Shown in pieces: positions 1 through 64,000 of a DNA stretch of 64,000 bases. A model generated the notes under the pieces. The model worked only from the letters and a program-made list of their open reading frames with translations. It did no database searches and was not told where the DNA came from. The stretch spans positions 399,846-463,845 of the forward strand of contig NZ_CH724131.1 of the NCBI RefSeq assembly GCF_000152725.1, given 5' to 3'. Each line of letters starts with the position of its first letter. The stretch's first letter is position 1. The translations under genes were made by a program, and so were the position numbers. Origin of the DNA: Pseudooceanicola batsensis HTCC2597. Lineage in GTDB: Bacteria > Pseudomonadota > Alphaproteobacteria > Rhodobacterales > Rhodobacteraceae.

Positions 1-841
1 CGCCCACCAGGACAAAGGGGTCGAGCGCCTCGCCATAGATCAGCAGGCCGACGACCGCCGCCGCGGGCAGCCGCAGGAAATCCATCGGCGACACGACCGA
101 GGCCGGCGCGATCGACAGGGCGGATGTCACGCAGTAATGCGCAAAGAGCCCGGCGAACCCCACCAGAAGGGCCGCCGGCCACAGCGCGGGCGAGGGCAGG
201 GCAAAGTCCATGTCGTAGCCGCCGCAGACCAGGCCGAAGATGGCCTGCAGGACCGTCAGCCAGAACAGGATGCAGATCGTCGGCACGTCCCGCGTGAGGC
301 TCTTGGTCGAAATGATCGTTCCGGCAAAGCCGATGGCGCAGAGGGCGGCCGCGATCAGGCCCGGCGTGATCTCCTGGAAGCCGGGGCGCGCGATCAGCAG
401 GATGCCGGCGAAACCGGTCAGCCCGGCCAGCGCGCGCCGCTTCGACATCCGTTCGCCCAGAAAGAGGGGCGACAGGACCAGCACCCAGAGCGGCGCGGTG
501 AATTCCAGCGCGAAGACCTGGGCGAGGGGGATCAGCGTGATCGCGTAGAACCACAGGTTCTGCCCGGTGAAATGCGCCACGTTGCGCAGCACCTGAAGCC
601 CGAAGCGATGCATCGTGATCCGGTGCCAGCTGGCGGTTGCCGTGGCCACGATGCAGATGATGATGACGCCGGTCAGACTGCGCAGCGTCATGATCTCGAA
701 CGTGTCCAGTTCGGCGGCCAGGACCCGGCCCGCCACCGCCATGGTCAGGAAGGACAGGATGGCGCCGGCCATCCAGAAAGCGGCGCGTACGGTCGGCGAC
801 AGGACGGTCGCGGTATCGGTCGAGGGCGAGGGGGCTGTCAT
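1..841 (-). CDS. EamA/DMT family permease (3' end cut by window edge)
   Basis: Reading the complement from an ATG at 841 gives an open frame of about 280 residues that runs off the window start. After a short polar N-terminus it is a chain of hydrophobic segments, with the two-fold EamA pattern of the drug/metabolite transporter superfamily: an early FTAPLWVLVLSPLFLGER segment and a later one near SIAPASVVSPMDFLRLP. This is an inner-membrane permease for a small metabolite whose substrate cannot be told from sequence. It is divergent from hemA. About 15-25 C-terminal residues are probably missing. Plus-strand frames over this stretch are basic, polar shadows. Confidence 0.85.
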   Translation of the reverse strand, partial: MTAPSPSTDTATVLSPTVRAAFWMAGAILSFLTMAVAGRVLAAELDTFEIMTLRSLTGVIIICIVATATASWHRITMHRFGLQVLRNVAHFTGQNLWFYAITLIPLAQVFALEFTAPLWVLVLSPLFLGERMSKRRALAGLTGFAGILLIARPGFQEITPGLIAAALCAIGFAGTIISTKSLTRDVPTICILFWLTVLQAIFGLVCGGYDMDFALPSPALWPAALLVGFAGLFAHYCVTSALSIAPASVVSPMDFLRLPAAAVVGLLIYGEALDPFVLVG

Positions 842-1073
842 GGGAGCGGCCTTTCGGGGAACGGCGCGACCCTAGCAGCGGCCCGTCCGGTGTCCAGCCG
901 GATCAGGGCTTATGCGCTATAGCCCGGTGCACTTGCGGTCATGCGTCCGCTCAGGCGCGAGGTCGGAACGGGGCTCGACCCGCGGGTCTTTCGCCCGGAT
1001 GTCCGCGCATCGAGGACCGCGCGAGGACCTCGCCAAAGCCTTCGGCAGAAAGGATCAGCTCCCGTCTCACGAA

Positions 1074-1087
1074 TTGATTCACATCAA
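1074..1087. promoter_or_regulatory. FNR/FnrL box upstream of hemA
   Basis: TTGAT-TCAC-ATCAA is a perfect match to the FNR consensus TTGAT-N4-ATCAA. Its centre lies about 42 bases before a start site predicted from the TAACCT hexamer at 1111-1116, the geometry of a class II activator site. hemA is a known FnrL target in Rhodobacter. The assignment to FnrL here is inference from site and context. Confidence 0.8.
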
Positions 1088-1110
1088 GGACGCGGGGGGG
1101 CGGCAATTTG

Positions 1111-1116
1111 TAACCT
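1111..1116 (+). promoter_or_regulatory. Candidate -10 element of hemA promoter
   Basis: TAACCT sits where a -10 hexamer is expected if the FNR box replaces the -35 element. A start site near 1122-1124 would give a leader of about 100 bases before the hemA GTG. Confidence 0.4.
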
Positions 1117-1163
1117 CGCCGTGAACGGCCGCCCGACTTAAAACCATTCCAATTCTGAACCGA

Positions 1164-1177
1164 CGGTGCTAGCACCG
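1164..1177. promoter_or_regulatory. 14-bp perfect palindrome in hemA leader
   Basis: CGGTGCTAGCACCG is self-complementary throughout. It lies about 50 bases before the hemA start and inside the predicted transcript, so it could act as a DNA operator or a small RNA hairpin. No regulator can be named. Confidence 0.4.
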
Positions 1178-1225
1178 AACCGCCCGGGGCCGCGCGAACC
1201 CGGCATTGACCAAGGAGGACCGCCC

Positions 1226-2449
1226 GTGACCTACGAGGCTTACCTGGACCAGGCTATCGGCCAGCTGCACGATGAAGGGCGGTACCGGACCTTCATCGAC
1301 ATCGTGCGTCACAAGGGGCAGTTTCCCCACGCGACCCGGCGGCGCCCCGACGGGTCCGAACAGCCGGTGACGGTGTGGTGCGGCAACGATTACCTCGGCA
1401 TGGGCCAGCACCCCGTGGTCCTCGCCGCGATGCACGACGCGCTGGACAGCGTCGGCGCCGGTTCGGGCGGCACGCGCAACATCTCGGGCACGACGCTGTA
1501 TCACAAGGCGCTCGAGGACGAGCTCGCCGACCTCCACGGCAAGGAATCCGCCCTGCTCTTCACCTCGGCCTACATCGCCAACGACGCCACCCTGTCGACC
1601 CTGCCCAAGCTCTTCCCCGGTCTCATCATCTATTCCGACGCGCTCAACCACGCCTCGATGATCGAGGGCGTGCGCCGCAACGGGGGCGCCAAGCGCATCT
1701 TCCGCCACAATGACGTTGCGCACCTGCGCGAGCTGCTCGAGGCCGACGACCCCGCCGCCCCCAAGCTGATCGCCTTCGAATCCGTCTATTCGATGGATGG
1801 CGATTTCGGCCCGATCGAGGCGATCTGCGATCTGGCCGACGAATTCAACGCCCTGACCTATATCGACGAGGTCCATGCCGTCGGCATGTACGGCCCCCGC
1901 GGCGGCGGCGTGACCGAACGCGACCGCCTCGCGCAGCGCATCGACATCATCAACGGCACGCTGGCCAAGGCCTACGGTGTCATGGGGGGCTATATCGCCG
2001 CCTCGGAAAAGATGTGCGACGCCATCCGGTCCTATGCGCCGGGCTTCATCTTCACCACCTCGCTGCCGCCCGCCGTGGCCGCCGGCGCCGCGGCCTCGGT
2101 CAGGCACCTCAAGACCGACCAGGCGCTGCGCGACCTGCACCAGGAACGCGCGCGGATTCTCAAGACGCGGTTCAAGGCGTTCGGCATGCCGCTGATCGAT
2201 CACGGCAGCCACATCGTGCCCGTCATCGTCGGCAACCCGGTCCATACCAAGCTGCTCTCGGACATGCTGCTCGACGACCACGGCATCTATGTCCAGCCGA
2301 TCAATTTCCCCACCGTTCCCCGCGGGACCGAGCGACTGCGCTTCACCCCGTCGCCGGTCCACGGACCCGACGAAATGGACAAGCTGATCCGTGCGATGGA
2401 TTCGCTCTGGTCCCATTGCGCACTGAATCGGCAGGAGCTGGCGGGCTGA
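1226..2449 (+). CDS. hemA: 5-aminolevulinate synthase
   Basis: Pyridoxal-phosphate enzyme that condenses glycine with succinyl-CoA to 5-aminolevulinate, the first step of haem (and, where present, bacteriochlorophyll) synthesis by the Shemin pathway. The protein follows alphaproteobacterial HemA along its length ([39 protein letters not shown]). The cofactor lysine is Lys248 in GTLAKAYG. I chose the GTG at 1226 because AAGGAGG lies 7 bases ahead of it and the resulting 407 residues equal the usual family length; the frame is open further upstream but does not look coding. The FNR box upstream suggests oxygen control. Confidence 0.97.
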
Positions 2450-2481
2450 GTCGCGCCGGCTGATCCCGGGCCGTCCTTTGA

Positions 2482-2503
2482 GCCGCCCCTAGTGGTGGGC
2501 GGC
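2482..2503 (+). terminator. Hairpin after hemA
   Basis: GCCGCCC and GGGCGGC form a 7-bp stem with an 8-base loop, 33 bases after the hemA stop. No T-run follows, so it is a weak terminator or a 3' stabilising hairpin. Confidence 0.4.
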
Positions 2504-2688
2504 AGGCCTATCCACAACCCCTTGTATTGTTAGGTTCTGCCGATCCGAGTGGCAGCATGCTGCTGAATCCCGCCGGCGGGCGCCGTTTCACTGGAAAACT
2601 CCTTGAATCGTGATAGGGTCTTATAAACAAAGAGCGGGACTCGAATCGGGGTGATAACGGGTCGGCACTTCTCGGACGGGGCAGCAGT

Positions 2689-3939
2689 ATGATGCGGCGC
2701 AAGGCGAAACCCACGCTGGAGAGCGATGAGATCCAGCCAAAGGGTTTTGACGATTACGAGCTGAAACTGGGGGATGTCATGCGTGGCGAACGGGCCACCA
2801 TGGGCAAGTCCCTGCTCGACGTGCAGCGCGAGCTGCGGATCAAGGCCGCCTATATCTCCGCCATCGAAAACTGCGATCCCGACGCTTTCGAGACGCCGGG
2901 CTTCATCGCCGGTTACGTGCGGTCCTACGCGCGCTATCTCGACCTCGATCCGGACCGCGCCTTCGCCCAGTTCTGCGCCGAAAGCGGGTTCGAAACCGCC
3001 CATGGCATGTCCGAGGAGGCCTCGGGCTCGCGCAAGGCGCGCGAAGCCAAGGTGGCCGCCTCGAAACTGCCGGGCCACGATCCGCTCGCCTCGGCCACGC
3101 CCTTCCTGCCCGAACGCGAAAGCATCTTTGCCCAGGTCGAACCCGGTGCGCTCGGCTCGGTTGCCGTCCTCATCGCGCTGATCGGCGCCATCGGATACGG
3201 CGGCTGGTCCATTCTGACCGAGGTGCAGCGCGTTCAGTTCGCCCCCGTCGAACAGGCGCCCGATGTCCTCAGCGACCTCGACCCGATCCAGGCGGTCCCC
3301 GGCGGCACGCTGCCGAAGGCGCCCGAACTCGTCTCCACCTCGCCGCGCGCGAACGAGGGGCTCGACCGGCTCTATCGCCCCGAGGCCCTGGACGTGCCCG
3401 TCCTAGTCGCCCGGGACGCACCGATCTCGACGCTCAACCCGAACGAGGTCGGGGCCTTCGCCGGTCTCGAGAAGGAACCCACCCCCCGCGAGTCGGCCGA
3501 GGATCGCGCCGTGGCGGCAGCCCTGGCCGGGCTGACCGGCGAGACACCCGCGGCCGAGCCCGCGACCACCACCCCGCGCGTCACCGAGAATGTCGAACCG
3601 GGGGTGACCCTCGTCGCCGTCCGCCCCGCCTGGGTGCGTGTCAGCGCGGCAGACGGCACGGTCATCTTCGAGAAGATCCTCGACGCCGGCGAGGAATACC
3701 AGGTGCCCCTGACCGAGGAACCGCCGACCCTTCGCGCCGGCATGTCCGGCTCGCTCTACGCCTCGGTCGACGGAGAGTTGCGCGGCCCGCTCGGTCCCGG
3801 CACCTCGACGATCCGCAGCGTGGCCCTGTCCTCGGACGCGGTGACCGAGAAATACACGGTTGCCGACCTGTCGTCGGACCCGGTGGCCGAGCGCGTGATG
3901 CTCGCCAAGGCCCAGCAGGTCGAGACGCCGCAGGACTGA
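2689..3939 (+). CDS. RodZ-like HTH/transmembrane protein (DUF4115)
   Basis: 416 residues with an N-terminal HTH_25-type helix-turn-helix (about 24-95, including KSLLDVQRELRIKAAYISAIE), one membrane helix near 155-175, a long Pro/Glu-rich linker and a C-terminal DUF4115-like beta domain (about 315-395, PAWVRVSAADGTVIFEKIL). This is the RodZ architecture, which links the MreB cytoskeleton to the periplasm and shapes the cell. The linker here is long. No partner gene mreB is nearby, and ispG follows by 93 bases, the rodZ-ispG neighbourhood seen in many proteobacteria. A cell-shape role is inferred from the domain order. Confidence 0.8.
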   Translation: MMRRKAKPTLESDEIQPKGFDDYELKLGDVMRGERATMGKSLLDVQRELRIKAAYISAIENCDPDAFETPGFIAGYVRSYARYLDLDPDRAFAQFCAESGFETAHGMSEEASGSRKAREAKVAASKLPGHDPLASATPFLPERESIFAQVEPGALGSVAVLIALIGAIGYGGWSILTEVQRVQFAPVEQAPDVLSDLDPIQAVPGGTLPKAPELVSTSPRANEGLDRLYRPEALDVPVLVARDAPISTLNPNEVGAFAGLEKEPTPRESAEDRAVAAALAGLTGETPAAEPATTTPRVTENVEPGVTLVAVRPAWVRVSAADGTVIFEKILDAGEEYQVPLTEEPPTLRAGMSGSLYASVDGELRGPLGPGTSTIRSVALSSDAVTEKYTVADLSSDPVAERVMLAKAQQVETPQD

Positions 3940-4032
3940 TCCCGCACACGTGACGATATCGCCCGGCCCGGTGCATTGCCCCGGGCCCTTTGCCGTTGTA
4001 AGGCTCGGCCAGCAGCGACCTGCGAGGATCCC

Positions 4033-5160
4033 ATGTCGATGAACCCCGTCCGTCCCTGGCGCAATATCGAACGCCGCAAGAGCCGCCGGATCATGGTCGG
4101 CAACGTCCCGGTCGGCGGCGATGCGCCGATTTCGGTCCAGACCATGACGAACACCGACAGCTCGGACGTGGCCGCGACCGTGGCGCAGATCCAGCGCGCC
4201 GCCGAGGCGGGCGCCGACATCGTCCGGGTCTCGACGCCCGACCAGCCTGCAACCGCCGCGCTGAAGGAGATCGTGCGCGAAAGCCCGGTGCCGATCGTCG
4301 CCGACATCCATTTCCACTACAAGCGCGCCATCGAGGCGGCCGAGGCCGGCGCCGCCTGCCTGCGCATCAACCCGGGCAATATCGGCGACGAAAAGCGCGT
4401 GGCCGAGGTCATCCGCGCCGCCCGCGACCACGGTTGTTCCATCCGGATCGGGGTGAATGCAGGCTCGCTGGAAAAGCACCTTCTCGAGAAATACGGAGAG
4501 CCCTGTCCCCAGGCGATGGTCGAATCCGGGCTGGATCACATCCGCATCCTGCAGGACCACGATTTTCACGAGTTCAAGATCAGCGTGAAGGCCTCGGACG
4601 TCTTCATGGCCGCCGCCGCCTATCAGCAGCTGGCCGAGGCCACCGACGCCCCCATCCACCTCGGCATCACCGAGGCCGGCGGACTGATGTCCGGCACGAT
4701 CAAGAGCGCGATCGGCCTGGGCAACCTTCTGTGGATGGGCATCGGCGACACGCTGCGGGTTTCGCTTTCCGCCGATCCGGTCGAAGAGGTCAAGGTCGGC
4801 TTCGAAATCCTCAAGTCCCTCGGCCTGCGGCATCGCGGCGTCAACATCATCTCCTGCCCCTCCTGCGCGCGGCAGGGATTCGACGTGATCAAAACGGTGG
4901 AAATCCTCGAAGAGCGGCTCGAGCACATCAAGACGCCCATGTCCCTGTCGATCATCGGCTGCGTGGTCAACGGCCCCGGCGAGGCGCTGATGACCGACGT
5001 GGGCTTCACCGGGGGCGGGGCCGGGTCCGGCATGGTCTATCTGGCCGGGGCGCAGAGCCACAAGATGTCGAACGACCAGATGGTCGATCACATCGTCGAA
5101 CAGGTCGAAAAGCGCGCTGCCGAAATCGAGGCGCAAGGCCCGGCCCAGGCCGCGGAGTAG
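4033..5160 (+). CDS. ispG: 4-hydroxy-3-methylbut-2-en-1-yl diphosphate synthase (flavodoxin)
   Basis: Iron-sulphur enzyme of the MEP isoprenoid pathway; it reductively converts MEcPP to HMBPP. The 375-residue protein carries the IspG N-terminal barrel ([34 protein letters not shown]) and the C-terminal cluster domain with the cysteine pair in [12 protein letters not shown] and the third in [12 protein letters not shown] used the ATG at 4033; an open frame continues upstream from 3976 but matches no IspG sequence. It lies 93 bases after the RodZ-like gene on the same strand. Confidence 0.96.
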
Positions 5161-5302
5161 CGACGGAGCAGCAACCGTCCCGCCATTCTCGCGCCCGGCC
5201 CGACGTTCTTTGGCCACAAGCCCCCCCCGGTACAGCGGCGCGCCCCGTATTCCTCGGGCCCGTCCCGAGGCTCTCGCGTGACATGAGCTCCATACGGAAC
5301 GC

Positions 5303-5974
5303 CTAGTCCGTCACGTATCTTTCCAGCACGCCCGGCGGAACCGCCCCCTGTACCATCATGCGCGGGAACACCAGCGACGGCACGGTCTCCAGACCCAGCC
5401 GGGCAAAGGCGCGGGCCTCGTCGCGCGGGGTCGGCCGCAGCATCCGGTCCTGCATCCATTCCCGCTCCTGCACGATCCGGGCGAGCTCCTCTTCGGTGCG
5501 GGCCTCGTGCAGCAGTGCGCGCGCGTTGTGATACGCCTCCGGCCCCCGGCGCGCCAGCAGCGACAGCAGCAGCTGAGCGGTGCCGTCCTCCGCCGCGAAA
5601 CGCGGTTCGATCCGGATGTCGGGATGCGCCTCGGCCAAAGCGACCAGATCGCGCCAGGCCGCGCCGCACGTCGTGCAGGGAAAGCTCTCGAAGAAGACGA
5701 TCGTCAGGCGCGGCGCGTCAGCGCCGATGCCCCGTGCGCTTGCCTCGGCCAGGTCTGCCTCCTGCGCCAGCCGCGCCAGGTCGGCCTGCGCTTCATCCGC
5801 GTAGCCGGCGGGCGGCGGGGTCAGCGCGCGGTCCACCACCTCGGGGAAGGCCAGGATCGCGGCGCGCACCTCCTGCCCGAAGGCCGCCCGTTCGTCGTCG
5901 CTCAGATCGAGCCCCGCCGCCGCCCCGAGGCCGGGCGAGAGCGCCAGAGCGACTGTTCCGAGCGCGCGGATCAC
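5303..5974 (-). CDS. Periplasmic thioredoxin-fold DsbA-like protein (CTTC)
   Basis: 223 residues with a short hydrophobic signal segment, a helical stretch (about 25-80) and a thioredoxin-like strand-turn ending in FFESFPCTTC, so the redox pair would be Cys100-Cys103. A cis-Pro-type loop ETVPSLVF lies near the C-terminus. The start is GTG, and its GTGA overlaps the TGA stop of the upstream DsbA-family gene, so the two are likely translationally coupled. The active-site dipeptide TT is unusual for DsbA or DsbC, and the substrate is unknown. Together with the paralogue it suggests a dedicated thiol pair in the envelope. Confidence 0.75.
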   Translation of the reverse strand: MIRALGTVALALSPGLGAAAGLDLSDDERAAFGQEVRAAILAFPEVVDRALTPPPAGYADEAQADLARLAQEADLAEASARGIGADAPRLTIVFFESFPCTTCGAAWRDLVALAEAHPDIRIEPRFAAEDGTAQLLLSLLARRGPEAYHNARALLHEARTEEELARIVQEREWMQDRMLRPTPRDEARAFARLGLETVPSLVFPRMMVQGAVPPGVLERYVTD

Positions 5975-6717
5975 CCGTCGCGCTGCGCGCCGACGATATC
6001 CTCCATCGCCCGCAGGGGCACGTAGCCCCGGATCATCTGGTCGCCCATCACGAAGGTCGGTGTCCCGCTGATCTGCAGCCTCTGCGCCAGTTCGCGCGTC
6101 TTGCGGATCTCGGCATCCACGGCCGGATCGTCCAGATGGGCGACGATCGGTTCCGGCGCGATGCCCAGGGTGCGCGCCAGCCGCGACAGGGCCGCGGGCT
6201 CGGTCGAGCCCTTGTAGGCCATCAGCGCGTCATGCATTGCCGCGTAGGCGTCGTCGCCCGCCACCTGCCGGGTCGCGATGGCAAAGCGCGAACTGGCCAG
6301 CGATGCCTCGCCCAGGATCGGGAACTCCTTGACGATGAAGCGGATGTTGCCGTCCCGTTCGATCAGCTGCTGGACCTCTTCGAAGGCCTTCCGGCAATAG
6401 CCGCAGCGATAATCGAGGAATTCCACCACCGTCACGTCGCCCTCGGGATTGCCGCCGACCCAGGAAAAGCCGTCGTCGAAGATCGCCTCTTCATGCGCTT
6501 TCACCAGCGACAGGTCCGCGTTCTCCTGCGCCGCCGCCTGTCGCTCTTCGAGAACCGCGACCGCCTCCATGATGACCTCGGGATTTTCCATCAGGTACTC
6601 CCGCACCTCCGCGCGAAAGGCCTCGCGCTCGGCATCGGACATGGTCGTCACGTCCAGCGCATGGGCCGGGGCGGCCAGAAGCCCGGCAAGGGCGAGGGGG
6701 GCGAGGCGTTTCATCAT
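5971..6717 (-). CDS. DsbA family protein (CGYC)
   Basis: 248 residues. It has a cleavable signal (MMKRLAPLALAGLLAAPAHA), then a helical N-terminal segment and a thioredoxin fold with DYRCGYC (Cys105-Cys108) and the cis-Pro loop SGTPTFVMG. It resembles the Com1/BdbD branch of DsbA-type thiol oxidoreductases (oxidase or isomerase in the periplasm). I started at the ATG pair 6714-6717, where a GGAGACC Shine-Dalgarno-like stretch precedes; the frame is open upstream but would lose the signal peptide. It follows the M48 protease by 22 bases and overlaps the second Dsb-like gene by 4. Confidence 0.88.
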   Translation of the reverse strand: MMKRLAPLALAGLLAAPAHALDVTTMSDAEREAFRAEVREYLMENPEVIMEAVAVLEERQAAAQENADLSLVKAHEEAIFDDGFSWVGGNPEGDVTVVEFLDYRCGYCRKAFEEVQQLIERDGNIRFIVKEFPILGEASLASSRFAIATRQVAGDDAYAAMHDALMAYKGSTEPAALSRLARTLGIAPEPIVAHLDDPAVDAEIRKTRELAQRLQISGTPTFVMGDQMIRGYVPLRAMEDIVGAQRDG

Positions 6718-6739
6718 CGGTCTCCGGTTCGTGAAGGGG

Positions 6740-8062
6740 TCATTCGGCGTGTTCCACCGCATTGAGCACATCCTGCGCCCGCCGCCAACCGGCAGATCCG
6801 CGCGGCAGGAGGTCGGCGGCGCGCTTGGCTAGGATCTCGGCCTCTCGCGTGCGGCCGTGCATCGCGTGCCGCTCGGCGGTGACGAGAGCGGCCATGCCGG
6901 TATTGCCCAGCTTGGCATAGGCCGAGCCGAGGTCGCGCAGGGCGAGGTTGTTGCGCCAGTCGCGCGCGGTCGACCGTTCCAGGTACCCGACCGCCTGTTT
7001 CAGCCGCTGCGTGCCGCCGAGCGCGACGAGCGACCGGCCGTAGCCCGCCAGGATCAGCGTGTTCCGCGGCGCGCGTTTCAGGGCTGCGCCATAGGCGTTG
7101 GCCGCGGCCGCCCAGTTGCGGCTTTCCAGCAGGATCTGGCCGCGCAATTCGTCGTAGTAGGGATCGCCCGGCCGGGCCGCCCGCGCGCGATCCATCGCCG
7201 CCAGCGCCCGCCCGGTCCGGTTCTGCCGGTGCCATGCCACGGCCTCGCGCATGGCGCGGACATCGGGATAGGGGCTCTCCTTGTAGCGTTGGAACGTCCA
7301 TTTTGGATTGCGCACGAAGGCGGAAAGCTTGCCCTTGAGGCGGTCGAACCAGTAGTCCGCCACCGGATCGGGCTTGCCCGGCTTGCCATAACTTACCGCC
7401 AGCGCCTTGACCTGGCGCAGCCGGTCCCGCGACAGCGGATGCGAGCGGGCATAGATGTCCTGGCGCCGCACGGGCAGGGCTTCCTGTCCGGCGAAAAGCT
7501 CCATCAGCGACACCGCGCCCGAGGTCTCGATTCCCGCCGCCGCGAGGTATCTCATGCCCGACTGGTCCGCCGCGCTCTCCTCGGCCCGCGTATGGCCGAA
7601 GAACACCCGCTGCGCCGAGGAGGCGACGCCGAGGGCGACCCCGCCCGCCGCCTCGCCCTGGTTGGTCAGCGCCCCGGCCGCAACCGACAGAGCCGCGCCG
7701 AGCGCCATCACGTTGCGCGCGGCCTGCATGTTGGCGTAGCGGCGCGTCAGGTGGCCGTTGGCGATATGCGCCGCCTCATGCGCGATGACGGCCTGCAGTT
7801 CCGACGCCTTGGTCAGCCGCAGGATCATCCCCGAATGGATGTAGATCGCCGTCCGGTCCAGCACGAAGGCGTTCATCTGGCTGTCCTTGACCACGTAGAT
7901 GCCCACGGTCGAGGGGCTGAGACCGGCGGCGCGCAGGATCGGCGCGGCCAATTGCGTCAGCCCGTGTTCGATATCCGCATCACGAACCAGCGTGGCCGCC
8001 GCAACCGTACGCGGTCCGAGCGCGAGCACCAGAACCACGGCCATCAAGAGGGGGCGGAACAT
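6740..8062 (-). CDS. M48 family metalloprotease with TPR region (BepA-like)
   Basis: 440 residues with a signal peptide, an M48 catalytic domain containing HEAAH at residues 95-99 (AVIAHEAAHIANGH) and the downstream glutamate region ESAADQSGMRYL, then a tetratricopeptide-like helical half (about 270-435). This is the BepA/YfgC layout, a periplasmic zinc protease that maintains outer-membrane protein assembly. It is the first gene of a three-gene minus-strand operon with two thioredoxin-fold proteins, consistent with envelope protein quality control coupled to disulphide chemistry. The start at 8062 gives a clean signal sequence. Confidence 0.88.
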   Translation of the reverse strand: MFRPLLMAVVLVLALGPRTVAAATLVRDADIEHGLTQLAAPILRAAGLSPSTVGIYVVKDSQMNAFVLDRTAIYIHSGMILRLTKASELQAVIAHEAAHIANGHLTRRYANMQAARNVMALGAALSVAAGALTNQGEAAGGVALGVASSAQRVFFGHTRAEESAADQSGMRYLAAAGIETSGAVSLMELFAGQEALPVRRQDIYARSHPLSRDRLRQVKALAVSYGKPGKPDPVADYWFDRLKGKLSAFVRNPKWTFQRYKESPYPDVRAMREAVAWHRQNRTGRALAAMDRARAARPGDPYYDELRGQILLESRNWAAAANAYGAALKRAPRNTLILAGYGRSLVALGGTQRLKQAVGYLERSTARDWRNNLALRDLGSAYAKLGNTGMAALVTAERHAMHGRTREAEILAKRAADLLPRGSAGWRRAQDVLNAVEHAE

Positions 8063-8114
8063 TGACCTCACACCGGACTCCGTTGAAAACACACCGACAC
8101 AATCGGAGATGCTT

Positions 8115-9260
8115 ATGCGGGTTTCAAGGCGGGGGGATGTGGATCCCTTCATTGTGATGGTCATTCTCGAACTGGCGGCGGAGCTCGAGGCCACGGGCCG
8201 GCACGTCATCCACATGGAGATCGGTCAGCCCGGCACCTCCGCCCCGCAGGCCGCGCGCGACCTGCTGACGACGGCGATGGAGGAGAGCGCGCTCGGCTAT
8301 ACGCCCTCGCTGGGTCTGCCCGCGCTGCGCGACCGCATCGCGCGGCAGTACGGGGACTGGTACGGTGTCGATCTCGATCCGGCGCGGGTGATCGTCACCT
8401 CGGGCTCGTCGGGCGGGTTCCTGCTGGCCTTCACCTCGCTCTTCGATCCGGGCGACCGGGTGGGGATTGCCAACCCCGGCTACCCGGCCTACCGCCAGAT
8501 CTTCAAGGCGCAGGCGCTCGAGACGGTGCTGCTCGAGACCGAGTTGCAGGACGGCTTCCAGCCTCGCGCGGACCAGATCGCCGCGGCCCGCCTCGCCGGG
8601 TTGCTCGTCGCCTCGCCGGCCAATCCGACCGGGACGATGCTGGACAAGCCCTCGCTCGCCGCGCTCATCGAGGCCGCGGAGGCCGAAGGCACCGCCTTCA
8701 TATCGGACGAGATCTATCACGGCCTGCACTACAGCGAACGCGCGGTCTCGGCCCTCGAGATCTCGGATGACGTCTATGTCATCAACTCCTTCTCGAAATA
8801 CTATTCGATGACCGGCTGGCGCGTCGGCTGGATGGTGGTGCCGCCCGACCATGTCGAGCGGGTCGAGAAACTGGCCCAGCACATGTTCATCTGCGCCCCC
8901 CACGCTTCGCAGGTGGCCGCCCTCGGCGCCATGGACGCGCGTGAGGAGCTCGAGGCCAACCGCGCCACCTATGCCCGCAACCGCGACATCGTGCGCGACG
9001 GGCTGCGGCGGGCGGGGATCACCCGGTTTTCGCCGCCGGACGGGGGCTTCTACGTCTATGCCGACATCAGCCACCTCGGCGAGGACAGCCTGACGCTGGC
9101 CCGCGCCCTGCTGGACGAGGAAGGCGTGGCCGTGACGCCGGGCCACGATTTCGATCCGCACCGGGGCGGGGCGACCTGGCGGCTGTCCTACGCCGCCTCG
9201 ACCGAGGACGTGACCGAGGGCATGGCCCGCATCGCCCGTTTCGCGGCGCGCCGGGCCTAG
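8115..9260 (+). CDS. Pyridoxal-phosphate aminotransferase, class I/II
   Basis: 381 residues of fold-type I aminotransferase. Features include the glycine-rich MEIGQPGTSAP, the ring-stacking and Asn region SPANPTGTML, the Asp/Tyr cofactor contacts ISDEIYHGL, the Schiff-base lysine in SFSKYYSMTGWRVGW, and the carboxylate-binding Arg near TWRLSYAAS. The substrate is not clear; the nearest families are aspartate- or methionine-type aminotransferases. GGAG at 8105-8108 is spaced for the ATG at 8115 rather than the ATG at 8109. It is divergent from the M48 operon with only 52 bases between, and its 3' end overlaps the HTH gene by 4 bases. Confidence 0.88.
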   Translation: MRVSRRGDVDPFIVMVILELAAELEATGRHVIHMEIGQPGTSAPQAARDLLTTAMEESALGYTPSLGLPALRDRIARQYGDWYGVDLDPARVIVTSGSSGGFLLAFTSLFDPGDRVGIANPGYPAYRQIFKAQALETVLLETELQDGFQPRADQIAAARLAGLLVASPANPTGTMLDKPSLAALIEAAEAEGTAFISDEIYHGLHYSERAVSALEISDDVYVINSFSKYYSMTGWRVGWMVVPPDHVERVEKLAQHMFICAPHASQVAALGAMDAREELEANRATYARNRDIVRDGLRRAGITRFSPPDGGFYVYADISHLGEDSLTLARALLDEEGVAVTPGHDFDPHRGGATWRLSYAASTEDVTEGMARIARFAARRA

Positions 9261-10078
9261 CGGAAGGGTTCGTCCAGCCTGAGCAGGCGCTGGTGAAAGC
9301 GCGGCAGCCTGTCGAAGGGGATGAGCCCGCCCTCGCGCGCGGTGGCGCGGATCGCGTCGCGGTTCCGGCCCAGGTGCTCGTAGACCGTGCGCTCGATCCG
9401 GCGGCTGCGCACCGTTTCCCGCACCGACCGGGTGGAATAGCCTTCGAGGAAATGGCCGTCCATCGACGGGTAGCGCGACAGGAACTGGTACGAGCAGGTG
9501 ATCGACCCGCGCCGTGCCGCGATATTGGCCACCCCTTCCTCCTGCATAAGGAAGATGCCGCGGAATTCGCGGGCCGGTCCGGTTGTGGGCAGTCCCTGCT
9601 GCGCCATCGCGTCCTTGGCCTCGTAGCCGCGCAGGAAGGTATACCCATCCTCGCGGAAGACCAGCAGCATGCCGAGCATGGCCATGCTGTCATCGACGAA
9701 GGACCGGCGCGTGAAGCGGTAGATCCCGGAAGGCACCGCCTCTTCCGGCACATGGGTCGAGTTCTGCCCCAGAAAGTCGCGGATCGCCGGATGGTTCAGC
9801 AATTCGCTGTTGCCGTCGGGAAGGGTGTCCACAGGTTCCAGCAGGATGCGGGCATCCTTGCCGAAGAACTCGCATATCCTGTGGAGAACGTCGGGGCGGG
9901 GAAAACTTTCGCCGGACAAGTAACGATTGAATTGGGTCCGGTTGATCCCGAGTTCGCGGCACAGGCCGGCGATGGACGGGAAGTCGGAACTGAGCTGACG
10001 CAAATTCGCGCCAAAGATGTTTCTTATCCCTGCGGGATCGGTTGGGGTCTGTCGGGTCGTTCTGGCAGATCTGGACAA
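9257..10078 (-). CDS. Helix-turn-helix transcriptional regulator
   Basis: About 273 residues. The N-terminal XRE-type HTH (IRNIFGANLRQLSS, then AGLCRELGINRTQFNRYLSG) is followed by a 200-residue domain I do not recognise, possibly a sensor. The start is uncertain: the frame is open to an apparent start at 10207, but that stretch is low-GC and intergenic in character, has no ribosome site and contains a strong operator-like inverted repeat. A TTG at 10078 with GGAG nine bases ahead starts just before the conserved part, so I prefer it. It ends in a 4-base convergent overlap with the aminotransferase. Confidence 0.75.
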   Translation of the reverse strand: MSRSARTTRQTPTDPAGIRNIFGANLRQLSSDFPSIAGLCRELGINRTQFNRYLSGESFPRPDVLHRICEFFGKDARILLEPVDTLPDGNSELLNHPAIRDFLGQNSTHVPEEAVPSGIYRFTRRSFVDDSMAMLGMLLVFREDGYTFLRGYEAKDAMAQQGLPTTGPAREFRGIFLMQEEGVANIAARRGSITCSYQFLSRYPSMDGHFLEGYSTRSVRETVRSRRIERTVYEHLGRNRDAIRATAREGGLIPFDRLPRFHQRLLRLDEPFR

Positions 10079-10150
10079 AAGCCGTGGCTCCGCTTCTTTT
10101 TCTTCATCATTTGTCAGGTTCGGCGCTATTTGGCGTCTAAAACCGTGGGT

Positions 10151-10172
10151 TGTGACGCACATTGGCGTCACA
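10151..10172. promoter_or_regulatory. Inverted repeat between HTH regulator and divergent gene
   Basis: TGTGACGC, six bases, GCGTCACA: perfect 8-bp arms centred 83 bases before the preferred HTH start and about 145 bases before the divergent gene at 10306. Position and symmetry suggest an operator, perhaps for autoregulation. The pattern is not a CRP site, because the arms extend beyond TGTGA. Confidence 0.55.
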
Positions 10173-10305
10173 GAGTGAACTCTATAGCGCCACGTCTTGA
10201 ATTGCACGACACATTTTCATTGGCGGTTGCACAGGATCGGGAATATCCGGACGCCGTTCCCTTTCTCAGACTGTGGATGAAGAGAGAAATTGTCCGGAGC
10301 AAAGC

Positions 10306-10689
10306 ATGTTCGGCATCGTTCTGTGGAGCAATCGCAACAGCGAAAAGGCGGTGATCTGGTGCGAGGATCAGGGGGATCTGGCTATGCTGGACGTGGCCGA
10401 GGCCATGGCGCCGGACGCGCCCGTGCCATCGCCGGGCGATCTCCTGCGGCTCGAACTTCATGCGGATGAAAAGGTCAGGCGCGTGAGCAATGCCTGTCTT
10501 GTCGTCGCCGAGCATTACCCGGCCATCGCCAACGTGCTCGGCCGGGCAGCAGACGGCCGGCCGGAGGGCGCGGAACGCCCGCGGGACGAGCAGTCGCAGA
10601 CCGGACGGGGCAACGTGGTCGCCCTGCCGGGCGCCTTCTCGCGCCGCAGGTGCGACCGGGAGAGGCGGATCGCGCGCCTGCACGGCTGA
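10306..10689 (+). CDS. Conserved hypothetical protein
   Basis: 127 residues. It starts MFGIVLWSNRNSEKAVIWCED, a short compact N-terminal half (about 1-75) that looks folded, followed by a Gly/Arg/Glu-rich tail. GGAG at 10295-10298 supports the ATG at 10306. I do not recognise a domain with a known function; similar proteins occur in Rhodobacterales. It is divergent from the HTH regulator across the inverted repeat and may be under its control. It has no signal peptide or membrane segment, so it is probably cytoplasmic. Confidence 0.7.
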   Translation: MFGIVLWSNRNSEKAVIWCEDQGDLAMLDVAEAMAPDAPVPSPGDLLRLELHADEKVRRVSNACLVVAEHYPAIANVLGRAADGRPEGAERPRDEQSQTGRGNVVALPGAFSRRRCDRERRIARLHG

Positions 10690-10707
10690 CCCGCCTGCAG
10701 GGAGTGA

Positions 10708-11274
10708 TCAGGTCGTGGCGCCCCGCGACAGAGCCGCGACGCCGGTCCGCGCCATCTCCAGCAGGCCCAGCGGCCGCATGAGATCGGCGAACGCGTCGAT
10801 CTTCTCCGGCGCGCCGGTGATCTCGAAGACGAAACTGTCCAGCGTGCTGTCCACGACGTTGGCGCGGAAGATGTCCGCCAGCCGCAGCGCCTCGACACGC
10901 TTGTCGCCGGCCCCCGTCACCTTGAGAAGCGCCAACTCGCGCTCTACCGACGGCCCCTCGACCGTGAGGTCGTGGACCCGGTGCACCGGCACGATCCGGC
11001 CCAGCTGCGCCTTGATCTGCTCGATCACCTGCGGCGTGCCGCGGGTCACGATGGTGATGCGGCTCAGATGCCCGGTATGGTCCACCTCGGCGACGGTCAG
11101 GCTCTCGATATTGTAGCCACGGCCGGAAAACAGCCCGATGACCCGGGCCAGAACCCCGGCCTCGTTGTCGACCAGCACCGCGAGGGTGTGGGTTTCGATC
11201 ACGTCCGAGAACGTCGGACGGAGATTGTAGGCCGAATGCTTGGTCGAGCCCTTCTTGATCTGCAATGCGCTCAT
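10708..11274 (-). CDS. ilvN: Acetolactate synthase small (regulatory) subunit
   Basis: 188 residues. An N-terminal ACT domain (about 25-100: HTLAVLVDNEAGVLARVIGLFSG, YNIESLTV) gives valine feedback control, and a C-terminal IlvN domain follows (VEALRLADIFRANVVDST). The protein activates and regulates the large subunit encoded just upstream (gap 92 bases). The pair makes acetolactate or acetohydroxybutyrate for valine, leucine and isoleucine synthesis. The start at 11274 (MSALQIKKGSTK) fits the family. Expression is probably governed by the attenuator before ilvB. Confidence 0.95.
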   Translation of the reverse strand: MSALQIKKGSTKHSAYNLRPTFSDVIETHTLAVLVDNEAGVLARVIGLFSGRGYNIESLTVAEVDHTGHLSRITIVTRGTPQVIEQIKAQLGRIVPVHRVHDLTVEGPSVERELALLKVTGAGDKRVEALRLADIFRANVVDSTLDSFVFEITGAPEKIDAFADLMRPLGLLEMARTGVAALSRGATT

Positions 11275-11366
11275 TTTTTCAGTCCTTCTGGCGGTGCGTC
11301 TCGGCGTCATGACCTGGGCAGGGCGGGGGCACCCCACCGACCGGTGCGGGTGGAATGGTCCACCGG

Positions 11367-13121
11367 TCACACCAAGACCGCGCCGCCCTCCTTGATCGCG
11401 TCCTTGGTCGAGACCTCGCCCAAAAGCATCTTGTTGTGCGGTTCGCCCGACGGGATCATCGGGAAGCAGTTTTCGTGCTTTTCCACCAGGCAGTCGAAGA
11501 TCACCGGCCCGTCGTATTCGATCATCTCCATGATCGCGTCGTCCAGGTCCTTGGGATCGGTGCAGAGAATGCCCTTGGCGCCGAAGGCCTCGGCCAGCTT
11601 GACGAAATCGGGCAGAGCCTCGGACCAGGAATGCGAATAGCGCTCGCCGTGCAGCAATTCCTGCCATTGCCGCACCATGCCGAGCCGCTCGTTGTTCAGG
11701 ATGAACTGCTTCACCGGCAGGCGGAACTGCACCGCCGTCCCCATCTCCTGCATGTTCATCAGCCACGAGGCCTCGCCCGCGACATTGATCACCAGGCTGT
11801 CGCGATGCGCCATCTGCACCCCGATCGAGGCGGGAAAGCCGTACCCCATGGTTCCCAGCCCGCCCGAGGTCATCCAGCGCTTGGGTTCGTCGAAGGTCAG
11901 GAACTGGGCCGCCCACATCTGGTGCTGGCCCACCTCGGTCGTGATATAGCGGTCGTGGCCCCGGGTCAGCTCTTCCAGCCGCTGCAGCGCATACTGCGGT
12001 TTGATGACCTGATCGGAGGTCTTGTAGGTCAGGCAGTTGACCGCGCGCCATTCGTCGATCTGCTTCCACCACCTGTCCAGCGCCTCGCGGTCGGTCTTGC
12101 GCCCGCGCGCTTTCCAGATCTTCAGCAGATCCTCGAGCACATGCGCCACGTCCCCGACGATCGGGATGTCCGTGTGCACGACCTTGTTGATCGAAGAGGG
12201 GTCGATGTCGATGTGCGCCTTGCGCGAGTGCGGGCTGAAGGCGTCGATCCGCCCCGTGATCCGGTCGTCGAACCGCGCCCCGATGCAGATCATCAGATCG
12301 CAGTCGTGCATCGCCATGTTCGCCTCGTAGAGGCCGTGCATCCCCAGCATGCCCAGCCAGTTCTTCCCCGAACCGGGGTAGGCGCCCAGTCCCATCAGGG
12401 TCGAGGTGATGGGCGTGTTGGTCGCATCCACCAGTTCGCGCAGCAGCTGGCTTGCCGCATCGCCCGAGTTGATGACGCCGCCCCCGGTGTAGAGGATCGG
12501 TTTCTTCGCCGTTTCCAGCGCCTCGACCAGTTCGGTGATCGTCTCGATATCGCCCTTGACCTGCGGCTGATACCGCTTGGGTCCGCCCTTGACCGGCGGC
12601 GCATAGCTGCCCGTGGCGAACTGCACATCCTTGGGAATGTCGATCAGCACCGGGCCGGGCCGGCCGGCGGTCGCGACGTGAAAGGCCTCGTGCAGGACGC
12701 CGGACAGGGCGTCTGTGTCCCTGACCAGCCAGTTGTGTTTGGTGCAGGGGCGCGTGATGCCGACGGTATCGGCCTCCTGGAACGCGTCCGAGCCGATCAT
12801 GAAGGTGGGGACCTGGCCGGTCAGCACGACGAGCGGAATGGAATCGAGCAGCGCATCCGCCATCCCCGTCACGGCATTCGTGGCCCCGGGCCCCGAGGTC
12901 ACCAGCACCACGCCGGGTTTCCCGGTCGAGCGGGCATAGCCCTCGGCCGCATGCACCGCGCCCTGTTCGTGACGCACAAGGATGTGGCGAATGTCGTTCT
13001 GCTGAAAGATTTCGTCGTAGATCGGTAGCACGGCGCCGCCCGGATACCCGAATACCGTGTCGACGCCCTGATCCTTGAGCGCCTGAACCACCATTTTCGC
13101 ACCAGTCATCTGCCGTGCCAT
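11367..13121 (-). CDS. ilvB: Acetolactate synthase large (catalytic) subunit
   Basis: 584 residues, the usual length of biosynthetic ThDP- and FAD-dependent acetolactate synthase. It has the N-terminal ThDP domain with the catalytic glutamate in VRHEQGAVHAAEGYARSTG, a central FAD-binding domain (GARFDDRITG), and the C-terminal ThDP-binding motif after GLGTMGYGFPASIG with GEASWLMNMQE. The start codon at 13121 (MARQMTGAKMVVQAL) is well placed. It sits 45 bases after the predicted terminator hairpin of the leader. It could equally be called ilvI; the two names are used interchangeably for this type. Confidence 0.96.
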   Translation of the reverse strand: MARQMTGAKMVVQALKDQGVDTVFGYPGGAVLPIYDEIFQQNDIRHILVRHEQGAVHAAEGYARSTGKPGVVLVTSGPGATNAVTGMADALLDSIPLVVLTGQVPTFMIGSDAFQEADTVGITRPCTKHNWLVRDTDALSGVLHEAFHVATAGRPGPVLIDIPKDVQFATGSYAPPVKGGPKRYQPQVKGDIETITELVEALETAKKPILYTGGGVINSGDAASQLLRELVDATNTPITSTLMGLGAYPGSGKNWLGMLGMHGLYEANMAMHDCDLMICIGARFDDRITGRIDAFSPHSRKAHIDIDPSSINKVVHTDIPIVGDVAHVLEDLLKIWKARGRKTDREALDRWWKQIDEWRAVNCLTYKTSDQVIKPQYALQRLEELTRGHDRYITTEVGQHQMWAAQFLTFDEPKRWMTSGGLGTMGYGFPASIGVQMAHRDSLVINVAGEASWLMNMQEMGTAVQFRLPVKQFILNNERLGMVRQWQELLHGERYSHSWSEALPDFVKLAEAFGAKGILCTDPKDLDDAIMEMIEYDGPVIFDCLVEKHENCFPMIPSGEPHNKMLLGEVSTKDAIKEGGAVLV

Positions 13122-13165
13122 CGTCTGTCTCCGTTCTGCGGCGCCAATCGCCGTACCGTACCAAC

Positions 13166-13194
13166 AAAAAAGCCCCCGGGAGTTTTCCGGGGGC
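13166..13194 (-). terminator. ilv attenuator terminator hairpin
   Basis: On the minus strand GCCCCCGG pairs with CCGGGGGC across a 7-base loop, followed by six T, a textbook intrinsic terminator placed between the leader peptide and ilvB. A competing antiterminator can form: 13229-13238 (end of the leader frame) pairs perfectly over 10 bases with 13192-13201, which shares three bases with the 5' arm of the terminator. Stalling at the Leu/Val/Ile codons would favour the antiterminator and read-through. Confidence 0.88.
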
Positions 13195-13221
13195 GCATGG
13201 GGTCCTCTTGGGGTTCCGGTG

Positions 13222-13269
13222 TTACCGGCCCATGCGCCAAGCTCCTACTACGATCACTAGCGAGGTCAT
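13222..13269 (-). CDS. ilv leader peptide (attenuator)
   Basis: A 15-codon frame encodes MTSLVIVVGAWRMGR and stops at TAA. Codons 4-8 are Leu-Val-Ile-Val-Val, the end products of the pathway that ilvBN serves. AAAGGAG lies 10 bases before its ATG. The stop lies just after the segment that forms the antiterminator, so a ribosome finishing the peptide would mask that segment and let the terminator form, while starvation stalling would leave it free. This is the classical attenuation arrangement; it is read from sequence and not experimentally shown here. Confidence 0.88.
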   Translation of the reverse strand: MTSLVIVVGAWRMGR

Positions 13270-13301
13270 TCCCGCGGGCTCCTTTTATCGGTAGGCCGAG
13301 G

Positions 13302-13328
13302 ATTATGGACTCGGGACGGCAAGGTCAA
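13302..13328 (-). promoter_or_regulatory. Candidate promoter of the ilv leader
   Basis: On the minus strand TTGACC (13323-13328) and CATAAT (13302-13307) are separated by 15 bases, slightly short for a housekeeping promoter. A start near 13295 would give a leader RNA of about 175 bases before ilvB. Confidence 0.45.
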
Positions 13329-13688
13329 CCGCCTTTCTGCGGCAAAAGTGTCGCGTCGGACGGAAAATCTTTTCAATTGTTGCGCAGATCGTAGCGCATA
13401 TTTGCGATTTCTCCGGCAGGGCAGGAGAGGTGCCGCGGCAGAGGGGGACTCGCGCTCCCGAGGCGCAAAAAAACTTACAGCGTACGTACCGTCTCTCCCG
13501 CAGCGAGACCTCTCCCCGACCGGCGGCGCGGGGCGAAACGTTTCCATCCGACGGGCGCCCCCTGACCGTACGGCATCGTACAAGAAAATGTTTGCGCTAT
13601 TGGTCGGCATATGTAGGTTTGGGCCACGAAATTCGCCGGGACACTCAACCGTTTACCCGGCAAGATTGATCTGTTGGGAGGAAACAAG
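13329..13688. other. Intergenic stretch between ilv leader and TRAP operon
   Basis: This holds the divergent control regions of the ilv operon and the TRAP transporter. The stretch is less GC-rich than its surroundings and has no convincing gene. GGGAGG just before 13689 is the ribosome site of the first TRAP gene. I see no certain promoter for that operon. Confidence 0.5.
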
Positions 13689-14777
13689 ATGGATCGCCGT
13701 TCTTTTCTGAAATCGTCCGCGCTCGGCGGCACCGCCGCGGCCGCGACATCCCTCGCCGCTCCGGCGATCGCGCAGGGCAACACGACGCTGACCATGGTCA
13801 CCACCTGGCCGCGCGGCCTCGCCGGTGTGTGGGACTCGGTCGAGCGTTTCACGAACAACGTCGCCACCATGTCCGGTGGCTCGCTGACCATCGACGCCAA
13901 GGGCGCGGGTGAGCTTGTCGGCGCCTTCGAAAGCTTCGATGCGGTGGTCGCCGGCCAGGCCGACGTCTATCATGGCGTCGACTACTACTGGATGGGCCAG
14001 CACCCCGCGTGGGCCTATTTCGGCGCCGTGCCCTTCGGCATGACCGCGGCCGAGATGATGACCTGGTACTATGCCGACGGCGGCATGGCCCTGCACCACG
14101 AGCTGGGCGAGATCTTCGGCGTCCGCTCCTTCATCGCGGGTCAGACCGGCGCCCAGGGCGGCGGCTGGTTCCGCAACGAGGTGAACTCGGCCGACGACTT
14201 CAACGGCCTCAAGTTCCGCATGCCCGGCCTGGGCGGCGAAGTCCTCTCCAAGATGGGCGCATCCGTGCAGGTTCTGCCGGGCGGCGAGATCTATCAGGCG
14301 CTCTCGACCGGGTCGCTGGACGCGACCGAGTGGATCGGCCCCTGGTCGGACGAGAAGCTGGGCCTCCAGGAAGTGTGTCAGCACTACTATCCCGCAGGCT
14401 TCCACGAAGCCGGACCCGCCCTGTCGGTCGGCGTCAACCTCGAGGCGTTCAGCGGCCTGTCCGCCGAACAGCAGAAGATCATCGAGATCGCCGCGGCCGA
14501 AGGTCACCAGGCCAACTATGCGCTGTTCACGGCCGAGAACGGACCCGCGCTGCAGCGTCTGCGCGACAGCGGCACCCAGGTGCACGAGTTCGCGGACGAC
14601 ATCTGGGATGCGTTCGGCAAGGGTTCGGTCGAAGTTCTGGGCCAGTACCAGGACGACGAGATGTTCGCGAAGATCCACGAATCCGCCCAGAACTCCATGC
14701 GCGCCTCCGGCGCCTGGCTGTCGCTGGCGGAAAGCGCCTACACGCGTCAGCGTGGCCGCGTCCTGTCGTCGATGTAA
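13689..14777 (+). CDS. TRAP transporter substrate-binding protein (TakP/DctP family)
   Basis: 362 residues with a twin-arginine signal (MDRRSFLKSSALGGTAAAA) and cleavage probably after APAIA-Q, then a DctP fold. Segments such as GGWFRNEVNSADDFNGLKFRM, LPGGEIYQALSTGSLDATEW and GPWSDEKLGL match the TakP-like branch that binds alpha-keto acids or related carboxylates. It is the periplasmic receptor of the secondary TRAP transporter formed with the next two genes. GGGAGG lies 7 bases before the ATG. The ligand cannot be fixed from sequence. Confidence 0.9.
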   Translation: MDRRSFLKSSALGGTAAAATSLAAPAIAQGNTTLTMVTTWPRGLAGVWDSVERFTNNVATMSGGSLTIDAKGAGELVGAFESFDAVVAGQADVYHGVDYYWMGQHPAWAYFGAVPFGMTAAEMMTWYYADGGMALHHELGEIFGVRSFIAGQTGAQGGGWFRNEVNSADDFNGLKFRMPGLGGEVLSKMGASVQVLPGGEIYQALSTGSLDATEWIGPWSDEKLGLQEVCQHYYPAGFHEAGPALSVGVNLEAFSGLSAEQQKIIEIAAAEGHQANYALFTAENGPALQRLRDSGTQVHEFADDIWDAFGKGSVEVLGQYQDDEMFAKIHESAQNSMRASGAWLSLAESAYTRQRGRVLSSM

Positions 14778-14801
14778 TCGCGTCGGCCTGAAGAATGAAT
14801 G

Positions 14802-14828
14802 TCCGCGCGCGGCCCCCCCGCGCGCGGA
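14802..14828 (+). other. Strong hairpin between receptor and permease genes
   Basis: TCCGCGCGCGG and CCGCGCGCGGA form an uninterrupted 11-bp stem around a C5 loop, 25 bases after the receptor gene. There is no T-run. Such hairpins often protect the 3' end of a receptor mRNA so that the soluble receptor is made in excess of the membrane subunits; that role is inference. Confidence 0.6.
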
Positions 14829-14861
14829 TATGTTTGTCGGGGGACACAAAGGGTTCTGTCG

Positions 14862-15755
14862 ATGGGGAATGCTCTGATCTGGGTGCTGCAGAACATCGCG
14901 GCGGGATTCTACAACCTGGGCTACGCCGTGAGCCATCCCTCCCTCTGGCTCGACTGGTCCGACAAGGAAAGCCTGATCCGCTTCATCTATTACGGCGCGT
15001 CGGTCGAGTTCTTCTTCGTCCTGCTTGATATCTTCCTCGTCCTGACGATCGCGGGCCTGCTGTGGCGCCCGTTCATGTGGGGCGTGGTCCGGGTCTTGGA
15101 GGCAATGGCGAACGGCATCGGCCGCGCCGCCGCCTGGGCCGGGCTGATCATGGTGGGTCAGCAGATCATCATCATTTTCCTGCAGTCGATCTTTCGGCTC
15201 GGCGGCATCACCCTTTCGCCCTTCGGGATCGAGTTCACGCAGTCGATCACCTGGTATTCCGAAAGTCTCAAGCTGTGGAACGCGGTCGTCGTCGGGCTCT
15301 GCGTCAGCTACGCTTTCGTTCAGGGCAGCCATGTGCGGGTCGACCTGATCTATGCCGGTGTCAGCCATCGGGCAAAGAAGGCGATCGACATGTTCGGGTC
15401 GCTCTTTTTCATGCTTCCTTTCGCGGTCCTCGCCTGGATGTATTCCTGGTACTTCCTGTGGCGCCACCTGATCACGCCGAAGGTCTCGGCCAGCGACCAG
15501 CTCGAGCTGATGCTGCGCAAGGCGCGGATCGTGCGATGGAGCGTCGAGACCACCGGCTTCAACCCCGACGGGTTCAACGCGTATTTCCTCTTCAAGGTCC
15601 TGATCCTGGCCTTCGTGGCGCTGGTCTTCATACACGGGATCGCATTTTTCTACCGCTCGCTGCTGGAGTTCATCGAGGGCGAGGGGAGCCGGGACAAATA
15701 CCTCGACCGCGACACGCTCGGCGCCGGGGAAGAAGCCTATGAAGGCACGCACTAG
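14862..15755 (+). CDS. TRAP transporter small permease subunit (DctQ-like)
   Basis: 297 residues, longer than the typical DctQ of about 170-200. It has an N-terminal amphipathic extension, then four or more membrane helices (near 38-60, 85-110, 135-160, 185-210) and a last one near 245-270 (FLFKVLILAFVALVFIHGIAFFY). The DctQ signature region is WNAVVVGLCVSYAFVQGSHVRVDLIY. It forms the membrane complex with the large permease gene 15 bases downstream. The start at 14862 (MGNALIWVLQ) follows a G-rich stretch; an upstream in-frame start would add a basic non-conserved tail. Confidence 0.87.
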   Translation: MGNALIWVLQNIAAGFYNLGYAVSHPSLWLDWSDKESLIRFIYYGASVEFFFVLLDIFLVLTIAGLLWRPFMWGVVRVLEAMANGIGRAAAWAGLIMVGQQIIIIFLQSIFRLGGITLSPFGIEFTQSITWYSESLKLWNAVVVGLCVSYAFVQGSHVRVDLIYAGVSHRAKKAIDMFGSLFFMLPFAVLAWMYSWYFLWRHLITPKVSASDQLELMLRKARIVRWSVETTGFNPDGFNAYFLFKVLILAFVALVFIHGIAFFYRSLLEFIEGEGSRDKYLDRDTLGAGEEAYEGTH

Positions 15756-15770
15756 GGTAGGGGCAGGGAC

Positions 15771-18125
15771 ATGTTGTTCGGACTAGACGGCGTCGAAATC
15801 GGCCTGATCTTCGTATTCCTCAGCCTGTTCGCGGGGATTCTCTCGGGCTTTCCGGTGGCCTTCGCCATCCCGGGCGCGGGCCTGATCTCCTTCGCGGTCA
15901 TCGCCTGGCTCGATGCCAACGGGCTGCTGATCCATCAGGCCATCGACCAGGGGTCGCAGGCCTACAGGGACCTCGTGAATTCGGGCGTCGGACGCGACAC
16001 CATATCCATCTTCCGATACCCCGACCTGCCAAGGGTCGCTCAGCCGGTCTTCGAGCGGGGCTGGGAAACCGCGATGGACCGCAACCTGTCGTTCATCGTG
16101 AACCGGATGAACGAACGTGTCTTCGCGGGCCAGTCGATCGAGACGCTGCTGGCCGTGCTGATGTTCGTCCTGATGGGCATCACGCTGGAACGTTCCAAGA
16201 TCGCCAACGACCTGCTGACCACCATGGCCCGCGTCTTCGGACCGCTGCCGGGCGGGCTGGCCGTGTCGGTCGTCGTGGTGGGCGCCTTTCTCGCCGCCTC
16301 GACCGGGATCGTCGGCGCGACGGTGGTGACCATGGGGCTGCTCTCGCTGCCGACGATGTTGCGGAACGGGTATTCCGCCGAGCTGTCGACCGGCGTCATC
16401 GCCGCCTCCGGCACCCTGGGCCAGATCATCCCGCCGTCGATCGTCATCGTGCTGCTCGGCACGCTGGCGGGGGATCTCTATTCCGCCGCGCAGGAGACCC
16501 GCGCGCAGAACTTCGGCTGTACCGATGCGCTGACCTATCTCGGCCGGCCCGCCGTGGTGTCGGTCGGCACGCTCTTTCAGGCCGCGCTTCTTCCGGGGAT
16601 CCTGCTGGCCGGCCTCTATGCCGCCTATGCCTTCGGCTATGCGCTGTTCAACCCGTCCAAGGCGCCGGCGGTCCATATCGACGACCCCGACGGCGAGGTG
16701 ATTACCCGGAACGAGGGCCTTCTGTGGTTCCTCGCGGTGCCGGTCCTGATCATCGGCGGCCTCATCGGCGCCGGGCAGGCGGGGCTGATCGGCCCGCAGG
16801 ACCTCAACGTCTCGAGCTATACCCAGGTCGATCGGTTGGACGCGCTGCGCACCAATGTCAGCCCCGAATGCCAGGAGGCCATGATCGAGCTGCACGGACA
16901 GTCCAGATGGGACGAGTCCGTCGCCGCGCGCGAAGCCCTCGCCGCCGCCGGCGGGGCCGAGGAAACCCGCGAACTGACCGAGGACGAGATGAACGCGGCC
17001 GTGGCCGACCGGCTCGCCTCGACGGCGCCCATCGGCTCGGGCGTGGCCACGCTCTTCGGCCTTGTTCTGCTGTCGCTGGCCGTGGCGCGCGGGGTCAAGC
17101 CCTCGGCCCCGGCGGCGCCTCTGGTCGTGGGGCTTCTGGGGGTCGTTCTGGCCTTCGTGCTGGACGCGGTCTACATCGGACCCGGCATGACCGGCGGCAC
17201 CAAGGTGATGATCCTGCTGATCCCGCTGGCCCTGTGCTTCTGGTCGCTGCGCCACGCTGCCGCGCGCATGGCCGAGAACGACCTGATCCGGGTGGTCTTT
17301 CCGCCGCTGGTCCTGATCATCGCGGTGCTGGGCTCGATCCTGGGCGGCGTCACCAATCCGACGCCGGCCGCCGCGCTCGGCGCGGGCGGGGCGATCATGC
17401 TGGCCGCCTACCGCAAGCTCAAGGACGAGGGCAATTCCGGCAGGATCATCGTCTGGGCCACCATAGCGCTGGTTGCGCTGATCCTGGTCGGGATCAACTT
17501 CGACCTGCGGATGAACCAGGCGGTCGTGACCTTCGAGAACCGCATCGGCTATGTCATCGCCTATGCCGCGTACACGCTCGCGGCCATCGCCCTGATCTAC
17601 GCCTGCATCGTGCTGTTCCGGAACGGGGTGCTGACCCCGATCGTGCGCGAGACGGCCAAGGTCACCTCGATGGTCTTCACCATCCTGATCGGCTCGCAGC
17701 TTCTGAACCTGGTGGTCATCTCCTTCGGGGGCGAACACTACATCCAGCAGTTCCTGCGCTCCTTCGACAACGAGTTCACCGTCTTCCTGCTGGTGATGCT
17801 GGTGCTCTTCGTGCTGGGCTTCGTGCTCGACTTTCTCGAGATCATCTACATCGTCGTGCCCATCGTCGGGCCCGTGATCTACGGCGGCTCCTTCGATCCC
17901 AAGTGGGTGACGATCATGATCGCGGTGAACCTGCAGACCTCGTTCCTGACGCCGCCCTTCGGCTTCGCGCTCTTCTATTTGCGCGGGGTGGCGCCGCCGA
18001 CGGTGACGACGGGCCATATCTACCGCGGCATCATGCCCTTCGTGATCATTCAGGTGGTGGGGCTGGCGCTTCTCTGGTTCGCTCCGGGCATCGTCACCAT
18101 CGTGCCCGACCTGATCGGCAACTGA
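15771..18125 (+). CDS. TRAP transporter large permease subunit (DctM-like, extended)
   Basis: 784 residues, nearly twice the usual DctM length of about 430. DctM landmarks are present (FVLMGITLERSKIANDLL, AASTGIVGATVVTMGLL, ASGTLGQIIPPSIVIVLLG, and a C-terminal TPPFGFALFYLRGVAPP). Polar insertions lie after the first helix (about 45-110) and between 335 and 425, followed by additional helices near 430-520. It should use an ion gradient to move the ligand delivered by the receptor. The same enlarged layout accompanies the long small subunit, so the two size changes may have evolved together. Confidence 0.88.
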   Translation: MLFGLDGVEIGLIFVFLSLFAGILSGFPVAFAIPGAGLISFAVIAWLDANGLLIHQAIDQGSQAYRDLVNSGVGRDTISIFRYPDLPRVAQPVFERGWETAMDRNLSFIVNRMNERVFAGQSIETLLAVLMFVLMGITLERSKIANDLLTTMARVFGPLPGGLAVSVVVVGAFLAASTGIVGATVVTMGLLSLPTMLRNGYSAELSTGVIAASGTLGQIIPPSIVIVLLGTLAGDLYSAAQETRAQNFGCTDALTYLGRPAVVSVGTLFQAALLPGILLAGLYAAYAFGYALFNPSKAPAVHIDDPDGEVITRNEGLLWFLAVPVLIIGGLIGAGQAGLIGPQDLNVSSYTQVDRLDALRTNVSPECQEAMIELHGQSRWDESVAAREALAAAGGAEETRELTEDEMNAAVADRLASTAPIGSGVATLFGLVLLSLAVARGVKPSAPAAPLVVGLLGVVLAFVLDAVYIGPGMTGGTKVMILLIPLALCFWSLRHAAARMAENDLIRVVFPPLVLIIAVLGSILGGVTNPTPAAALGAGGAIMLAAYRKLKDEGNSGRIIVWATIALVALILVGINFDLRMNQAVVTFENRIGYVIAYAAYTLAAIALIYACIVLFRNGVLTPIVRETAKVTSMVFTILIGSQLLNLVVISFGGEHYIQQFLRSFDNEFTVFLLVMLVLFVLGFVLDFLEIIYIVVPIVGPVIYGGSFDPKWVTIMIAVNLQTSFLTPPFGFALFYLRGVAPPTVTTGHIYRGIMPFVIIQVVGLALLWFAPGIVTIVPDLIGN

Positions 18126-18133
18126 TGTCCGCG

Positions 18134-18218
18134 CCCCGGCCTTGCGCCGGGGCCCCGCAGGCACGACGCGATGAGGCCGGGTCCCCGCAACGCAGGGCCC
18201 CGCGGGCACGACGCGATG
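18134..18218. repeat. GC-rich hairpin and 23-bp direct repeat after TRAP operon
   Basis: CCCCGGC and GCCGGGG (from 18134) form a hairpin just after the operon. Two 23-base copies starting GGCCCCGC and ending CACGACGCGATG at 18151-18173 and 18196-18218 differ at one base and have a 45-base period. This looks like a small REP-type intergenic element and may help end transcription from both sides. Confidence 0.5.
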
Positions 18219-18273
18219 GCGCAGCGGCCCCGGCGCGGGGGCCGGGGCACGGCACGTCGAACTGCAAGGATGA

Positions 18274-19092
18274 TCAGCGGCGCGTGGTGCGCAGGTCCGG
18301 CAGCGAGATATTCGCCACCTGTTCCGCGATCGGGTCGGTCTTCAGGGGATGGCGTTCGCTGTCGTATTCCGAGGGGTCGCGCATCGGCGCCCATGTCCCG
18401 CCGACATAGAGTTCGACACCCTTGAAATTGGCCTTGTATCCCATCTTGGGCGATCCCGGCACCCAGTAGCCCAGGTAGACGTAAGGCAGCCCGGCTTCCC
18501 GCGCGATCTCGATATGGTCGAGGATCATGTAGGTGCCCAGGGAATCGTGGGCCCGGTCGGGATCGTAGAAGGAATAGACCATCGACAGCCCGTCATCGAG
18601 CACGTCGGTCAGCGCCACCGCCGTCAGGCCCCGCTCGGGGTGGACATATTCGATGACCCGGCTGCGGATCGGCGTTTCCTCGATCATCGCGGCGAATTCG
18701 AAGACGTCCATGTCGGCCATGCCGCCATCGGCGTGCCGCTCGTCCAGATAGTCGCGGAACAGGTCGTACTGTTCCTCGGTCGCCCAGGGCGAGGTCGCCT
18801 GTCGCTGCAGCGCCCGGTTGCGGTTCAGGGTCCGGCGCTGGCTCTTGCTCGGGGCAAAGGCGGCGACGTCGATCCGTGCCGACAGGCAGGCCGCGCAATC
18901 CGCGCAGGACGGCCGGTAGAGCACGTTCTGCGACCGGCGGAAGCCCTGCTTGGATAGGGAATCGTTCAGCGCCGTCGCCCCGTCGCCCGAGAGCGAGGTG
19001 AACAGCTTCCGCTCCATCCGGCCCTCGAGGTAAGGGCAGGGCTGGGGAGCAGTCACGTAGAACTGCGGCGTCAGCGGGAGTGTATGGCGCAT
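18274..19092 (-). CDS. bpt: Aspartate/glutamate leucyltransferase (arginyltransferase family)
   Basis: 272 residues of the Bpt/Ate family, which transfers leucine from Leu-tRNA to proteins with N-terminal Asp or Glu and so marks them for ClpS/ClpAP degradation (N-degron pathway). Signatures are [38 protein letters not shown] with its cysteine cluster, and [23 protein letters not shown]. The length is normal. It is a single gene with its own promoter-like sequence. The aminoacyl specificity (Leu rather than Arg) is assigned from bacterial family members. Confidence 0.93.
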
Positions 19093-19125
19093 GAAATCGG
19101 AGTTGGTGGCAGCTTACTTCGGCAA

Positions 19126-19153
19126 ACGATACATAGGACGCCCCGCTTGTCAA
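19126..19153 (-). promoter_or_regulatory. Candidate promoter of bpt
   Basis: On the minus strand a consensus TTGACA (19148-19153) and TATCGT (19126-19131) are spaced by 16 bases. The implied start near 19119 leaves a leader of about 27 bases before the bpt ATG. Confidence 0.55.
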
Positions 19154-19321
19154 AGAAAGAGCACGCGCAACATTCGGCTTGTCCGGGAAAGCGTGGGATT
19201 GTCGCACCGGAGCAGGCCCTCCCGGCCCGTGTCGCGGCGCGCCTTCAACCGAGGCGCGAAACGAGGGACGCCCGAACCAGCATTGGGCGTCCACATCGGC
19301 GGCATTGTTGCAGAATCGGTG

Positions 19322-19768
19322 TCAATGCCCGGCACGGCGGTTGATTGCGACGGTTCCGAGGACATTGTCCGTCAGCCCCTGCGCCCGCGACCCCGCCAGC
19401 ATCATGACGACCGAAATGACCTGCAGGATCGGGAAGGCCAGCGAGATCGAATAGCCCATGGTGTGCAGAAAGGCCGTCATGCTATCGAACCGGCGGCCGT
19501 GGCCATCGCGCATCTCGACCGCCATCAGCCGCATTCCCCATGTCGCCGATCCGCCCGCCAGGGTCATCCAGCGGTAGAGGAACCCGATCACCAGGTACAG
19601 GAACGGCAGGAAGAAAAGCCCCGTGAAGGCGGTGAAGGGCAGCACGATCAGGACGACCAGCGCGATCAGCACGCAGTCCACCACCCAGGCCAGCAGCCGC
19701 TTGACCGGGATGTCCGCGTAGAACTCGGGCTGGAACTCGGGATCGGGAATGGACCAGGTGTCGGTCAT
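19322..19768 (-). CDS. RDD family membrane protein
   Basis: 148 residues with the RDD motif region near the first helix (PVKRLLAWVVDCVLIALVVLIVL) and two further helices (near 48-68 and 105-125). The family is widespread in inner membranes with no general function; some members move ions or compatible solutes. It lies 61 bases downstream of the DUF2852 gene on the same strand and may share its transcript and operator dyads. Confidence 0.82.
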   Translation of the reverse strand: MTDTWSIPDPEFQPEFYADIPVKRLLAWVVDCVLIALVVLIVLPFTAFTGLFFLPFLYLVIGFLYRWMTLAGGSATWGMRLMAVEMRDGHGRRFDSMTAFLHTMGYSISLAFPILQVISVVMMLAGSRAQGLTDNVLGTVAINRRAGH

Positions 19769-19829
19769 CGTCGGTGTCTCCTGATGGGGGAAGGGGGCCG
19801 GTGCGGCCCCCTGCAGTCGCGATACGGGA

Positions 19830-20282
19830 TCAGGCGTCTTCGTCCTGGCGCGTTTCGGCCTCGTCCCGGGTCTTGCGGGCCCGTTCGTCCATAAACTGGT
19901 CGAATTCGGCCTTGTCCTTGGCTTCGCGCAGCCGTTCCAGGAAGCTTTCGAACTGTTCCTGTTCCTCTTCGAGACGGCGCAGGGTCTCGGACTTGTAGGC
20001 GTCGAAGGCCGTGTTGCCGCTGGATTTCATTGCGACCATTCCGGACTTGCGCATTTGAAGGCTGCGGGAGTTGCGGCGGCAGGACTTGCGAAACATCTGT
20101 TTGCTCCAGATCATGTAGGCGAGAAGTGCGAGGCCGACAGGCCAGAAGAAGACAAAGCCCAGCACCATGGCGGCGATCCAGGCCCCTTTGCCCTTGCTGT
20201 CGAGCCAGGCCTCGGATCGGGACAGCCAGCCCATGTGGCGGTGGTCCTGTCCCTGATAGGCAGTGGCGGTGGCGGGGGTCAT
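19830..20282 (-). CDS. DUF2852 domain protein
   Basis: 150 residues. One or two membrane helices lie near 30-58 (GAWIAAMVLGFVFFWPVGLALLAYMIWS), then a basic linker, and a charged helical C-terminal half (SETLRRLEEEQEQFESFLERL) that is probably coiled coil. It matches the alphaproteobacterial DUF2852 family of unknown function. The ATG at 20282 was preferred because upstream codons lie in the operator-bearing leader. Two near-identical dyads precede it, so it appears to be tightly regulated. Confidence 0.8.
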   Translation of the reverse strand: MTPATATAYQGQDHRHMGWLSRSEAWLDSKGKGAWIAAMVLGFVFFWPVGLALLAYMIWSKQMFRKSCRRNSRSLQMRKSGMVAMKSSGNTAFDAYKSETLRRLEEEQEQFESFLERLREAKDKAEFDQFMDERARKTRDEAETRQDEDA

Positions 20283-20305
20283 GTCAGTGCTCCTACGTTC
20301 GGTTG

Positions 20306-20326
20306 AATGTGAATGTCTTTCACATT
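20306..20326. promoter_or_regulatory. Operator-like dyad 1 before DUF2852 gene
   Basis: AATGTGAA, five bases, TTCACATT is a perfect inverted repeat, 24 bases before the DUF2852 start. The same pattern recurs 58 bases away (20365-20383), which makes chance unlikely. Confidence 0.65.
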
Positions 20327-20364
20327 GCATAGATTGGCATGGCGGCCCCGTCCCGCAAGGGGTG

Positions 20365-20383
20365 ATGTGAATGTTTTTTACAT
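20365..20383. promoter_or_regulatory. Operator-like dyad 2 before DUF2852 gene
   Basis: ATGTGAA, five bases, TTTACAT repeats dyad 1 with one arm mismatch. It begins 83 bases before the DUF2852 start and ends 9 bases beyond the YbaK stop codon. The TGTGA/TCACA spacing is 7 in dyad 1, so CRP is not the obvious reader. Confidence 0.6.
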
Positions 20384-20392
20384 TTATCCGAT

Positions 20393-20860
20393 TTACTGTA
20401 CGAAATCAGCGGGTTGGGCGCTGGAAATTCGGGGCAGGTCCCGCGGGTCCAGGCCAAATACATGATGTGGCGTGCCCGCCGCGGCCCATATACGGTCGAA
20501 GGCTAGCAGGCGCGGGTCGATCCAGGCCCGGATCGGGTTCAGATGCCCCACCGGTGCGACGCCGCCGATGGCGAACCCGGTCTGCGCCCGGATCAGCGCC
20601 GCATCGGCCTTGGCCAGCGGTTCCCCGGCCACCGCGCTCGCCCTTGCATCGTCGACACGGTTGCCCCCGGCCGTCAGGAACAGCAGGGCCTCGCCGCTCT
20701 CGACGCCGGCAAAGATGATCGACTTGGCGATCTGGTCTACGTGGCAGCCGACCCCGTCCGCCGCCTCCCGGGCCGTGCGGGCGGTGCCAAGTTCGAGGAT
20801 CTCGGTCTCGATCCCCGCCTCGGCGAGGGCCTGCCTCACGCGTTTCATGCTCTTGCTCAT
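20393..20860 (-). CDS. YbaK/EbsC-type aminoacyl-tRNA deacylase
   Basis: 155 residues of the YbaK/ProX editing fold, which hydrolyses misacylated tRNA such as Cys-tRNA(Pro). Family marks are VDQIAKSIIF with the conserved lysine, LFLTAGGNRVD, and the GFAIGGVAPVGHL loop. The start MSKSMKRVRQAL at 20860 fits. It is divergent from glnE with 63 bases between. The specific tRNA substrate is not determinable here. Confidence 0.88.
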   Translation of the reverse strand: MSKSMKRVRQALAEAGIETEILELGTARTAREAADGVGCHVDQIAKSIIFAGVESGEALLFLTAGGNRVDDARASAVAGEPLAKADAALIRAQTGFAIGGVAPVGHLNPIRAWIDPRLLAFDRIWAAAGTPHHVFGLDPRDLPRISSAQPADFVQ

Positions 20861-20923
20861 GGCGCGAGATAAGCGCAGCCGCACGGCATTGACCAGACCC
20901 CGCATCGCGGCGAATGTCGCGGC

Positions 20924-23716
20924 ATGAGTTTCGCCGACCGCCTGACCCGCCTGCCCAGGCCGCATGACCCCGACCGGGCCGAGGACGCCCGCGCCATCCT
21001 GACCCGCAAGGGGCCGGTCGGCGACCTGCTGGCCGGGGCCGGGGGCAGCAGCCCCTATCTGCTCTCGCTCATGCAGAAGGAGGCCGACTGGCTTCCCGAC
21101 GCGCTTTCGGATCCCGAGACCGCGCTGAAGGCAGAATTCGCCCGCCTGCGCGGCGTCGAGCGCGGCCACCTGCCTTCGGCGCTGCGGCAGGGCAAGCGCC
21201 GGATCGCCCTGCTGATCGCGCTGGCCGACCTCGGCGGGGTCTGGCCGCTCGAAGAGGTGACGGGCCATCTGACCGCCTTTGCCGATCTGGCCTGCGACCT
21301 CGCCCTGCAGGCCGCGCTCGCGCCTCTGGTCCGGCGGGGCAAGCTGCCCGGCATGGACGAGGAAAGCCTCGCCACAGGATGCGGAATGGTTATTCTCGCG
21401 ATGGGCAAGATGGGCGCCGGAGAGCTCAACTATTCCTCCGACATCGACCTCATCAGCCTGTTCGACGAGACGCGCTACGATCCCGACGACTATGCCGAGG
21501 CCCGCGCCGCCTGCATCCGCGCGACGCGCACCGTGGCGGCCACCCTGTCGGAGATGACCGGCGAGGGCTACGTCTTCCGCACCGACCTGCGCCTGCGCCC
21601 CGATCCCTCGGTGACGCCGGTCTGCCTCTCGCTCGACGCGGCCGAACGGTACTACGAAAGCCTCGGCCGGACATGGGAACGTGCGGCCTACATCAAGGCG
21701 CGGCCCTGCGCCGGAGACCTCGAGGCGGGCGAACGTTTCCTGACCGCGCTGCGGCCCTTCGTCTGGCGGCGGCACCTCGATTACGCCGCGATCCAGGACG
21801 CGCATGACATGCGGCAGGCCATCCGCGACCACAAGGGGCATCACGGCGACATCACCCTGCCGGGGCACGACATGAAACTGGGGCGCGGCGGAATCCGCGA
21901 GATCGAGTTCTTCGCCCAGTTTCACCAGATCATCGCCGGCGGCCGCGACCCGGACCTGCGCGTGCGCAGCACGGTCGAGGCTCTGCGCCTGCTGACCGTG
22001 CACAACTGGATCCCCGAAGACATCACCGAAAAGCTGGTCGGTCATTACCGCGCCCTGCGCGAGGTCGAACACCGGATCCAGATGGTCAACGACGCTCAGA
22101 CCCACGCCCTGCCGCAGACAGACCCGGGCCTCGACCGCATCGCCGCGCTTTCGGCACAGGATCCGGACGATTTCCGCCGCGACCTGCGCGCCCGGCTCGA
22201 AGAGGTGCACGGCATCTGCGAACAGTTCTTCGCCCGCGACACCGGCAAGGCCCGCGACGAGGCCCCGGAGGCCGAGGCGGATTTCGATTCCGAAACCATC
22301 GCCCGCTGGCGCGGTTACCCCGCCCTGCGCTCGCAGCGGGCGCAGAACATCTTCCAGCGCCTGAAACCGCGCCTCCTTGCCGCCCTGTCGCGCTCGGCCC
22401 GCCCGGACGAGGCGCTCTCGGCCTTCGACGGCTTTCTGGCGGGCCTGCCGGCGGGGGTGCAGCTTTTTTCCCTGTTCGAGGCCAATCCCCAGCTGATCGA
22501 TCTTCTGGCCGACATCGCGGGCACAGCGCCGGAACTGGCGCGGTACCTGTCGCGCAATGCCTCGGTCTTCGACGCGGTGATCGGCGGGTCGTTCTTCGAT
22601 CCCTGGCCCGACGCCGACAGCCTGGCCGAGGACCTCTCCGCCCTGCTGAAAGCCGAGGAGGATTACGAGAAACGGCTGGACGCCGCCCGCCGCTGGCAGA
22701 AGGAATGGCATTTCCGCGTCGGCGTCCACCACCTGCGCGGCCTGATCGGGGCCGCCGATGCCGCGCAGCACTATACCGACATTGCCGACGCCACGCTGCG
22801 CGCGCTCTGGCCCGCGGTGCAGGAGGAATTCGCGCTTCGTCACGGGGCGCCGCCGGGGCGCGGCGCCATGGTCCTGGGCATGGGGTCCCTGGGCGCGCGG
22901 CGGCTGAACGCGCGCTCGGACCTCGACCTGATCATCATCTACGACCCGCAGGAGGCCGAGGGTTCGGACGGCCGCCGCCCCCTCGCCACGCGCACCTACT
23001 ATGCCCGGCTGACACAGGCGCTGGTCACCGCGCTGTCCGCCCCGACCGCCGCCGGGCGGCTTTACGAGGTCGACATGCGGCTGCGCCCCTCGGGAAACCA
23101 GGGGCCGGTCGCGACCTCGTGGTCGGCCTTCCGCAACTACCAGGACACCGAGGCCTGGACCTGGGAGCACCTTGCCCTGACGCTCGCCCGCCCCGTCGCC
23201 GGCCCGCCGGACTTCATGCGAAATGTCGAAGACTTCCGCCGCCGGACCCTTTCCGCGGCTCCAAACCCCGACCGGCTGCGCCGCGACCTGGCCGAGATGC
23301 GCGCCCGGATCGCCTCGGCCAAGGGGCAGGGGGGCGCCTGGGACATGAAGATCGGCCGCGGCAAGGCGCAGGACATCGAACTGCTGGCCCAGGCTGGCAC
23401 GCTCGCCGCGGGCGAGGCCGGGTCGGACATGGCCCGGGGCCTCGCCCATGCCGCCGATGCCGGCTGGATCGACGAGGTGGCGGCCGACCAGCTGACAGAG
23501 GCCTGGCGCAGCTTCCGCAACCTCACCCTGACCGCCCGCCTGCTCACCGACAGAGAGCTTGTCCCCGGCGACCTCGGCCGGGGGGGCTGCGATTTTCTGC
23601 TGCGCGAGGTCGGGGCGGAGACGCTGGACGAACTGAAGACACGCCTCGACGGCATGGTGGCCCGCTCGGGCGACCAGATCGACGCGGCCCTGAAGACGGA
23701 ACCCGACGATGGCTGA
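20924..23716 (+). CDS. glnE: Bifunctional glutamine synthetase adenylyltransferase/adenylyl-removing enzyme
   Basis: 930 residues, near the usual size. Two nucleotidyltransferase domains are visible. The N-terminal adenylyl-removing one has GAGELNYSSDIDLISLFDE (about 165-183), and the C-terminal adenylyl-transferring one has MGSLGARRLNARSDLDLIIIYD (about 653-674), each with the G-S...DxD metal motif. GlnE tunes glutamine synthetase activity in response to PII signals. The other landmark LGRGGIREIEFFAQ is present. It overlaps the following small gene by 8 bases. Confidence 0.96.
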   Translation: MSFADRLTRLPRPHDPDRAEDARAILTRKGPVGDLLAGAGGSSPYLLSLMQKEADWLPDALSDPETALKAEFARLRGVERGHLPSALRQGKRRIALLIALADLGGVWPLEEVTGHLTAFADLACDLALQAALAPLVRRGKLPGMDEESLATGCGMVILAMGKMGAGELNYSSDIDLISLFDETRYDPDDYAEARAACIRATRTVAATLSEMTGEGYVFRTDLRLRPDPSVTPVCLSLDAAERYYESLGRTWERAAYIKARPCAGDLEAGERFLTALRPFVWRRHLDYAAIQDAHDMRQAIRDHKGHHGDITLPGHDMKLGRGGIREIEFFAQFHQIIAGGRDPDLRVRSTVEALRLLTVHNWIPEDITEKLVGHYRALREVEHRIQMVNDAQTHALPQTDPGLDRIAALSAQDPDDFRRDLRARLEEVHGICEQFFARDTGKARDEAPEAEADFDSETIARWRGYPALRSQRAQNIFQRLKPRLLAALSRSARPDEALSAFDGFLAGLPAGVQLFSLFEANPQLIDLLADIAGTAPELARYLSRNASVFDAVIGGSFFDPWPDADSLAEDLSALLKAEEDYEKRLDAARRWQKEWHFRVGVHHLRGLIGAADAAQHYTDIADATLRALWPAVQEEFALRHGAPPGRGAMVLGMGSLGARRLNARSDLDLIIIYDPQEAEGSDGRRPLATRTYYARLTQALVTALSAPTAAGRLYEVDMRLRPSGNQGPVATSWSAFRNYQDTEAWTWEHLALTLARPVAGPPDFMRNVEDFRRRTLSAAPNPDRLRRDLAEMRARIASAKGQGGAWDMKIGRGKAQDIELLAQAGTLAAGEAGSDMARGLAHAADAGWIDEVAADQLTEAWRSFRNLTLTARLLTDRELVPGDLGRGGCDFLLREVGAETLDELKTRLDGMVARSGDQIDAALKTEPDDG

Positions 23717-23981
23717 ACCCAGGAACCCCCATGACCCAAAGGGGCTGATCCGCGAATCCTACCGGATCGAGGGCATATCCGACGCCGAATGCCGATCGAT
23801 CCTGATGGACTGGGCGCTGAGCCTGCCCGACGACGTGAGCCAGCCCGACGCCCTGACCGGCCTCATCGCCCGGTACGCCGATCCGAACCCCGGGCACCCG
23901 ATGTCGGCCCTGCTGATCGAGGGGCGCCAGAGCCTGTCGACGCAGAAGCGCCGCGGCGGACGGGCCGGGCGGCGTCACTGA
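23709..23981 (+). CDS. Small conserved hypothetical protein after glnE
   Basis: 90 residues, acidic to neutral with a basic tail (QKRRGGRAGRRH). It starts 8 bases inside the end of glnE, so translation is probably coupled. The pattern SYRIEGISDAECRSILMDWALSLPD suggests a small helical protein; no named domain is recognised. Its position suggests a role linked to nitrogen control, but this is only context. Confidence 0.7.
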   Translation: MAEPRNPHDPKGLIRESYRIEGISDAECRSILMDWALSLPDDVSQPDALTGLIARYADPNPGHPMSALLIEGRQSLSTQKRRGGRAGRRH

Positions 23982-24278
23982 CGGCGCGGGGCCGCACCTG
24001 CGCCACGGCACGCGGGGATCGTGCCGTAACCGGCGAAAGGAAAGGAAAAGCGGCGGGCCCGCACGCGACCGTTTGGTAGACGCATTCCCGAGGACCTGTA
24101 TCTACAGGTGGGCGCCGGGTAACCGGACCACGGTCCGGACAGAGCCAGCTCCCTCGGATTTGCTTAAGGCCACCGGAATGTTACCGTTCACGAGAAGGGC
24201 AGCACCCGCCTCGACGTCACATAGTCGGTCGCCCCCGCTTCGGCAAGGGGAGGGGCCGCTATTCCGCCGACCGCTCCG
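23982..24278. other. Intergenic stretch, no gene seen
   Basis: About 300 bases between the convergent ends of the small glnE-linked gene and the SRPBCC gene. No open frame looks coding on either strand and I see no clear terminator or RNA. Confidence 0.5.
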
Positions 24279-24737
24279 TTATAGGCGGGCGGCAAGTTTC
24301 TCCAGTTGACCGATCGCCGCGCCCCAGCCGTCGAGAAACCCCATGTCCTCATGCTGTTTGCGGTGCTCTTCGGTCATGTGCATGACCGTCGCGACATAGT
24401 GCGTCCGCTCGCCCCGGCCGGACATCTCGATCCGCGCGGTGAAAGGCAGATCCGAGGGCTGGGGCCGGAACCCCCGTTTCATCGCCGATGTGAAGATCAC
24501 GCGCCGCTCCGGGTCCGACACCAGGATGCAGCCTTCGCCCGCGAATTCCTCGCCATCGGGGCCGTGCATCACCGTGTCGAAGGCGCCGCCCGGCACGTGC
24601 TCCAGCGCCGTGACCTCGGCCCGCCACGGGGCCGGGCACCACCATTGCGACAACAGGTCCTTTTCCGTCCAGCATCGCCAGACCAACGAGACGGGGGCGT
24701 CGATGGTGCGGTCGATCACGAGGTCATTTTGGGTCAT
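24279..24737 (-). CDS. SRPBCC/AHSA1-like domain protein
   Basis: 152 residues of START-like fold: a first strand DLVIDRTIDAPVSLVWRCWTE, the typical LLSQWWCPAPWRAEV, and a long C-terminal helix HRKQHEDMGFLDGWGAAIGQLEKL. Members bind hydrophobic ligands. It is co-transcribed with the ArsR-type gene only 5 bases upstream, a very common pairing in which the repressor controls the ligand-binding partner. The start at 24737 (MTQNDLVIDR) is the family start. Confidence 0.88.
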   Translation of the reverse strand: MTQNDLVIDRTIDAPVSLVWRCWTEKDLLSQWWCPAPWRAEVTALEHVPGGAFDTVMHGPDGEEFAGEGCILVSDPERRVIFTSAMKRGFRPQPSDLPFTARIEMSGRGERTHYVATVMHMTEEHRKQHEDMGFLDGWGAAIGQLEKLAARL

Positions 24738-24742
24738 CTCTG

Positions 24743-25078
24743 TTAATCCTTCCGATAAAGCGATTGCGCGAGCGACCCGAGGCGATCCGTCCGCCGCTCC
24801 CACAGTTTGCGGTGACGCGACAGCCAGTCGTCCACCGGCTGATACCGTTTCGGCACGAGGTGACAGGTCCGCACCCGCCCTTTCTTGACGGTCCGGATCA
24901 GCCCGGCCGCCTCGAGCACGCCGATATGCTTGGTGAACGAGGGCAGGGCCATGTCATGCGGCGCGGCCAGTTCGCCGACCGAGGCGGGCCCCTGCGCCAG
25001 CCGGTCCAGCACTGCCCGGCGGGTCGGATCGGACAGGGCCTGGAACAACAGGTCGAGGTCGGCGTCACGTTTAGCCAT
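24743..25078 (-). CDS. ArsR family transcriptional regulator
   Basis: 111 residues with a winged helix (LFQALSDPTRRAVLDRLAQG, VGELAAPHDMALPSFTKHIGVLEAAGLI). No metal-binding cysteine motif is evident, which places it in the non-metal branch that partners SRPBCC proteins. Its ATG lies inside the 16-bp palindrome at 25071-25086, so the repressor probably binds its own start region. It leads a two-gene operon. Confidence 0.9.
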   Translation of the reverse strand: MAKRDADLDLLFQALSDPTRRAVLDRLAQGPASVGELAAPHDMALPSFTKHIGVLEAAGLIRTVKKGRVRTCHLVPKRYQPVDDWLSRHRKLWERRTDRLGSLAQSLYRKD

Positions 25079-25086
25079 ATGGCTAA
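25071..25086. promoter_or_regulatory. 16-bp palindrome over the ArsR start codon
   Basis: TTAGCCATATGGCTAA is perfectly self-complementary and contains the start codon of the ArsR-type gene. Size and symmetry fit an ArsR dimer site; autorepression is the simplest reading. Confidence 0.65.
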
Positions 25087-25218
25087 TTAATGACAGTCAG
25101 ATACTTATAGCAAGGGCTAAGTTATGAGGTGGCCGACCGGCGCGGATCGAGGGTTTCAGAATTTATGTTCTGAACTCTGCGAAGGTGCTGTAAAGATGAG
25201 GATCTTTCCGGTCTGCCG

Positions 25219-25956
25219 TCACGGCGTCACCAGGTCGTACCGTTCCAGCTCTTCGCGCGTCATCAGGTAGATCGACTGCGGCGGCGTCGACAGGCCATGC
25301 GTCAGCAGCATCGGATCCACCCCCATCTCGTCGAGATAGCGCATCACCTCGCCCTGGCCGCGCTGGATGTCCTGCACCGCAAGAAAGGCCGGCAGCAGCG
25401 TGTTCTCGCCGTAGTAGTGCTGATGCACGCCGACGCGGCCGCCCTCGTCCACCTGCCGTTCGGTCCCCGCGGCGAGGATGTAGGGGCAGGCCGAAAGGCA
25501 CACGTCCCGCGCCCGCAGCCGGGTGGTCAGTCCGGCAGTGCGCAGCGCGCGCCCGACCTCCAGCGCGTCGGCCACCGCGCCGCCGGGCGAATGCAGCACG
25601 ATCTCGCTCGCCTCCGAGGCGGCGATGCGCGCGGCGATGCGCTCTCCGTCGCCGCGTTCGATCTGTCCGGTCAGCAGCGCCCGCCCGTCGTCCAGCGGTT
25701 GCAGCACCAGCCGTTCCGGCATCGGCCCGTCGATCTGCGTGCCCGGCGCGGTCGGCAGCGACGGGTCATAGCGCCGCGTCTGGTCGCCCGGCTGTGTCGG
25801 CATGTCGAATCGCGGCGCCCGCGGCCCGGTCGATGGCAGGGCGAAGTCCCGTCCGATATCCCCGAGGAACAGCACCCCCGCCAGCACCAGCTGAAAGGCC
25901 AGCACGCCCGTCAGCATCCGCCGGATAGGGCGCAGCTTTTCCTGATCCGAGGTCAT
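25219..25956 (-). CDS. ClpP/crotonase-fold membrane-anchored protein
   Basis: 245 residues. One N-terminal membrane helix (about 13-33) is followed by a Pro-rich linker and a ClpP-like domain. SEIVLHSPGGAVADALEVGRAL corresponds to the oxyanion strand of ClpP, and the segment CLSACPYILAAGTERQVDEGGRVGVHQHYY supplies a candidate nucleophile serine (in LSACPY) and a nearby histidine. This suggests a periplasmic serine peptidase or a non-catalytic relative. Its start overlaps the upstream membrane gene by 4 bases (ATGA), indicating a dedicated pair. Confidence 0.75.
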   Translation of the reverse strand: MTSDQEKLRPIRRMLTGVLAFQLVLAGVLFLGDIGRDFALPSTGPRAPRFDMPTQPGDQTRRYDPSLPTAPGTQIDGPMPERLVLQPLDDGRALLTGQIERGDGERIAARIAASEASEIVLHSPGGAVADALEVGRALRTAGLTTRLRARDVCLSACPYILAAGTERQVDEGGRVGVHQHYYGENTLLPAFLAVQDIQRGQGEVMRYLDEMGVDPMLLTHGLSTPPQSIYLMTREELERYDLVTP

Positions 25957-27251
25957 GGCTCACCGTCCTTCCGCCCCGTTTCGGCCCCAGCCTCGGAAGG
26001 CCTGTCCGACCGAGACGGAGGCACCGGTCGCGCGCTCTCGGGCACCAGCAGCGCCCGGTCCACGTCTCGCGCGGCGTGCAGGGCCGCGCGCAGTTCGGCG
26101 ATGGTCATCGTGTCCTCGACCGGCGCCCCCTCGCGCCCCTGCCGGATCAGCCCCTGGGTGATCGCGACGATCATCACCAGCACCGCCGGCAGCAGGTCGA
26201 TGGCGATGGCCCCCGCCCAGGACGGGATGAAGTTTCGCGCATAGAGGATCACCGCATCCGCGGCCGAGATCGGCGTATAGCTGCTTTCCGGCGGGGGCGG
26301 CATGGACGAGACCTCGGCCGCCGCCTGCCGCAGCGTCTCGGCCCGCCGCCCCAGCACGTCCAGAACCGATGTGATGGTGGCGGACTGGTCGCTCCGGTTG
26401 GCCTCGGTCCGCCCGTCCAGTTCCGGCAGCACGACCGATGCGGCCAGATCCTGCGCCGCCCGTTCCACCAGCGTGGCCACCGAGAGCTGCCGCAGCCGGG
26501 TGATGATTCCCGCCAGCTGCACTGCCTGCTCCGAGAACTCGACCGACCGCGCCTCGACCGGCCCCGGCTCGACCGTCAGCGCGCGCATCCGCGACAGCAG
26601 CGCGTTGCCCTCGGCAAAGGCCGAGGCGACCAGCGGCCCCTGACTGGCGATCTGCTCTTCCAGCGCCTCGAGCTCGGCGCTCTTCTGCCGCAGAACCCGG
26701 AAGACCGCGCCACGCCCCGCCAGCCCCGACAGGGTCCCGGCGGCCTCCTGTTCCGACAGATCCTCGAAACTCTGCCGCACCCGCGCCACGTCCCGTTCCA
26801 GCCCCTGGGCCGACAGCGCGATCTCGTGCGCCCGCTCCAGCGATCCCTGGTAGTCCTGCACCGTCTCGGCCAGGTGCTGTTCGACCGCCGCCGCCCCCGC
26901 AAGCGCCGCCGCGTTCAGCCAGGACGACATGGCGACGATCGCCAGCGACCCCAGCCCCATGGCGCCCAGAAGGCCCGTTCTGGCGCGCGCCGTCCGCATC
27001 GCCGGAAACAGCCGCATCATGTAGGACCAGAAGACGAAGATGCCGGTCGAGACCGCGACGGAATAGGCGATGGCGGCAAAGGCCTTCATCGCGCCGTCCC
27101 CGTCCAGCAGCGACGACACGCCGAGATAGGTGTAGATGCCCGAGGCCACCGCCAGCACCCCGAGCGCGGCGCCGGTGAAACTGTCGAGCCACCCCAGGTG
27201 CCCTTCCAATTCGCGCGCCATCCGCGCGCCGCGATCCGTTCTCTCCGACAT
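25953..27251 (-). CDS. Membrane protein with large coiled-coil domain
   Basis: 432 residues. Three membrane helices lie near 22-45, 52-75 and 92-115, then a long charged helical region (about 118-320) with heptad character (QKSAELEALEEQIASQ), then a fourth helix near 352-375 (AIAIDLLPAVLVMIVAITQ) and a cytoplasmic or periplasmic tail rich in Pro and Arg. I do not recognise a characterised family. The stop overlaps the ClpP-like gene start. The start at 27251 follows GGGGG; a longer frame begins inside the divergent mmcB control region and is unlikely. Confidence 0.72.
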   Translation of the reverse strand: MSERTDRGARMARELEGHLGWLDSFTGAALGVLAVASGIYTYLGVSSLLDGDGAMKAFAAIAYSVAVSTGIFVFWSYMMRLFPAMRTARARTGLLGAMGLGSLAIVAMSSWLNAAALAGAAAVEQHLAETVQDYQGSLERAHEIALSAQGLERDVARVRQSFEDLSEQEAAGTLSGLAGRGAVFRVLRQKSAELEALEEQIASQGPLVASAFAEGNALLSRMRALTVEPGPVEARSVEFSEQAVQLAGIITRLRQLSVATLVERAAQDLAASVVLPELDGRTEANRSDQSATITSVLDVLGRRAETLRQAAAEVSSMPPPPESSYTPISAADAVILYARNFIPSWAGAIAIDLLPAVLVMIVAITQGLIRQGREGAPVEDTMTIAELRAALHAARDVDRALLVPESARPVPPSRSDRPSEAGAETGRKDGEP

Positions 27252-27332
27252 CGGTCCCCCAGCCTGGCAATCCTGCAAAAAATAGGGGCGCACAGGGGTT
27301 TGTACCAGCCCCGGCCGCCGGCGCTTGCATTT

Positions 27333-27347
27333 GTTCACTAAATGTTC
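27333..27347. promoter_or_regulatory. Alphaproteobacterial LexA (SOS) box before mmcB
   Basis: GTTC-ACTAAAT-GTTC is an exact GTTC-N7-GTTC, the LexA site of alphaproteobacteria. It ends 11 bases before the mmcB start, in the promoter position, so the gene should be induced by DNA damage. Confidence 0.82.
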
Positions 27348-27358
27348 ATGATTGCGGC

Positions 27359-27823
27359 ATGACCGATACAGCGTCCGAAACGAACCTTCTGCAACCCGGC
27401 CAGCTCATCGCCCGGGGCGTCTGCCGCCTGCTGGCCAGCCATGATTTCTGGTGTCTCGAGGAATTCGTGCCCGCCCGGGGACTGCGGATGGATGTCATGG
27501 CGATCGGCCCGAAGGGCGAGCTCTGGTGCGTCGAATGCAAGTCGAGCCGCGCCGATTTCATGTCGGACACCAAGTGGCAGGGCTATCTGGACTATTGCGA
27601 CCGGTTCTTCTGGGCCGTGGACCCCGAATTCCCGGTCGATCTGCTGCCCGCGCAGTCCGGTCTGATCCTCGCCGATGCCTGGGGCGGAGAGATCCTGCGC
27701 TACCCCGATGTCTCCCGCCTCGCGGGGGCGCGGCGCAAGGCGATGACGCTGAAACTGGCCCGCGACACGGCGCGCCGGCTTCAGGCCCTGCGGGACCCGG
27801 CAGGGCCCTCGGCGCTGCTCTGA
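27359..27823 (+). CDS. mmcB: MmcB family DNA repair protein
   Basis: 154 residues of the MmcB (DUF1052) family. The core RMDVMAIGPKGELWCVECKSSRADFMSDTKWQGYLDYCDRFF resembles a PD-(D/E)xK nuclease fold, with Asp, Glu-x-Lys and the following lysine as the likely catalytic set. In Caulobacter this SOS-regulated protein contributes to mitomycin C resistance. The LexA box directly upstream supports the assignment. The preceding region is shared with the divergent coiled-coil/ClpP-like pair. Confidence 0.9.
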   Translation: MTDTASETNLLQPGQLIARGVCRLLASHDFWCLEEFVPARGLRMDVMAIGPKGELWCVECKSSRADFMSDTKWQGYLDYCDRFFWAVDPEFPVDLLPAQSGLILADAWGGEILRYPDVSRLAGARRKAMTLKLARDTARRLQALRDPAGPSALL

Positions 27824-27828
27824 CGATT

Positions 27829-28026
27829 CTAGCGGCGCTTGCGGCCCAGCCCTTCGGCGGTCTTCGCCGCGGCCATGATCTCCTCGGCGATCTCGCGCGC
27901 CTCGTCCGGTTCGAAGTCCATCGGGATCTCGGTTGCGCCCGCCTCGATGAACAGCCGGACCATGCCCTTGTCGGTCGGACCGATCTGAAGGTTCGCCTCG
28001 ATATCGCGTTCGGTGTCGATGCCCAT
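27829..28026 (-). CDS. DUF6324 family small protein
   Basis: 65 residues, acidic. It starts MGIDTERDIEANLQIGPTDKGMVRLFIE, followed by DFEPDEAREIAEEI. This is a conserved small protein of Rhodobacterales with no known function. The ATG at 28026 fits the family; extending upstream adds a non-conserved Pro/Ser segment. It converges on mmcB with 5 bases between. Confidence 0.75.
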   Translation of the reverse strand: MGIDTERDIEANLQIGPTDKGMVRLFIEAGATEIPMDFEPDEAREIAEEIMAAAKTAEGLGRKRR

Positions 28027-28169
28027 GGGGCCCTCCGTCTGGGGATGCGATTGGCTAGCGCAAGGGTCGGGAAACTTCAAGACGGCGGGCAGGAGGCGCC
28101 GACGAAGGCGCGCGCGGCGCCTCGCGTCGGGCGCTCGCCTCGTCGCGCGTCTTTCCGGCGCGGGCGGTC

Positions 28170-28198
28170 TTGCAATTGCCGCACGGTATCTGTAATTG
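28170..28198 (+). promoter_or_regulatory. Promoter of tRNA-His
   Basis: TTGCAA (28170-28175) and TAATTG (28193-28198) are 17 bases apart, and the implied start lies a few bases before the tRNA. The spacing is ideal for the housekeeping sigma factor. Confidence 0.6.
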
Positions 28199-28207
28199 CC
28201 CCTGCAC

Positions 28208-28284
28208 GTGCCGCCTTAGCTCAGTTGGTTAGAGCGCTGGATTGTGGATCCAGAGGTCCCCTGTTCAAGCCAGGGAGGCGGTAC
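28208..28284 (+). tRNA. tRNA-His (GTG anticodon)
   Basis: A full cloverleaf can be drawn. The acceptor is 8 bp including the extra 5' G paired with C73, the identity mark of tRNA-His. The D arm is GCTC...GAGC, the anticodon stem CTGGA/TCCAG encloses TTGTGGA with anticodon GTG, and the T arm CCCTG/CAGGG encloses TTCAAGC. The CCA end is not encoded. Confidence 0.96.
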
Positions 28285-28473
28285 CACTCTCCCAACAGTT
28301 CTCGTACCTGCCACCTTGCGCCCAGGCGCCGCGCTCCGCACCGGTTGCGCGCGGAGTGCGCCAGGACGTCGCCCCCGGCCCGGGCGCGTGGCTCCCGGGC
28401 ATTGCCGCCGGGCGCGGCGCACGCGGGAGGCTCGGCTTGTGTTCGGCCCGGAGATGCGCGGGAGAGGGCGAGG

Positions 28474-28594
28474 AGGGGGCGCTGCCCCCTGTCGCACCGG
28501 AGGTGCGCGATCCTAGGGGCAAGAGGGGGCGCTGCCCCCTCTTGAGCCCTGCGGGCTCAATTCACCCCCGGGATATTTGGCGGACCAAAGAAGC
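28474..28594. repeat. Cluster of short palindromic intergenic repeats
   Basis: Two identical 17-base units (AGGGGGC, GCT, GCCCCCT) lie at 28474-28490 and 28524-28540. They are followed by a perfect hairpin TTGAGCCC/GGGCTCAA at 28542-28560 and then CCCCCGGGATATTTGG at 28565-28580. The last motif is of a type I recall being scattered between genes in Rhodobacterales genomes. This fills most of the gap between tRNA-His and the next gene; no coding frame is convincing. Confidence 0.6.
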
Positions 28595-28596
28595 GG

Positions 28597-28938
28597 TCAT
28601 TCGGGAAGGGTGAGGGCGGTTTCCGAGATGCGGGTGCCGTCGGGGCTGAAGACGAGGGCGCGGTGGTCCTCGGTGACGATCAGGTACCAGCCGGGACCGG
28701 CGGTGACGGCCAGGGGGCGCGCGTCGGCGGGCAGGGCGATGGCCTCGGGGAGCGCGGGCAGGGCGGGCGCGGTGCGGTCCTCGCGGAAACGGATGACAAT
28801 CAGCACGATCAGGACTAGAAGCCCCACGATCATCACGCCCGCCAGCACAGTCACCAGGGCGCGCAGAAAGCGCAGCTGGGGAATGTCCGGTTCGTCTTCA
28901 GGAGTGTTCGTGTCCACTGACTGCCTGTCCGTTCGCAT
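28597..28938 (-). CDS. DUF6476-like small membrane protein
   Basis: 113 residues with one membrane helix (about 27-52, RALVTVLAGVMIVGLLVLIVLIVIRF) and a C-terminal beta-rich segment (GPGWYLIVTEDHRALVFSPDGT). It resembles the DUF6476 family of Rhodobacterales. The start is either this ATG, preceded by GGGGGGA, or a GTG at 28917; with the ATG its 5' end overlaps the divergent pseudouridine synthase gene by 29 bases. Function unknown. Confidence 0.65.
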   Translation of the reverse strand: MRTDRQSVDTNTPEDEPDIPQLRFLRALVTVLAGVMIVGLLVLIVLIVIRFREDRTAPALPALPEAIALPADARPLAVTAGPGWYLIVTEDHRALVFSPDGTRISETALTLPE

Positions 28939-29923
28939 CGGGGCCGATCCCCCCGCCCGCCTTGATAAGGCCTTGGCCCGGGATGTGCCAGAGGCGGCGG
29001 CCCTGTCGCGCACCCGGATCGCGCGGCTGATCGCCGGGGGCGCGGTGGCGCGGGCGGGGGCCGCGGTGACCGATCCCAAGGCCCGCGTCGCCGAGGGGGA
29101 TGTGATCGAGATCACGCTGGGCGCGGCGGCGGAGGTCGAGACGCGGCCCCAGGCCATCCCGCTCGACGTGGTCTACGAGGATGCCGCGCTGATCGTGGTC
29201 GACAAGCCCGTCGGCATGGTCGTGCATCCGGCGCCCGGTACGCCCGAGGGCACGCTGGTCAACGCCCTGCTGCACCATTGCGGCGACAGCCTCTCGGGCA
29301 TCGGCGGCGAGCGGCGGCCGGGGATCGTGCACCGGATCGACAAGGACACCTCGGGCCTGCTGGTGGCGGCCAAGACCGATCGGGCCCATCACGCGCTGGC
29401 GGCGCAGTTCGAGAGGCACAGCGCCGAGCGGGCCTATCTGGCCATCTGTCACGGCGTGCCGGATGCCGCCGATCCACGTCTGCGCGGCGTGCGGGGCGCG
29501 AGTTTCGAGCCGGGCGGCGTGCTGAAGCTGACCACGCAGCTGGCCCGGCACCGCACGGACCGGCAGAGGCAGGCGGTCTGTTTCGAGGGCGGGCGGCATG
29601 CGGTGACCCGGGCGCGGGTGCTCGAGGGCTTCGGCGGCGCGGCTCTGCTGGAATGCCGGCTCGAGACCGGGCGCACGCATCAGATCCGCGTGCACATGGC
29701 CCATGCGGGCCATGCGCTGATCGGCGACGCGGTCTATGGGGGGCGGCGCCGGGCCGGCAAGGCCATGGGCGCGGCGGCGGCCGAAGCCCTCAACGGATTT
29801 CCGCGCCAGGCGCTGCATGCGGCGGTTCTGGGCTTTGCCCATCCCGAGGACGGCCGGCCGCTGAGGTTCGAGGCGGACCTGCCGGCGGACATGGCGGGGC
29901 TGCTGGCGGTGCTACGCGGCTGA
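28910..29923 (+). CDS. RluA-family 23S rRNA pseudouridine synthase (RluD-like)
   Basis: 337 residues. An N-terminal S4-like domain (RLDKALARDVPEAAALSRTRIARLIAGG) is followed by the RluA catalytic domain with the motif GIVHRIDKDTSGLLVAAKT, in which the Asp of RIDKDTSG is catalytic. The later RTHQIRVHMAHAGHALIGD is also typical. The start is a GTG at 28910 with AGGAG five bases ahead; a second GTG at 28904 is less well placed. It most resembles RluD, which modifies helix 69 of 23S rRNA. Its 3' end overlaps the convergent DUF4386 gene by 12 bases. Confidence 0.92.
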   Translation: MSTDCLSVRIGADPPARLDKALARDVPEAAALSRTRIARLIAGGAVARAGAAVTDPKARVAEGDVIEITLGAAAEVETRPQAIPLDVVYEDAALIVVDKPVGMVVHPAPGTPEGTLVNALLHHCGDSLSGIGGERRPGIVHRIDKDTSGLLVAAKTDRAHHALAAQFERHSAERAYLAICHGVPDAADPRLRGVRGASFEPGGVLKLTTQLARHRTDRQRQAVCFEGGRHAVTRARVLEGFGGAALLECRLETGRTHQIRVHMAHAGHALIGDAVYGGRRRAGKAMGAAAAEALNGFPRQALHAAVLGFAHPEDGRPLRFEADLPADMAGLLAVLRG

Positions 29924-30532
29924 GCGCAGCGCTTTCGCCCCGAAGAGCAGCCAGATCGCGAAGGAGAGCTCGGCCACGACCGGAACCAGGTAGGCGGGCT
30001 GCATCGCCGCGTTCAGCTCTGGTGCGGCAAAGCGCGTCAGGCTGCCGAAGAGATAGACCGCCCCCGCCGCGGCGATCAGCCAGGCGAGCCAGGCCGTGCC
30101 GGTGCGGCGGAGGAGCAGCGCCATCACCAGCGCGTTGAGGCCGAAGAACCACAGGCCCAGGTCATAGCCGGCCCCGTGCCGGGCGATGAGGGGCGCCGGA
30201 TCGGCTGCCCCGATGGCGGAGAGCAGGAGGGGCAGGTGCGCCGCGATGACCGCCATCTGCACGAGGCGCAGGACGAGCGCGGCGAGCGCGAGGTCCGGGC
30301 CGAAGCGGCGGAAGAGCCGGTAGAGCAGCAGGGCCAGCGCGATGTCGAAGCTTGCCATCAGCAGGTCGGCCGCCAGCGCCGCCCGCCAGAGCGGCACAGC
30401 CCCCGCGAGCGCCGCGGCCTGGTCGGCGGCCGAGGCGATCGGGCCGCGCAGGGCCAGCTCTGCCGTCAGGCCGAGGATGATGATGCCGAGATAGAGGCCC
30501 CCGGCGAGGCGGGTTGCGGTACGGGCGTGCAT
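29912..30532 (-). CDS. DUF4386 family membrane protein
   Basis: 206 residues and about six hydrophobic helices. It begins MHARTATRLAGGLYLGIIILGL, where ATRLAGGLYL is the conserved DUF4386 opening. No function is known for the family. AAAGGAC lies 6 bases before the ATG at 30532, which I prefer over upstream in-frame codons that run into the rpoH control region. Confidence 0.82.
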   Translation of the reverse strand: MHARTATRLAGGLYLGIIILGLTAELALRGPIASAADQAAALAGAVPLWRAALAADLLMASFDIALALLLYRLFRRFGPDLALAALVLRLVQMAVIAAHLPLLLSAIGAADPAPLIARHGAGYDLGLWFFGLNALVMALLLRRTGTAWLAWLIAAAGAVYLFGSLTRFAAPELNAAMQPAYLVPVVAELSFAIWLLFGAKALRSAA

Positions 30533-30777
30533 GGCGTGTCCTTTGCTGAGGTCGGGGCCTGTATAACCCATGCGGGAATTCCGCGTAATTCGCCATTGCC
30601 GCAGCGATCCCATGCGTTTTCGCATGTGTCAGCAAGGGCGGTGCTGCGGCGTGGTGCCTGGAGAAAAGCGTTTCTGCTCAGGTCACTCGCCGACACATCC
30701 GCGTGAAATCGCCGAAATATGGATGCGGTTGCAACGGAAAACCCTTCACCGTGCGTTAGTAAACTGAGCGTACTGAT

Positions 30778-30806
30778 CTTGAACGCGATCAGCACGGTCC
30801 CTATCT
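30778..30806 (+). promoter_or_regulatory. Sigma-32-type promoter of rpoH
   Basis: CTTGAA (30778-30783) and CCCTATCT (30799-30806) are separated by 15 bases and match the heat-shock promoter pattern CTTGAA-N13-15-CCCCATNT with one mismatch. The start would fall near 30813, 40 bases before the rpoH ATG. It suggests that the sigma factor amplifies its own transcription. Confidence 0.7.
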
Positions 30807-30853
30807 GCCATGTTAAGCCTATAAACATTGGGCTGGAGACGAAGGACAGGGTT

Positions 30854-31750
30854 ATGGGTAATTATGGAAATCTGCCGGCACCGTCGCCGGAAGGCGGTCT
30901 GAACCGCTATCTTCAGGAAATCCGGAAGTTCCCGCTTCTGGAGCCGGAAGAGGAATACATGCTCGCCAAGAGGTGGGTCGAGGAACAGGATACCGAGGCC
31001 GCCCACAAGATGGTCACCTCGCATCTGCGTCTCGCCGCCAAGATCGCCATGGGCTATCGCGGCTACGGCCTGCCCCAGGCCGAGGTGATCTCGGAGGCGA
31101 ATGTGGGCCTGATGCAGGCGGTCAAGCGCTTCGACCCCGAAAAGGGGTTCCGCCTCGCGACCTATGCCATGTGGTGGATCCGCGCCTCGATTCAGGAGTA
31201 TATCCTGCGGTCCTGGAGCCTGGTGAAACTGGGCACGACCTCGGCCCAGAAGAAACTTTTCTTCAACCTGCGCAAGGCCAAGGCGCGAATCGGCGCGCTC
31301 GAGGAGGGCGACCTTCACCCAGACAACGTCAAGCAGATCGCCAACGATCTTGGCGTGACCGAGGCCGAGGTGATCTCGATGAACCGGCGGATGTCGGGCG
31401 GCGATGCCTCGCTCAATGCGACGGTCGGCATGGATGCGGAAAGCGCCATGGAGTGGCAGGACTGGCTCGAGGACGAAGAGGCGGACCAGGCCGGCGACTA
31501 TGCCGAGCGCGACGAGATGGATTCGCGCCGGGAACTGCTGGCCGAGGCGATGGCCGTGCTGAACGACCGCGAGAGGGACATCCTTACGCAGCGCCGCCTG
31601 AGCGAGGAGACCATCACGCTCGAGGATCTGTCGGAGCAATACGGCGTCAGCCGTGAGCGTATCCGCCAGATCGAGGTGCGCGCCTTCGAGAAGCTGCAGC
31701 TTCAGATGCGCGAACTGGCGCAGGAAAAGGGCATGTTGCCGGCCGCGTGA
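30854..31750 (+). CDS. rpoH: RNA polymerase sigma-32 factor
   Basis: 298 residues with sigma regions 1.2 (RYLQEIRKFPLLEPEEEYMLAKRW), 2 (VTSHLRLAAKIAMGYRGYGLP, QAVKRFDPEKGFRLATYAMWWIRASIQEYILRSW) and 4.2 (TLEDLSEQYGVSRERIRQIEVRAFEKL). The RpoH box segment QKKLFFNLRKAK is present. It directs heat-shock gene transcription; alphaproteobacteria often carry two copies and this one is of the RpoH(I) kind by context. The ATG at 30854 has GGACAGGG ahead. A sigma-32-like promoter precedes it. Confidence 0.96.
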   Translation: MGNYGNLPAPSPEGGLNRYLQEIRKFPLLEPEEEYMLAKRWVEEQDTEAAHKMVTSHLRLAAKIAMGYRGYGLPQAEVISEANVGLMQAVKRFDPEKGFRLATYAMWWIRASIQEYILRSWSLVKLGTTSAQKKLFFNLRKAKARIGALEEGDLHPDNVKQIANDLGVTEAEVISMNRRMSGGDASLNATVGMDAESAMEWQDWLEDEEADQAGDYAERDEMDSRRELLAEAMAVLNDRERDILTQRRLSEETITLEDLSEQYGVSRERIRQIEVRAFEKLQLQMRELAQEKGMLPAA

Positions 31751-31782
31751 TCGGCCGATTGACCCGCCACCGGTCCCCAATG

Positions 31783-31818
31783 ACCCGGCCGCCAAGTGGC
31801 GCGCCGGGTTGTTCTTTT
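31783..31818 (+). terminator. Terminator of rpoH
   Basis: ACCCGGC plus CGCCA pairs with TGGCG plus GCCGGGT with one bulged base, followed by a T-rich run. It starts 32 bases after the rpoH stop. Confidence 0.65.
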
Positions 31819-32006
31819 CATCGCCACACGATGATTGTCGGTGCCGCCGGCGCCGGACCGGATCCGGCGCCTCGACGAAGTGGCGTTGAACGCAGAACGC
31901 CTAATCTTCTTCGCGGAGGATGGACGCGCGCGCGAGCACCACGGTCGAACAAGCCGCGTTCGGAAAGAGCGTGATCGCCGCTCCGCCGTGGACCTCCGAC
32001 CGGCCC

Positions 32007-33194
32007 TCAGCCGCCCAGCCGGTCGCGCAGCACGCGCACCATGTTGCCGCCCATGATCGCGGCGATCTGGTCCTCGGACAGCCCCGCCCCAAGCAGGGCG
32101 TGGGTCAGCGCGACCAGCTCCGACGTGTCGAAGGCCGTCTCGACCGATCCGTCGAAATCGGACCCGAGCGAAACATGCTCGGCCCCCACCAGGTCCACCG
32201 CAGCGGCGATCATCGCGGCGATGCCGGCGGGGTCGATCCGGCCGCAGGCGACCTCGTCCCAATAGCCCATGCCGATCACGCCGCCGGTTTCGGCCACCGC
32301 CTGCATCAGGTCGTCGGGCAGGTTGCGCTGCGTTTGGCAGAATCTGCTCACGCCGGTATGGCTGATCACCAGCGGGATATCCGTCATCTCCAGCACCTCG
32401 CGCACCACGCGTGGGCTGGAATGGGCGAGATCGAGGATCAGCGGCCGTCCGGCCACCTCGCGGACGACGGCTCGGCCGAATTCGGTCAGTCCGGCCTGGC
32501 CCAGACCGTGCAGCGACCCGCCCAGTTCGTTGTCGAAGAAATGGTGCAGCCCGATCAGCCGGTAGCCCTCGTCCACCAGACCGTCGAGCCGGGCCATCTC
32601 GCCCTCGAGCGCATGCGCCCCCTCGATCCCGAGGATGGCGCCGATCCGGTTCTCGCCGTTGTCGCGGGCCCTGAGCACCGCCTCGAGATCGTCCGCGCCC
32701 TTGATGATGGTCACGCGGCCGTCCTCTTCGGCAAAGCGGTGCAGCTTCTGCGCCTGATGGACGGCGCGTTCGTAGAGGCTCTGCCAGGTGCGCATCGGCC
32801 AGCGCTGCCCGAAGGCGAGCAGGGTGATGTTGTCGAAGGCCTCGGCCGAGTTCTCCTCGTAGTTCTGGCCCGCCGGGCTCTTGGTCACGGCGGTGAAGAC
32901 CTGCAGGGCCACGTTGCCCTCGATCAGGCGGGGAAAATCCACCTGGCCCCATGTCCCGCGTTCCGTCAGGTCGCGCTTCCACAGCAGCGGATCGGCGTGC
33001 CAGTCGCCGATGGTCAGCGAGCGGTGCAGCGCGCGGGCCTCTTCGCTGACGGGATAGGGCTCATGCTCGATCACGTTGTTCCGGGCCGAGCCGACATAGG
33101 ACGGGGCGAAGGCCCAGAAGGCGACGACGGCAAGCACCGCCAGTAGCGCAAGCCCGAGCAGGCCGCGGACGATCCAGACAAGCAGTCGGTACAT
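32007..33194 (-). CDS. Membrane dipeptidase (peptidase M19)
   Basis: 395 residues with an N-terminal membrane anchor (about 5-30) and the M19 renal-dipeptidase barrel. Metal ligands are indicated by IGDWHADPLLW (HxD), GIEGAHALEG (the bridging Glu), IGLHHFFDNELGG and LDLAHSSPRV, ending with ISHTGVSRF and LGSDFDGSVE. Such enzymes cleave dipeptides, including D-amino-acid-containing ones, outside or at the membrane. It is a monocistronic gene as far as can be seen. Confidence 0.92.
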   Translation of the reverse strand: MYRLLVWIVRGLLGLALLAVLAVVAFWAFAPSYVGSARNNVIEHEPYPVSEEARALHRSLTIGDWHADPLLWKRDLTERGTWGQVDFPRLIEGNVALQVFTAVTKSPAGQNYEENSAEAFDNITLLAFGQRWPMRTWQSLYERAVHQAQKLHRFAEEDGRVTIIKGADDLEAVLRARDNGENRIGAILGIEGAHALEGEMARLDGLVDEGYRLIGLHHFFDNELGGSLHGLGQAGLTEFGRAVVREVAGRPLILDLAHSSPRVVREVLEMTDIPLVISHTGVSRFCQTQRNLPDDLMQAVAETGGVIGMGYWDEVACGRIDPAGIAAMIAAAVDLVGAEHVSLGSDFDGSVETAFDTSELVALTHALLGAGLSEDQIAAIMGGNMVRVLRDRLGG

Positions 33195-33453
33195 GATGAA
33201 AATTCTCCTCTCGGCGAGAGTTAAACCTGTTTTCCGCAGGTGGGGAACCGTCCTGTCGCGTCAGGCCGGAGCTTTTGCTTGTCGGGATGTGACTTCGGTC
33301 AACCAGATCAACAAGATAATGCGTCTGTCCCGATCGGCCGCGTCGCTTGGGGCGCTGGTCGCGCAAGAATTGGAACGAGGCCGGCAAGGGCAATGTTTTG
33401 ACTGATTGATCATTCGTGCCTACGCTTATGGGACATTTGCATGGAGGATGGAA

Positions 33454-33804
33454 ATGTCTGGAAAATTTCTTGTAGTCGGAATTTTAATGGCCGCGGTCCC
33501 CGCAATGGCCGTTGCTGCGCCGAAACAGATAAGGACAGCGTCGGAATTCTCGCAACACGTCGTGGGCAAGACGGTGGATGGGCCGGGCTACCAGGTTGTC
33601 ATCAAGGCCGACGGGACAGCGGCGGGCAAGACGGACGATGGTCATCGGCTGACGCTCAACTGGGTCTGGGACAAAGGGCGCTGGTGCCGCCGGCTTATTG
33701 TCGGCAAGACCGACCAAGGGACCGACTGCTTCAGATGGGCCGTGGATGGCAGCACCTTTACCCTGACCGGGAAGAACGGCACGCAGACCGGAGAGTTGCG
33801 ATAG
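33454..33804 (+). CDS. Small secreted protein of unknown function
   Basis: 116 residues. A signal peptide (about 1-22, MSGKFLVVGILMAAVPAMAV) precedes a beta-rich domain with two cysteines (RWCRRLIVG, TDCFRWAV), probably a disulphide. The repeated DG/GT turns suggest a small lipocalin-like or OB-like barrel that I cannot name. GGAGG at 33443-33447 sets the start at 33454. Base composition upstream is AT-richer than neighbours, which fits a promoter region. Confidence 0.68.
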   Translation: MSGKFLVVGILMAAVPAMAVAAPKQIRTASEFSQHVVGKTVDGPGYQVVIKADGTAAGKTDDGHRLTLNWVWDKGRWCRRLIVGKTDQGTDCFRWAVDGSTFTLTGKNGTQTGELR

Positions 33805-33976
33805 GGAACCGGGCCCGCGGCCCGGGGCGCCTTCCGGGTCGTGCGAACCTGCGATGACGTGGGCAGCGGTCGTCCCGACCATGACAACACCGCCCCTCGG
33901 ACGGCGCTGACGGGCATGCCACCGGCAAGGACCGCCAGACGCGGAGGCGGAGGGGGCGCGACACACGCGCGCGGTG

Positions 33977-34207
33977 TCAGCCGCGGCGAAACCAGTGCCA
34001 GATCGCGCGCACATCGAACCAGATCAACGTCGCCCCGAGCGGCAGCATCCAGAACCCGAGGATCGGCAGCATCCCGAAGACGCCGCCGACCATCAGCAGC
34101 AGGCCCAGCACCGTGCGCAGCCCCGGCGGGACGCGGGTCCTCAGCCGGTCGACCCCATGGCGCAGCCGGTCGCGCCAGGTCGGCGGTTCCGGTCCGCGCT
34201 CGGGCAT
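33977..34207 (-). CDS. Small two-helix membrane protein
   Basis: 76 residues. A basic amphipathic start (TWRDRLRHGVDRLRTRVPPG) is followed by a hydrophobic hairpin (about 31-66, VLGLLLMVGGVFGMLPILGFWMLPLG). One base separates it from the end of pepF, so it is probably translated from the same mRNA. Function unknown. Confidence 0.72.
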   Translation of the reverse strand: MPERGPEPPTWRDRLRHGVDRLRTRVPPGLRTVLGLLLMVGGVFGMLPILGFWMLPLGATLIWFDVRAIWHWFRRG

Positions 34208-34208
34208 G

Positions 34209-36029
34209 TCAGTCCTCCATCGCCTCGAGCTCGTCGATGAAGCCTTCGATCATCGACAGGCCCTTGTCCCAGAACTTCGGGTCCGAGGCGTCGAGGCCGA
34301 AGGGCGCCAGAAGCTCCTTGTGGTGCTTGGACCCGCCCGCGCGGAGCATGTCGAAATACTTGTCCTGGAAGCCCTCGGGCGCCTCCTGGTAGGCGGCGTA
34401 GAGCGCGTTCACCAAGCCGTCGCCGAAGGCATAGGCATAGACGTAGAAGGGCGAGTGGATGAAGTGCGGGATGTAGGACCAGAAGACTTCGTAGCCGTCC
34501 ATGAAGTCGAAGGCCGGCCCGAGCGATTCCGCCTGCACCGACATCCAGATGGCGTTGATGTCCTCGGGGGTCAGTTCGCCCTCGCGGCGGGCGGCGTGCA
34601 GCTTGCACTCGAAATCGTAAAAGGCGATCTGCCGCACGACCGTGTTGATCATGTCCTCGACCTTGCCCGCCAGCAGGGTCTTGCGTTCGGCATCGGATTT
34701 CGCCTCGTCCAGCAGCTTGCGGAAGGTCAGCATCTCGCCGAAGACGCTCGCCGTTTCGGCCAGGGTCAGCGGGGTCGAGGACAAAAGCTCTCCCTGATCG
34801 GCGGCCAGCACCTGGTGGACGCCGTGGCCCAGCTCATGCGCCAGGGTCATCACGTCGCGCGGTTTGCCGAGGTAGTTGAGCATCACGTAAGGATGCACCG
34901 TCGTCACCGTGGGATGCGCGAAGGCGCCGGGGGCCTTGCCCGGCTTGACGCCCGCGTCGATCCAGCCCCGGGTGAAGAACGGCTCGGCCAGGTTCGCCAT
35001 GCGCGGATCGAAGCCCGCATAGGCGGACATCACCATCTCCTGCGCCGTGTCCCAGTCCACCGTTCTGGGCGGCTCGATCGGCAGCGGCGCGTTGCGGTCC
35101 CAGACCTGCATCCTGTCCAGCCCCAGCCATTTGCGCTTCAGCTCGTAATAGCGGTGCGACAGGCGCGGGTAGGCGGCCACGACGGCATTGCGCAGCGCCT
35201 CGACCACCTCGGGTTCGACATGGTTGGACAGGTGGCGGGCCGTCTGCGCGGACGGCATGCCGCGCCACCGGTCCATGACCTCCTTCTCCTTGGCCTGCGT
35301 GTTGTGAACGCGGGCGAAGGTGCGGATGTTCGCGCCGAGGACGCGGGCGATCTCGCGCGCGGCGGCCTCGCGCTTGTCGCGGTCGGGCTCGGTCAGAAGG
35401 GTGGTCGTGGCCTCGAGCCCCAGCTCCTCGCCGTCGATGGTGAAGGTCAGCCCGGCGACGGTCTCGTCGAAGAGCTTCTCCCAGGCATCGCCCACCACGC
35501 CCATGTCGTGCAGGAACTTCTCCATCTCGTCCGAGAGCTGGTAGGGCTTCATCGCGCGGATGCGGTCGAAGATCGGCTTGTAGCGGGCGAGGTCGTCGCT
35601 GGCCGCGAAGAGGCTGTCGAGCCGGTCGTCGGGCAGGCGGTTCAGTTCCAGCGTGAAGAATACCAGCGGCGTGGTGTATGTGGTGATGCGGTCCTGCATG
35701 TCCGACATGAACTTGGCGCGCGCGCCGTCGGTGGTGACCTGGTAGTAGCGCAGCCCGGCATAGGACATGAGCCGCCCCGAGACGGTCGTCAGCTCTTCGT
35801 CGCGCCGGATGCAGGTCAGCATTCCTTCGGCGTCGAGCTGGTCGAGCTTGCCCTCGTAATCCGCGGCGAAGGAGGCGCAGGCCTCCCGCAGCCAGTCGAG
35901 GTCCCTCTCGATCGCCGGATCCTCGGGCGAGGCGTAGAGATCGGTGAGATCCCATTCCGGCAACTTCCCGAGGTCTCTGCCCCCCGAAGTGGCGTTGGCG
36001 TCGAATAGCGGTGCCGGATGTGCGGTCAT
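34209..36029 (-). CDS. pepF: Oligoendopeptidase F (M3 family)
   Basis: 606 residues. The N-terminal PepF domain opens LPEWDLTDLYASPEDPAIERDLDWL. The M3 catalytic core has HELGH in MTLAHELGHGVHQVL, with the third zinc ligand Glu downstream in TPLTLAETASVFGEM. It degrades peptides of roughly 7-17 residues in the cytoplasm. The start MTAHPAPLFD at 36029 is the family start; a longer frame upstream is non-conserved and very basic. Confidence 0.95.
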   Translation of the reverse strand: MTAHPAPLFDANATSGGRDLGKLPEWDLTDLYASPEDPAIERDLDWLREACASFAADYEGKLDQLDAEGMLTCIRRDEELTTVSGRLMSYAGLRYYQVTTDGARAKFMSDMQDRITTYTTPLVFFTLELNRLPDDRLDSLFAASDDLARYKPIFDRIRAMKPYQLSDEMEKFLHDMGVVGDAWEKLFDETVAGLTFTIDGEELGLEATTTLLTEPDRDKREAAAREIARVLGANIRTFARVHNTQAKEKEVMDRWRGMPSAQTARHLSNHVEPEVVEALRNAVVAAYPRLSHRYYELKRKWLGLDRMQVWDRNAPLPIEPPRTVDWDTAQEMVMSAYAGFDPRMANLAEPFFTRGWIDAGVKPGKAPGAFAHPTVTTVHPYVMLNYLGKPRDVMTLAHELGHGVHQVLAADQGELLSSTPLTLAETASVFGEMLTFRKLLDEAKSDAERKTLLAGKVEDMINTVVRQIAFYDFECKLHAARREGELTPEDINAIWMSVQAESLGPAFDFMDGYEVFWSYIPHFIHSPFYVYAYAFGDGLVNALYAAYQEAPEGFQDKYFDMLRAGGSKHHKELLAPFGLDASDPKFWDKGLSMIEGFIDELEAMED

Positions 36030-36150
36030 GGTTTCTCCTGAAATTGATTGCGGCAGAGATATGCGGCGCGGGAGCATCGGACAACCCTGCGGCAGGCGAA
36101 CAGCGGCCCGAGCGCGGCGCCCCGCCGTGAAAGGGGCCCCGCGAGGGGGC

Positions 36151-37125
36151 TTATGCGCTGCGCGCCGGCGGCGCGGCGATGGCGGCGTGGGCGTCGAGGA
36201 AGGGCAGCATCCGTTCGAAGATGCGCGCACGGGTCTCGGGCGTCTCCATCAGCACTTCGTGTCGAGCGCCGGGCAGCACCACCAGGTCGCCCTCGCGCCA
36301 GTTTTCCATCCGGGCATGGATCCGGGCCGGGTCCACGATGGCTTCGTCCGCGCCGAGGAATGTCAGGCAGGGCAGGTCGGGCGCGGGCCGCCGGGCCAGC
36401 GCCAGCGTCTCGGTCAGCGCCTGGTTGAGCCAGTGCAGCGACGGGCCGCCCAGCCCGAGGTCGGGCTGTTCGGTCAGCTGCCGCCGCATGTAGTCGAACA
36501 TGTCGCGGTCCGAGGTCAGCTTGTTCTCGCCGAACGCCACGTCGAGCGGGTAGGGGGCCTCCTTGGTGCCGGGCGACATCAGGTGCCCCAGCCCCAGCCG
36601 CGAGCCGCCCCAGGTCAGGACCCAGGCGGCGGGTCGGGTCGGCGCGGCAAGCCGGATGCCCCACATCGGCGCCGAGAAGACGGCCGAGTTCACCGGCACC
36701 CCCTCGAGCACCGAGCGCAGGCCGATGCAGCCGCCCATCGAATGGCCCAGCAGGTGCCACGGCCTGGGCAGCCCGGCCTCTTCGGCCACGGCCAGAGCGG
36801 CGGCGACGTCCAGCTGATAGTCGTGGAACCGGTCCACGTGACCGACGCGCGCATTGGCCACCAGCCGGTCGGCGATGCCCTGGCCGCGCCAGTCGATTGC
36901 GAGCACGGCAAAGCCGGCCTCGGTCAGGGTCCGGGCGTCGCGGCCGTATTTCTCGATATACTCGGTCCGGCCGGGAAAGATCAGGATCGTGCCTTTCGCC
37001 GTCCCGCCGTCCCGCGCCGGCCACCAGCCGACGCGGATGCGCACGCCGTCCGAGGCGGTCGTCCAGACCGCCCGGCCGCCCGGCGGGCCTTCGGCGATAT
37101 CGGCGAAGAAGGGGGCCTGTTCCAT
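36151..37125 (-). CDS. Alpha/beta hydrolase, lysophospholipase-like
   Basis: 324 residues of alpha/beta hydrolase fold. The nucleophile elbow is LLGHSMGGCIGLR, the oxyanion and strand region includes ILIFPGRTEYIEKYG and VLAIDWRGQGIADR, and the acid/base residues lie in LGADEAIVDP and LPGARHEVLMETP. The family (PldB type) hydrolyses monoacylglycerols or lysophospholipids. The gene lies 17 bases after the SCP2 gene on the same strand, suggesting co-transcription in a lipid context. Confidence 0.9.
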   Translation of the reverse strand: MEQAPFFADIAEGPPGGRAVWTTASDGVRIRVGWWPARDGGTAKGTILIFPGRTEYIEKYGRDARTLTEAGFAVLAIDWRGQGIADRLVANARVGHVDRFHDYQLDVAAALAVAEEAGLPRPWHLLGHSMGGCIGLRSVLEGVPVNSAVFSAPMWGIRLAAPTRPAAWVLTWGGSRLGLGHLMSPGTKEAPYPLDVAFGENKLTSDRDMFDYMRRQLTEQPDLGLGGPSLHWLNQALTETLALARRPAPDLPCLTFLGADEAIVDPARIHARMENWREGDLVVLPGARHEVLMETPETRARIFERMLPFLDAHAAIAAPPARSA

Positions 37126-37142
37126 GCAGCCGCGTCCGCCCC

Positions 37143-37430
37143 TCAGCTCAGCATCGAGCCGAGCGACATCGCCTTGCCCATGTCCCCGTCGACCGAGAGC
37201 TTGCCGCTCATGAAGGCCGAGGTCGGGTTCAGCTCGCCCGAGAGGATTTCCTGGAACGTCTCGGTATCGGCGGTCATGGTCACGTCGGCCTCTTCGTCGC
37301 CGGGCCGGACCTCGTCGCCCTCGATCATGATGGCGCCTTCGCCCTCGATCACGAACTTGGCGGTGCCGTCGAAGCTGCCGCTCATTTTTTCGCGCAGCGC
37401 CGCGACGGCGCCGTTGATGACTTCACTCAT
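37143..37430 (-). CDS. SCP2 sterol-binding domain protein
   Basis: 95 residues, a single SCP2-like lipid-carrier fold (AALREKMSGSFDGTAKFVIEGEGAIMI, and the C-terminal LNPTSAFMSGKLSVDGDMGKAMSLGSML). Stand-alone versions are common in Rhodobacterales and are thought to bind acyl lipids. It probably leads a two-gene unit with the lysophospholipase-like hydrolase. Confidence 0.92.
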   Translation of the reverse strand: MSEVINGAVAALREKMSGSFDGTAKFVIEGEGAIMIEGDEVRPGDEEADVTMTADTETFQEILSGELNPTSAFMSGKLSVDGDMGKAMSLGSMLS

Positions 37431-37514
37431 GGTTCACCTTTCCTGGAATTTTGGCCCACGGGGGTTACATCGGGTATCACAATTGCCGATACTGCACCGG
37501 CACTCAAAGGTGTT

Positions 37515-38075
37515 ATGGTCGTCTCAATGCGAATTCTCAAACCTGTCGTTACGGCACTTCTCGTCCTGGTCCCGCCGCTGGCTGCCGCACAGGATCAGAG
37601 TGACGCCGGTGACGAGCTATTGCAACAACTGCATGATGCGGATCCCGCCGACGCGCGGACGATCGAGCGCGAGCTCGACCTGGTCTGGCGGCGCTCCGGT
37701 TCGCCGGCGATGGACCTGCTGATGTCGCGCGGGCAGGACGCGCTCGAGGCGGGCGAGGTCGAGACCGCCATCGGGCATTTCTCGGCCCTGATCGACCATG
37801 CGCCGGATTTCGCCGAGGCCTGGCACCGCCGCGCCACGGCCTTCTATCGGCAGGAGGAATTCGGTCTCGCCATTTCGGATCTGGGCCGGGCGCTGGCGCT
37901 CAACCCGCAGCACTTCAACGCGATGTACGGCCTGGGCGTGATCCTCGAGTCGCTGGACCGGCCGGACCCGGCCTTCAGGGCCTATTCGCAGGTCCTGGAA
38001 CTCTATCCGACGCATGAACGCGCGCTCGAGGCCGTGGATCGTCTGCAGGCGCAGGTCACGGGCATATCGCTCTGA
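37515..38075 (+). CDS. Exported tetratricopeptide repeat protein
   Basis: 186 residues. A signal peptide (about 1-26, ending PPLAAAQ) precedes TPR units, the clearest being AIGHFSALIDHAPDFAEAWHRRATAFYRQEEFGLAISDLGRALALNPQHFNAMYGLG. AAGG sits about 6 bases before the ATG at 37515; the ATG at 37527 is an alternative that keeps the signal. It is probably a periplasmic scaffold. The helicase gene starts 23 bases later. Confidence 0.82.
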   Translation: MVVSMRILKPVVTALLVLVPPLAAAQDQSDAGDELLQQLHDADPADARTIERELDLVWRRSGSPAMDLLMSRGQDALEAGEVETAIGHFSALIDHAPDFAEAWHRRATAFYRQEEFGLAISDLGRALALNPQHFNAMYGLGVILESLDRPDPAFRAYSQVLELYPTHERALEAVDRLQAQVTGISL

Positions 38076-38098
38076 TCCGAGAACGGGAAGGGCCGCGC

Positions 38099-41098
38099 AT
38101 GGCCGCGCAGGGCAGGATCACGGCGGTCCTCGGACCGACCAATACCGGCAAGACACATTATGCCATCGAGCGGATGCTGGGCTATCGCACCGGCGTCATC
38201 GGCCTGCCGCTGCGCCTGCTCGCACGCGAGGTCTATGACAAGATCGTCGCCCTGCGCGGCCCCTCGGTCGTGGCGCTGGTCACCGGCGAAGAACGCATCG
38301 TCCCGCCGCGCACCGCCTACTGGGTCTGCACAGTCGAGGCCATGCCCGAGGGCATGGGGGCCGATTTCCTCGCCATAGACGAGATCCAGCTCTGCGCCGA
38401 TCCCGAGCGGGGCCATGTCTTCACCGACCGGCTGCTGCGGGCGCGGGGCCAGCACGAAACGCTCTTTCTCGGCTCGGACACGATGCGGGGAAAGATCGCC
38501 GATCTGGTCCCCGAGGCGACCTTCATGCGCCGCGAGCGGATGTCGCACCTGAGCTATGCCGGTTCGAAAAAGATAAGCCGGATGCCGCCGCGCAGCGCCA
38601 TCGTCGGGTTTTCGGTCGATAATGTCTATGCCATGGCCGAATTGATCCGCCGGCAGAAGGGCGGGGCGGCGGTGGTGATGGGCGCGCTCTCGCCCCGGAC
38701 GCGGAACGCGCAGGTCGCGCTCTACCAGAACGGCGACGTCGATTATCTCGTCGCCACCGACGCCATCGGGATGGGGCTGAACCTCGACATCAATCACGTC
38801 GCCTTTTCCGCACTCTCCAAGTTCGACGGGCGGCGGATGCGCCCGCTGGCGCCGAACGAACTGGCCCAGATCGCCGGGCGGGCCGGGCGCGGCATGGCCG
38901 ACGGCACCTTCGGCGTCACCGGCGAGGCCGCGCCGCTGGAGGACGAGGTGGCCGAGGCGATCATGGATCATCGCTTCACGCCGATCAGCCACCTGCAATG
39001 GCGCAACCCCCGGCTCAACTTCGCTTCGCCCGAGGCGCTCGTCGCCTCGCTCGAGGAGCCGCCCGGCCGCGACGGGCTGGTCCGCGCCCGCGAGGCGGAC
39101 GACCTCTCGGCCCTGCGGACCCTCTCGGGGGATGCCGAGGTCCGGGCGCGCGCGGGCACGGCGGATGCGGTCAAGCTGCTCTGGGACGTGTGCCGCATTC
39201 CCGACTTCCGCGGCATCAGCCATGCCGAACATGCCAGCCTGCTGACCCAGATTTTCGCCTTCCTGCACGAGAAGGGGCGGGTGCCCGACGACTGGCTGGC
39301 CCGCCAGATCAAGCGCATCGACCGGACGGACGGCGACATAGATACCCTGTCGAAACGACTGGCCTTCATCCGGACCTGGACCTATGTCGCCCAGAGACAC
39401 GGTTGGGTCGACGACGAAAGTCATTGGCGTGACGAGACGCGCGGGGTAGAAGACCGCCTGTCGGATGCGCTTCACGAGCGTCTGACGCAGAGATTTGTGG
39501 ACCGGCGCACCAGCGTGCTCTTGCGGCGGCTCAAGCAGAAGGAGGCCCTCTTGGCCGAAGTGAGCGATACCGGGGAAGTCACGGTCGAGGGCGAATACGT
39601 CGGCCGTCTCGAGGGCTTCCGTTTCCGACAGGACGCGAAGGCGTCGGGGGAAGAGGCCAGGACGATCAGCCGCGCGGCGCTGCAGGCGCTGACACCGCAT
39701 TTCCATCTGCGGGCCGACCGGTTCTACAATGCACCGGACACCGAGATCGACTTTACCGAACAGGGCGGCCTGATGTGGGGCGAACAGGCGGTCGGCAAAT
39801 TGGTCGCCGGCGCGGAGCCGCTGAAGCCGCAGGTCCAGGTCTTCGTCGATGACGAGGCCGGCCAGGACGTGGCCGAGAAGGTCCAGCGCCGGTTGCAGCA
39901 TTTCATCGACCGCAAGATCGCCGCGCTGTTCGAGCCGCTGCTGAACATGTCGCGGGACGAGACGCTGACCGGCCTGGCCCGGGGCTTCGCCTACCGCATG
40001 GTCGAGGGACTGGGCGTTCTGCCACGCCAGCAGGTCGCCGACGAGGTCAAGCAACTCGACCAGGACGCCCGCGGCGCGCTGCGCAAGCACGGGGTCCGCT
40101 TCGGTCAGTTCACCGTCTTCATGCCGCTGTTGTTGAAACCGGCGCCGACCCGGCTGCGCCTTGTCCTGTGGTCGCTTGCCGCCGGGCTGGACGAATTCCC
40201 CGAGGCCCCGCCACCGGGTCTGGTCACCGTTCCCACCGACACCTCCGCCCCCGAGGGCTATGCGGCGATGGCCGGTTATCGCACCGCCGGAGAACGCTCG
40301 ATCCGTATCGACATGCTGGAACGTCTCGCCGACATGCTGCGGGCCGAGGACAGCCGCGGCGGGTTCGAGGCCAAGGCCGACATGCTGTCGATCACCGGTA
40401 TGACGCTGGACCAGTTCGCCGATCTCATGCAGGGGCTGGGCTACAAGGCGGACAGGGGCGAACGTGAAAAGGTCCGCCCGCAGGCGGTGGCGACCACGCC
40501 CGACGGCCAGCAGGCCACCGCCACCGGCGAGACCCCGCACAAGGAGGGCGCGGCCTCGGCCGAGCCGCCGGTCGCGCCGGAACATGCCCCCGAAGAGGCC
40601 GCTCCCGACGACGACACCGCCATCAGCGCCACGCCCGCCGAACCGGCGGTCGAGGGCGTCTCGGTCGACGGCGCGCCGGAAAAGCTGGAATCCGAGGAAA
40701 CCACCGCCGGCCTGTCCTCGGAAGAGGTGATCGCCCAGGTGACGCCCGACGCCGGGCCCGAGACCGGAGAGACGCCGGAGACGCCGACGCCCGACGCGGG
40801 GGCCGAGCTGCGCCCGGCCGAAGAGACCGCGCCGGAAATGGAGCACTACTACACCTTCACCTGGGGCGGGGGCCGGTCGAAACGCCCGGGCGAGCAGCAC
40901 GGCAAGGGCCGCGGCCGCCGCGAGGACGGCGGCGGCAAGCCGCAGGGCAAGAAGGGGGGAGGCAAGCCGCGCGGCAAGGGCAAACCCCGGCGCGAAGACG
41001 GGCCCAAGTCGTTCCAGTCGGGTCCGAAGCGCAAGGAAAAGGCCATCGACCCCGACAACCCCTTCGCCGCCGCGCTCAAGGGGCTCAAGACCGATTGA
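38099..41098 (+). CDS. Suv3-like superfamily II RNA helicase
   Basis: 999 residues. The helicase core has Walker A GPTNTGKTHYAI (about 10-21), a DEIQ box (AIDEIQLC, about 94-101) and motif VI ELAQIAGRAGRG (about 257-268), the order seen in mitochondrial SUV3 and bacterial relatives. Residues about 330-760 form the helical C-terminal part. The last 200 residues are acidic low complexity, then a strongly basic Gly/Lys/Arg tail that may bind RNA. It overlaps or abuts the S4 gene, which supports an RNA-handling role. Confidence 0.88.
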   Translation: MAAQGRITAVLGPTNTGKTHYAIERMLGYRTGVIGLPLRLLAREVYDKIVALRGPSVVALVTGEERIVPPRTAYWVCTVEAMPEGMGADFLAIDEIQLCADPERGHVFTDRLLRARGQHETLFLGSDTMRGKIADLVPEATFMRRERMSHLSYAGSKKISRMPPRSAIVGFSVDNVYAMAELIRRQKGGAAVVMGALSPRTRNAQVALYQNGDVDYLVATDAIGMGLNLDINHVAFSALSKFDGRRMRPLAPNELAQIAGRAGRGMADGTFGVTGEAAPLEDEVAEAIMDHRFTPISHLQWRNPRLNFASPEALVASLEEPPGRDGLVRAREADDLSALRTLSGDAEVRARAGTADAVKLLWDVCRIPDFRGISHAEHASLLTQIFAFLHEKGRVPDDWLARQIKRIDRTDGDIDTLSKRLAFIRTWTYVAQRHGWVDDESHWRDETRGVEDRLSDALHERLTQRFVDRRTSVLLRRLKQKEALLAEVSDTGEVTVEGEYVGRLEGFRFRQDAKASGEEARTISRAALQALTPHFHLRADRFYNAPDTEIDFTEQGGLMWGEQAVGKLVAGAEPLKPQVQVFVDDEAGQDVAEKVQRRLQHFIDRKIAALFEPLLNMSRDETLTGLARGFAYRMVEGLGVLPRQQVADEVKQLDQDARGALRKHGVRFGQFTVFMPLLLKPAPTRLRLVLWSLAAGLDEFPEAPPPGLVTVPTDTSAPEGYAAMAGYRTAGERSIRIDMLERLADMLRAEDSRGGFEAKADMLSITGMTLDQFADLMQGLGYKADRGEREKVRPQAVATTPDGQQATATGETPHKEGAASAEPPVAPEHAPEEAAPDDDTAISATPAEPAVEGVSVDGAPEKLESEETTAGLSSEEVIAQVTPDAGPETGETPETPTPDAGAELRPAEETAPEMEHYYTFTWGGGRSKRPGEQHGKGRGRREDGGGKPQGKKGGGKPRGKGKPRREDGPKSFQSGPKRKEKAIDPDNPFAAALKGLKTD

Positions 41099-41106
41099 TC
41101 CGACCG

Positions 41107-41499
41107 GTGGCTGAGCAACCGACCAAGTTCAGGCTCGACAAGTGGATATGGCAGGCGCGATTCGTGAAATCGCGCAGCCTGGCCGCCGGGCTGGTCACCG
41201 GCGGTCACGTCCGCGTCAACGGTATGCGCGCGGCCAAGCCCTCGCACGGGGTCCAGCCGGGCGATGTGCTGACCTTTCCTCAGGGCGACCGCATCCGCGT
41301 CGTGCGCATCCTCGCCCCCGCCGCGCGCCGTGGACCGGCAGCCGAGGCGCAGGCGCTTTACGAGGACATGTCGCCCCCCGAGGAGAAGACGCAAATCCCG
41401 CAAGGGGCCCGGAACGAGGGCAATTCTCGTCCCACGAAGCGGGATCGCCGGAAACTCGATCTTTATCGCAAGGGCATGGGCGATGACGCGCTTGAATGA
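41107..41499 (+). CDS. S4 domain RNA-binding protein (Hsp15-like)
   Basis: 130 residues. The S4 domain is FRLDKWIWQARFVKSRSLAAGLVTGGHVRVNG, resembling Hsp15/HslR, which rescues stalled 50S subunits with nascent chains. A basic C-terminal tail follows (RPTKRDRRKLDLYRKG). The start is either the GTG at 41107 (chosen, close to the conserved part) or a TTG at 41095 that overlaps the helicase stop. Neither has a strong ribosome site, and coupling to the helicase is likely. Confidence 0.85.
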   Translation: MAEQPTKFRLDKWIWQARFVKSRSLAAGLVTGGHVRVNGMRAAKPSHGVQPGDVLTFPQGDRIRVVRILAPAARRGPAAEAQALYEDMSPPEEKTQIPQGARNEGNSRPTKRDRRKLDLYRKGMGDDALE

Positions 41500-41556
41500 T
41501 CCGGCAGCGCGAGTTAGCTAAGCCGAAATGCCGCAAAGGCCCGAGCGGAGTCCTCC

Positions 41557-41895
41557 ATGACCTATATCGTCAACGACAACTGCATCGCCTGCAAATACAC
41601 CGACTGCGTCGAGGTCTGCCCCGTGGACTGTTTCTACGAGGGCGAGAACATGCTGGTGATCCATCCGGACGAATGCATCGACTGCGGTGTCTGCGAGCCG
41701 GAATGTCCTGCCGATGCCATCCGGCCCGACACCGAGCCGGACACCGAGAAATGGGTCGAGTTCAACCGCAAGTACTCCGAGATGTGGCCGGTCATCATCA
41801 CGCGCAAGGACCCTCTCCCCGAGGCCGAGGAACGGGACGGCGAGACGGGGAAGCTGGAAAAGTACTTTTCCGAGAAGCCGGGCGAGGGCGGCTGA
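41557..41895 (+). CDS. fdxA: Ferredoxin FdxA (7Fe type)
   Basis: 112 residues. The cysteine pattern [18 protein letters not shown] (Cys9, 12, 17, 21, 25) and [12 protein letters not shown] (Cys40, 43, 46, 50) supports one [3Fe-4S] and one [4Fe-4S] cluster. The C-terminal extension ([16 protein letters not shown]) is typical of FdxA. It is a soluble low-potential electron carrier. In this order it is commonly followed by carD, as here. Confidence 0.95.
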
Positions 41896-41965
41896 CGCAA
41901 CGTAACACCGTTTTTGGCCGCTGGTTTCGCTGCATCGCGACATGGTGCTTCCATTTTGCGCGATT

Positions 41966-41994
41966 TTGTGGTATTGGTAGGTCTTACGTATGAT
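41966..41994 (+). promoter_or_regulatory. Candidate promoter of carD
   Basis: TTGTGG (41966-41971) and TATGAT (41989-41994) are 17 bases apart. The implied 5' leader is about 135 bases long. The surrounding region is AT-richer than the genes. Confidence 0.55.
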
Positions 41995-42134
41995 GAAGAC
42001 TGCCTGCCCGATCGTAGCGGATGCTGCCACCCGCTGCCGAACATAGACATCAGAACCTGCAGCCGGACGGGGCTTATGGCCTCGCCCGATTTCGTGTCGA
42101 ATGTCATCCTCGGGCAATGTGAGGATCAAAAAGC

Positions 42135-42644
42135 ATGACCAAAGCGAAAAAAGCCGAATTCCGTCCGAACGACTACGTCGTGTATCCCGCGCACGGCGTC
42201 GGCCAGATCGTCTCGATCGAGAGCCAGGAGATCGCCGGGATTTCCCTCGAGCTTTTCGTGATTTCCTTCGAGAAGGACAAGATGACCCTGCGCGTGCCGA
42301 CCAACAAGGCGACCGAGGTGGGGATGCGGTCCCTCTCGACCCCCGATGTCGTCTCCAAGGCCATGTCCACGCTCAAGGGCAAGGCCAAGGTCAAGCGCGC
42401 GATGTGGTCGCGCCGGGCGCAGGAGTACGAGCAGAAGATCAACTCGGGCGATCTGGTGGCCATCGCCGAAGTGGTCCGCGACCTGCACCGCAACGACGAC
42501 CAGCGCGAGCAGTCCTATTCCGAGCGTCAGCTCTATGAGGCCGCGCTCGAGCGGCTGACCCGCGAAGTCGCCGCCGTCTCGGGCGCGGACGAGGTCGATG
42601 CCGCGCGCAAGGTGGACGAGGTCCTGGTCTCCCGCGCGGCCTGA
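42135..42644 (+). CDS. carD: CarD family transcription regulator
   Basis: 169 residues. The N-terminal RNA-polymerase-interacting Tudor-like domain (FRPNDYVVYPAHGVGQIVSIESQEIAGISLELFVI) is followed by a helical DNA-binding C-terminal half (VKRAMWSRRAQEYEQKINSGDL, YSERQLYEAALERL). CarD/CdnL stabilises open complexes at housekeeping promoters, and in Rhodobacter sphaeroides it compensates for weak -10 elements. It is single, with its own promoter and terminator. Confidence 0.94.
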   Translation: MTKAKKAEFRPNDYVVYPAHGVGQIVSIESQEIAGISLELFVISFEKDKMTLRVPTNKATEVGMRSLSTPDVVSKAMSTLKGKAKVKRAMWSRRAQEYEQKINSGDLVAIAEVVRDLHRNDDQREQSYSERQLYEAALERLTREVAAVSGADEVDAARKVDEVLVSRAA

Positions 42645-42664
42645 CCGGCGGAACGTGATTCAGG

Positions 42665-42695
42665 GGCCGCTCCGGGGGACCGGGGCGGCCTTTTT
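42665..42695 (+). terminator. Terminator of carD
   Basis: GGCCGC with TCCGG pairs with CCGGG and GCGGCC, followed by five T. It starts 21 bases after the carD stop. Confidence 0.85.
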
Positions 42696-42742
42696 GCGTT
42701 CCGGGCGGTGCGGGCGGAGCACGCACCCCACGGCGCGGCGCT

Positions 42743-43483
42743 CTACACGAGGGTGAGGAGCACGGCGATTTCCGCCAGGACCTGGATCGCCCCAAGGATG
42801 TCGCCCGTCTGTCCCCCGATGCGCCGGCTGGCCATGGCGGCGAGGCCGAGCGCGGCGAGGGCGGCCGCCAGCGCCGCGGCGATCACGCCGGTGCCGACGG
42901 CGAGGACCCCGACAACCAGCGCCAGCATCGCTGCCAGGGCCGCGATCTGGCCAGAGGGCCGGCCGACGCCGCGCGACAGCCCGTCTGTCCGGGCGTTCGG
43001 CACCAGCGCCATGATCGCCGGCAGGACCCCGCGCGACAGGGCCGCCGCGGCGATGAGGGCGCCCCAGTAGCCCCCCTCGTCCAGCATCACCGCAAGCGCC
43101 GTCCAGCGCGCGGAAAAGCCCAGGATCAGCGCGATGACGCCGTAACTGCCGATCCGGCTGTCGCGCATGATTTCGAGCCGCCTTTCACGGGTCCAGCCGC
43201 CCCAGAGCCCGTCGGCCGTATCCGCCAGGCCGTCCTCGTGCAGCCCCCCCGTCAGCACGACCTGCACGGCCAATACCGCCACCGCCGCGACCGGGGCCGG
43301 CAGACCGAGCGACAGGGCCACCCAGCCCGCGAGGCCGGCAAGGGCCCCCAGGCCCAGCCCCACGACCGGCCAGGCCCAGGCCGCGCCCGTGCCGCTTGCC
43401 TCGTGGCGGGGCAGGGGCAGGCGGGTCAGCAGACCGGCGGCGGTCAGGAAGTGGTCGCGGATGCGTCGCGCGTGTCGGTCCAT
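42743..43483 (-). CDS. cobS: Adenosylcobinamide-GDP ribazoletransferase
   Basis: 246 residues and several membrane helices. The catalytic aspartate-rich motif is [18 protein letters not shown] (about 81-98), with the second [14 protein letters not shown]. It joins alpha-ribazole (phosphate) to adenosylcobinamide-GDP in the last assembly step of cobalamin. It is also called CobV. It is divergent from cobT, which makes the alpha-ribazole phosphate it uses. Confidence 0.94.
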
Positions 43484-43549
43484 GGGTTGCTCCTGCTGGT
43501 GCCTTCTTTAGACACGTGCCGAACAGACAGCACAATGGGGACCGAGACG

Positions 43550-44557
43550 ATGCAGGCGCCTTCCACCTTCGACGCATACCGCAGACTGACGGCGGAGTTG
43601 CCGGGCCCCGATGCCGGGGCCGTCGCCGCCGCGCAGGAGCGCAACGCCCAACTGACGAAACCCCCCGCCGCACTGGGCCGGCTGGAGGGGCTGGCGCAGT
43701 GGTACGCCGGATGGCGCGGCACCGGACGGCCCGTTCTGGATCGGCCGCAGGTCGTGGTCTTCGCCGGAAATCACGGCGTCGCGGCGCGGGGCGTCTCGGC
43801 CTTCCCGCCCGAGGTGACGGTGCAGATGGTCGCGAACTTCCGGGCCGGGGGCGCGGCGATCAACCAGCTTTCGGAGACGTTCGGCGCGCGGATGGACGTC
43901 CACGCCCTCGAGCTCGACCGCCCCACGGCCGACTTCACCGAGGCCCCCGCCATGTCCGAGGACGAATGCCTCGCCGCGCTCGCCACCGGCTGGGACGCGG
44001 TCGATCCGCAGGCCGACCTGCTGGTGACCGGCGAGATGGGGATCGGCAACACGACCTCTGCGGCGGCCATCGCCAACGCGCTCTTCGGCGGCGCGGCGGC
44101 GGACTGGGTCGGGCGCGGCACCGGCGTCGATGCCGGGGGGCTGGACCGCAAGACGGCCGTGGTCGAGGCCGGGGTCGCGCGCCATTCGGGCGGCGACGGG
44201 CTGGACACCCTGGCCCGGCTCGGCGGCCGCGAGATCGCCGCCATGGCGGGCGCCATCCTGCGCGCCCGGACCGAACGGATTCCCGTGCTTCTCGACGGTT
44301 TCATCTGCTGTGCCGCCGCCGCCTGCCTGCACGCCCTGCGTGCGGATGCGCTGGATCATTGCGCGGCCGCCCATGTCAGCGCCGAGTCGGCCCACCCCGC
44401 CATGCTCGAGAGGCTGGGGCTCGACCCGCTCCTGTCGCTGGGGCTCCGGCTGGGCGAGGGCTCGGGCGCGGCGCTGGCCATCGGCATCCTCAAGGGCGCC
44501 ATCGCCTGCCATTCCGGCATGGCCACCTTTGCCGAAGCCGGTGTCAGCGACGGCTAG
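43550..44557 (+). CDS. cobT: Nicotinate-nucleotide-dimethylbenzimidazole phosphoribosyltransferase
   Basis: 335 residues. Landmarks are the early [48 protein letters not shown] and GRGTGVD, with the catalytic glutamate near the C-terminus in [13 protein letters not shown]. It activates the lower base for cobalamin as alpha-ribazole phosphate. GGGGA lies 8 bases before the ATG at 43550; an ATG at 43535 has no such site. Its stop overlaps the convergent antiporter gene by 4 bases. No cobalamin riboswitch is visible here. Confidence 0.95.
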
Positions 44558-46431
44558 GCCGCCTCGTCGTCATCGCTGAGCACCGCGTGCAGGGCGGCCT
44601 CGAGGTCCTTTTCCAGTTCCTTGGCGCGCGTAACGTAGTCCGCGTTCTGGTCGGCCGGCACCTCCGGATCCCAGAGCTCCGCCAGTTCGCGGATCGCCTC
44701 GCGGTCGTGATGGTAGAAGGCCTGTTCCAGCCGCGCGGCCTCGTAATCCGAGAACCCCGCGTTCTCGAGCACGTAGCGCCCCGCCCGCAGGCTGGCATCG
44801 AAGGTTTCGCGCACGATGTCGTCGGCCCCCGCCTGGTACAGCTCGTAGACATGGCGCCGGTCATGCGCCCGGGCGATGATGTGCAGGTCCGGGCGGCTCT
44901 TGCGGGCATAGTGGACAAGCTGCGTGACCGCCGCCGGGCTGTCCATTGCCGCCACCAGAACGCGCGCCTTCTCCAGCCCGGCGGCGCGCAGGATGTCGGG
45001 CCGGGTGGGATCGCCGAAATACCCCTTGAAGCCGAAGCGGCGCATCACCTCGATCGTGCGCATGTCATTGTCCAGAACCACCGTTCTGACGCCTGACGAC
45101 TGCGCCAGCCGGTTCACGATCTGCCCGAAACGGCCGATGCCCGCGATGATGACCGGCCCGTCCTCGTCGATCTCGTCCGCCTCCTGCGCCTCGGTCGCGG
45201 GATCGCCCATCTTCTTCGACAGCCATTCGTACAGCAGGAACAGCAGCGGCGTGATCAGCATCGAGAGCGCGATCACCAGCAGCAGCCGTTCGGCCAGCAC
45301 CGGCGGGATCACCTGCTGCTGTGACGAGAAGGAGAGCAGGACGAAACCGAATTCGCCCGCCTGCGCCAGCGACAGGGTGAACAGCATCAGCCGCCGGCGC
45401 CGCAGCCCGAACGCCCGGCCGATGACGAACAGGATCACCCCCTTGATCAGGATCAGCGTGGCCGCCATGCCGAGGATCGTCCCCGGCGCCTGCAGCAGCA
45501 CGCCGAAATCTATCCCCGCGCCGACGGTGATGAAAAAGAGGCCCAGCAACAGTCCCTTGAACGGCTCGATGTCCGATTCCAGCTCGTGCCGGAATTCGCT
45601 GTTGGCCAGAACCACGCCTGCCAGGAAAGTGCCGAGCGCCGGCGAAAGCCCCACCAGGTTCATCAGGAAAGCGATGCCCACCACGATCACCAGAGCCAGC
45701 GCGGTGTACATCTCGCGCAGCCTGGCGGAATGGATGAACCGGAAGACCGGGGCGGTCAGGTAGACGCCGGTCAGGATGACGGCTGCGACGGCGCCGAGCG
45801 TGACGAGCGTGACGCCCCAGCCGGGCAACCCCTCGACCAGCGACAGGGTGTGATGCGCGTCCTCCTCCAGGCTCGACCGGGTGAGCGAACCGTCGGGATT
45901 GGCCACCAGCCCGAGCGAGGGCAGCGCCAGCAGCGGCAGGACCGCCAACATCGGGATCACCGCGATATCCTGCGTCAGCAGCACCGAAAAGGCCGACCGC
46001 CCGCCCGCCGTCCGTATCAGCCCCTTTTCCGACAGGGTCTGCAGCACGATGGCGGTCGAGGACAGGGCCAACGTCATCCCCGCCGCCAGCGCGATCTGCC
46101 AGACGTATCCGAGCGCCATGAACCCGGCCATGACCGCCAGCGTCGTCACCCCGACCTGCAATCCGCCCAGCCCGATCAGCCGGTGGCGCATGTCCCACAG
46201 GGCGCGGGGCTCGAGTTCCAGTCCGATCAGGAACAGCATCATCACGACGCCGAATTCCGCGAAATGCTGCAGGTCGTGCGTCTCGTGCCCCACCAGTCCC
46301 AGCACCGGTCCGATCAGGATCCCGGCGGCGAGGTAGCCCAGCACCGATCCCAGACCCAGCCGCGCGGCGATCGGCACGGCGATCACCGCTGCGGCAAGGT
46401 AGATCGTGGCCTGATAGAGAAAGCCTTCCAT
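44554..46431 (-). CDS. CPA2 family cation:proton antiporter (KefB/C-like)
   Basis: 625 residues. The N-terminal Na+/H+ exchanger domain has about 12 helices ([20 protein letters not shown], and the pore-region [19 protein letters not shown]-like segment near 120-140). The C-terminal TrkA-N/RCK domain starts [20 protein letters not shown] (about 408-427) with NAD-type binding and D at VVLDND. The acidic C-terminal tail is helical. Likely role: K+ or Na+ efflux in pH or electrophile stress. No ancillary KefF/G gene is adjacent. Confidence 0.92.
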
Positions 46432-46452
46432 GGGGGCATCGGTCCTTCGGGT

Positions 46453-46917
46453 CTAGAATATCGCGGTCGGCAGCGGCCCGTCCTGTTTGAACTGGTCCAT
46501 GACGATCTGGCTCTGCACCCGCGTGACGGTGGGGTGCGGCAGCAGGACCTCGTGGATCAGGGCGTGCAGCGCGGCCAGATCGGCACAATAGACCCTTAGC
46601 AGGTAATCCGCCTCGCCGGTCAGGGTCCATGCGCTGGTGATCTCGCTGCGCGAACCGATCAGCTCGGCGAAGGCGCGCGCCTGGTCCGATCCGTGGGTGC
46701 CCAGCTGCACCTGGACGAAAGCCTGGATCGCCAGCCCCAGCCGTTCGGGATCGAGCCGCGCGACATAGGACGAGATGTAGCCCTCTGCCTCCAGCCTCTG
46801 CCGCCGCCGCCCGGCCTGCGAGGGCGAGAGATTCAGCATCTCGCTCAGTTCCTGTGCCGTCAGGTGGGCGTCCTTCTGCAGGACTGCCAGAAGGCGCAGA
46901 TCGGTCGAATCCAGCAT
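46453..46917 (-). CDS. Lrp/AsnC family transcriptional regulator
   Basis: 154 residues. The N-terminal AsnC HTH (DSTDLRLLAVLQKDAHLTAQELSEMLNLSPSQAGRRRQRLEAEGYI) is followed by a RAM effector-binding domain (SRSEITSAWTLTGEADYLLRVYCADLAALHALI). It is divergent from hppD with a 137-base shared control region, so it likely senses an aromatic or branched-chain amino acid and regulates hppD. The ATG at 46917 is the family start. Confidence 0.92.
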   Translation of the reverse strand: MLDSTDLRLLAVLQKDAHLTAQELSEMLNLSPSQAGRRRQRLEAEGYISSYVARLDPERLGLAIQAFVQVQLGTHGSDQARAFAELIGSRSEITSAWTLTGEADYLLRVYCADLAALHALIHEVLLPHPTVTRVQSQIVMDQFKQDGPLPTAIF

Positions 46918-46996
46918 TTGCGGAGAACTCGCACAACTCGGGCCTTTTTTGTAAAACATCCGCATCCCGACCACAAGGAAGCCATCAGAATGCGCA

Positions 46997-47033
46997 GATT
47001 TCCGGCGCGCGAGCGCGTAGAATTGCGGAAATC
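46997..47033. promoter_or_regulatory. Inverted repeat in the Lrp-hppD divergent region
   Basis: GATTTCCG (46997-47004) and CGGAAATC (47026-47033) are perfect 8-base arms around 21 bases, flanked by GCGC on both sides. It is the best candidate for the regulator's site in this gap. Confidence 0.4.
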
Positions 47034-47054
47034 GCGCGCAAACAGGAGGTTTCC

Positions 47055-48149
<1,095 letters not shown>

Positions 48150-48158
48150 GCGGCCCCT

Positions 48159-48254
48159 GCTTCATCTTGCCGGAAGTACTCCCGCCGGAGGCCCGGATCG
48201 CCTCCGGCGATCCTTGGGAATCGAATGCGCCGCAGGCGCGCATTCCGGATCACG
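48159..48254. repeat. Hairpin-rich intergenic repeat after hppD
   Basis: CTTCATCTTGCCGGAAGTAC leads into GCCGGAGGC/GCCTCCGGC (9-bp stem, 7-base loop) and then GAATGCGC/GCGCATTC. The opening motif resembles the complement of the unit near 28565-28593, so both may belong to one dispersed family. It may serve as a bidirectional terminator between the convergent hppD and envelope-protein genes. Confidence 0.5.
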
Positions 48255-48260
48255 GCCCGG

Positions 48261-51020
48261 TCAGCTGCTCGGCATGTCGAGCGTCATGTTGCGCCCGTTC
48301 TTCTGGTACCGCAGCGTGGCGTCGCCGATGGCCAGCACCCGGCCGCCGTCGATCCGGTCCCCCACCTTCACCTTGCGATAGCGCCCGTTGGCCAGACGGA
48401 CCAGCGCCCGCCGGTCGGCGGGCTGGCCGTAGACGCCGATCAGGTTGATCTCGCTCAGGTCGATGGCGTTGCGCAGGGTCGCCTGCCGCGTCACCGACGC
48501 GACCGAGGGCACCGCCGGCACCACGCTCGGCGGAGGCTCCGGCGTGGCGCGGGCCACGGCCGCCAGTTCCGCGATATTGCCCGGACGCGGCAGCGGGCGC
48601 AGGGCGACGAATTCCGGCTCGGGCCGGTCGATCTCCGCGGCTTCGGCGCGCGCGGTATCCTCCCGGGCTGCGCCCGCCCCCGCAAGACCTGCGGCGACCG
48701 AACCGCGCGGCCCGTCCTCGACCAGCGCCGCCGGGCGCGGGGCGGCCGAGGCCCTCGCGACGGCTTCCGCGGCGGCTTCGGCCGCCGCGAGGGCCACGGT
48801 ATCCTCCGCTGCATCCGCATCGGCCGTGCTCTGCCCGGCCACGGCAAGTTCGGTGCCAGCGGCCGGCCCGGCGGGACGTGGGCGGGGGCGTTTGACGATC
48901 TCGACCTCCGCGCGCTGCGCCTCGGCTTCCGCATCGCGACCGGGCACCGCGGCCGGGGCCGGCGTCAGCGCCGCATCGTCCGCCGCGCCGGGAACCGGGT
49001 CGCCGCCGCCGGCCTCTTCGGGGCGGGGCGGGGGCACCACGTCCGGGTCGCCGGTGAAGACGAGCACGCCCGAAGGCGTCTCGGCCCCGTCCGGCGTGGC
49101 GACGACCAGCCCCCGGTCGTCCATGTCATAGCGCTTGCCCGGGATCGGCGGCGCACCCGGCGCCTCCGGCGGCACATCGGGCCTCAGCGCCGCCAGCGTG
49201 ACCAGCGGCATCCGGTCGGGCGCATCCTCGGCGCCGCTGCCGTCCGACGAGCCGGTGCCGTCCTCTGCGGCCAGCGTATCGGGGTCGAGGGGGTCCGGCG
49301 ACTGCTGCCAGATCCCCGTCGCGGCATAGCGCGCCTCGGCCTCCGGGCCGGTCGCCGGAGCCGGTCCGCTCTCCGTTCCCGCCGTCGGTTCCGCTGTCTC
49401 CGTCTCCGGCGTCTCGTCCTGCGCCTCCGCGGCTTCGGTCACGATCAGGGGCGAAACCTCTTCGCCGTCTTCGCCAGCCTCGGCTTGGGCCTCGCCCATG
49501 TCCTCGATCGGGGCTGCGGCCGTCGCCTCCGTCTCTGCGGTCTCAGGCGCCCCCGGCTCCGCTCCGGCGGTAGCGTCGGCAGGGGCGTCGGTGCCCGGAC
49601 CGGGCGGGACGAAGGCCTCCTCGACCGTAGCGGCGGGCTCTTCCTGCGGTTCCGCCGCGGGCTCCTCCGCGCCGATGAGCGCGGCCATCTCCTCGTTCAT
49701 GAAGATCGCCGCCCAGGCGGCCGACCCGGCGAGAAGCACGGCCAGCACCACGGCCAGCACGCTGACCGGGCTGCCGGTGGTGGTGTCGTAGTTCGCCCCG
49801 TTGCGCGCGCCGAAGACGGTCAGCCTTTCGGCTTCCTTCTTGCGCTCCTCGGCGGTCAGCGCGCCCGTCCGGCGGGGCGGAACGATCTCTGCCTCGGCGA
49901 AGGCATCCTCGGCCACCGGGGCCTCGGAAATCGCGGGGGGCGGGGTGGGCTCTTCCCGGGGCGAGGGGCCGGCGGAGGCATCCTCTTCAACCTGTGCTCC
50001 GGCGGACGGGGCGGGATCGGCGACCATATCCGCCCCCGCGGCCAGCGCGGCGGGGGCCGTGTCGGTCCTGGGCGGGCCGCTGGCCGGGTCGCTGTCGTCC
50101 GGCGCGGCGCGCGACCGGCGGAAGAGGCCCGAGAGCACGGCCGCCAGCCCCAACCGCGGCGTGTCCTGCGGCGCGGGAGCGGGGGTCTCGAAATCGGTGT
50201 GCGGCGGCGTGAGGGGGGCGGGCGGTTCCGGGGGCGTGGCCTGAAGCTGCGGTTTTCCGCTCTTGCGCCCGGCCCGGCCCGACCGCCCGGCCTTTGGTGC
50301 GGGCGCGGGACCGGCCTCCTCGGCGGGCGGCGAATCCTCGTCCGCCTGCGCCGCGGAGCCGGACCCGGCCTCTGCCGGACCGTCCGAGCCGTTGGCGCGG
50401 ACGCTGACGAAGGGCACCGGCGCGGCCTCGTCCGTCTCGGGCGTCTCCGGCTCTTCCGTCTCTTCCGTCGCGGACGGGACGGTGACCCGGCCGCTCACGC
50501 GGATGGCCACGTGGTCGGGTTCGACATCGATATCCGGCGGCACGTCATGCGCGGTGCCGAAGAAGGGTTCTCCGGCATAGTCGGCGGTCTCGGGCATGGC
50601 GGCGAAGGAGACCGGCTCGAACCCGAAGCCGCGCGCGAATTCGTCTGCCTCCTGCAGCGTTTCCAGCGCCACCGCAGCGATCTGCAGCGTGCCGTTGCTG
50701 ACCGTGCTGTCGGTCGCCAGCTCGTCGAGCGCATAGGGCGTCTGCCCGTCCAGCGCATCGGCGATGGCCTGTTGCCGCGACCGCGGGTCGGCGGGCCCCG
50801 CCGGCACCGAGACATAGCGGATCTGGTCGTTCGGGATGACGACCTTGAACGTGGCCTCCCCGGGCGCGAGCCGGTCGGCCGCCGCGCGCAGTTTCGCCAT
50901 CTCTCCGGCCAGGCCGGGGCTTTCGGGCGATGCCTCGCCGACGAGAGCCCAGCCCGGTGAGGAGCGTTGCAGGAGGGCGATGCCCTCCATCGACAGTATC
51001 AGCGCGAAATTCGGTTTCAT
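48261..51020 (-). CDS. Large single-pass envelope protein with GspL/PilM-like N-terminus and GspC/PilP-like C-terminus
   Basis: 919 residues. Residues 1-170 look like a small folded domain of the GspL/PilM kind (MKPNFALILSMEGIALLQ, VVIPNDQIRYVSVPAG). A Pro/Ala/Glu-rich stretch leads to one membrane helix near 435-455 (VSVLAVVLAVLLAGSAAWAAIF), then about 370 low-complexity residues, and finally an HR-like domain (850-915, LSEINLIGVYGQPADRRALVRLANGRYRKVKVGDRI). The ends resemble inner-membrane scaffold parts of type II secretion or type IV pili, here apparently on one chain and with no such cluster nearby. Function unknown. Confidence 0.7.
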   Translation of the reverse strand: MKPNFALILSMEGIALLQRSSPGWALVGEASPESPGLAGEMAKLRAAADRLAPGEATFKVVIPNDQIRYVSVPAGPADPRSRQQAIADALDGQTPYALDELATDSTVSNGTLQIAAVALETLQEADEFARGFGFEPVSFAAMPETADYAGEPFFGTAHDVPPDIDVEPDHVAIRVSGRVTVPSATEETEEPETPETDEAAPVPFVSVRANGSDGPAEAGSGSAAQADEDSPPAEEAGPAPAPKAGRSGRAGRKSGKPQLQATPPEPPAPLTPPHTDFETPAPAPQDTPRLGLAAVLSGLFRRSRAAPDDSDPASGPPRTDTAPAALAAGADMVADPAPSAGAQVEEDASAGPSPREEPTPPPAISEAPVAEDAFAEAEIVPPRRTGALTAEERKKEAERLTVFGARNGANYDTTTGSPVSVLAVVLAVLLAGSAAWAAIFMNEEMAALIGAEEPAAEPQEEPAATVEEAFVPPGPGTDAPADATAGAEPGAPETAETEATAAAPIEDMGEAQAEAGEDGEEVSPLIVTEAAEAQDETPETETAEPTAGTESGPAPATGPEAEARYAATGIWQQSPDPLDPDTLAAEDGTGSSDGSGAEDAPDRMPLVTLAALRPDVPPEAPGAPPIPGKRYDMDDRGLVVATPDGAETPSGVLVFTGDPDVVPPPRPEEAGGGDPVPGAADDAALTPAPAAVPGRDAEAEAQRAEVEIVKRPRPRPAGPAAGTELAVAGQSTADADAAEDTVALAAAEAAAEAVARASAAPRPAALVEDGPRGSVAAGLAGAGAAREDTARAEAAEIDRPEPEFVALRPLPRPGNIAELAAVARATPEPPPSVVPAVPSVASVTRQATLRNAIDLSEINLIGVYGQPADRRALVRLANGRYRKVKVGDRIDGGRVLAIGDATLRYQKNGRNMTLDMPSS

Positions 51021-51135
51021 CAGCCTGTCAAATGCCAATTCCGCGGAGAATCCCGGGGGCTCCACGTTCCGACCATGCTATACCACGGGTAACGATAGGA
51101 AAAGCGGTCGCCCCCCTCACGTTGCCGTGCGGCCC

Positions 51136-52416
51136 TCAGCCGCTCGCCTTGCTCAGCGCCTGGTCCAGATCGGCGATCAGGTCGTCCGGATCCTCGATCC
51201 CGATCGAGAGGCGCACCACATCGGGCGCCGCCCCCGCCGCTTCCTGCTGTTCCGGCGTCAGCTGCCGGTGCGTGGTCGAGGCGGAATGGATGATCAGCGA
51301 CCGCGTATCGCCGAGATTGGCGACATGGCTGAAGATCTCGACCGAATCCACCAGCTTGACGCAGGCCTCGTAGCCGTCCTTGAGCGCGAAGGTGAAGAGA
51401 CCGCCGGCGCCCTTGGGACAGATTCGCGCAAGCCGGTCGTGATAGGGCGAGCTTTCCAGCCCGGCATAGGTGACATGCGCCACCCGCGGGTCCTTTTCCA
51501 GCCATTCAGCGACCTTGCGGGCGTTGGCCGAGTGACGTTCCATCCGCAGCGACAGCGTCTCGATCCCCATCAACGTGTAATGCGCGGCCTGCGGGTTCAG
51601 CGTCATGCCGAGGTCGCGCAGCCCGATTGCGATGCCGTGGAAGGTGAAGGCGAGGGGGCCGAACGTCTCGTGGAACTTGAGGCCGTGATAGGCGGGCTCG
51701 GGTTCGCTAAGCGAGGGAAACTTGCCGCTGGCGGACCAGTCGAAGTTGCCGGAATCCACCACCACCCCGCCGGTGACGGTGCCGTTGCCGGTGAGGTACT
51801 TGGTCATCGAGTGCACGACCAGCGTCGCGCCATGTTCGATGGGACGGCAGAGATACGGCGTAGCCGAGGTGTTGTCGACAATGAGCGGCAGTCCCGCCCC
51901 CTCTGCCACCTTGGCCACCGCGTCGAGGTCGGTGATGTAACCGCCCGGATTCGCGATGCTTTCGCAAAAGATCGCGCGGGTGTCGTCGTCGATCGCCGCC
52001 TCGATCGCATCGAGATCGTCGAAGTCCACGAAGGTCGCGGACCAGCCGAAGCGCTTGATCGTCTGGCTGAACTGGGTAATCGACCCGCCGTAGAGCCGCG
52101 TCGAGACGACGACGTTCTTGCCCGGCCCCATCAGGGGAAACAGCGCCATGATCTGCGCCGCATGCCCCGAGGAACAGCAGACCGCGCCCTGGCCGCCCTC
52201 GAGCGTGGCGATGCGTTCCTGCAGAACCGCCACCGTGGGATTGGTCAGGCGGGAATAGATGTAGCCGACCTCCTGCAGGTTGAAGAGCGCCGCCGCATGG
52301 TCCGCGTCACGGAACACGTAGGCCGTGCTCTGGTAGATCGGCGTCTGGCGTGCGCCGGTCGCCGGATCGGGGCGGGCGCCCGCGTGGATCTGCAGGGTGT
52401 CGAATCCGTAGGTCAA
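51136..52416 (-). CDS. O-acetylhomoserine/O-acetylserine sulfhydrylase (Cys/Met metabolism PLP enzyme)
   Basis: 426 residues of the MetY/CysD branch. Features are [44 protein letters not shown], the Asp-cofactor region [13 protein letters not shown], and the Schiff-base lysine in [12 protein letters not shown]. It makes homocysteine from O-acetylhomoserine and sulfide (or cysteine from O-acetylserine). The start is a TTG at 52416: GGGAG lies about 8 bases ahead and translation then begins at the family's usual [12 protein letters not shown]. An upstream ATG at 52458 has no such support. Confidence 0.9.
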
Positions 52417-52511
52417 AGCTGTTCTCCCATACCTGCCCCGAACACGGGGGCTTGCCAAAATCCTTACGGGATCGCAGCTTGCCGCTCAAGCTTCACACGT
52501 CAGGAACCGTC

Positions 52512-52925
52512 ATGATCCCGCCTTTCCACATCGCCTATCACGTCACCGACCTGGACGCCGCCCGCGCCTTCTATGGCGGCGTTCTCGGCGCGAAAGAGGG
52601 GCGGAGCACCGAGACATGGGTGGATTTCGATCTCTTCGGTCATCAGCTTTCGCTGCATCTGGGCACACCCTTCGAGACGACGAACACCGGCAAGGTCGGG
52701 GATCACATGGTGCCGATGCCGCATCTCGGCCTCGTCCTGCCGTTCGAGGACTGGCGGAAAATGGCCGACAGCCTGACCGCGGCGGGCGTCGAATTCGTCC
52801 TGCCGCCCTCGGTCCGTTTCGAGGGCGCGCCGGGCGAGCAGTGGACGATGTTCTTCCGAGACCCCTCGGGCAACCCGATCGAGATCAAGGGTTTCCGTGA
52901 TCAGGCGGGTCTGTTCCGGACCTGA
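52512..52925 (+). CDS. VOC/glyoxalase family protein
   Basis: 137 residues with a paired beta-alpha-beta fold: FHIAYHVTDLDAARAFYGGVLG at the start and FFRDPSGNPIEIKGF at the end, giving His and Glu metal ligands. Small stand-alone members are dioxygenase- or glyoxalase-like of unknown substrate. It is divergent from the sulfhydrylase gene, with AGGA close before the ATG at 52512. Confidence 0.87.
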   Translation: MIPPFHIAYHVTDLDAARAFYGGVLGAKEGRSTETWVDFDLFGHQLSLHLGTPFETTNTGKVGDHMVPMPHLGLVLPFEDWRKMADSLTAAGVEFVLPPSVRFEGAPGEQWTMFFRDPSGNPIEIKGFRDQAGLFRT

Positions 52926-53287
52926 AGCAGCCACGGCCGGCTCCCGCAGGTAGGCAAGGGATCAGGTTCGTCGACCGACGCGCCGCCCGGGGCGGCCTGA
53001 AAACAGCGCGAAGAGGAACGGACAGTCTGGCCGCGCGGTGCAGGGGGCGACATGCGCTGGCGCGACTGACCACGGTCGGGCCATCGGGAACGTTTTTGGG
53101 GCTCTATCCTCGGGACGGGCGGTTGCCGCACGAAGGGCGTGCGTTCGACGGCACGTTCGCGATCGAACTGCCCGGGCTCCTGGTTCCGGTCTGCACCCGA
53201 TGACCCGTCGGGAGGCGTCAACCTACGAGAAGCCGATCAATCGGTAGCGGAACGTGCGGTCTGGATGGCGCCTGCGGCCGGTGCCCA
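52926..53287. other. Intergenic stretch, no gene seen
   Basis: About 360 bases between the convergent VOC and SMR genes. Several frames are open but they are arginine-rich shadows. No clear terminator, repeat or RNA is recognised. Confidence 0.5.
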
Positions 53288-53629
53288 TCAGTGGCCGACG
53301 CTGGACGAGAAGACGTTCACCACCACGACCCCGGCCACGATCAGCCCCATGCCGATCAGCGCCGGCGCATCCAGCCGCTGCCCCTGCCAGAGCCAGGCGA
53401 CGAGGGCGATCAGCACCACGCCCAGCCCCGACCAGATGGCATAGACCACGCCCGTGGGCATGACCTTCATGACCACCGCCAGCAGCCCCAGGGCCAGCGC
53501 ATAGCCGAGCGCCGACACCACGGCCGGCCCGGGGCGCGTCAGCCCGTGCGACAGGGAGAGTGCCGTGGTCGCGACCACCTCGGAGGCGATGGCGACGGCG
53601 AGCAGGAAGTAGGCAAGGGGCAGGGACAT
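53288..53629 (-). CDS. SMR family multidrug efflux protein
   Basis: 113 residues and four membrane helices, matching EmrE-like proteins. The essential membrane glutamate lies in AVAIASEVVATTALSLSHG (about residue 17), and the GVVYAIWSGLGVVLIALVAW signature lies in helix 3. It exports cationic drugs or osmolyte-like amines as a dimer using protons. It is a single gene; SMR pairs are common but no partner is adjacent. Confidence 0.93.
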   Translation of the reverse strand: MSLPLAYFLLAVAIASEVVATTALSLSHGLTRPGPAVVSALGYALALGLLAVVMKVMPTGVVYAIWSGLGVVLIALVAWLWQGQRLDAPALIGMGLIVAGVVVVNVFSSSVGH

Positions 53630-53719
53630 CTGGCAACTCCTCGAAGGGTCCCGCCCTTGTCGCCCCTGCCGGGGGCCGGGGCAATCCCGTCGCGGCGCAG
53701 CCCCGCCCTTGCCGCGCCG

Positions 53720-54718
53720 TCACCGCATCCAGAACCCTTCGCGCTTGATCCGGTTGCGGATCGCCTGTTCCCTGCGGGGCAGGTTGTCGCGGTCGAAGAG
53801 CGCCCGCACCTTGTGGCCCCGCCCCTGGTAGATCATCCGCCGGATCGGATCGTGGGTCTTGAGAACCTTCTTGATCTTCTGCGGCGCGGTGACCGCCTCG
53901 AGCACCTCGACCACCCGGTCGCTTTCGCGCGCGTAGAGCAGGGGCAGCATCCGGTAGTGACAGCTGACCTCGCCGTCCAGCAGCCCCTCGGGCAGGACGT
54001 CGCGCCCGCCGCCGAGGGAATGGATCACCAGCGGCAGCGCCACCTGGTCGAGCCAGGGGTCCAGCGACTGGCAGGCGAGTTCCGCCGGCGGATCGTCGCG
54101 GATCGCCAGCGCATAGTCGAGGAACCGCTGCCCGAAGACCCGCGGACAGCGGTAGTGGAAGACCCCGGCGTTGAAATAGAGATACCGCCGCCAGTACTCG
54201 TCGGGCTGGGAGAGGTCGAGCGAACTGTCGAAATCCAGGCCGAAGCGGTCGTAGAGCGATTTCCAGATCGCAGCATAGCCCGGGCCGTAAAGCTCGATCT
54301 TCGGCCAGGTCCCCTCGACCCGGCGCGAGGCCGTCGGCCGGTCGAAATCGAAGGGCACGCGTTTGAGGTCGTCCAGGATCAGCGTGTCGCTGTCGAAGAA
54401 GACAAAGGGTTCGTCCGCGGGCAGGGCGGCCAGCGCCTCGATCTTGTTGCCATGGGGATAGCTCTGCCCGAAATGTTCGTTCCGGAACGGCAGGATCTCC
54501 GCTCCGAGAGCCTCGAGGCAGGTCCGCACGGTCCCGGACATCGTCGGGTTGCCTTGCCAGAGGGGCCCCGGCTGCGGCTCGGCCACGTAGAGGCGCGGGG
54601 TCGAGGGGCTGTTGGCGAAAAGCGAGGCGGCAAAGATCAGCGCCTCGTACTGCAGGCGTCCGGACTGGCCGACGATCAGGATGTTGGGGCCGGTCCTCGA
54701 AGCGTCGTCTGCCGCCAT
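53720..54718 (-). CDS. Glycosyltransferase-like protein
   Basis: 332 residues. A GT-A-like beginning (NILIVGQSGRLQYEALIFAASLF) leads to the metal-binding DSD in FVFFDSDTLILDDL (about 108-120), then a conserved YLYFNAGVFHYRCPRVFGQRFLDYAL and a basic C-terminal third (QKIKKVLKTHDPIRRMIYQGRG). The fold and the DSD motif suggest a nucleotide-sugar-dependent enzyme acting on a cell-surface glycan, but the family is uncharacterised. The ATG at 54718 was chosen. It is divergent from the collagen-like gene. Confidence 0.7.
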   Translation of the reverse strand: MAADDASRTGPNILIVGQSGRLQYEALIFAASLFANSPSTPRLYVAEPQPGPLWQGNPTMSGTVRTCLEALGAEILPFRNEHFGQSYPHGNKIEALAALPADEPFVFFDSDTLILDDLKRVPFDFDRPTASRRVEGTWPKIELYGPGYAAIWKSLYDRFGLDFDSSLDLSQPDEYWRRYLYFNAGVFHYRCPRVFGQRFLDYALAIRDDPPAELACQSLDPWLDQVALPLVIHSLGGGRDVLPEGLLDGEVSCHYRMLPLLYARESDRVVEVLEAVTAPQKIKKVLKTHDPIRRMIYQGRGHKVRALFDRDNLPRREQAIRNRIKREGFWMR

Positions 54719-54838
54719 GAAAAATGTCACCCTGATCCGCGACGATGATTTCAGTGCTTGGTCTGCGCGACCGTAGCAACAATACTGGCGCAATAAAGAC
54801 CGGGCGGGGCGTCTTGCGCAAGTGACGGAGGAAGACGG

Positions 54839-55441
54839 ATGTTTCTTTGGTTCTGGACCGTGATCCTGTTGGGCCTTTCGGGCGCGACCGATGCGCCCGA
54901 CCCCGGCGCGGCCGATGCGCCCGAGCCGGCCCGCAGGATCACCTCGACCGCCGAACCCGCGGAACCCGCCCGTCCGGCGAAGCCCGCCGCGCCCGGCAGC
55001 CCCGGCGTCCCCGGCGTCCCGGCCAGCCCCGCAAGCCCCGGTGCGCCGGGCGATCCCGCCTACAGCGCCGAGCCGCAGGTGCCCACGGGCCGCTTCACCA
55101 CCGCGGCCGAGGTCAAGCCGATCCTGACCGCCACCCGCCCCAACTGGGTGGCCCTGCGCGACTACAACGGGCAGGATCTGGTCTACGTCACCCAGATCAT
55201 GTCCTGGCGCTGCGGCCTGGTCGGGCTGCGCTTTGCCGTGAACGATGGCCTCCTGGCCGACTGGCCCCTGCCGCCGTGCCACGAGGAAAGCGCCACGCCG
55301 AACGCGCTCAGGCCCGAGGACGGACTGCCCTATCGCGCCTTTCCGTCCGGATCGGTCCGCAGCGTGACGGTCGAGCTGATCTACGATGACCTGACGCGGG
55401 ACACGGCGACCTACCCGCGCGCGCAGGTGCTGATGCCCTGA
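54839..55441 (+). CDS. Exported protein with short collagen-like region
   Basis: 200 residues. The N-terminus is a probable signal (MFLWFWTVILLGLSGAT), followed by a Pro/Ala-rich stretch with triplets such as PGSPGVPGVP and SPGAPGDP (about 48-72), then a folded part containing two cysteines (WRCGLVGL, PPCHEES) that could bridge. The C-terminal half (about 90-200) looks like a small beta domain I cannot name. The collagen-like repeat is too short for a stable triple helix by itself. Confidence 0.72.
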   Translation: MFLWFWTVILLGLSGATDAPDPGAADAPEPARRITSTAEPAEPARPAKPAAPGSPGVPGVPASPASPGAPGDPAYSAEPQVPTGRFTTAAEVKPILTATRPNWVALRDYNGQDLVYVTQIMSWRCGLVGLRFAVNDGLLADWPLPPCHEESATPNALRPEDGLPYRAFPSGSVRSVTVELIYDDLTRDTATYPRAQVLMP

Positions 55442-55444
55442 ACT

Positions 55445-56425
55445 TCAGGCGCAATCCAGAACGATCTTGCCGAAGTGGAGGTTGCCCGCCATCTCCTCCA
55501 GCGCCTTCGGCGCGTCGTCGAGCGGCAGGACCCGGTCGATCGGCAGCCGCAGACCGCCCGACCGCAGCGCCGGCCAGAGATCGCGCTCCACCGCGCGCGA
55601 GATTGCGCCCACCTCGTCCGCAGTCCGGGTGCGGAAGGTGACCCCGATATAGCGGATGCGCCGCAGGGCGTGCAGATCGAAATCGAACTCGGCCCGCGCC
55701 CCCGCCAGCCGCCCGACATTCACGATGCGCCCGCAGATCGCGGTGGCGCGCATCGTCTCGGTCGTGCCGGGGCCCGAGAGCATGTCGATCACCAGGTCGG
55801 CCCCACGCCCGTCCGTGGCGGCGCGGACCCTCTCGGCCCATGCCTCCTGCGTCGTATCAACGGTGCCGGTCGCGCCGAATTCGGTCAGCCGCGCGCGCCG
55901 TTCGGCGGTCGTGGAGGTCCCGAGGACGGTTCTGGCCCCCATCAGCCGCGCGATCTGCAGCCCCATCAGGCCGACCCCGGAGGACGCACCGAGAATCAGG
56001 ACCGTCTCGCCCGCGACAAGCCCGCCGTTCAGGACCAGCGCGTCGTGCATCGTCCTCAGCGCCACCGGCAGCGTCGCCGCCTCGCGCCAGCCCAGGCCAT
56101 CGCGGGGGAGGGGGAAGACCCGGCGGTGATCCGCCACACCGTATTCCGCGAACCCGCCGAGCCCCTCGCACATGACGCGGTCGCTCGGCTTGTAGCGCGT
56201 CACCCTGGAGCCGACCTCGACCACTTCGCCGGCCCATTCGAACCCCAGCACGGTGCCCGCGCCGCCGGCCGTCCCGTGTCTGTGTCCGGCCGCCATGCCC
56301 AGATCGGCCCGGTTCAGCGCGGCGGCATGGATGCGGGTCAGAACTTCGTCGGGCCCGGGCGAGGGCCGCGGCACCTCGCGCAGGTCGACGCCCGACCCGG
56401 CCTGTACGGCGGCCTTCATCATCAT
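55445..56425 (-). CDS. Quinone-oxidoreductase-like MDR enzyme
   Basis: 326 residues of the medium-chain dehydrogenase/reductase superfamily. The N-terminal GroES-like domain has LNRADLGMAAGH and LGFEWAGEVVEVGSRV, and the Rossmann motif ILGASSGVGLMGLQIARLMGA binds NADPH. Zinc-ligand cysteines are absent, as in quinone reductase (QOR/TP53I3) types. GGAGGAG lies just ahead of the first of three ATG codons. The substrate is unknown. It is divergent from the sodium channel gene. Confidence 0.9.
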   Translation of the reverse strand: MMMKAAVQAGSGVDLREVPRPSPGPDEVLTRIHAAALNRADLGMAAGHRHGTAGGAGTVLGFEWAGEVVEVGSRVTRYKPSDRVMCEGLGGFAEYGVADHRRVFPLPRDGLGWREAATLPVALRTMHDALVLNGGLVAGETVLILGASSGVGLMGLQIARLMGARTVLGTSTTAERRARLTEFGATGTVDTTQEAWAERVRAATDGRGADLVIDMLSGPGTTETMRATAICGRIVNVGRLAGARAEFDFDLHALRRIRYIGVTFRTRTADEVGAISRAVERDLWPALRSGGLRLPIDRVLPLDDAPKALEEMAGNLHFGKIVLDCA

Positions 56426-56658
56426 GATCGCTCCTCCGTCGGGCCGAAGATGCCGCCGGGGCCCGGACGATGCAAACCGTTCCCTCGCGGCGGATCGCGC
56501 CGCGGCAGGACCGCCGCGCGCGGTCGCGCCGGGCCCGCGGCCGCACCTCTCGCCTTGCGGGGCGGCGCCGCCGGTTGTGCTCGCCCCGGCGCGCCAGTAT
56601 GGCCACTGCCGTGACCGATCCCGGCCCTCTTGGGGCAGTGAGCCAGGCAGGAGACACC

Positions 56659-57444
56659 ATGACCGTCCGCGCGCGACTTGACGCCATACTCGACAGGCCC
56701 GCCACCCGTCATTTCATCACCGGCGTGATCCTGTTCAACGCGGTGATCCTGGGGCTCGAGACTTCGGACGCGGCGATGGCCAGGGCGGGCGGGCTGATCG
56801 TCCTGCTGGACCGGATCTGCCTGGGCATCTTCGTGATCGAACTGGGCCTGAAAATCCTTGCGCGCGGGCCCGCCTTCTTCCGCTCCGGCTGGAACGTCTT
56901 CGACTTCGTCATCGTCGGCATCGCGCTGATCCCCGCCGGGCAGGGGCTGTCGGTGCTGCGGGCGATGCGGATCCTGCGGCTCTTCCGGGTCGTATCGGTC
57001 GCGCCCACGCTGCGCCGGGTGGTCGAGGGATTCGTCAGCGCGCTGCCGGGCATGGCCTCGGTCTTTCTGCTGATGGCGCTGATCTTCTACATCGCGGCGG
57101 TGATGGCGACCAAGCTCTTCGGAGACAGGTTCCCCGACTGGTTCGGCACGATCCCGGAGTCGGCCTATTCCCTGTTCCAGATCATGACGCTGGAATCGTG
57201 GTCCATGGGCATCGTCCGCCCGGTGATGGAGGTCTATCCCTATGCATGGGCCTTCTTCGTCCCGTTCATCCTGATGACGACCTTCGCCGTGGTGAACCTG
57301 ATCGTCGGCCTCATCGTGAACTCGATGCAGGAGGCCCATGCCGAGGAAACAAACGCCGCCACGGCGGATTACCGCGACGAGGTGCTCCACCGGCTCGACG
57401 CGATCGAGCGCATCCTGTCGGAGCAGCGCCAGAAGGGATCCTGA
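56659..57444 (+). CDS. Bacterial voltage-gated sodium channel (NaChBac family)
   Basis: 261 residues, the size of single-domain channels. S1-S4 lie in the first 125 residues, and S4 carries arginines every third position at 101, 104, 107 and 110 (RAMRILRLFRVV). The pore has the selectivity signature TLESWS at 177-182. S6 (about 203-230) leads to a short C-terminal coiled coil (VLHRLDAIERILSEQRQ) that should hold the tetramer. AGGAG precedes the ATG at 56659. Such channels serve motility, pH or osmotic responses. Confidence 0.93.
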   Translation: MTVRARLDAILDRPATRHFITGVILFNAVILGLETSDAAMARAGGLIVLLDRICLGIFVIELGLKILARGPAFFRSGWNVFDFVIVGIALIPAGQGLSVLRAMRILRLFRVVSVAPTLRRVVEGFVSALPGMASVFLLMALIFYIAAVMATKLFGDRFPDWFGTIPESAYSLFQIMTLESWSMGIVRPVMEVYPYAWAFFVPFILMTTFAVVNLIVGLIVNSMQEAHAEETNAATADYRDEVLHRLDAIERILSEQRQKGS

Positions 57445-57510
57445 TCCACGTCGATCGGGGCGATCGCCCGGGTCGGGTCCGCCGGCGCTGTCGGATTGCG
57501 TGGGGAAGGA

Positions 57511-57594
57511 TGGTGGGCGACCCTGGAATCGAACCAGGCATGGGTCTCCCCGGCGGAGTTACAGTCCGCTGCCGCACCTTGCAGCTCGTCGCCC
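57511..57594 (-). tRNA. tRNA-Tyr (GTA anticodon)
   Basis: 84 bases on the complement. The acceptor GGGCGAC pairs with GTCGCCC, with A73 and an encoded CCA. The anticodon stem CGGA/TCCG encloses CTGTAAC with anticodon GTA, and a long variable arm is present, as expected for a class II tRNA. The T arm CCTGG/CCAGG encloses TTCGATT. Confidence 0.95.
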
Positions 57595-57635
57595 GATCGG
57601 GCCGGGCAGCAGGCCCGGCGCGGATCGTGAGGGGG

Positions 57636-57664
57636 TGATTACTAAGCGGCCCAGCAAGCGTCAA
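57636..57664 (-). promoter_or_regulatory. Promoter of tRNA-Tyr
   Basis: On the minus strand TTGACG (57659-57664) and TAATCA (57636-57641) are spaced by 17 bases, putting the start about 35 bases before the tRNA 5' end. Confidence 0.6.
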
Positions 57665-57740
57665 CAGGAAATCTGCCACCGCTCTCGCCTCGGCTTCGCG
57701 GCGGTGATAGGGCTTGCGCGACGCAGCCCGGGGAATGGCG

Positions 57741-58532
57741 ATGAAGAAACCGAAATGGGTCGTGGAAAAGGAACGCGGGCGCAAGGCGGCCGCCGAGGAG
57801 ACAGTGTGGCTCTTCGGTCTGCACGCCGTGCGCGACGCGCTGATGAACCCCGCGCGCGAAAAGCTGAGGTTGATCGTGACGAAGAACGCGGCCGACAAGC
57901 TGGCCGATGCGATCGCCGCAGGAGGGATCGAACCGGAGATGGCCGATCCCCGCAGGTTCACCGCCCCGCTCGATCCTCAGTCGGTGCACCAGGGGGCCGC
58001 GCTCGAGGTGCGGCCGCTGGACTGGGGGAGCGTCGCCGAACGGTGCCTGGGCGACGGTGTCCGGCCGCCGCGCGTGGTGTTGCTGGACCGGGTGACCGAT
58101 CCGCACAACGTCGGCGCCATCCTGCGCTCGGCCGAGGTCTTCGGGGCCCTGGCGGTGATCGGCATGCGCCATCATGCGGCGCCCGAGACCGGGGCGCTGG
58201 CCAAGACCGCCAGCGGGGCGCTGGAGCGGCAGCCCTACCTGCGAGTGCGCAACCTGGCCGACACGATCGTCGAACTGCAGTCGATGGGGTATCTGGTCCT
58301 GGGGCTGGATGGCGAGGCCGGGACAGAGCTTGAGGATGCCGTCGAGGGCCTGCGCGACCGCCCCGTGGCGCTGGTTCTGGGGGCCGAGGGGCCGGGCCTG
58401 CGCCCGAAGACCAGGGACACCTGCGACCGTCTGGTCCGCATCGCCTTTGCCGGCAGCTTCGGATCGCTGAACGTGTCGAACGCGGCGGCGGTCGCGCTCT
58501 ACGCGGCGCGGGCCACGACCGGCTCGCGTTAA
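57741..58532 (+). CDS. rlmB: RlmB-type 23S rRNA 2'-O-ribose methyltransferase
   Basis: 263 residues of the SPOUT TrmH family. The N-terminal substrate-binding domain has VWLFGLHAVRDALMNPAREKL. The catalytic knot has motif 1 VTDPHNVGAILRSAEVFGA, motif 2 LVLGAEGPGL and motif 3 SLNVSNAAAVALYAA. In E. coli RlmB methylates G2251. GGGG at 57730-57733 lies 7 bases before the ATG at 57741; the ATG at 57735 lacks spacing. The exact nucleotide target is assigned by family only. Confidence 0.88.
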   Translation: MKKPKWVVEKERGRKAAAEETVWLFGLHAVRDALMNPAREKLRLIVTKNAADKLADAIAAGGIEPEMADPRRFTAPLDPQSVHQGAALEVRPLDWGSVAERCLGDGVRPPRVVLLDRVTDPHNVGAILRSAEVFGALAVIGMRHHAAPETGALAKTASGALERQPYLRVRNLADTIVELQSMGYLVLGLDGEAGTELEDAVEGLRDRPVALVLGAEGPGLRPKTRDTCDRLVRIAFAGSFGSLNVSNAAAVALYAARATTGSR

Positions 58533-58651
58533 CCCGACGTTCACATTCGTATTACAAGCTCTACCTACTCTGTCCCCGACTTCCTACCTGAAGTCGTGAG
58601 ATGTCGGATCGGAACTCTGGCATTTCCTTTCACTGTCCCTCGTTCCGTACT

Positions 58652-58680
58652 GCGCCCGGGTTCCGCCCGGGCGCTTTTTT
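58652..58680 (+). terminator. Strong intrinsic terminator
   Basis: GCGCCCGGG and CCCGGGCGC form a 9-bp stem with a 5-base loop followed by six T. It lies 120 bases after the rlmB stop, which is far for a simple 3' end and leaves room for a small RNA. Confidence 0.88.
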
Positions 58681-58730
58681 CCTGCCGATTTCCCATTGCG
58701 GCCGCGCCGGTCCGGCCTAATCTCGGGGTC

Positions 58731-59204
58731 ATGAGCGAAACCTATTCCGATGCCTTTCTCCGGGGGGTGCTGCAGCGCACCCGCGTGATCGCCGTGGTCG
58801 GCGTCTCGATGAACCCTGTCCGGCCGAGTTACTACGTGGCGCGCTATCTCGCCCTCAAGGGCTTCACCGTCATTCCCGTCAATCCCGGCCACGCCGGCAA
58901 GGTCCTCTTCGGCCAGACGGTGCGGGCCGATCTGTCCGCGATCGAGGAGCCGGTCGACATGGTGGACATCTTCCGTCGCTCCGAATTCGTGCCCGACATC
59001 GTCGACGACGCGCTGGAGAGCCTTCCGGATCTGCGAACGATCTGGATGCAGATCGGCGTGTCGCACGAGGCGGCGGCCGAGACGGCACGGGCGAGGGGGG
59101 TGGACGTGATTATGAACCGCTGTCCTAAGATCGAGTATCAGCGTCTCTTTGGCGAGTTGCGCATGGGCGGGTTCAACACCGGCGTCATCTCGTCCAAATT
59201 GTGA
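58731..59204 (+). CDS. CoA-binding domain protein (YccU-like)
   Basis: 157 residues of one CoA_binding Rossmann fold: VIAVVGVSMNPVRPSYYVARYLALKGFTVIPVNPG, then VDMVDIFRRSEFVPDIVDDAL and a conserved cysteine in VIMNRCPKIEYQRLF. The family binds CoA or a related nucleotide; the physiological role is not established. The ATG at 58731 follows the terminator, so it is transcribed separately from rlmB. Confidence 0.9.
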   Translation: MSETYSDAFLRGVLQRTRVIAVVGVSMNPVRPSYYVARYLALKGFTVIPVNPGHAGKVLFGQTVRADLSAIEEPVDMVDIFRRSEFVPDIVDDALESLPDLRTIWMQIGVSHEAAAETARARGVDVIMNRCPKIEYQRLFGELRMGGFNTGVISSKL

Positions 59205-59237
59205 AACCGGGGCGGGAGTGCCGCCCCGGTCCGGACG

Positions 59238-59768
59238 TCAGCCGCGCCGCGCGCGAAGCAGACCGAAGGCGCCCAGCCCGCCGATCAGCAGCGGAAGCCC
59301 CGCGGGCAGCGGCACTTCAGGAAAGTCGTACTGCGTCGTGTAGGCGGACGCGCCGACGGTGTATTTCGTGCCGTCGAAAGCGAGGTCGTCGTTCAACTCG
59401 GCCCAGAGGACACCGCCGGGCAACGAGACGCCGTTGACACCGTCCACCAGGACGAAATCGATGAATTCGAGCACGCCGCCGAAGAACTGGAATTCGGGAA
59501 AGTCCGGGTAGTGCACGTCGTTGGTCTCGTCGATCGTCACACCGCCATGGGCGAATTCGATCGAGAGGTCGGGCGGGATGAGAAACGTCACCGGGTCAAC
59601 GACATCGTCGGTGTCCCAGCCGATCGTGCCGGTGATCGAGCGGCCGGAGAACGGGCCGGTGGTGGTGACGGTCACCTCGAGTTCGTAGCTGACCGGAGCG
59701 GCCTGCGCGGCGGCGCCGACGAACATCGCAGCGGTGGTGGCGAGGGCCGCGAGCAAAGTGGATTTCAT
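59238..59768 (-). CDS. VPLPA-CTERM sorting-signal protein
   Basis: 176 residues. A signal peptide (about 1-24) precedes a beta-rich secreted domain (YELEVTVTTTGPFSGRSITGTIGWDTDD) and the C-terminal sorting signal VPLPAGLPLLIGGLGAFGLL followed by RARRG, the VPLPA-CTERM tripartite signal (motif, helix, basic tail). Such proteins are handled by an exosortase-like enzyme, which is not in this window. GGAGAC lies before the ATG at 59768. The domain's role is unknown; it may be a surface or matrix protein. Confidence 0.88.
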   Translation of the reverse strand: MKSTLLAALATTAAMFVGAAAQAAPVSYELEVTVTTTGPFSGRSITGTIGWDTDDVVDPVTFLIPPDLSIEFAHGGVTIDETNDVHYPDFPEFQFFGGVLEFIDFVLVDGVNGVSLPGGVLWAELNDDLAFDGTKYTVGASAYTTQYDFPEVPLPAGLPLLIGGLGAFGLLRARRG

Positions 59769-59885
59769 GTCTGTCTCCAAAGTATTTTCAGCGCGAAAAA
59801 AGCTTTATGGAGTGATGCTACGCGGATTGCCGCGTAGAGGCAACGGTCATGATAAATTCATAATCAGGGGCTTGGCGGTCAAAGT

Positions 59886-60200
59886 TCAGCCGTTTCGGCC
59901 CTGTTTCTCCGCGATCCCCGAGGTGCCCTCGCGCCGGGCGAGCTCGGCCAGGACGTCCTCGAAGGCGACGTCCCGTGCGGTCAGCATCACCAGCAGGTGA
60001 TAGAGCACGTCGGCGGCCTCGGCGGTCAGCCTCTCGCGGTCCCCCCGGACGGCCTCGATCACCGCCTCGATGGCCTCTTCGCCGAACTTCTCGGCGCATT
60101 TTTCGGGCCCGTCGGACAGCAGCTTGGCCGTCCAGGATGTTCCGGGGTCGGCGCCCCGGCGGGCGGCGATGGTGGTGGCGAGATCGTCCAGAATGCTCAT
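59886..60200 (-). CDS. hisE: Phosphoribosyl-ATP diphosphatase
   Basis: 104 residues of the MazG-like HisE fold ([54 protein letters not shown]), with the acidic EExxE and D metal residues. It removes pyrophosphate from phosphoribosyl-ATP in step 2 of histidine synthesis. Its ATG overlaps, as ATGA, the stop that hisF would have in its unshifted frame, a sign that the two were coupled. Confidence 0.94.
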
Positions 60201-60207
60201 TCCAGCC

Positions 60208-60954
60208 TCATGGGGATACCGGCGGCGGCCATGTGCTCCTTGGCCTCGCGGATGGAGTGTCGCCGAAATGGAAGATCGAGCCGCCAGGACGACGAGCACC
60301 GCCCTCCGTCACGCCCTCGACCAGGTGGTCGAGCGTGCCGACCCCGCCCGAGGCGATCACCGGCACCGCGACCGCGTCCGAGATCGCCCGCGTCAGCGGC
60401 AGGTTGAACCCCGCGCGGGTCCCGTCGCGGTCCATCGAGGTCAGCAGGATTTCTCCCGCGCCCTTGTCCGCGACCGTCTGCGCGAACTCCACGGCGTCGA
60501 TCCCGGTTGGTTTACGCCCCCCGTGTGTGAATATCTCCCACCGGCCGGGGGTGACGGTCTTGGCGTCGATCGCCACGACGATGCATTGCGATCCGAAATG
60601 GTCCGCCGCCTCGGCCACGACATCCGGATTGGCCACGGCCGCCGAGTTGAACGAGACCTTGTCGGCCCCGGCCAGCAGCAGGTTGCGCACATCGGCCACC
60701 GTGCGCACGCCGCCGCCCACGGTGAGGGGGATGTAGCATTGCTCGGCGGTGCGGGTGACCACCTCCATCATCACGCCGCGATTCTCGTGCGTGGCATGGA
60801 TGTCGAGAAAACAGAGTTCGTCCGCGCCCGCGGCGTCATAGGCACGGGCGGCGTCGACCGGATCGCCCGCATCGCGCAGGTCGACGAAGTTCACGCCTTT
60901 GACGACACGGCCATCGGCGACATCGAGGCAGGGGATGATGCGGGTCTTGAGCAT
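60208..60954 (-). CDS. hisF: Imidazole glycerol phosphate synthase cyclase subunit, 3' end frame-disrupted
   Basis: The barrel is normal from [12 protein letters not shown] through [33 protein letters not shown], about 200 residues. It should cyclise PRFAR with ammonia from HisH. The end then departs from the family: instead of a GHAxAVLAASIFHFG stretch and an [17 protein letters not shown]-like tail, this frame reads [12 protein letters not shown] and [11 protein letters not shown]. Restoring two C at about 60285, one at about 60273 and one near 60254 gives the expected residues and moves the stop to 60197-60199, in an ATGA overlap with hisE. The gene is damaged or the sequence has errors here. 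Confidence 0.85.
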
Positions 60955-60989
60955 GGCGCTTTCATAGGGCGCGGCGCGGGGGGGCGCAA

Positions 60990-61367
60990 TCACCCGCTGC
61001 GCTGTGGAAGGACCGGGATCAGGAAGAAGAGCGGCAGGCACGGCCCAAGGCGCGGCCACCGCAGGGTGATCAGGCCGTGCCACGCCGGGATCACGGCCGC
61101 CGCGCGCGTCCCGCCCCGGTCATGTCCTACCGCGAGGCAGGGATGCCCGGCGGCCCCGGTCAGGGTGCAGCCATGCCGTTCGGCAAGCCGTCTCGACCCG
61201 ACGACGCCGACCACTGGTGAAAGACGGATCGCCGGCACGAGCGTCTTGATATTGGCACGGGCGCGGAACAGCAGGATCTCTCTTGAATCGGTCCGCCTTG
61301 TCCCCTTCGCGGGCCGTCGTGCACGACCGGCCGGAACAGGCCGGGCCGGGGGGCGTTTGTCCGTCAC
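60990..61367 (-). pseudogene. Possible decayed small membrane protein gene between hisA and hisF
   Basis: This frame contains RLAERHGCTLTGAAGHPCL and [10 protein letters not shown], the look of a small two-helix membrane protein with a Cys-x(n)-HPC motif, but the N-terminal half is unusually basic and the middle reads [10 protein letters not shown] where a hydrophobic stretch would be expected. With the hisF indels next door, frame damage is plausible. No ribosome site is convincing. It could also be a shadow. Confidence 0.3.
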
Positions 61368-61384
61368 AACCGAAAGGATGCCCC

Positions 61385-61822
61385 ATGTTCAGACCCGTAC
61401 TTGCCGCCTGCCTGCTCGCCGCCGTGCCCGCCCATGCCGATTACGAGCGTCGGGAGGCGCAGGGCAGCGTCTCCGACGCCATGGACCGCCTGACCGCCGC
61501 CGCGGAAGAGGCGGGCGCCACGATCTTCGCCCGCATCGACCACGCCGGAGGGGCGACCGGTGCCGGAATGGAACTCCGGCCCTCCGAGCTGCTGATCTTC
61601 GGCAACCCCATGCTCGGCACCATGGCCATGCAGGAAGATCCCCTGGCTGGCCTCGTCCTGCCGATGAAGATGCTGGCCTACGAGGACGCGGAGGGAAAGG
61701 TGTGGATCGCCTACGAAGAGGTCGAGGAGATGTTCGACGATCTCGACGTGGACGACGATCTGGACGTCCTGGACAAGATGGAGGACGCGCTCGAGAACCT
61801 GTCGCGCGCGGCGGCAGGCTAG
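61385..61822 (+). CDS. Exported DUF302 domain protein
   Basis: 145 residues. A signal peptide (about 1-18, ending VPAHA) is followed by a DUF302-like fold (AMDRLTAAAEEAGATIFARIDHAGGATGAGMELRPSELLIFGNPMLG), and the C-terminal 30 residues are very acidic (EEVEEMFDDLDVDDDLDV). DUF302 proteins are small periplasmic or cytoplasmic proteins of unclear role, sometimes binding metals; the acidic tail could too. It sits on the opposite strand inside the histidine block, and its stop overlaps the convergent membrane gene. Confidence 0.85.
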   Translation: MFRPVLAACLLAAVPAHADYERREAQGSVSDAMDRLTAAAEEAGATIFARIDHAGGATGAGMELRPSELLIFGNPMLGTMAMQEDPLAGLVLPMKMLAYEDAEGKVWIAYEEVEEMFDDLDVDDDLDVLDKMEDALENLSRAAAG

Positions 61823-62166
61823 ACCCGGCGCGCCCTGCGCCGCGTCAGGTATTCCGCCAGCCCCGCCAGCGGCACCGCCACCGGGCCGGCGACGAGGCCC
61901 GGCAGGGTCAGCAGCACGGCGAACCGGCCGAGGGCCATCGCGCGCTCGGTCGCGGGCGTCGGCGTGGCGCAGATCATGTCGCGGAAGGAGCCGCCGGCGC
62001 AGCCGAGCATCCCGGCCACGACCTGCATGACCAGAACGACGAGGATGGCGAGCGCGGTCAGCCCGCCCATCCCCGTCAGCAGATAGCGGGAGCCCCTGAA
62101 CCGGCAGACCCGGCCTGCGCCCGTCACGACGAGCGACAGCGCCAGGGGCAGCAGCAGATCAGTCAT
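61819..62166 (-). CDS. Small membrane protein after hisA
   Basis: 115 residues with three hydrophobic stretches (about 4-18, 30-55 and 75-100) and two cysteines in [18 protein letters not shown]. The start overlaps the end of hisA by 8 bases, so it is likely translated from the his mRNA. It has no recognised family. Small membrane proteins between his genes recur in this order, but I cannot propose a function. Confidence 0.65.
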
Positions 62167-62884
62167 TCCGGAGAAGCGCCAGCGCCTCCGCGAGGTCGAT
62201 CGCTCCGTCATAGAGCGCCCGGCCCGAGATCGCGCCGTCCAGCGGCGCGCCGCACGCCTTGAGCGCCCGCAGATCGTCCAGCGACGACACCCCGCCCGAG
62301 GCGATGACCGGGATCGAGACGGCCCCGGCCAGTGCGGCGGTCGCCGGGATGTTCGGCCCCTGCATTGCGCCGTCGCGGTTGATGTCGGTGTATATGATCG
62401 CGGCGACGCCGGCATCCTCGAACGAGCGGGCGAGATCGGTCACCGTCACGTCCGTCTCTTCGGCCCAGCCCTTGGTGGCGACGCGCCCGTCGCGGGCGTC
62501 GATGCCGATGGCGACCTGACCGGGGAAATTCCGCGCCGCTTCGCGCACCAGGGCGGGGTTCTCGACCGCCACGGTGCCCAGGATAACCCGGGCCAGCCCC
62601 TTGGACAGCCACATCTCGATTGTCGCAAGATCGCGAATGCCGCCGCCGAGCTGCGCCGGAACCTTCGTTCTTTCGAGGATCGCCTCGACCGGCGCCGCAT
62701 TGACCGGCGTGCCCGCGAAGGCCCCGTTCAGGTCGACCAGGTGCAGCCATTCGCAGCCGGCCGCGACGAAGGCCTCGGCCTGGGCGGCGGGATCGTCGTT
62801 GAAGACGGTGGCCTGGTCCATGTCGCCCTTGTAGAGCCGCACGGCCTTGCCGTCCTTGAGGTCGATGGCGGGATAGAGAAACAT
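62159..62884 (-). CDS. hisA: ProFAR isomerase
   Basis: 241 residues. The barrel has the two catalytic aspartates in [20 protein letters not shown] and [16 protein letters not shown], and phosphate sites at QLGGGIRDL and [13 protein letters not shown]. It converts ProFAR to PRFAR, the HisH/HisF substrate. The ATG at 62884 gives the standard length. It is followed by a small overlapping gene. Confidence 0.95.
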
Positions 62885-63004
62885 GTGCGGGCCCTTTCCT
62901 GTCGTGGCCGCGGTTATGCATGACGTCACGGGACATGCAACCCGGGCTTGTGACGGCGCGGATTGCGCGGCAGGATCCGCCCGGAAAAGGGAGGAGAGAC
63001 GAAA

Positions 63005-63391
63005 ATGCGGAATCTGATGGTTGCACTGGCCGGGCTGGTGCTGAGCGCCGGCGCGGCCCTGGCCGATCCGGTCGAGGGCACCTGGCAGACCCAGGTCGAT
63101 GACGGCGCCTATGCCCATGTCAGGATCGCGCCCTGCGGTCCGGCCTATTGCGGGACGATGACACGGACCTTCAATTCGGATGGCGAGTACAAGTCGCCCA
63201 ACCTGGGCAAGCAGCTTGTCCGGGACATGAAGCCTGTCGGCGGCGGCAAGTACGAGGGAAAGGTCTGGCGGCCGTCCAACGACAAGATCTACTTCGGCAA
63301 GCTGGAACTCGCGGGCGACAGGCTGAAGATGAAGGGCTGCGTCGCGGGCGGGCTGATCTGTTCGGGCCAGACCTGGGCCAGGGTGAACTGA
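63005..63391 (+). CDS. DUF2147 family exported protein
   Basis: 128 residues. A signal peptide (about 1-21, ending AALA) precedes a small beta-barrel opening [34 protein letters not shown] and ending [19 protein letters not shown], the DUF2147 pattern with conserved cysteines. Function unknown. GGAGG lies about 8 bases before the ATG at 63005. It interrupts the his genes on the opposite strand. Confidence 0.88.
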
Positions 63392-63506
63392 GCGCCGCGC
63401 GCCGTCACCCCCCGGGCCTGATCCGGGGGGGCGGGGCCTCAGGGACCGGGGCTCGTCATTCTCGGGCCCGGCCCGGGGACGACACGCGCCCGGTCCACGC
63501 GTCCGC

Positions 63507-64000
63507 TCAGGGCGACCACGTAAGGAAATTCGCGATCATCCGGAGCCCGGTCTGCTGGCTCTTTTCGGGATGGAACTGCGTGCCCACCATCGTGTCGCGG
63601 CCGATGATCGCGGTGACCGGGTGGCCGTAATCCACATGCGCCAGCAGCTGCTCGGGCGCGGCGACCGCCATGTGATAGCTGTGGACGAAATAGGCGTGCT
63701 GCCCGGTCTCGATCCCGGCCAGAACCGGGTGCGGGCGGTCGATCACCAGGTCGTTCCACCCCATGTGCGGCACTTTCAGCCCCTCGGCCCCGATCCGGGC
63801 AACCTCGCCATCGATCCAGCCCAGCCCGGCCGTCTCTTCGTACTCATGCCCGATCCGTGCCATGAGCTGCATGCCGACGCAGATCCCCATGAAGGGCCGC
63901 GCCTTGTCCTCGACCATCTCGCGCAGCGCGTCGTAGAGGTTCTCGCGCCCCTTCAGCGCCCGCGCGCAGGCGGGAAAGGCGCCGTCGCCGGGCAGGACGA
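63507..64000 (-). CDS. hisH: Imidazole glycerol phosphate synthase glutaminase subunit (5' end cut by window edge)
   Basis: The last 164 residues are visible, open to the window edge. The class I glutaminase nucleophile is Cys in [11 protein letters not shown], and the catalytic His-x-Glu is in [13 protein letters not shown]. It releases ammonia from glutamine for HisF. The N-terminal segment of about 45 residues lies outside the window. Confidence 0.93.

Follow-up and report, generated by a model that had tools for sequence, protein, structure and literature searches.

The ilvBN operon of Pseudooceanicola batsensis HTCC2597 is, with high confidence, controlled by a ribosome-mediated transcription attenuator. 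Attenuators of this sort are already known, and the present one is ordinary and well conserved. The parts of the element, their spacing, their conservation and the covariation of the antiterminator stem can be read directly from the DNA of the window, here meaning the whole 64,000-nt stretch that was analysed (contig NZ_CH724131.1, positions 399,846 to 463,845), and from the regions upstream of ilvB in its relatives.

Anatomy of the ilvBN leader

The features are given below in the order in which they would be transcribed.

13300..13328, minus strand: probable promoter, TTGACC (13328–13323), a 17-nt spacer and TAATCC (13305–13300)
13279..13286, minus strand: Shine-Dalgarno-like sequence AAAAGGAG, 9 nt 5' of the leader ATG
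13222..13269, minus strand: leader ORF encoding MTSLVIVVGAWRMGR, from ATG at 13269 to TAA at 13222, 15 sense codons
13246..13260, minus strand: regulatory codons CTA GTG ATC GTA GTA, Leu-Val-Ile-Val-Val, codons 4–8 of the leader
13229..13238, minus strand: antiterminator stem, 5' arm GGCGCATGGG, within the last leader codons
13216..13228, minus strand: inner hairpin CCGG-UAACA-CCGG as found in the fold, its loop holding the leader stop codon
13192..13201, minus strand: antiterminator stem, 3' arm CCCATGCGCC, complementary to GGCGCATGGG at 10 of 10 positions
13192..13194, minus strand: boundary trinucleotide GCC, common to the stem 3' arm and the terminator 5' arm
13166..13194, minus strand: intrinsic terminator GCCCCCGG/CCGGGGGC, with an 8-bp GC stem (13194–13187/13179–13172), a 7-nt loop and T6 (13171–13166)
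11367..13121, minus strand: ilvB, encoding the 584-aa large subunit of acetolactate synthase (1141 bits against NCBIfam NF006581, whose cutoff is 974)
10708..11274, minus strand: ilvN, encoding the small subunit of acetolactate synthase (227 bits against NCBIfam NF008864, whose cutoff is 119, for the scanned stretch 10708–11271), with its ATG start taken from the sequence

This anatomy bears out the initial annotation in its 15-codon leader with Leu-Val-Ile-Val-Val, in the ribosome site belonging to that leader and in the terminator with its T-run, and the end that it gave for the element, 13328, is the first base of the −35-like TTGACC. A generic sigma-70 scan reported no promoter at the leader. 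The 131-nt stretch folds with a z-score of −3.11, none of 200 shuffles being equally stable, and the stem arm pattern has a single site in the genome assembly (∼92% complete). We also applied a fixed annotation rule, which demands a leader with at least three Leu/Ile/Val codons in five, a folded stem enclosing the stop codon, and a terminator. On both strands of the window it matched twice, at the ilvBN leader and at 42691 on the plus strand; the second match was rejected as a false positive, since a 169-aa ORF ends there and is followed by its terminator (region 42135–42710, plus strand), and it serves as a yardstick for the rule. A T-box or riboswitch leader was likewise rejected: the Rfam scan of the window at gathering thresholds gave only a tRNA, and the four families that a permissive scan of 13050–13700 listed were all sRNA or antisense ones, with neither a T-box nor a riboswitch among them.

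The spacer between the Shine-Dalgarno-like sequence and the leader ATG (13271–13281, minus strand) reads GAGCCCGCGGG in the window and GAGCCCTTGGG in several relatives of the same genus. It is able to pair with the 3' arm of the terminator, and is paired in this way in the minimum-energy fold. Divergent from ilvB lies a TRAP transporter set (13686–18125, plus strand). Its DctP-like binding protein scores 42.6 bits and its DctM-like large permease, 784 aa long and matching in three stretches, scores 249.6 bits; neither reaches its NCBIfam cutoff. Elsewhere in the window are genes for tRNA-His (GTG; 28210–28286, plus strand) and tRNA-Tyr (GTA; 57511–57594, minus strand).

Conservation and covariation in the family

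A first sample of 49 loci came from as many genomes, some in the window's family and some in other families. A script based on the stem core found GCGC[A/G]TGGG together with a terminator in 32 of these loci, 31 of which had the exact partner arm, while the 17 loci without the core were 13 from other families and four family members with different stems. Of 295 family genomes, 181 contain the arms in their exact form, and none contains the backward control. Among the 114 pattern-negative family genomes, the first set already included four; ilvB was sought in a further 80, with a match in 76 and the upstream region obtained from 73, and 30 were left unsearched. These 73 regions were pooled with the first-set loci that belong to the family and with 80 named loci, mostly Rhodobacteraceae by title. 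Once five duplicates and one short locus had been removed, the pool held 183 distinct family ilvB upstreams.

The least biased test of the leader used the 87 of these 183 upstreams that were chosen by their exact stem arms alone. Between the arms, the leader frame is closed by a stop codon in all 87, and the two alternative frames in 29 and 12. A start codon lies 11 codons before the CGC of the core in 82 (1 and 0 in the other frames), and five successive codons specify Leu, Ile or Val in 85, 85, 87, 83 and 80 upstreams. The codons just outside these five do so in 8 and 3 of the 87, and the other two frames lack the pattern. The initial annotation had staked its reading in advance on conservation of the branched-chain codons among relatives, which are thus kept at each of the five positions in 80–87 of the 87 stem-chosen upstreams. 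Its claim that branched-chain starvation is sensed through translation of the leader gains support from this test as comparative anatomy, and sensing and termination would be expected in vivo.

The fixed rule annotated 163 of the 183 family upstreams, 159 of them with the stem end within −6 to +5 nt of the terminator start, and left 20 unannotated. The same two counts were 1 (0) of 183 for reverse complements, 0 of 915 for shuffles and 80 (47) of 915 when the terminator was kept and the sequence upstream of it shuffled. Among the 159, all three of Leu, Ile and Val are represented in 135 leaders, and 121 leaders have 15 codons; the stop codon lies inside the stem-loop in 158, a figure that the rule itself demands and that is hence no evidence. 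TTGAC occurs 10–90 nt 5' of the leader start in 158 of the 159, versus 9 of 159 when the same stretches were shuffled, and a broad Shine-Dalgarno-like motif is present in 130 (a count without a control). The terminator is kept in the relatives, located between leader and ilvB, and inner hairpins are present in their folds too.

In the main clade the antiterminator stem is nearly invariant, and such changes as occur are compensated. Covariation, proposed in the initial annotation as a check, was found for this stem: L086 carries GGTGCATGGG/CCCATGCACC and L142 carries GCACATGGG/CCCATGTGC, in both cases with the pairing kept and with Arg changed to Cys (peptide RCMGR) and to His (peptide THMGR), respectively, and divergent family members have stems of other sequence at the same place. 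For 16 hand-picked stems (11 distinct), 116 of 116 pairs form with the stem's own partner versus 66.9% of 1502 partner-swapped pairs, and beyond the four basal pairs the figures are 52 of 52 versus 44.4% of 590. Because pairing stems were selected, own-partner pairing is high by construction, and the informative part of this comparison is that the sequences differ.

The same changes bear on whether the RMGR tail of the leader peptide could itself be functional, through nascent-chain stalling or action in trans, with the stem as a by-product. The tail is widely kept (Arg 143/158, Met 131/158, Gly 124/156 and Arg 137/153 at these positions), but its residues differ in most of the members, described below, whose stem stops short of the terminator, and in L086 and L142 the peptide is altered while the pairing is preserved. 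Given that compensatory stem changes alter the peptide, we reject a function of the tail as very unlikely.

The boundary between stem and terminator

From the anatomy of the ilvBN attenuator we infer when ribosomes would stall in the cell, and when transcription would end or read through. With Leu, Val and Ile tRNAs charged, the ribosome would reach the stop codon and cover the 5' arm (13238–13229), which would block the stem, let the terminator form and end the transcript near 13166. Were one of these tRNAs scarce, the ribosome would stall on codons 4–8 and leave the 5' arm free; the stem would then form first and capture the boundary GCC (13194–13192), the terminator would lack three pairs beside the U-tract, and the polymerase would continue into ilvB.

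The initial annotation had described a perfect 10-base pairing that excludes the terminator. The pairing itself is confirmed, but full exclusion was overstated, as stem and terminator share only GCC, three of the terminator's eight five-prime bases. The full stem with a 5-bp terminator was computed at −33.6 kcal/mol. Cutting the stem to 7 bp and giving the terminator all its 8 bp yields −35.1 kcal/mol, a difference of 1.5 kcal/mol that favors the full terminator. Given that only GCC is shared, exclusion would be a near-isoenergetic exchange of three base pairs, and the hairpins can coexist except for those pairs. In the window, with the ribosome represented by a mask whose footprint was assumed to reach 12 nt past the first base of the A-site codon, the terminator base formed with probability 0.07 and the stem with probability 0.97 for a stall at the first branched-chain codon, changing to 0.99 and 0.70 at the last Val codon and to 1.00 and 0 once the stop codon was reached. 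Averaged over the 144 relatives whose stem overlaps the terminator, the terminator base gave 0.76 at the first codon, 0.97 at the last and 0.99 at the stop. Because these probabilities shift with the stall codon, the computed outcome hinges on the stall site and on the assumed 12-nt footprint. The masking model thus goes in the right direction but is sensitive to the stall site, and averaged over relatives it yields only partial exclusion at equilibrium.

The overlap between stem and terminator is +1 to +4 nt in those 144 of the 163 annotated members, and 19 members lie at 0 or below. In what we call the gap class, the stem ends 2–5 nt before the terminator. Stem (probability at least 0.84) and terminator base (at least 0.96) were predicted in the same molecule in 15 of 16 hand-picked gap members; in the remaining one, L173, the check failed (stem 0.06). 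With the 5' arm removed, the terminator base had a probability of at least 0.93 in 14 of the 16, and of 0.36 in L193 and 0.10 in L173, opposite to expectation. The hand-picked set departs from the automatic assignment because five of its members (L030, L040, L078, L163 and L173) were assigned by eye: the fixed rule places L035, L040, L163 and L173 at −9 to −49, does not annotate L030 and gives L078 an overlap of 3. L035, L197, L203 and L204 were excluded from the list as ambiguous, and L212, which the rule puts at −6, was kept out of the gap class since its terminator can be drawn by eye as overlapping the stem.

An IlvB tree (FastTree) of 153 rows, 11 of them unlabelled and with L173 and loci lacking the full gene excluded, places 13 of its 15 gap members in one deep 15-row branch, the other two rows of which are unlabelled (support 88, root split weak). 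Of the two gap members outside this branch, L078 is near the root and L163 within the overlap clade. The gap label requires five changes against all other rows, three of these forced by starred branches, and three changes when gap and overlap rows alone are counted.

Leaders of this kind were also sought in other alphaproteobacterial families. In a first set of 39 loci (two genomes represented twice), the rule annotated five, of which only L263 looks by eye like a true leader. In a second set, 13 of 20 regions could be oriented, four were annotated and three were convincing, all from one family, f70, and one of them from the genome of L263. These three f70 genomes carry branched-chain leaders before ilvB with rule offsets of −5, 0 and −7, the 0 being reached via isolated outer pairs where by eye the stem ends 4 nt short. 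The other alphaproteobacterial families in both sets yielded no convincing leader of this kind.

Given that both hairpins form fully together in the gap members, exclusion by base pairing at equilibrium cannot work there. We propose that in this class the stem may hinder the neighboring terminator in the exit channel of the polymerase, or in time. Extended to the element as a whole, a stem adjoining the terminator would block it by steric clash in the exit channel or by kinetic delay of its basal pairs, base sharing would be an optional refinement, and the ribosome would still decide whether the stem forms; this is a possibility that we hold tentatively, with the balance of belief somewhat against it. 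It is consistent with the coexistence of both hairpins 2–5 nt apart in the 15 hand-picked members, with the concentration of gap members in one deep branch and with the offsets in the three genomes examined from the second family. It also accords with the narrow placement of the stem 3' end, which in 159 of the 163 annotated members falls between −6 and +5 nt relative to where the terminator begins, a range to be read in light of the stem fold having been stopped 4 nt into the terminator, so that larger overlaps are invisible and larger gaps visible. On the other hand, the gap class might use other pairings or its leaders may not regulate termination, and the value of 0.36 for the terminator base of L193 without its 5' arm argues that some other pairing competes there. 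The 163 annotated leaders form a natural series in which the same parts recur and the boundary between the hairpins varies, from the +1 to +4 nt shared in 144 members to none in the deep branch. This makes it testable whether an antiterminator must steal bases from the terminator or need only stand beside it.

Relation to Atu_C8 and to known ilv attenuators

The window element gives a full-length, 122-position match to Rfam family RF02502 (Atu_C8) with E = 1.9e-5, at 35.6 bits against a gathering score of 50. RF02502 is accordingly absent from the gathering-threshold Rfam scan of the window, and classing the element as a member was rejected on this score. The full-length match could also indicate a stand-alone small RNA of the Atu_C8 type that acts in trans and precedes ilvB incidentally. 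This we regard as extremely improbable, considering not only the score below cutoff but also that in the family the element precedes ilvB with a branched-chain leader, and that the Atu_C8 consensus itself has the form of a leader, with codons for Ile-Ile-Leu-Val-Val (AUG AUU AUU CUU GUG GUG ...).

In a sample of the class, RF02502 matched at E ≤ 0.001 in 6 of 385 genomes, one of them above the cutoff, and in the family of that genome 6 of 36 pass the cutoff. Five of the six passing loci (L055, L215, L217, L218 and L219, with the exact core) have a leader with at least two close Val codons that precedes a transporter-like gene (MFS by eye); their elements, near 1460–1650 on the strand of each locus, carry the same GCGCATGGG stem as ilvB leaders. 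In the genome with the best Atu_C8 match (G420), the ilvB upstream, L270, was not annotated by the rule. Like the window element, Atu_C8, which is filed as a ‘Rhizobiales sRNA’, combines branched-chain codons, a GCGCAUGGG stem, a stop codon in an inner hairpin and a terminator. Unlike the window element, it precedes a transporter-like gene rather than ilvB in the five loci, and its stem lies 8 nt from the terminator in the four loci that the rule annotated. Given the branched-chain leader before a transporter-like gene, the Atu_C8 ‘sRNA’ at those loci is probably a terminated leader, which suggests that this Rfam family is a leader attenuator.

For the ilvBN attenuator itself, a known counterpart in the same operon and class is found in Caulobacter crescentus, where, according to excerpts of PMC4117421 citing Tarleton et al. 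1994, ilvBN is controlled by attenuation with tandem Ile/Val leader codons before a rho-independent terminator. Leaders of alphaproteobacterial ilvB/ilvIH were predicted by Vitreschak et al. 2004, as cited in passages of PMC1273637 and PMC2573895; the former terms the alphaproteobacterial ilvB leader peptide previously described, and the latter lists an ‘ilvIH cis regulatory’ element for S. meliloti. A term search of PMC4833913 and PMC2965389 gave nothing on ilv, and no title on the ilvB leaders of the window's family appeared among the literature matches listed, which is weak evidence of absence.

The shared GCC has a parallel in the ilvBNC operon of Corynebacterium glutamicum, a member of an unrelated phylum. 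According to excerpts of PMC11857589 (2025), its antiterminator lies next to the terminator and the two ‘overlap at a trinucleotide GCC’; mutants altered at the base of the terminator make more valine, and valine synthesis correlates with ilvB expression. This ‘fast’ attenuator resembles the window element in the shared boundary GCC and in its Leu, Val and Ile leader codons, and its model, as set out there, includes a third, anti-antiterminator hairpin. A ribosome-gated stem 2–7 nt before the terminator might switch termination by abutment alone, in the deep branch and outside the family, with GCC sharing as a refinement convergent with the Corynebacterium attenuator; we put this forward as a conjecture more doubtful than the tentative reading of the stem–terminator boundary given above, and on balance unlikely. 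In the same excerpts, the authors describe a new attenuator type with the boundary trinucleotide as a hallmark of the ilvBNC operon. The GCC of the window bears on that claim, since the same design in another phylum suggests that GCC sharing is not unique to Corynebacterium ilvBNC.
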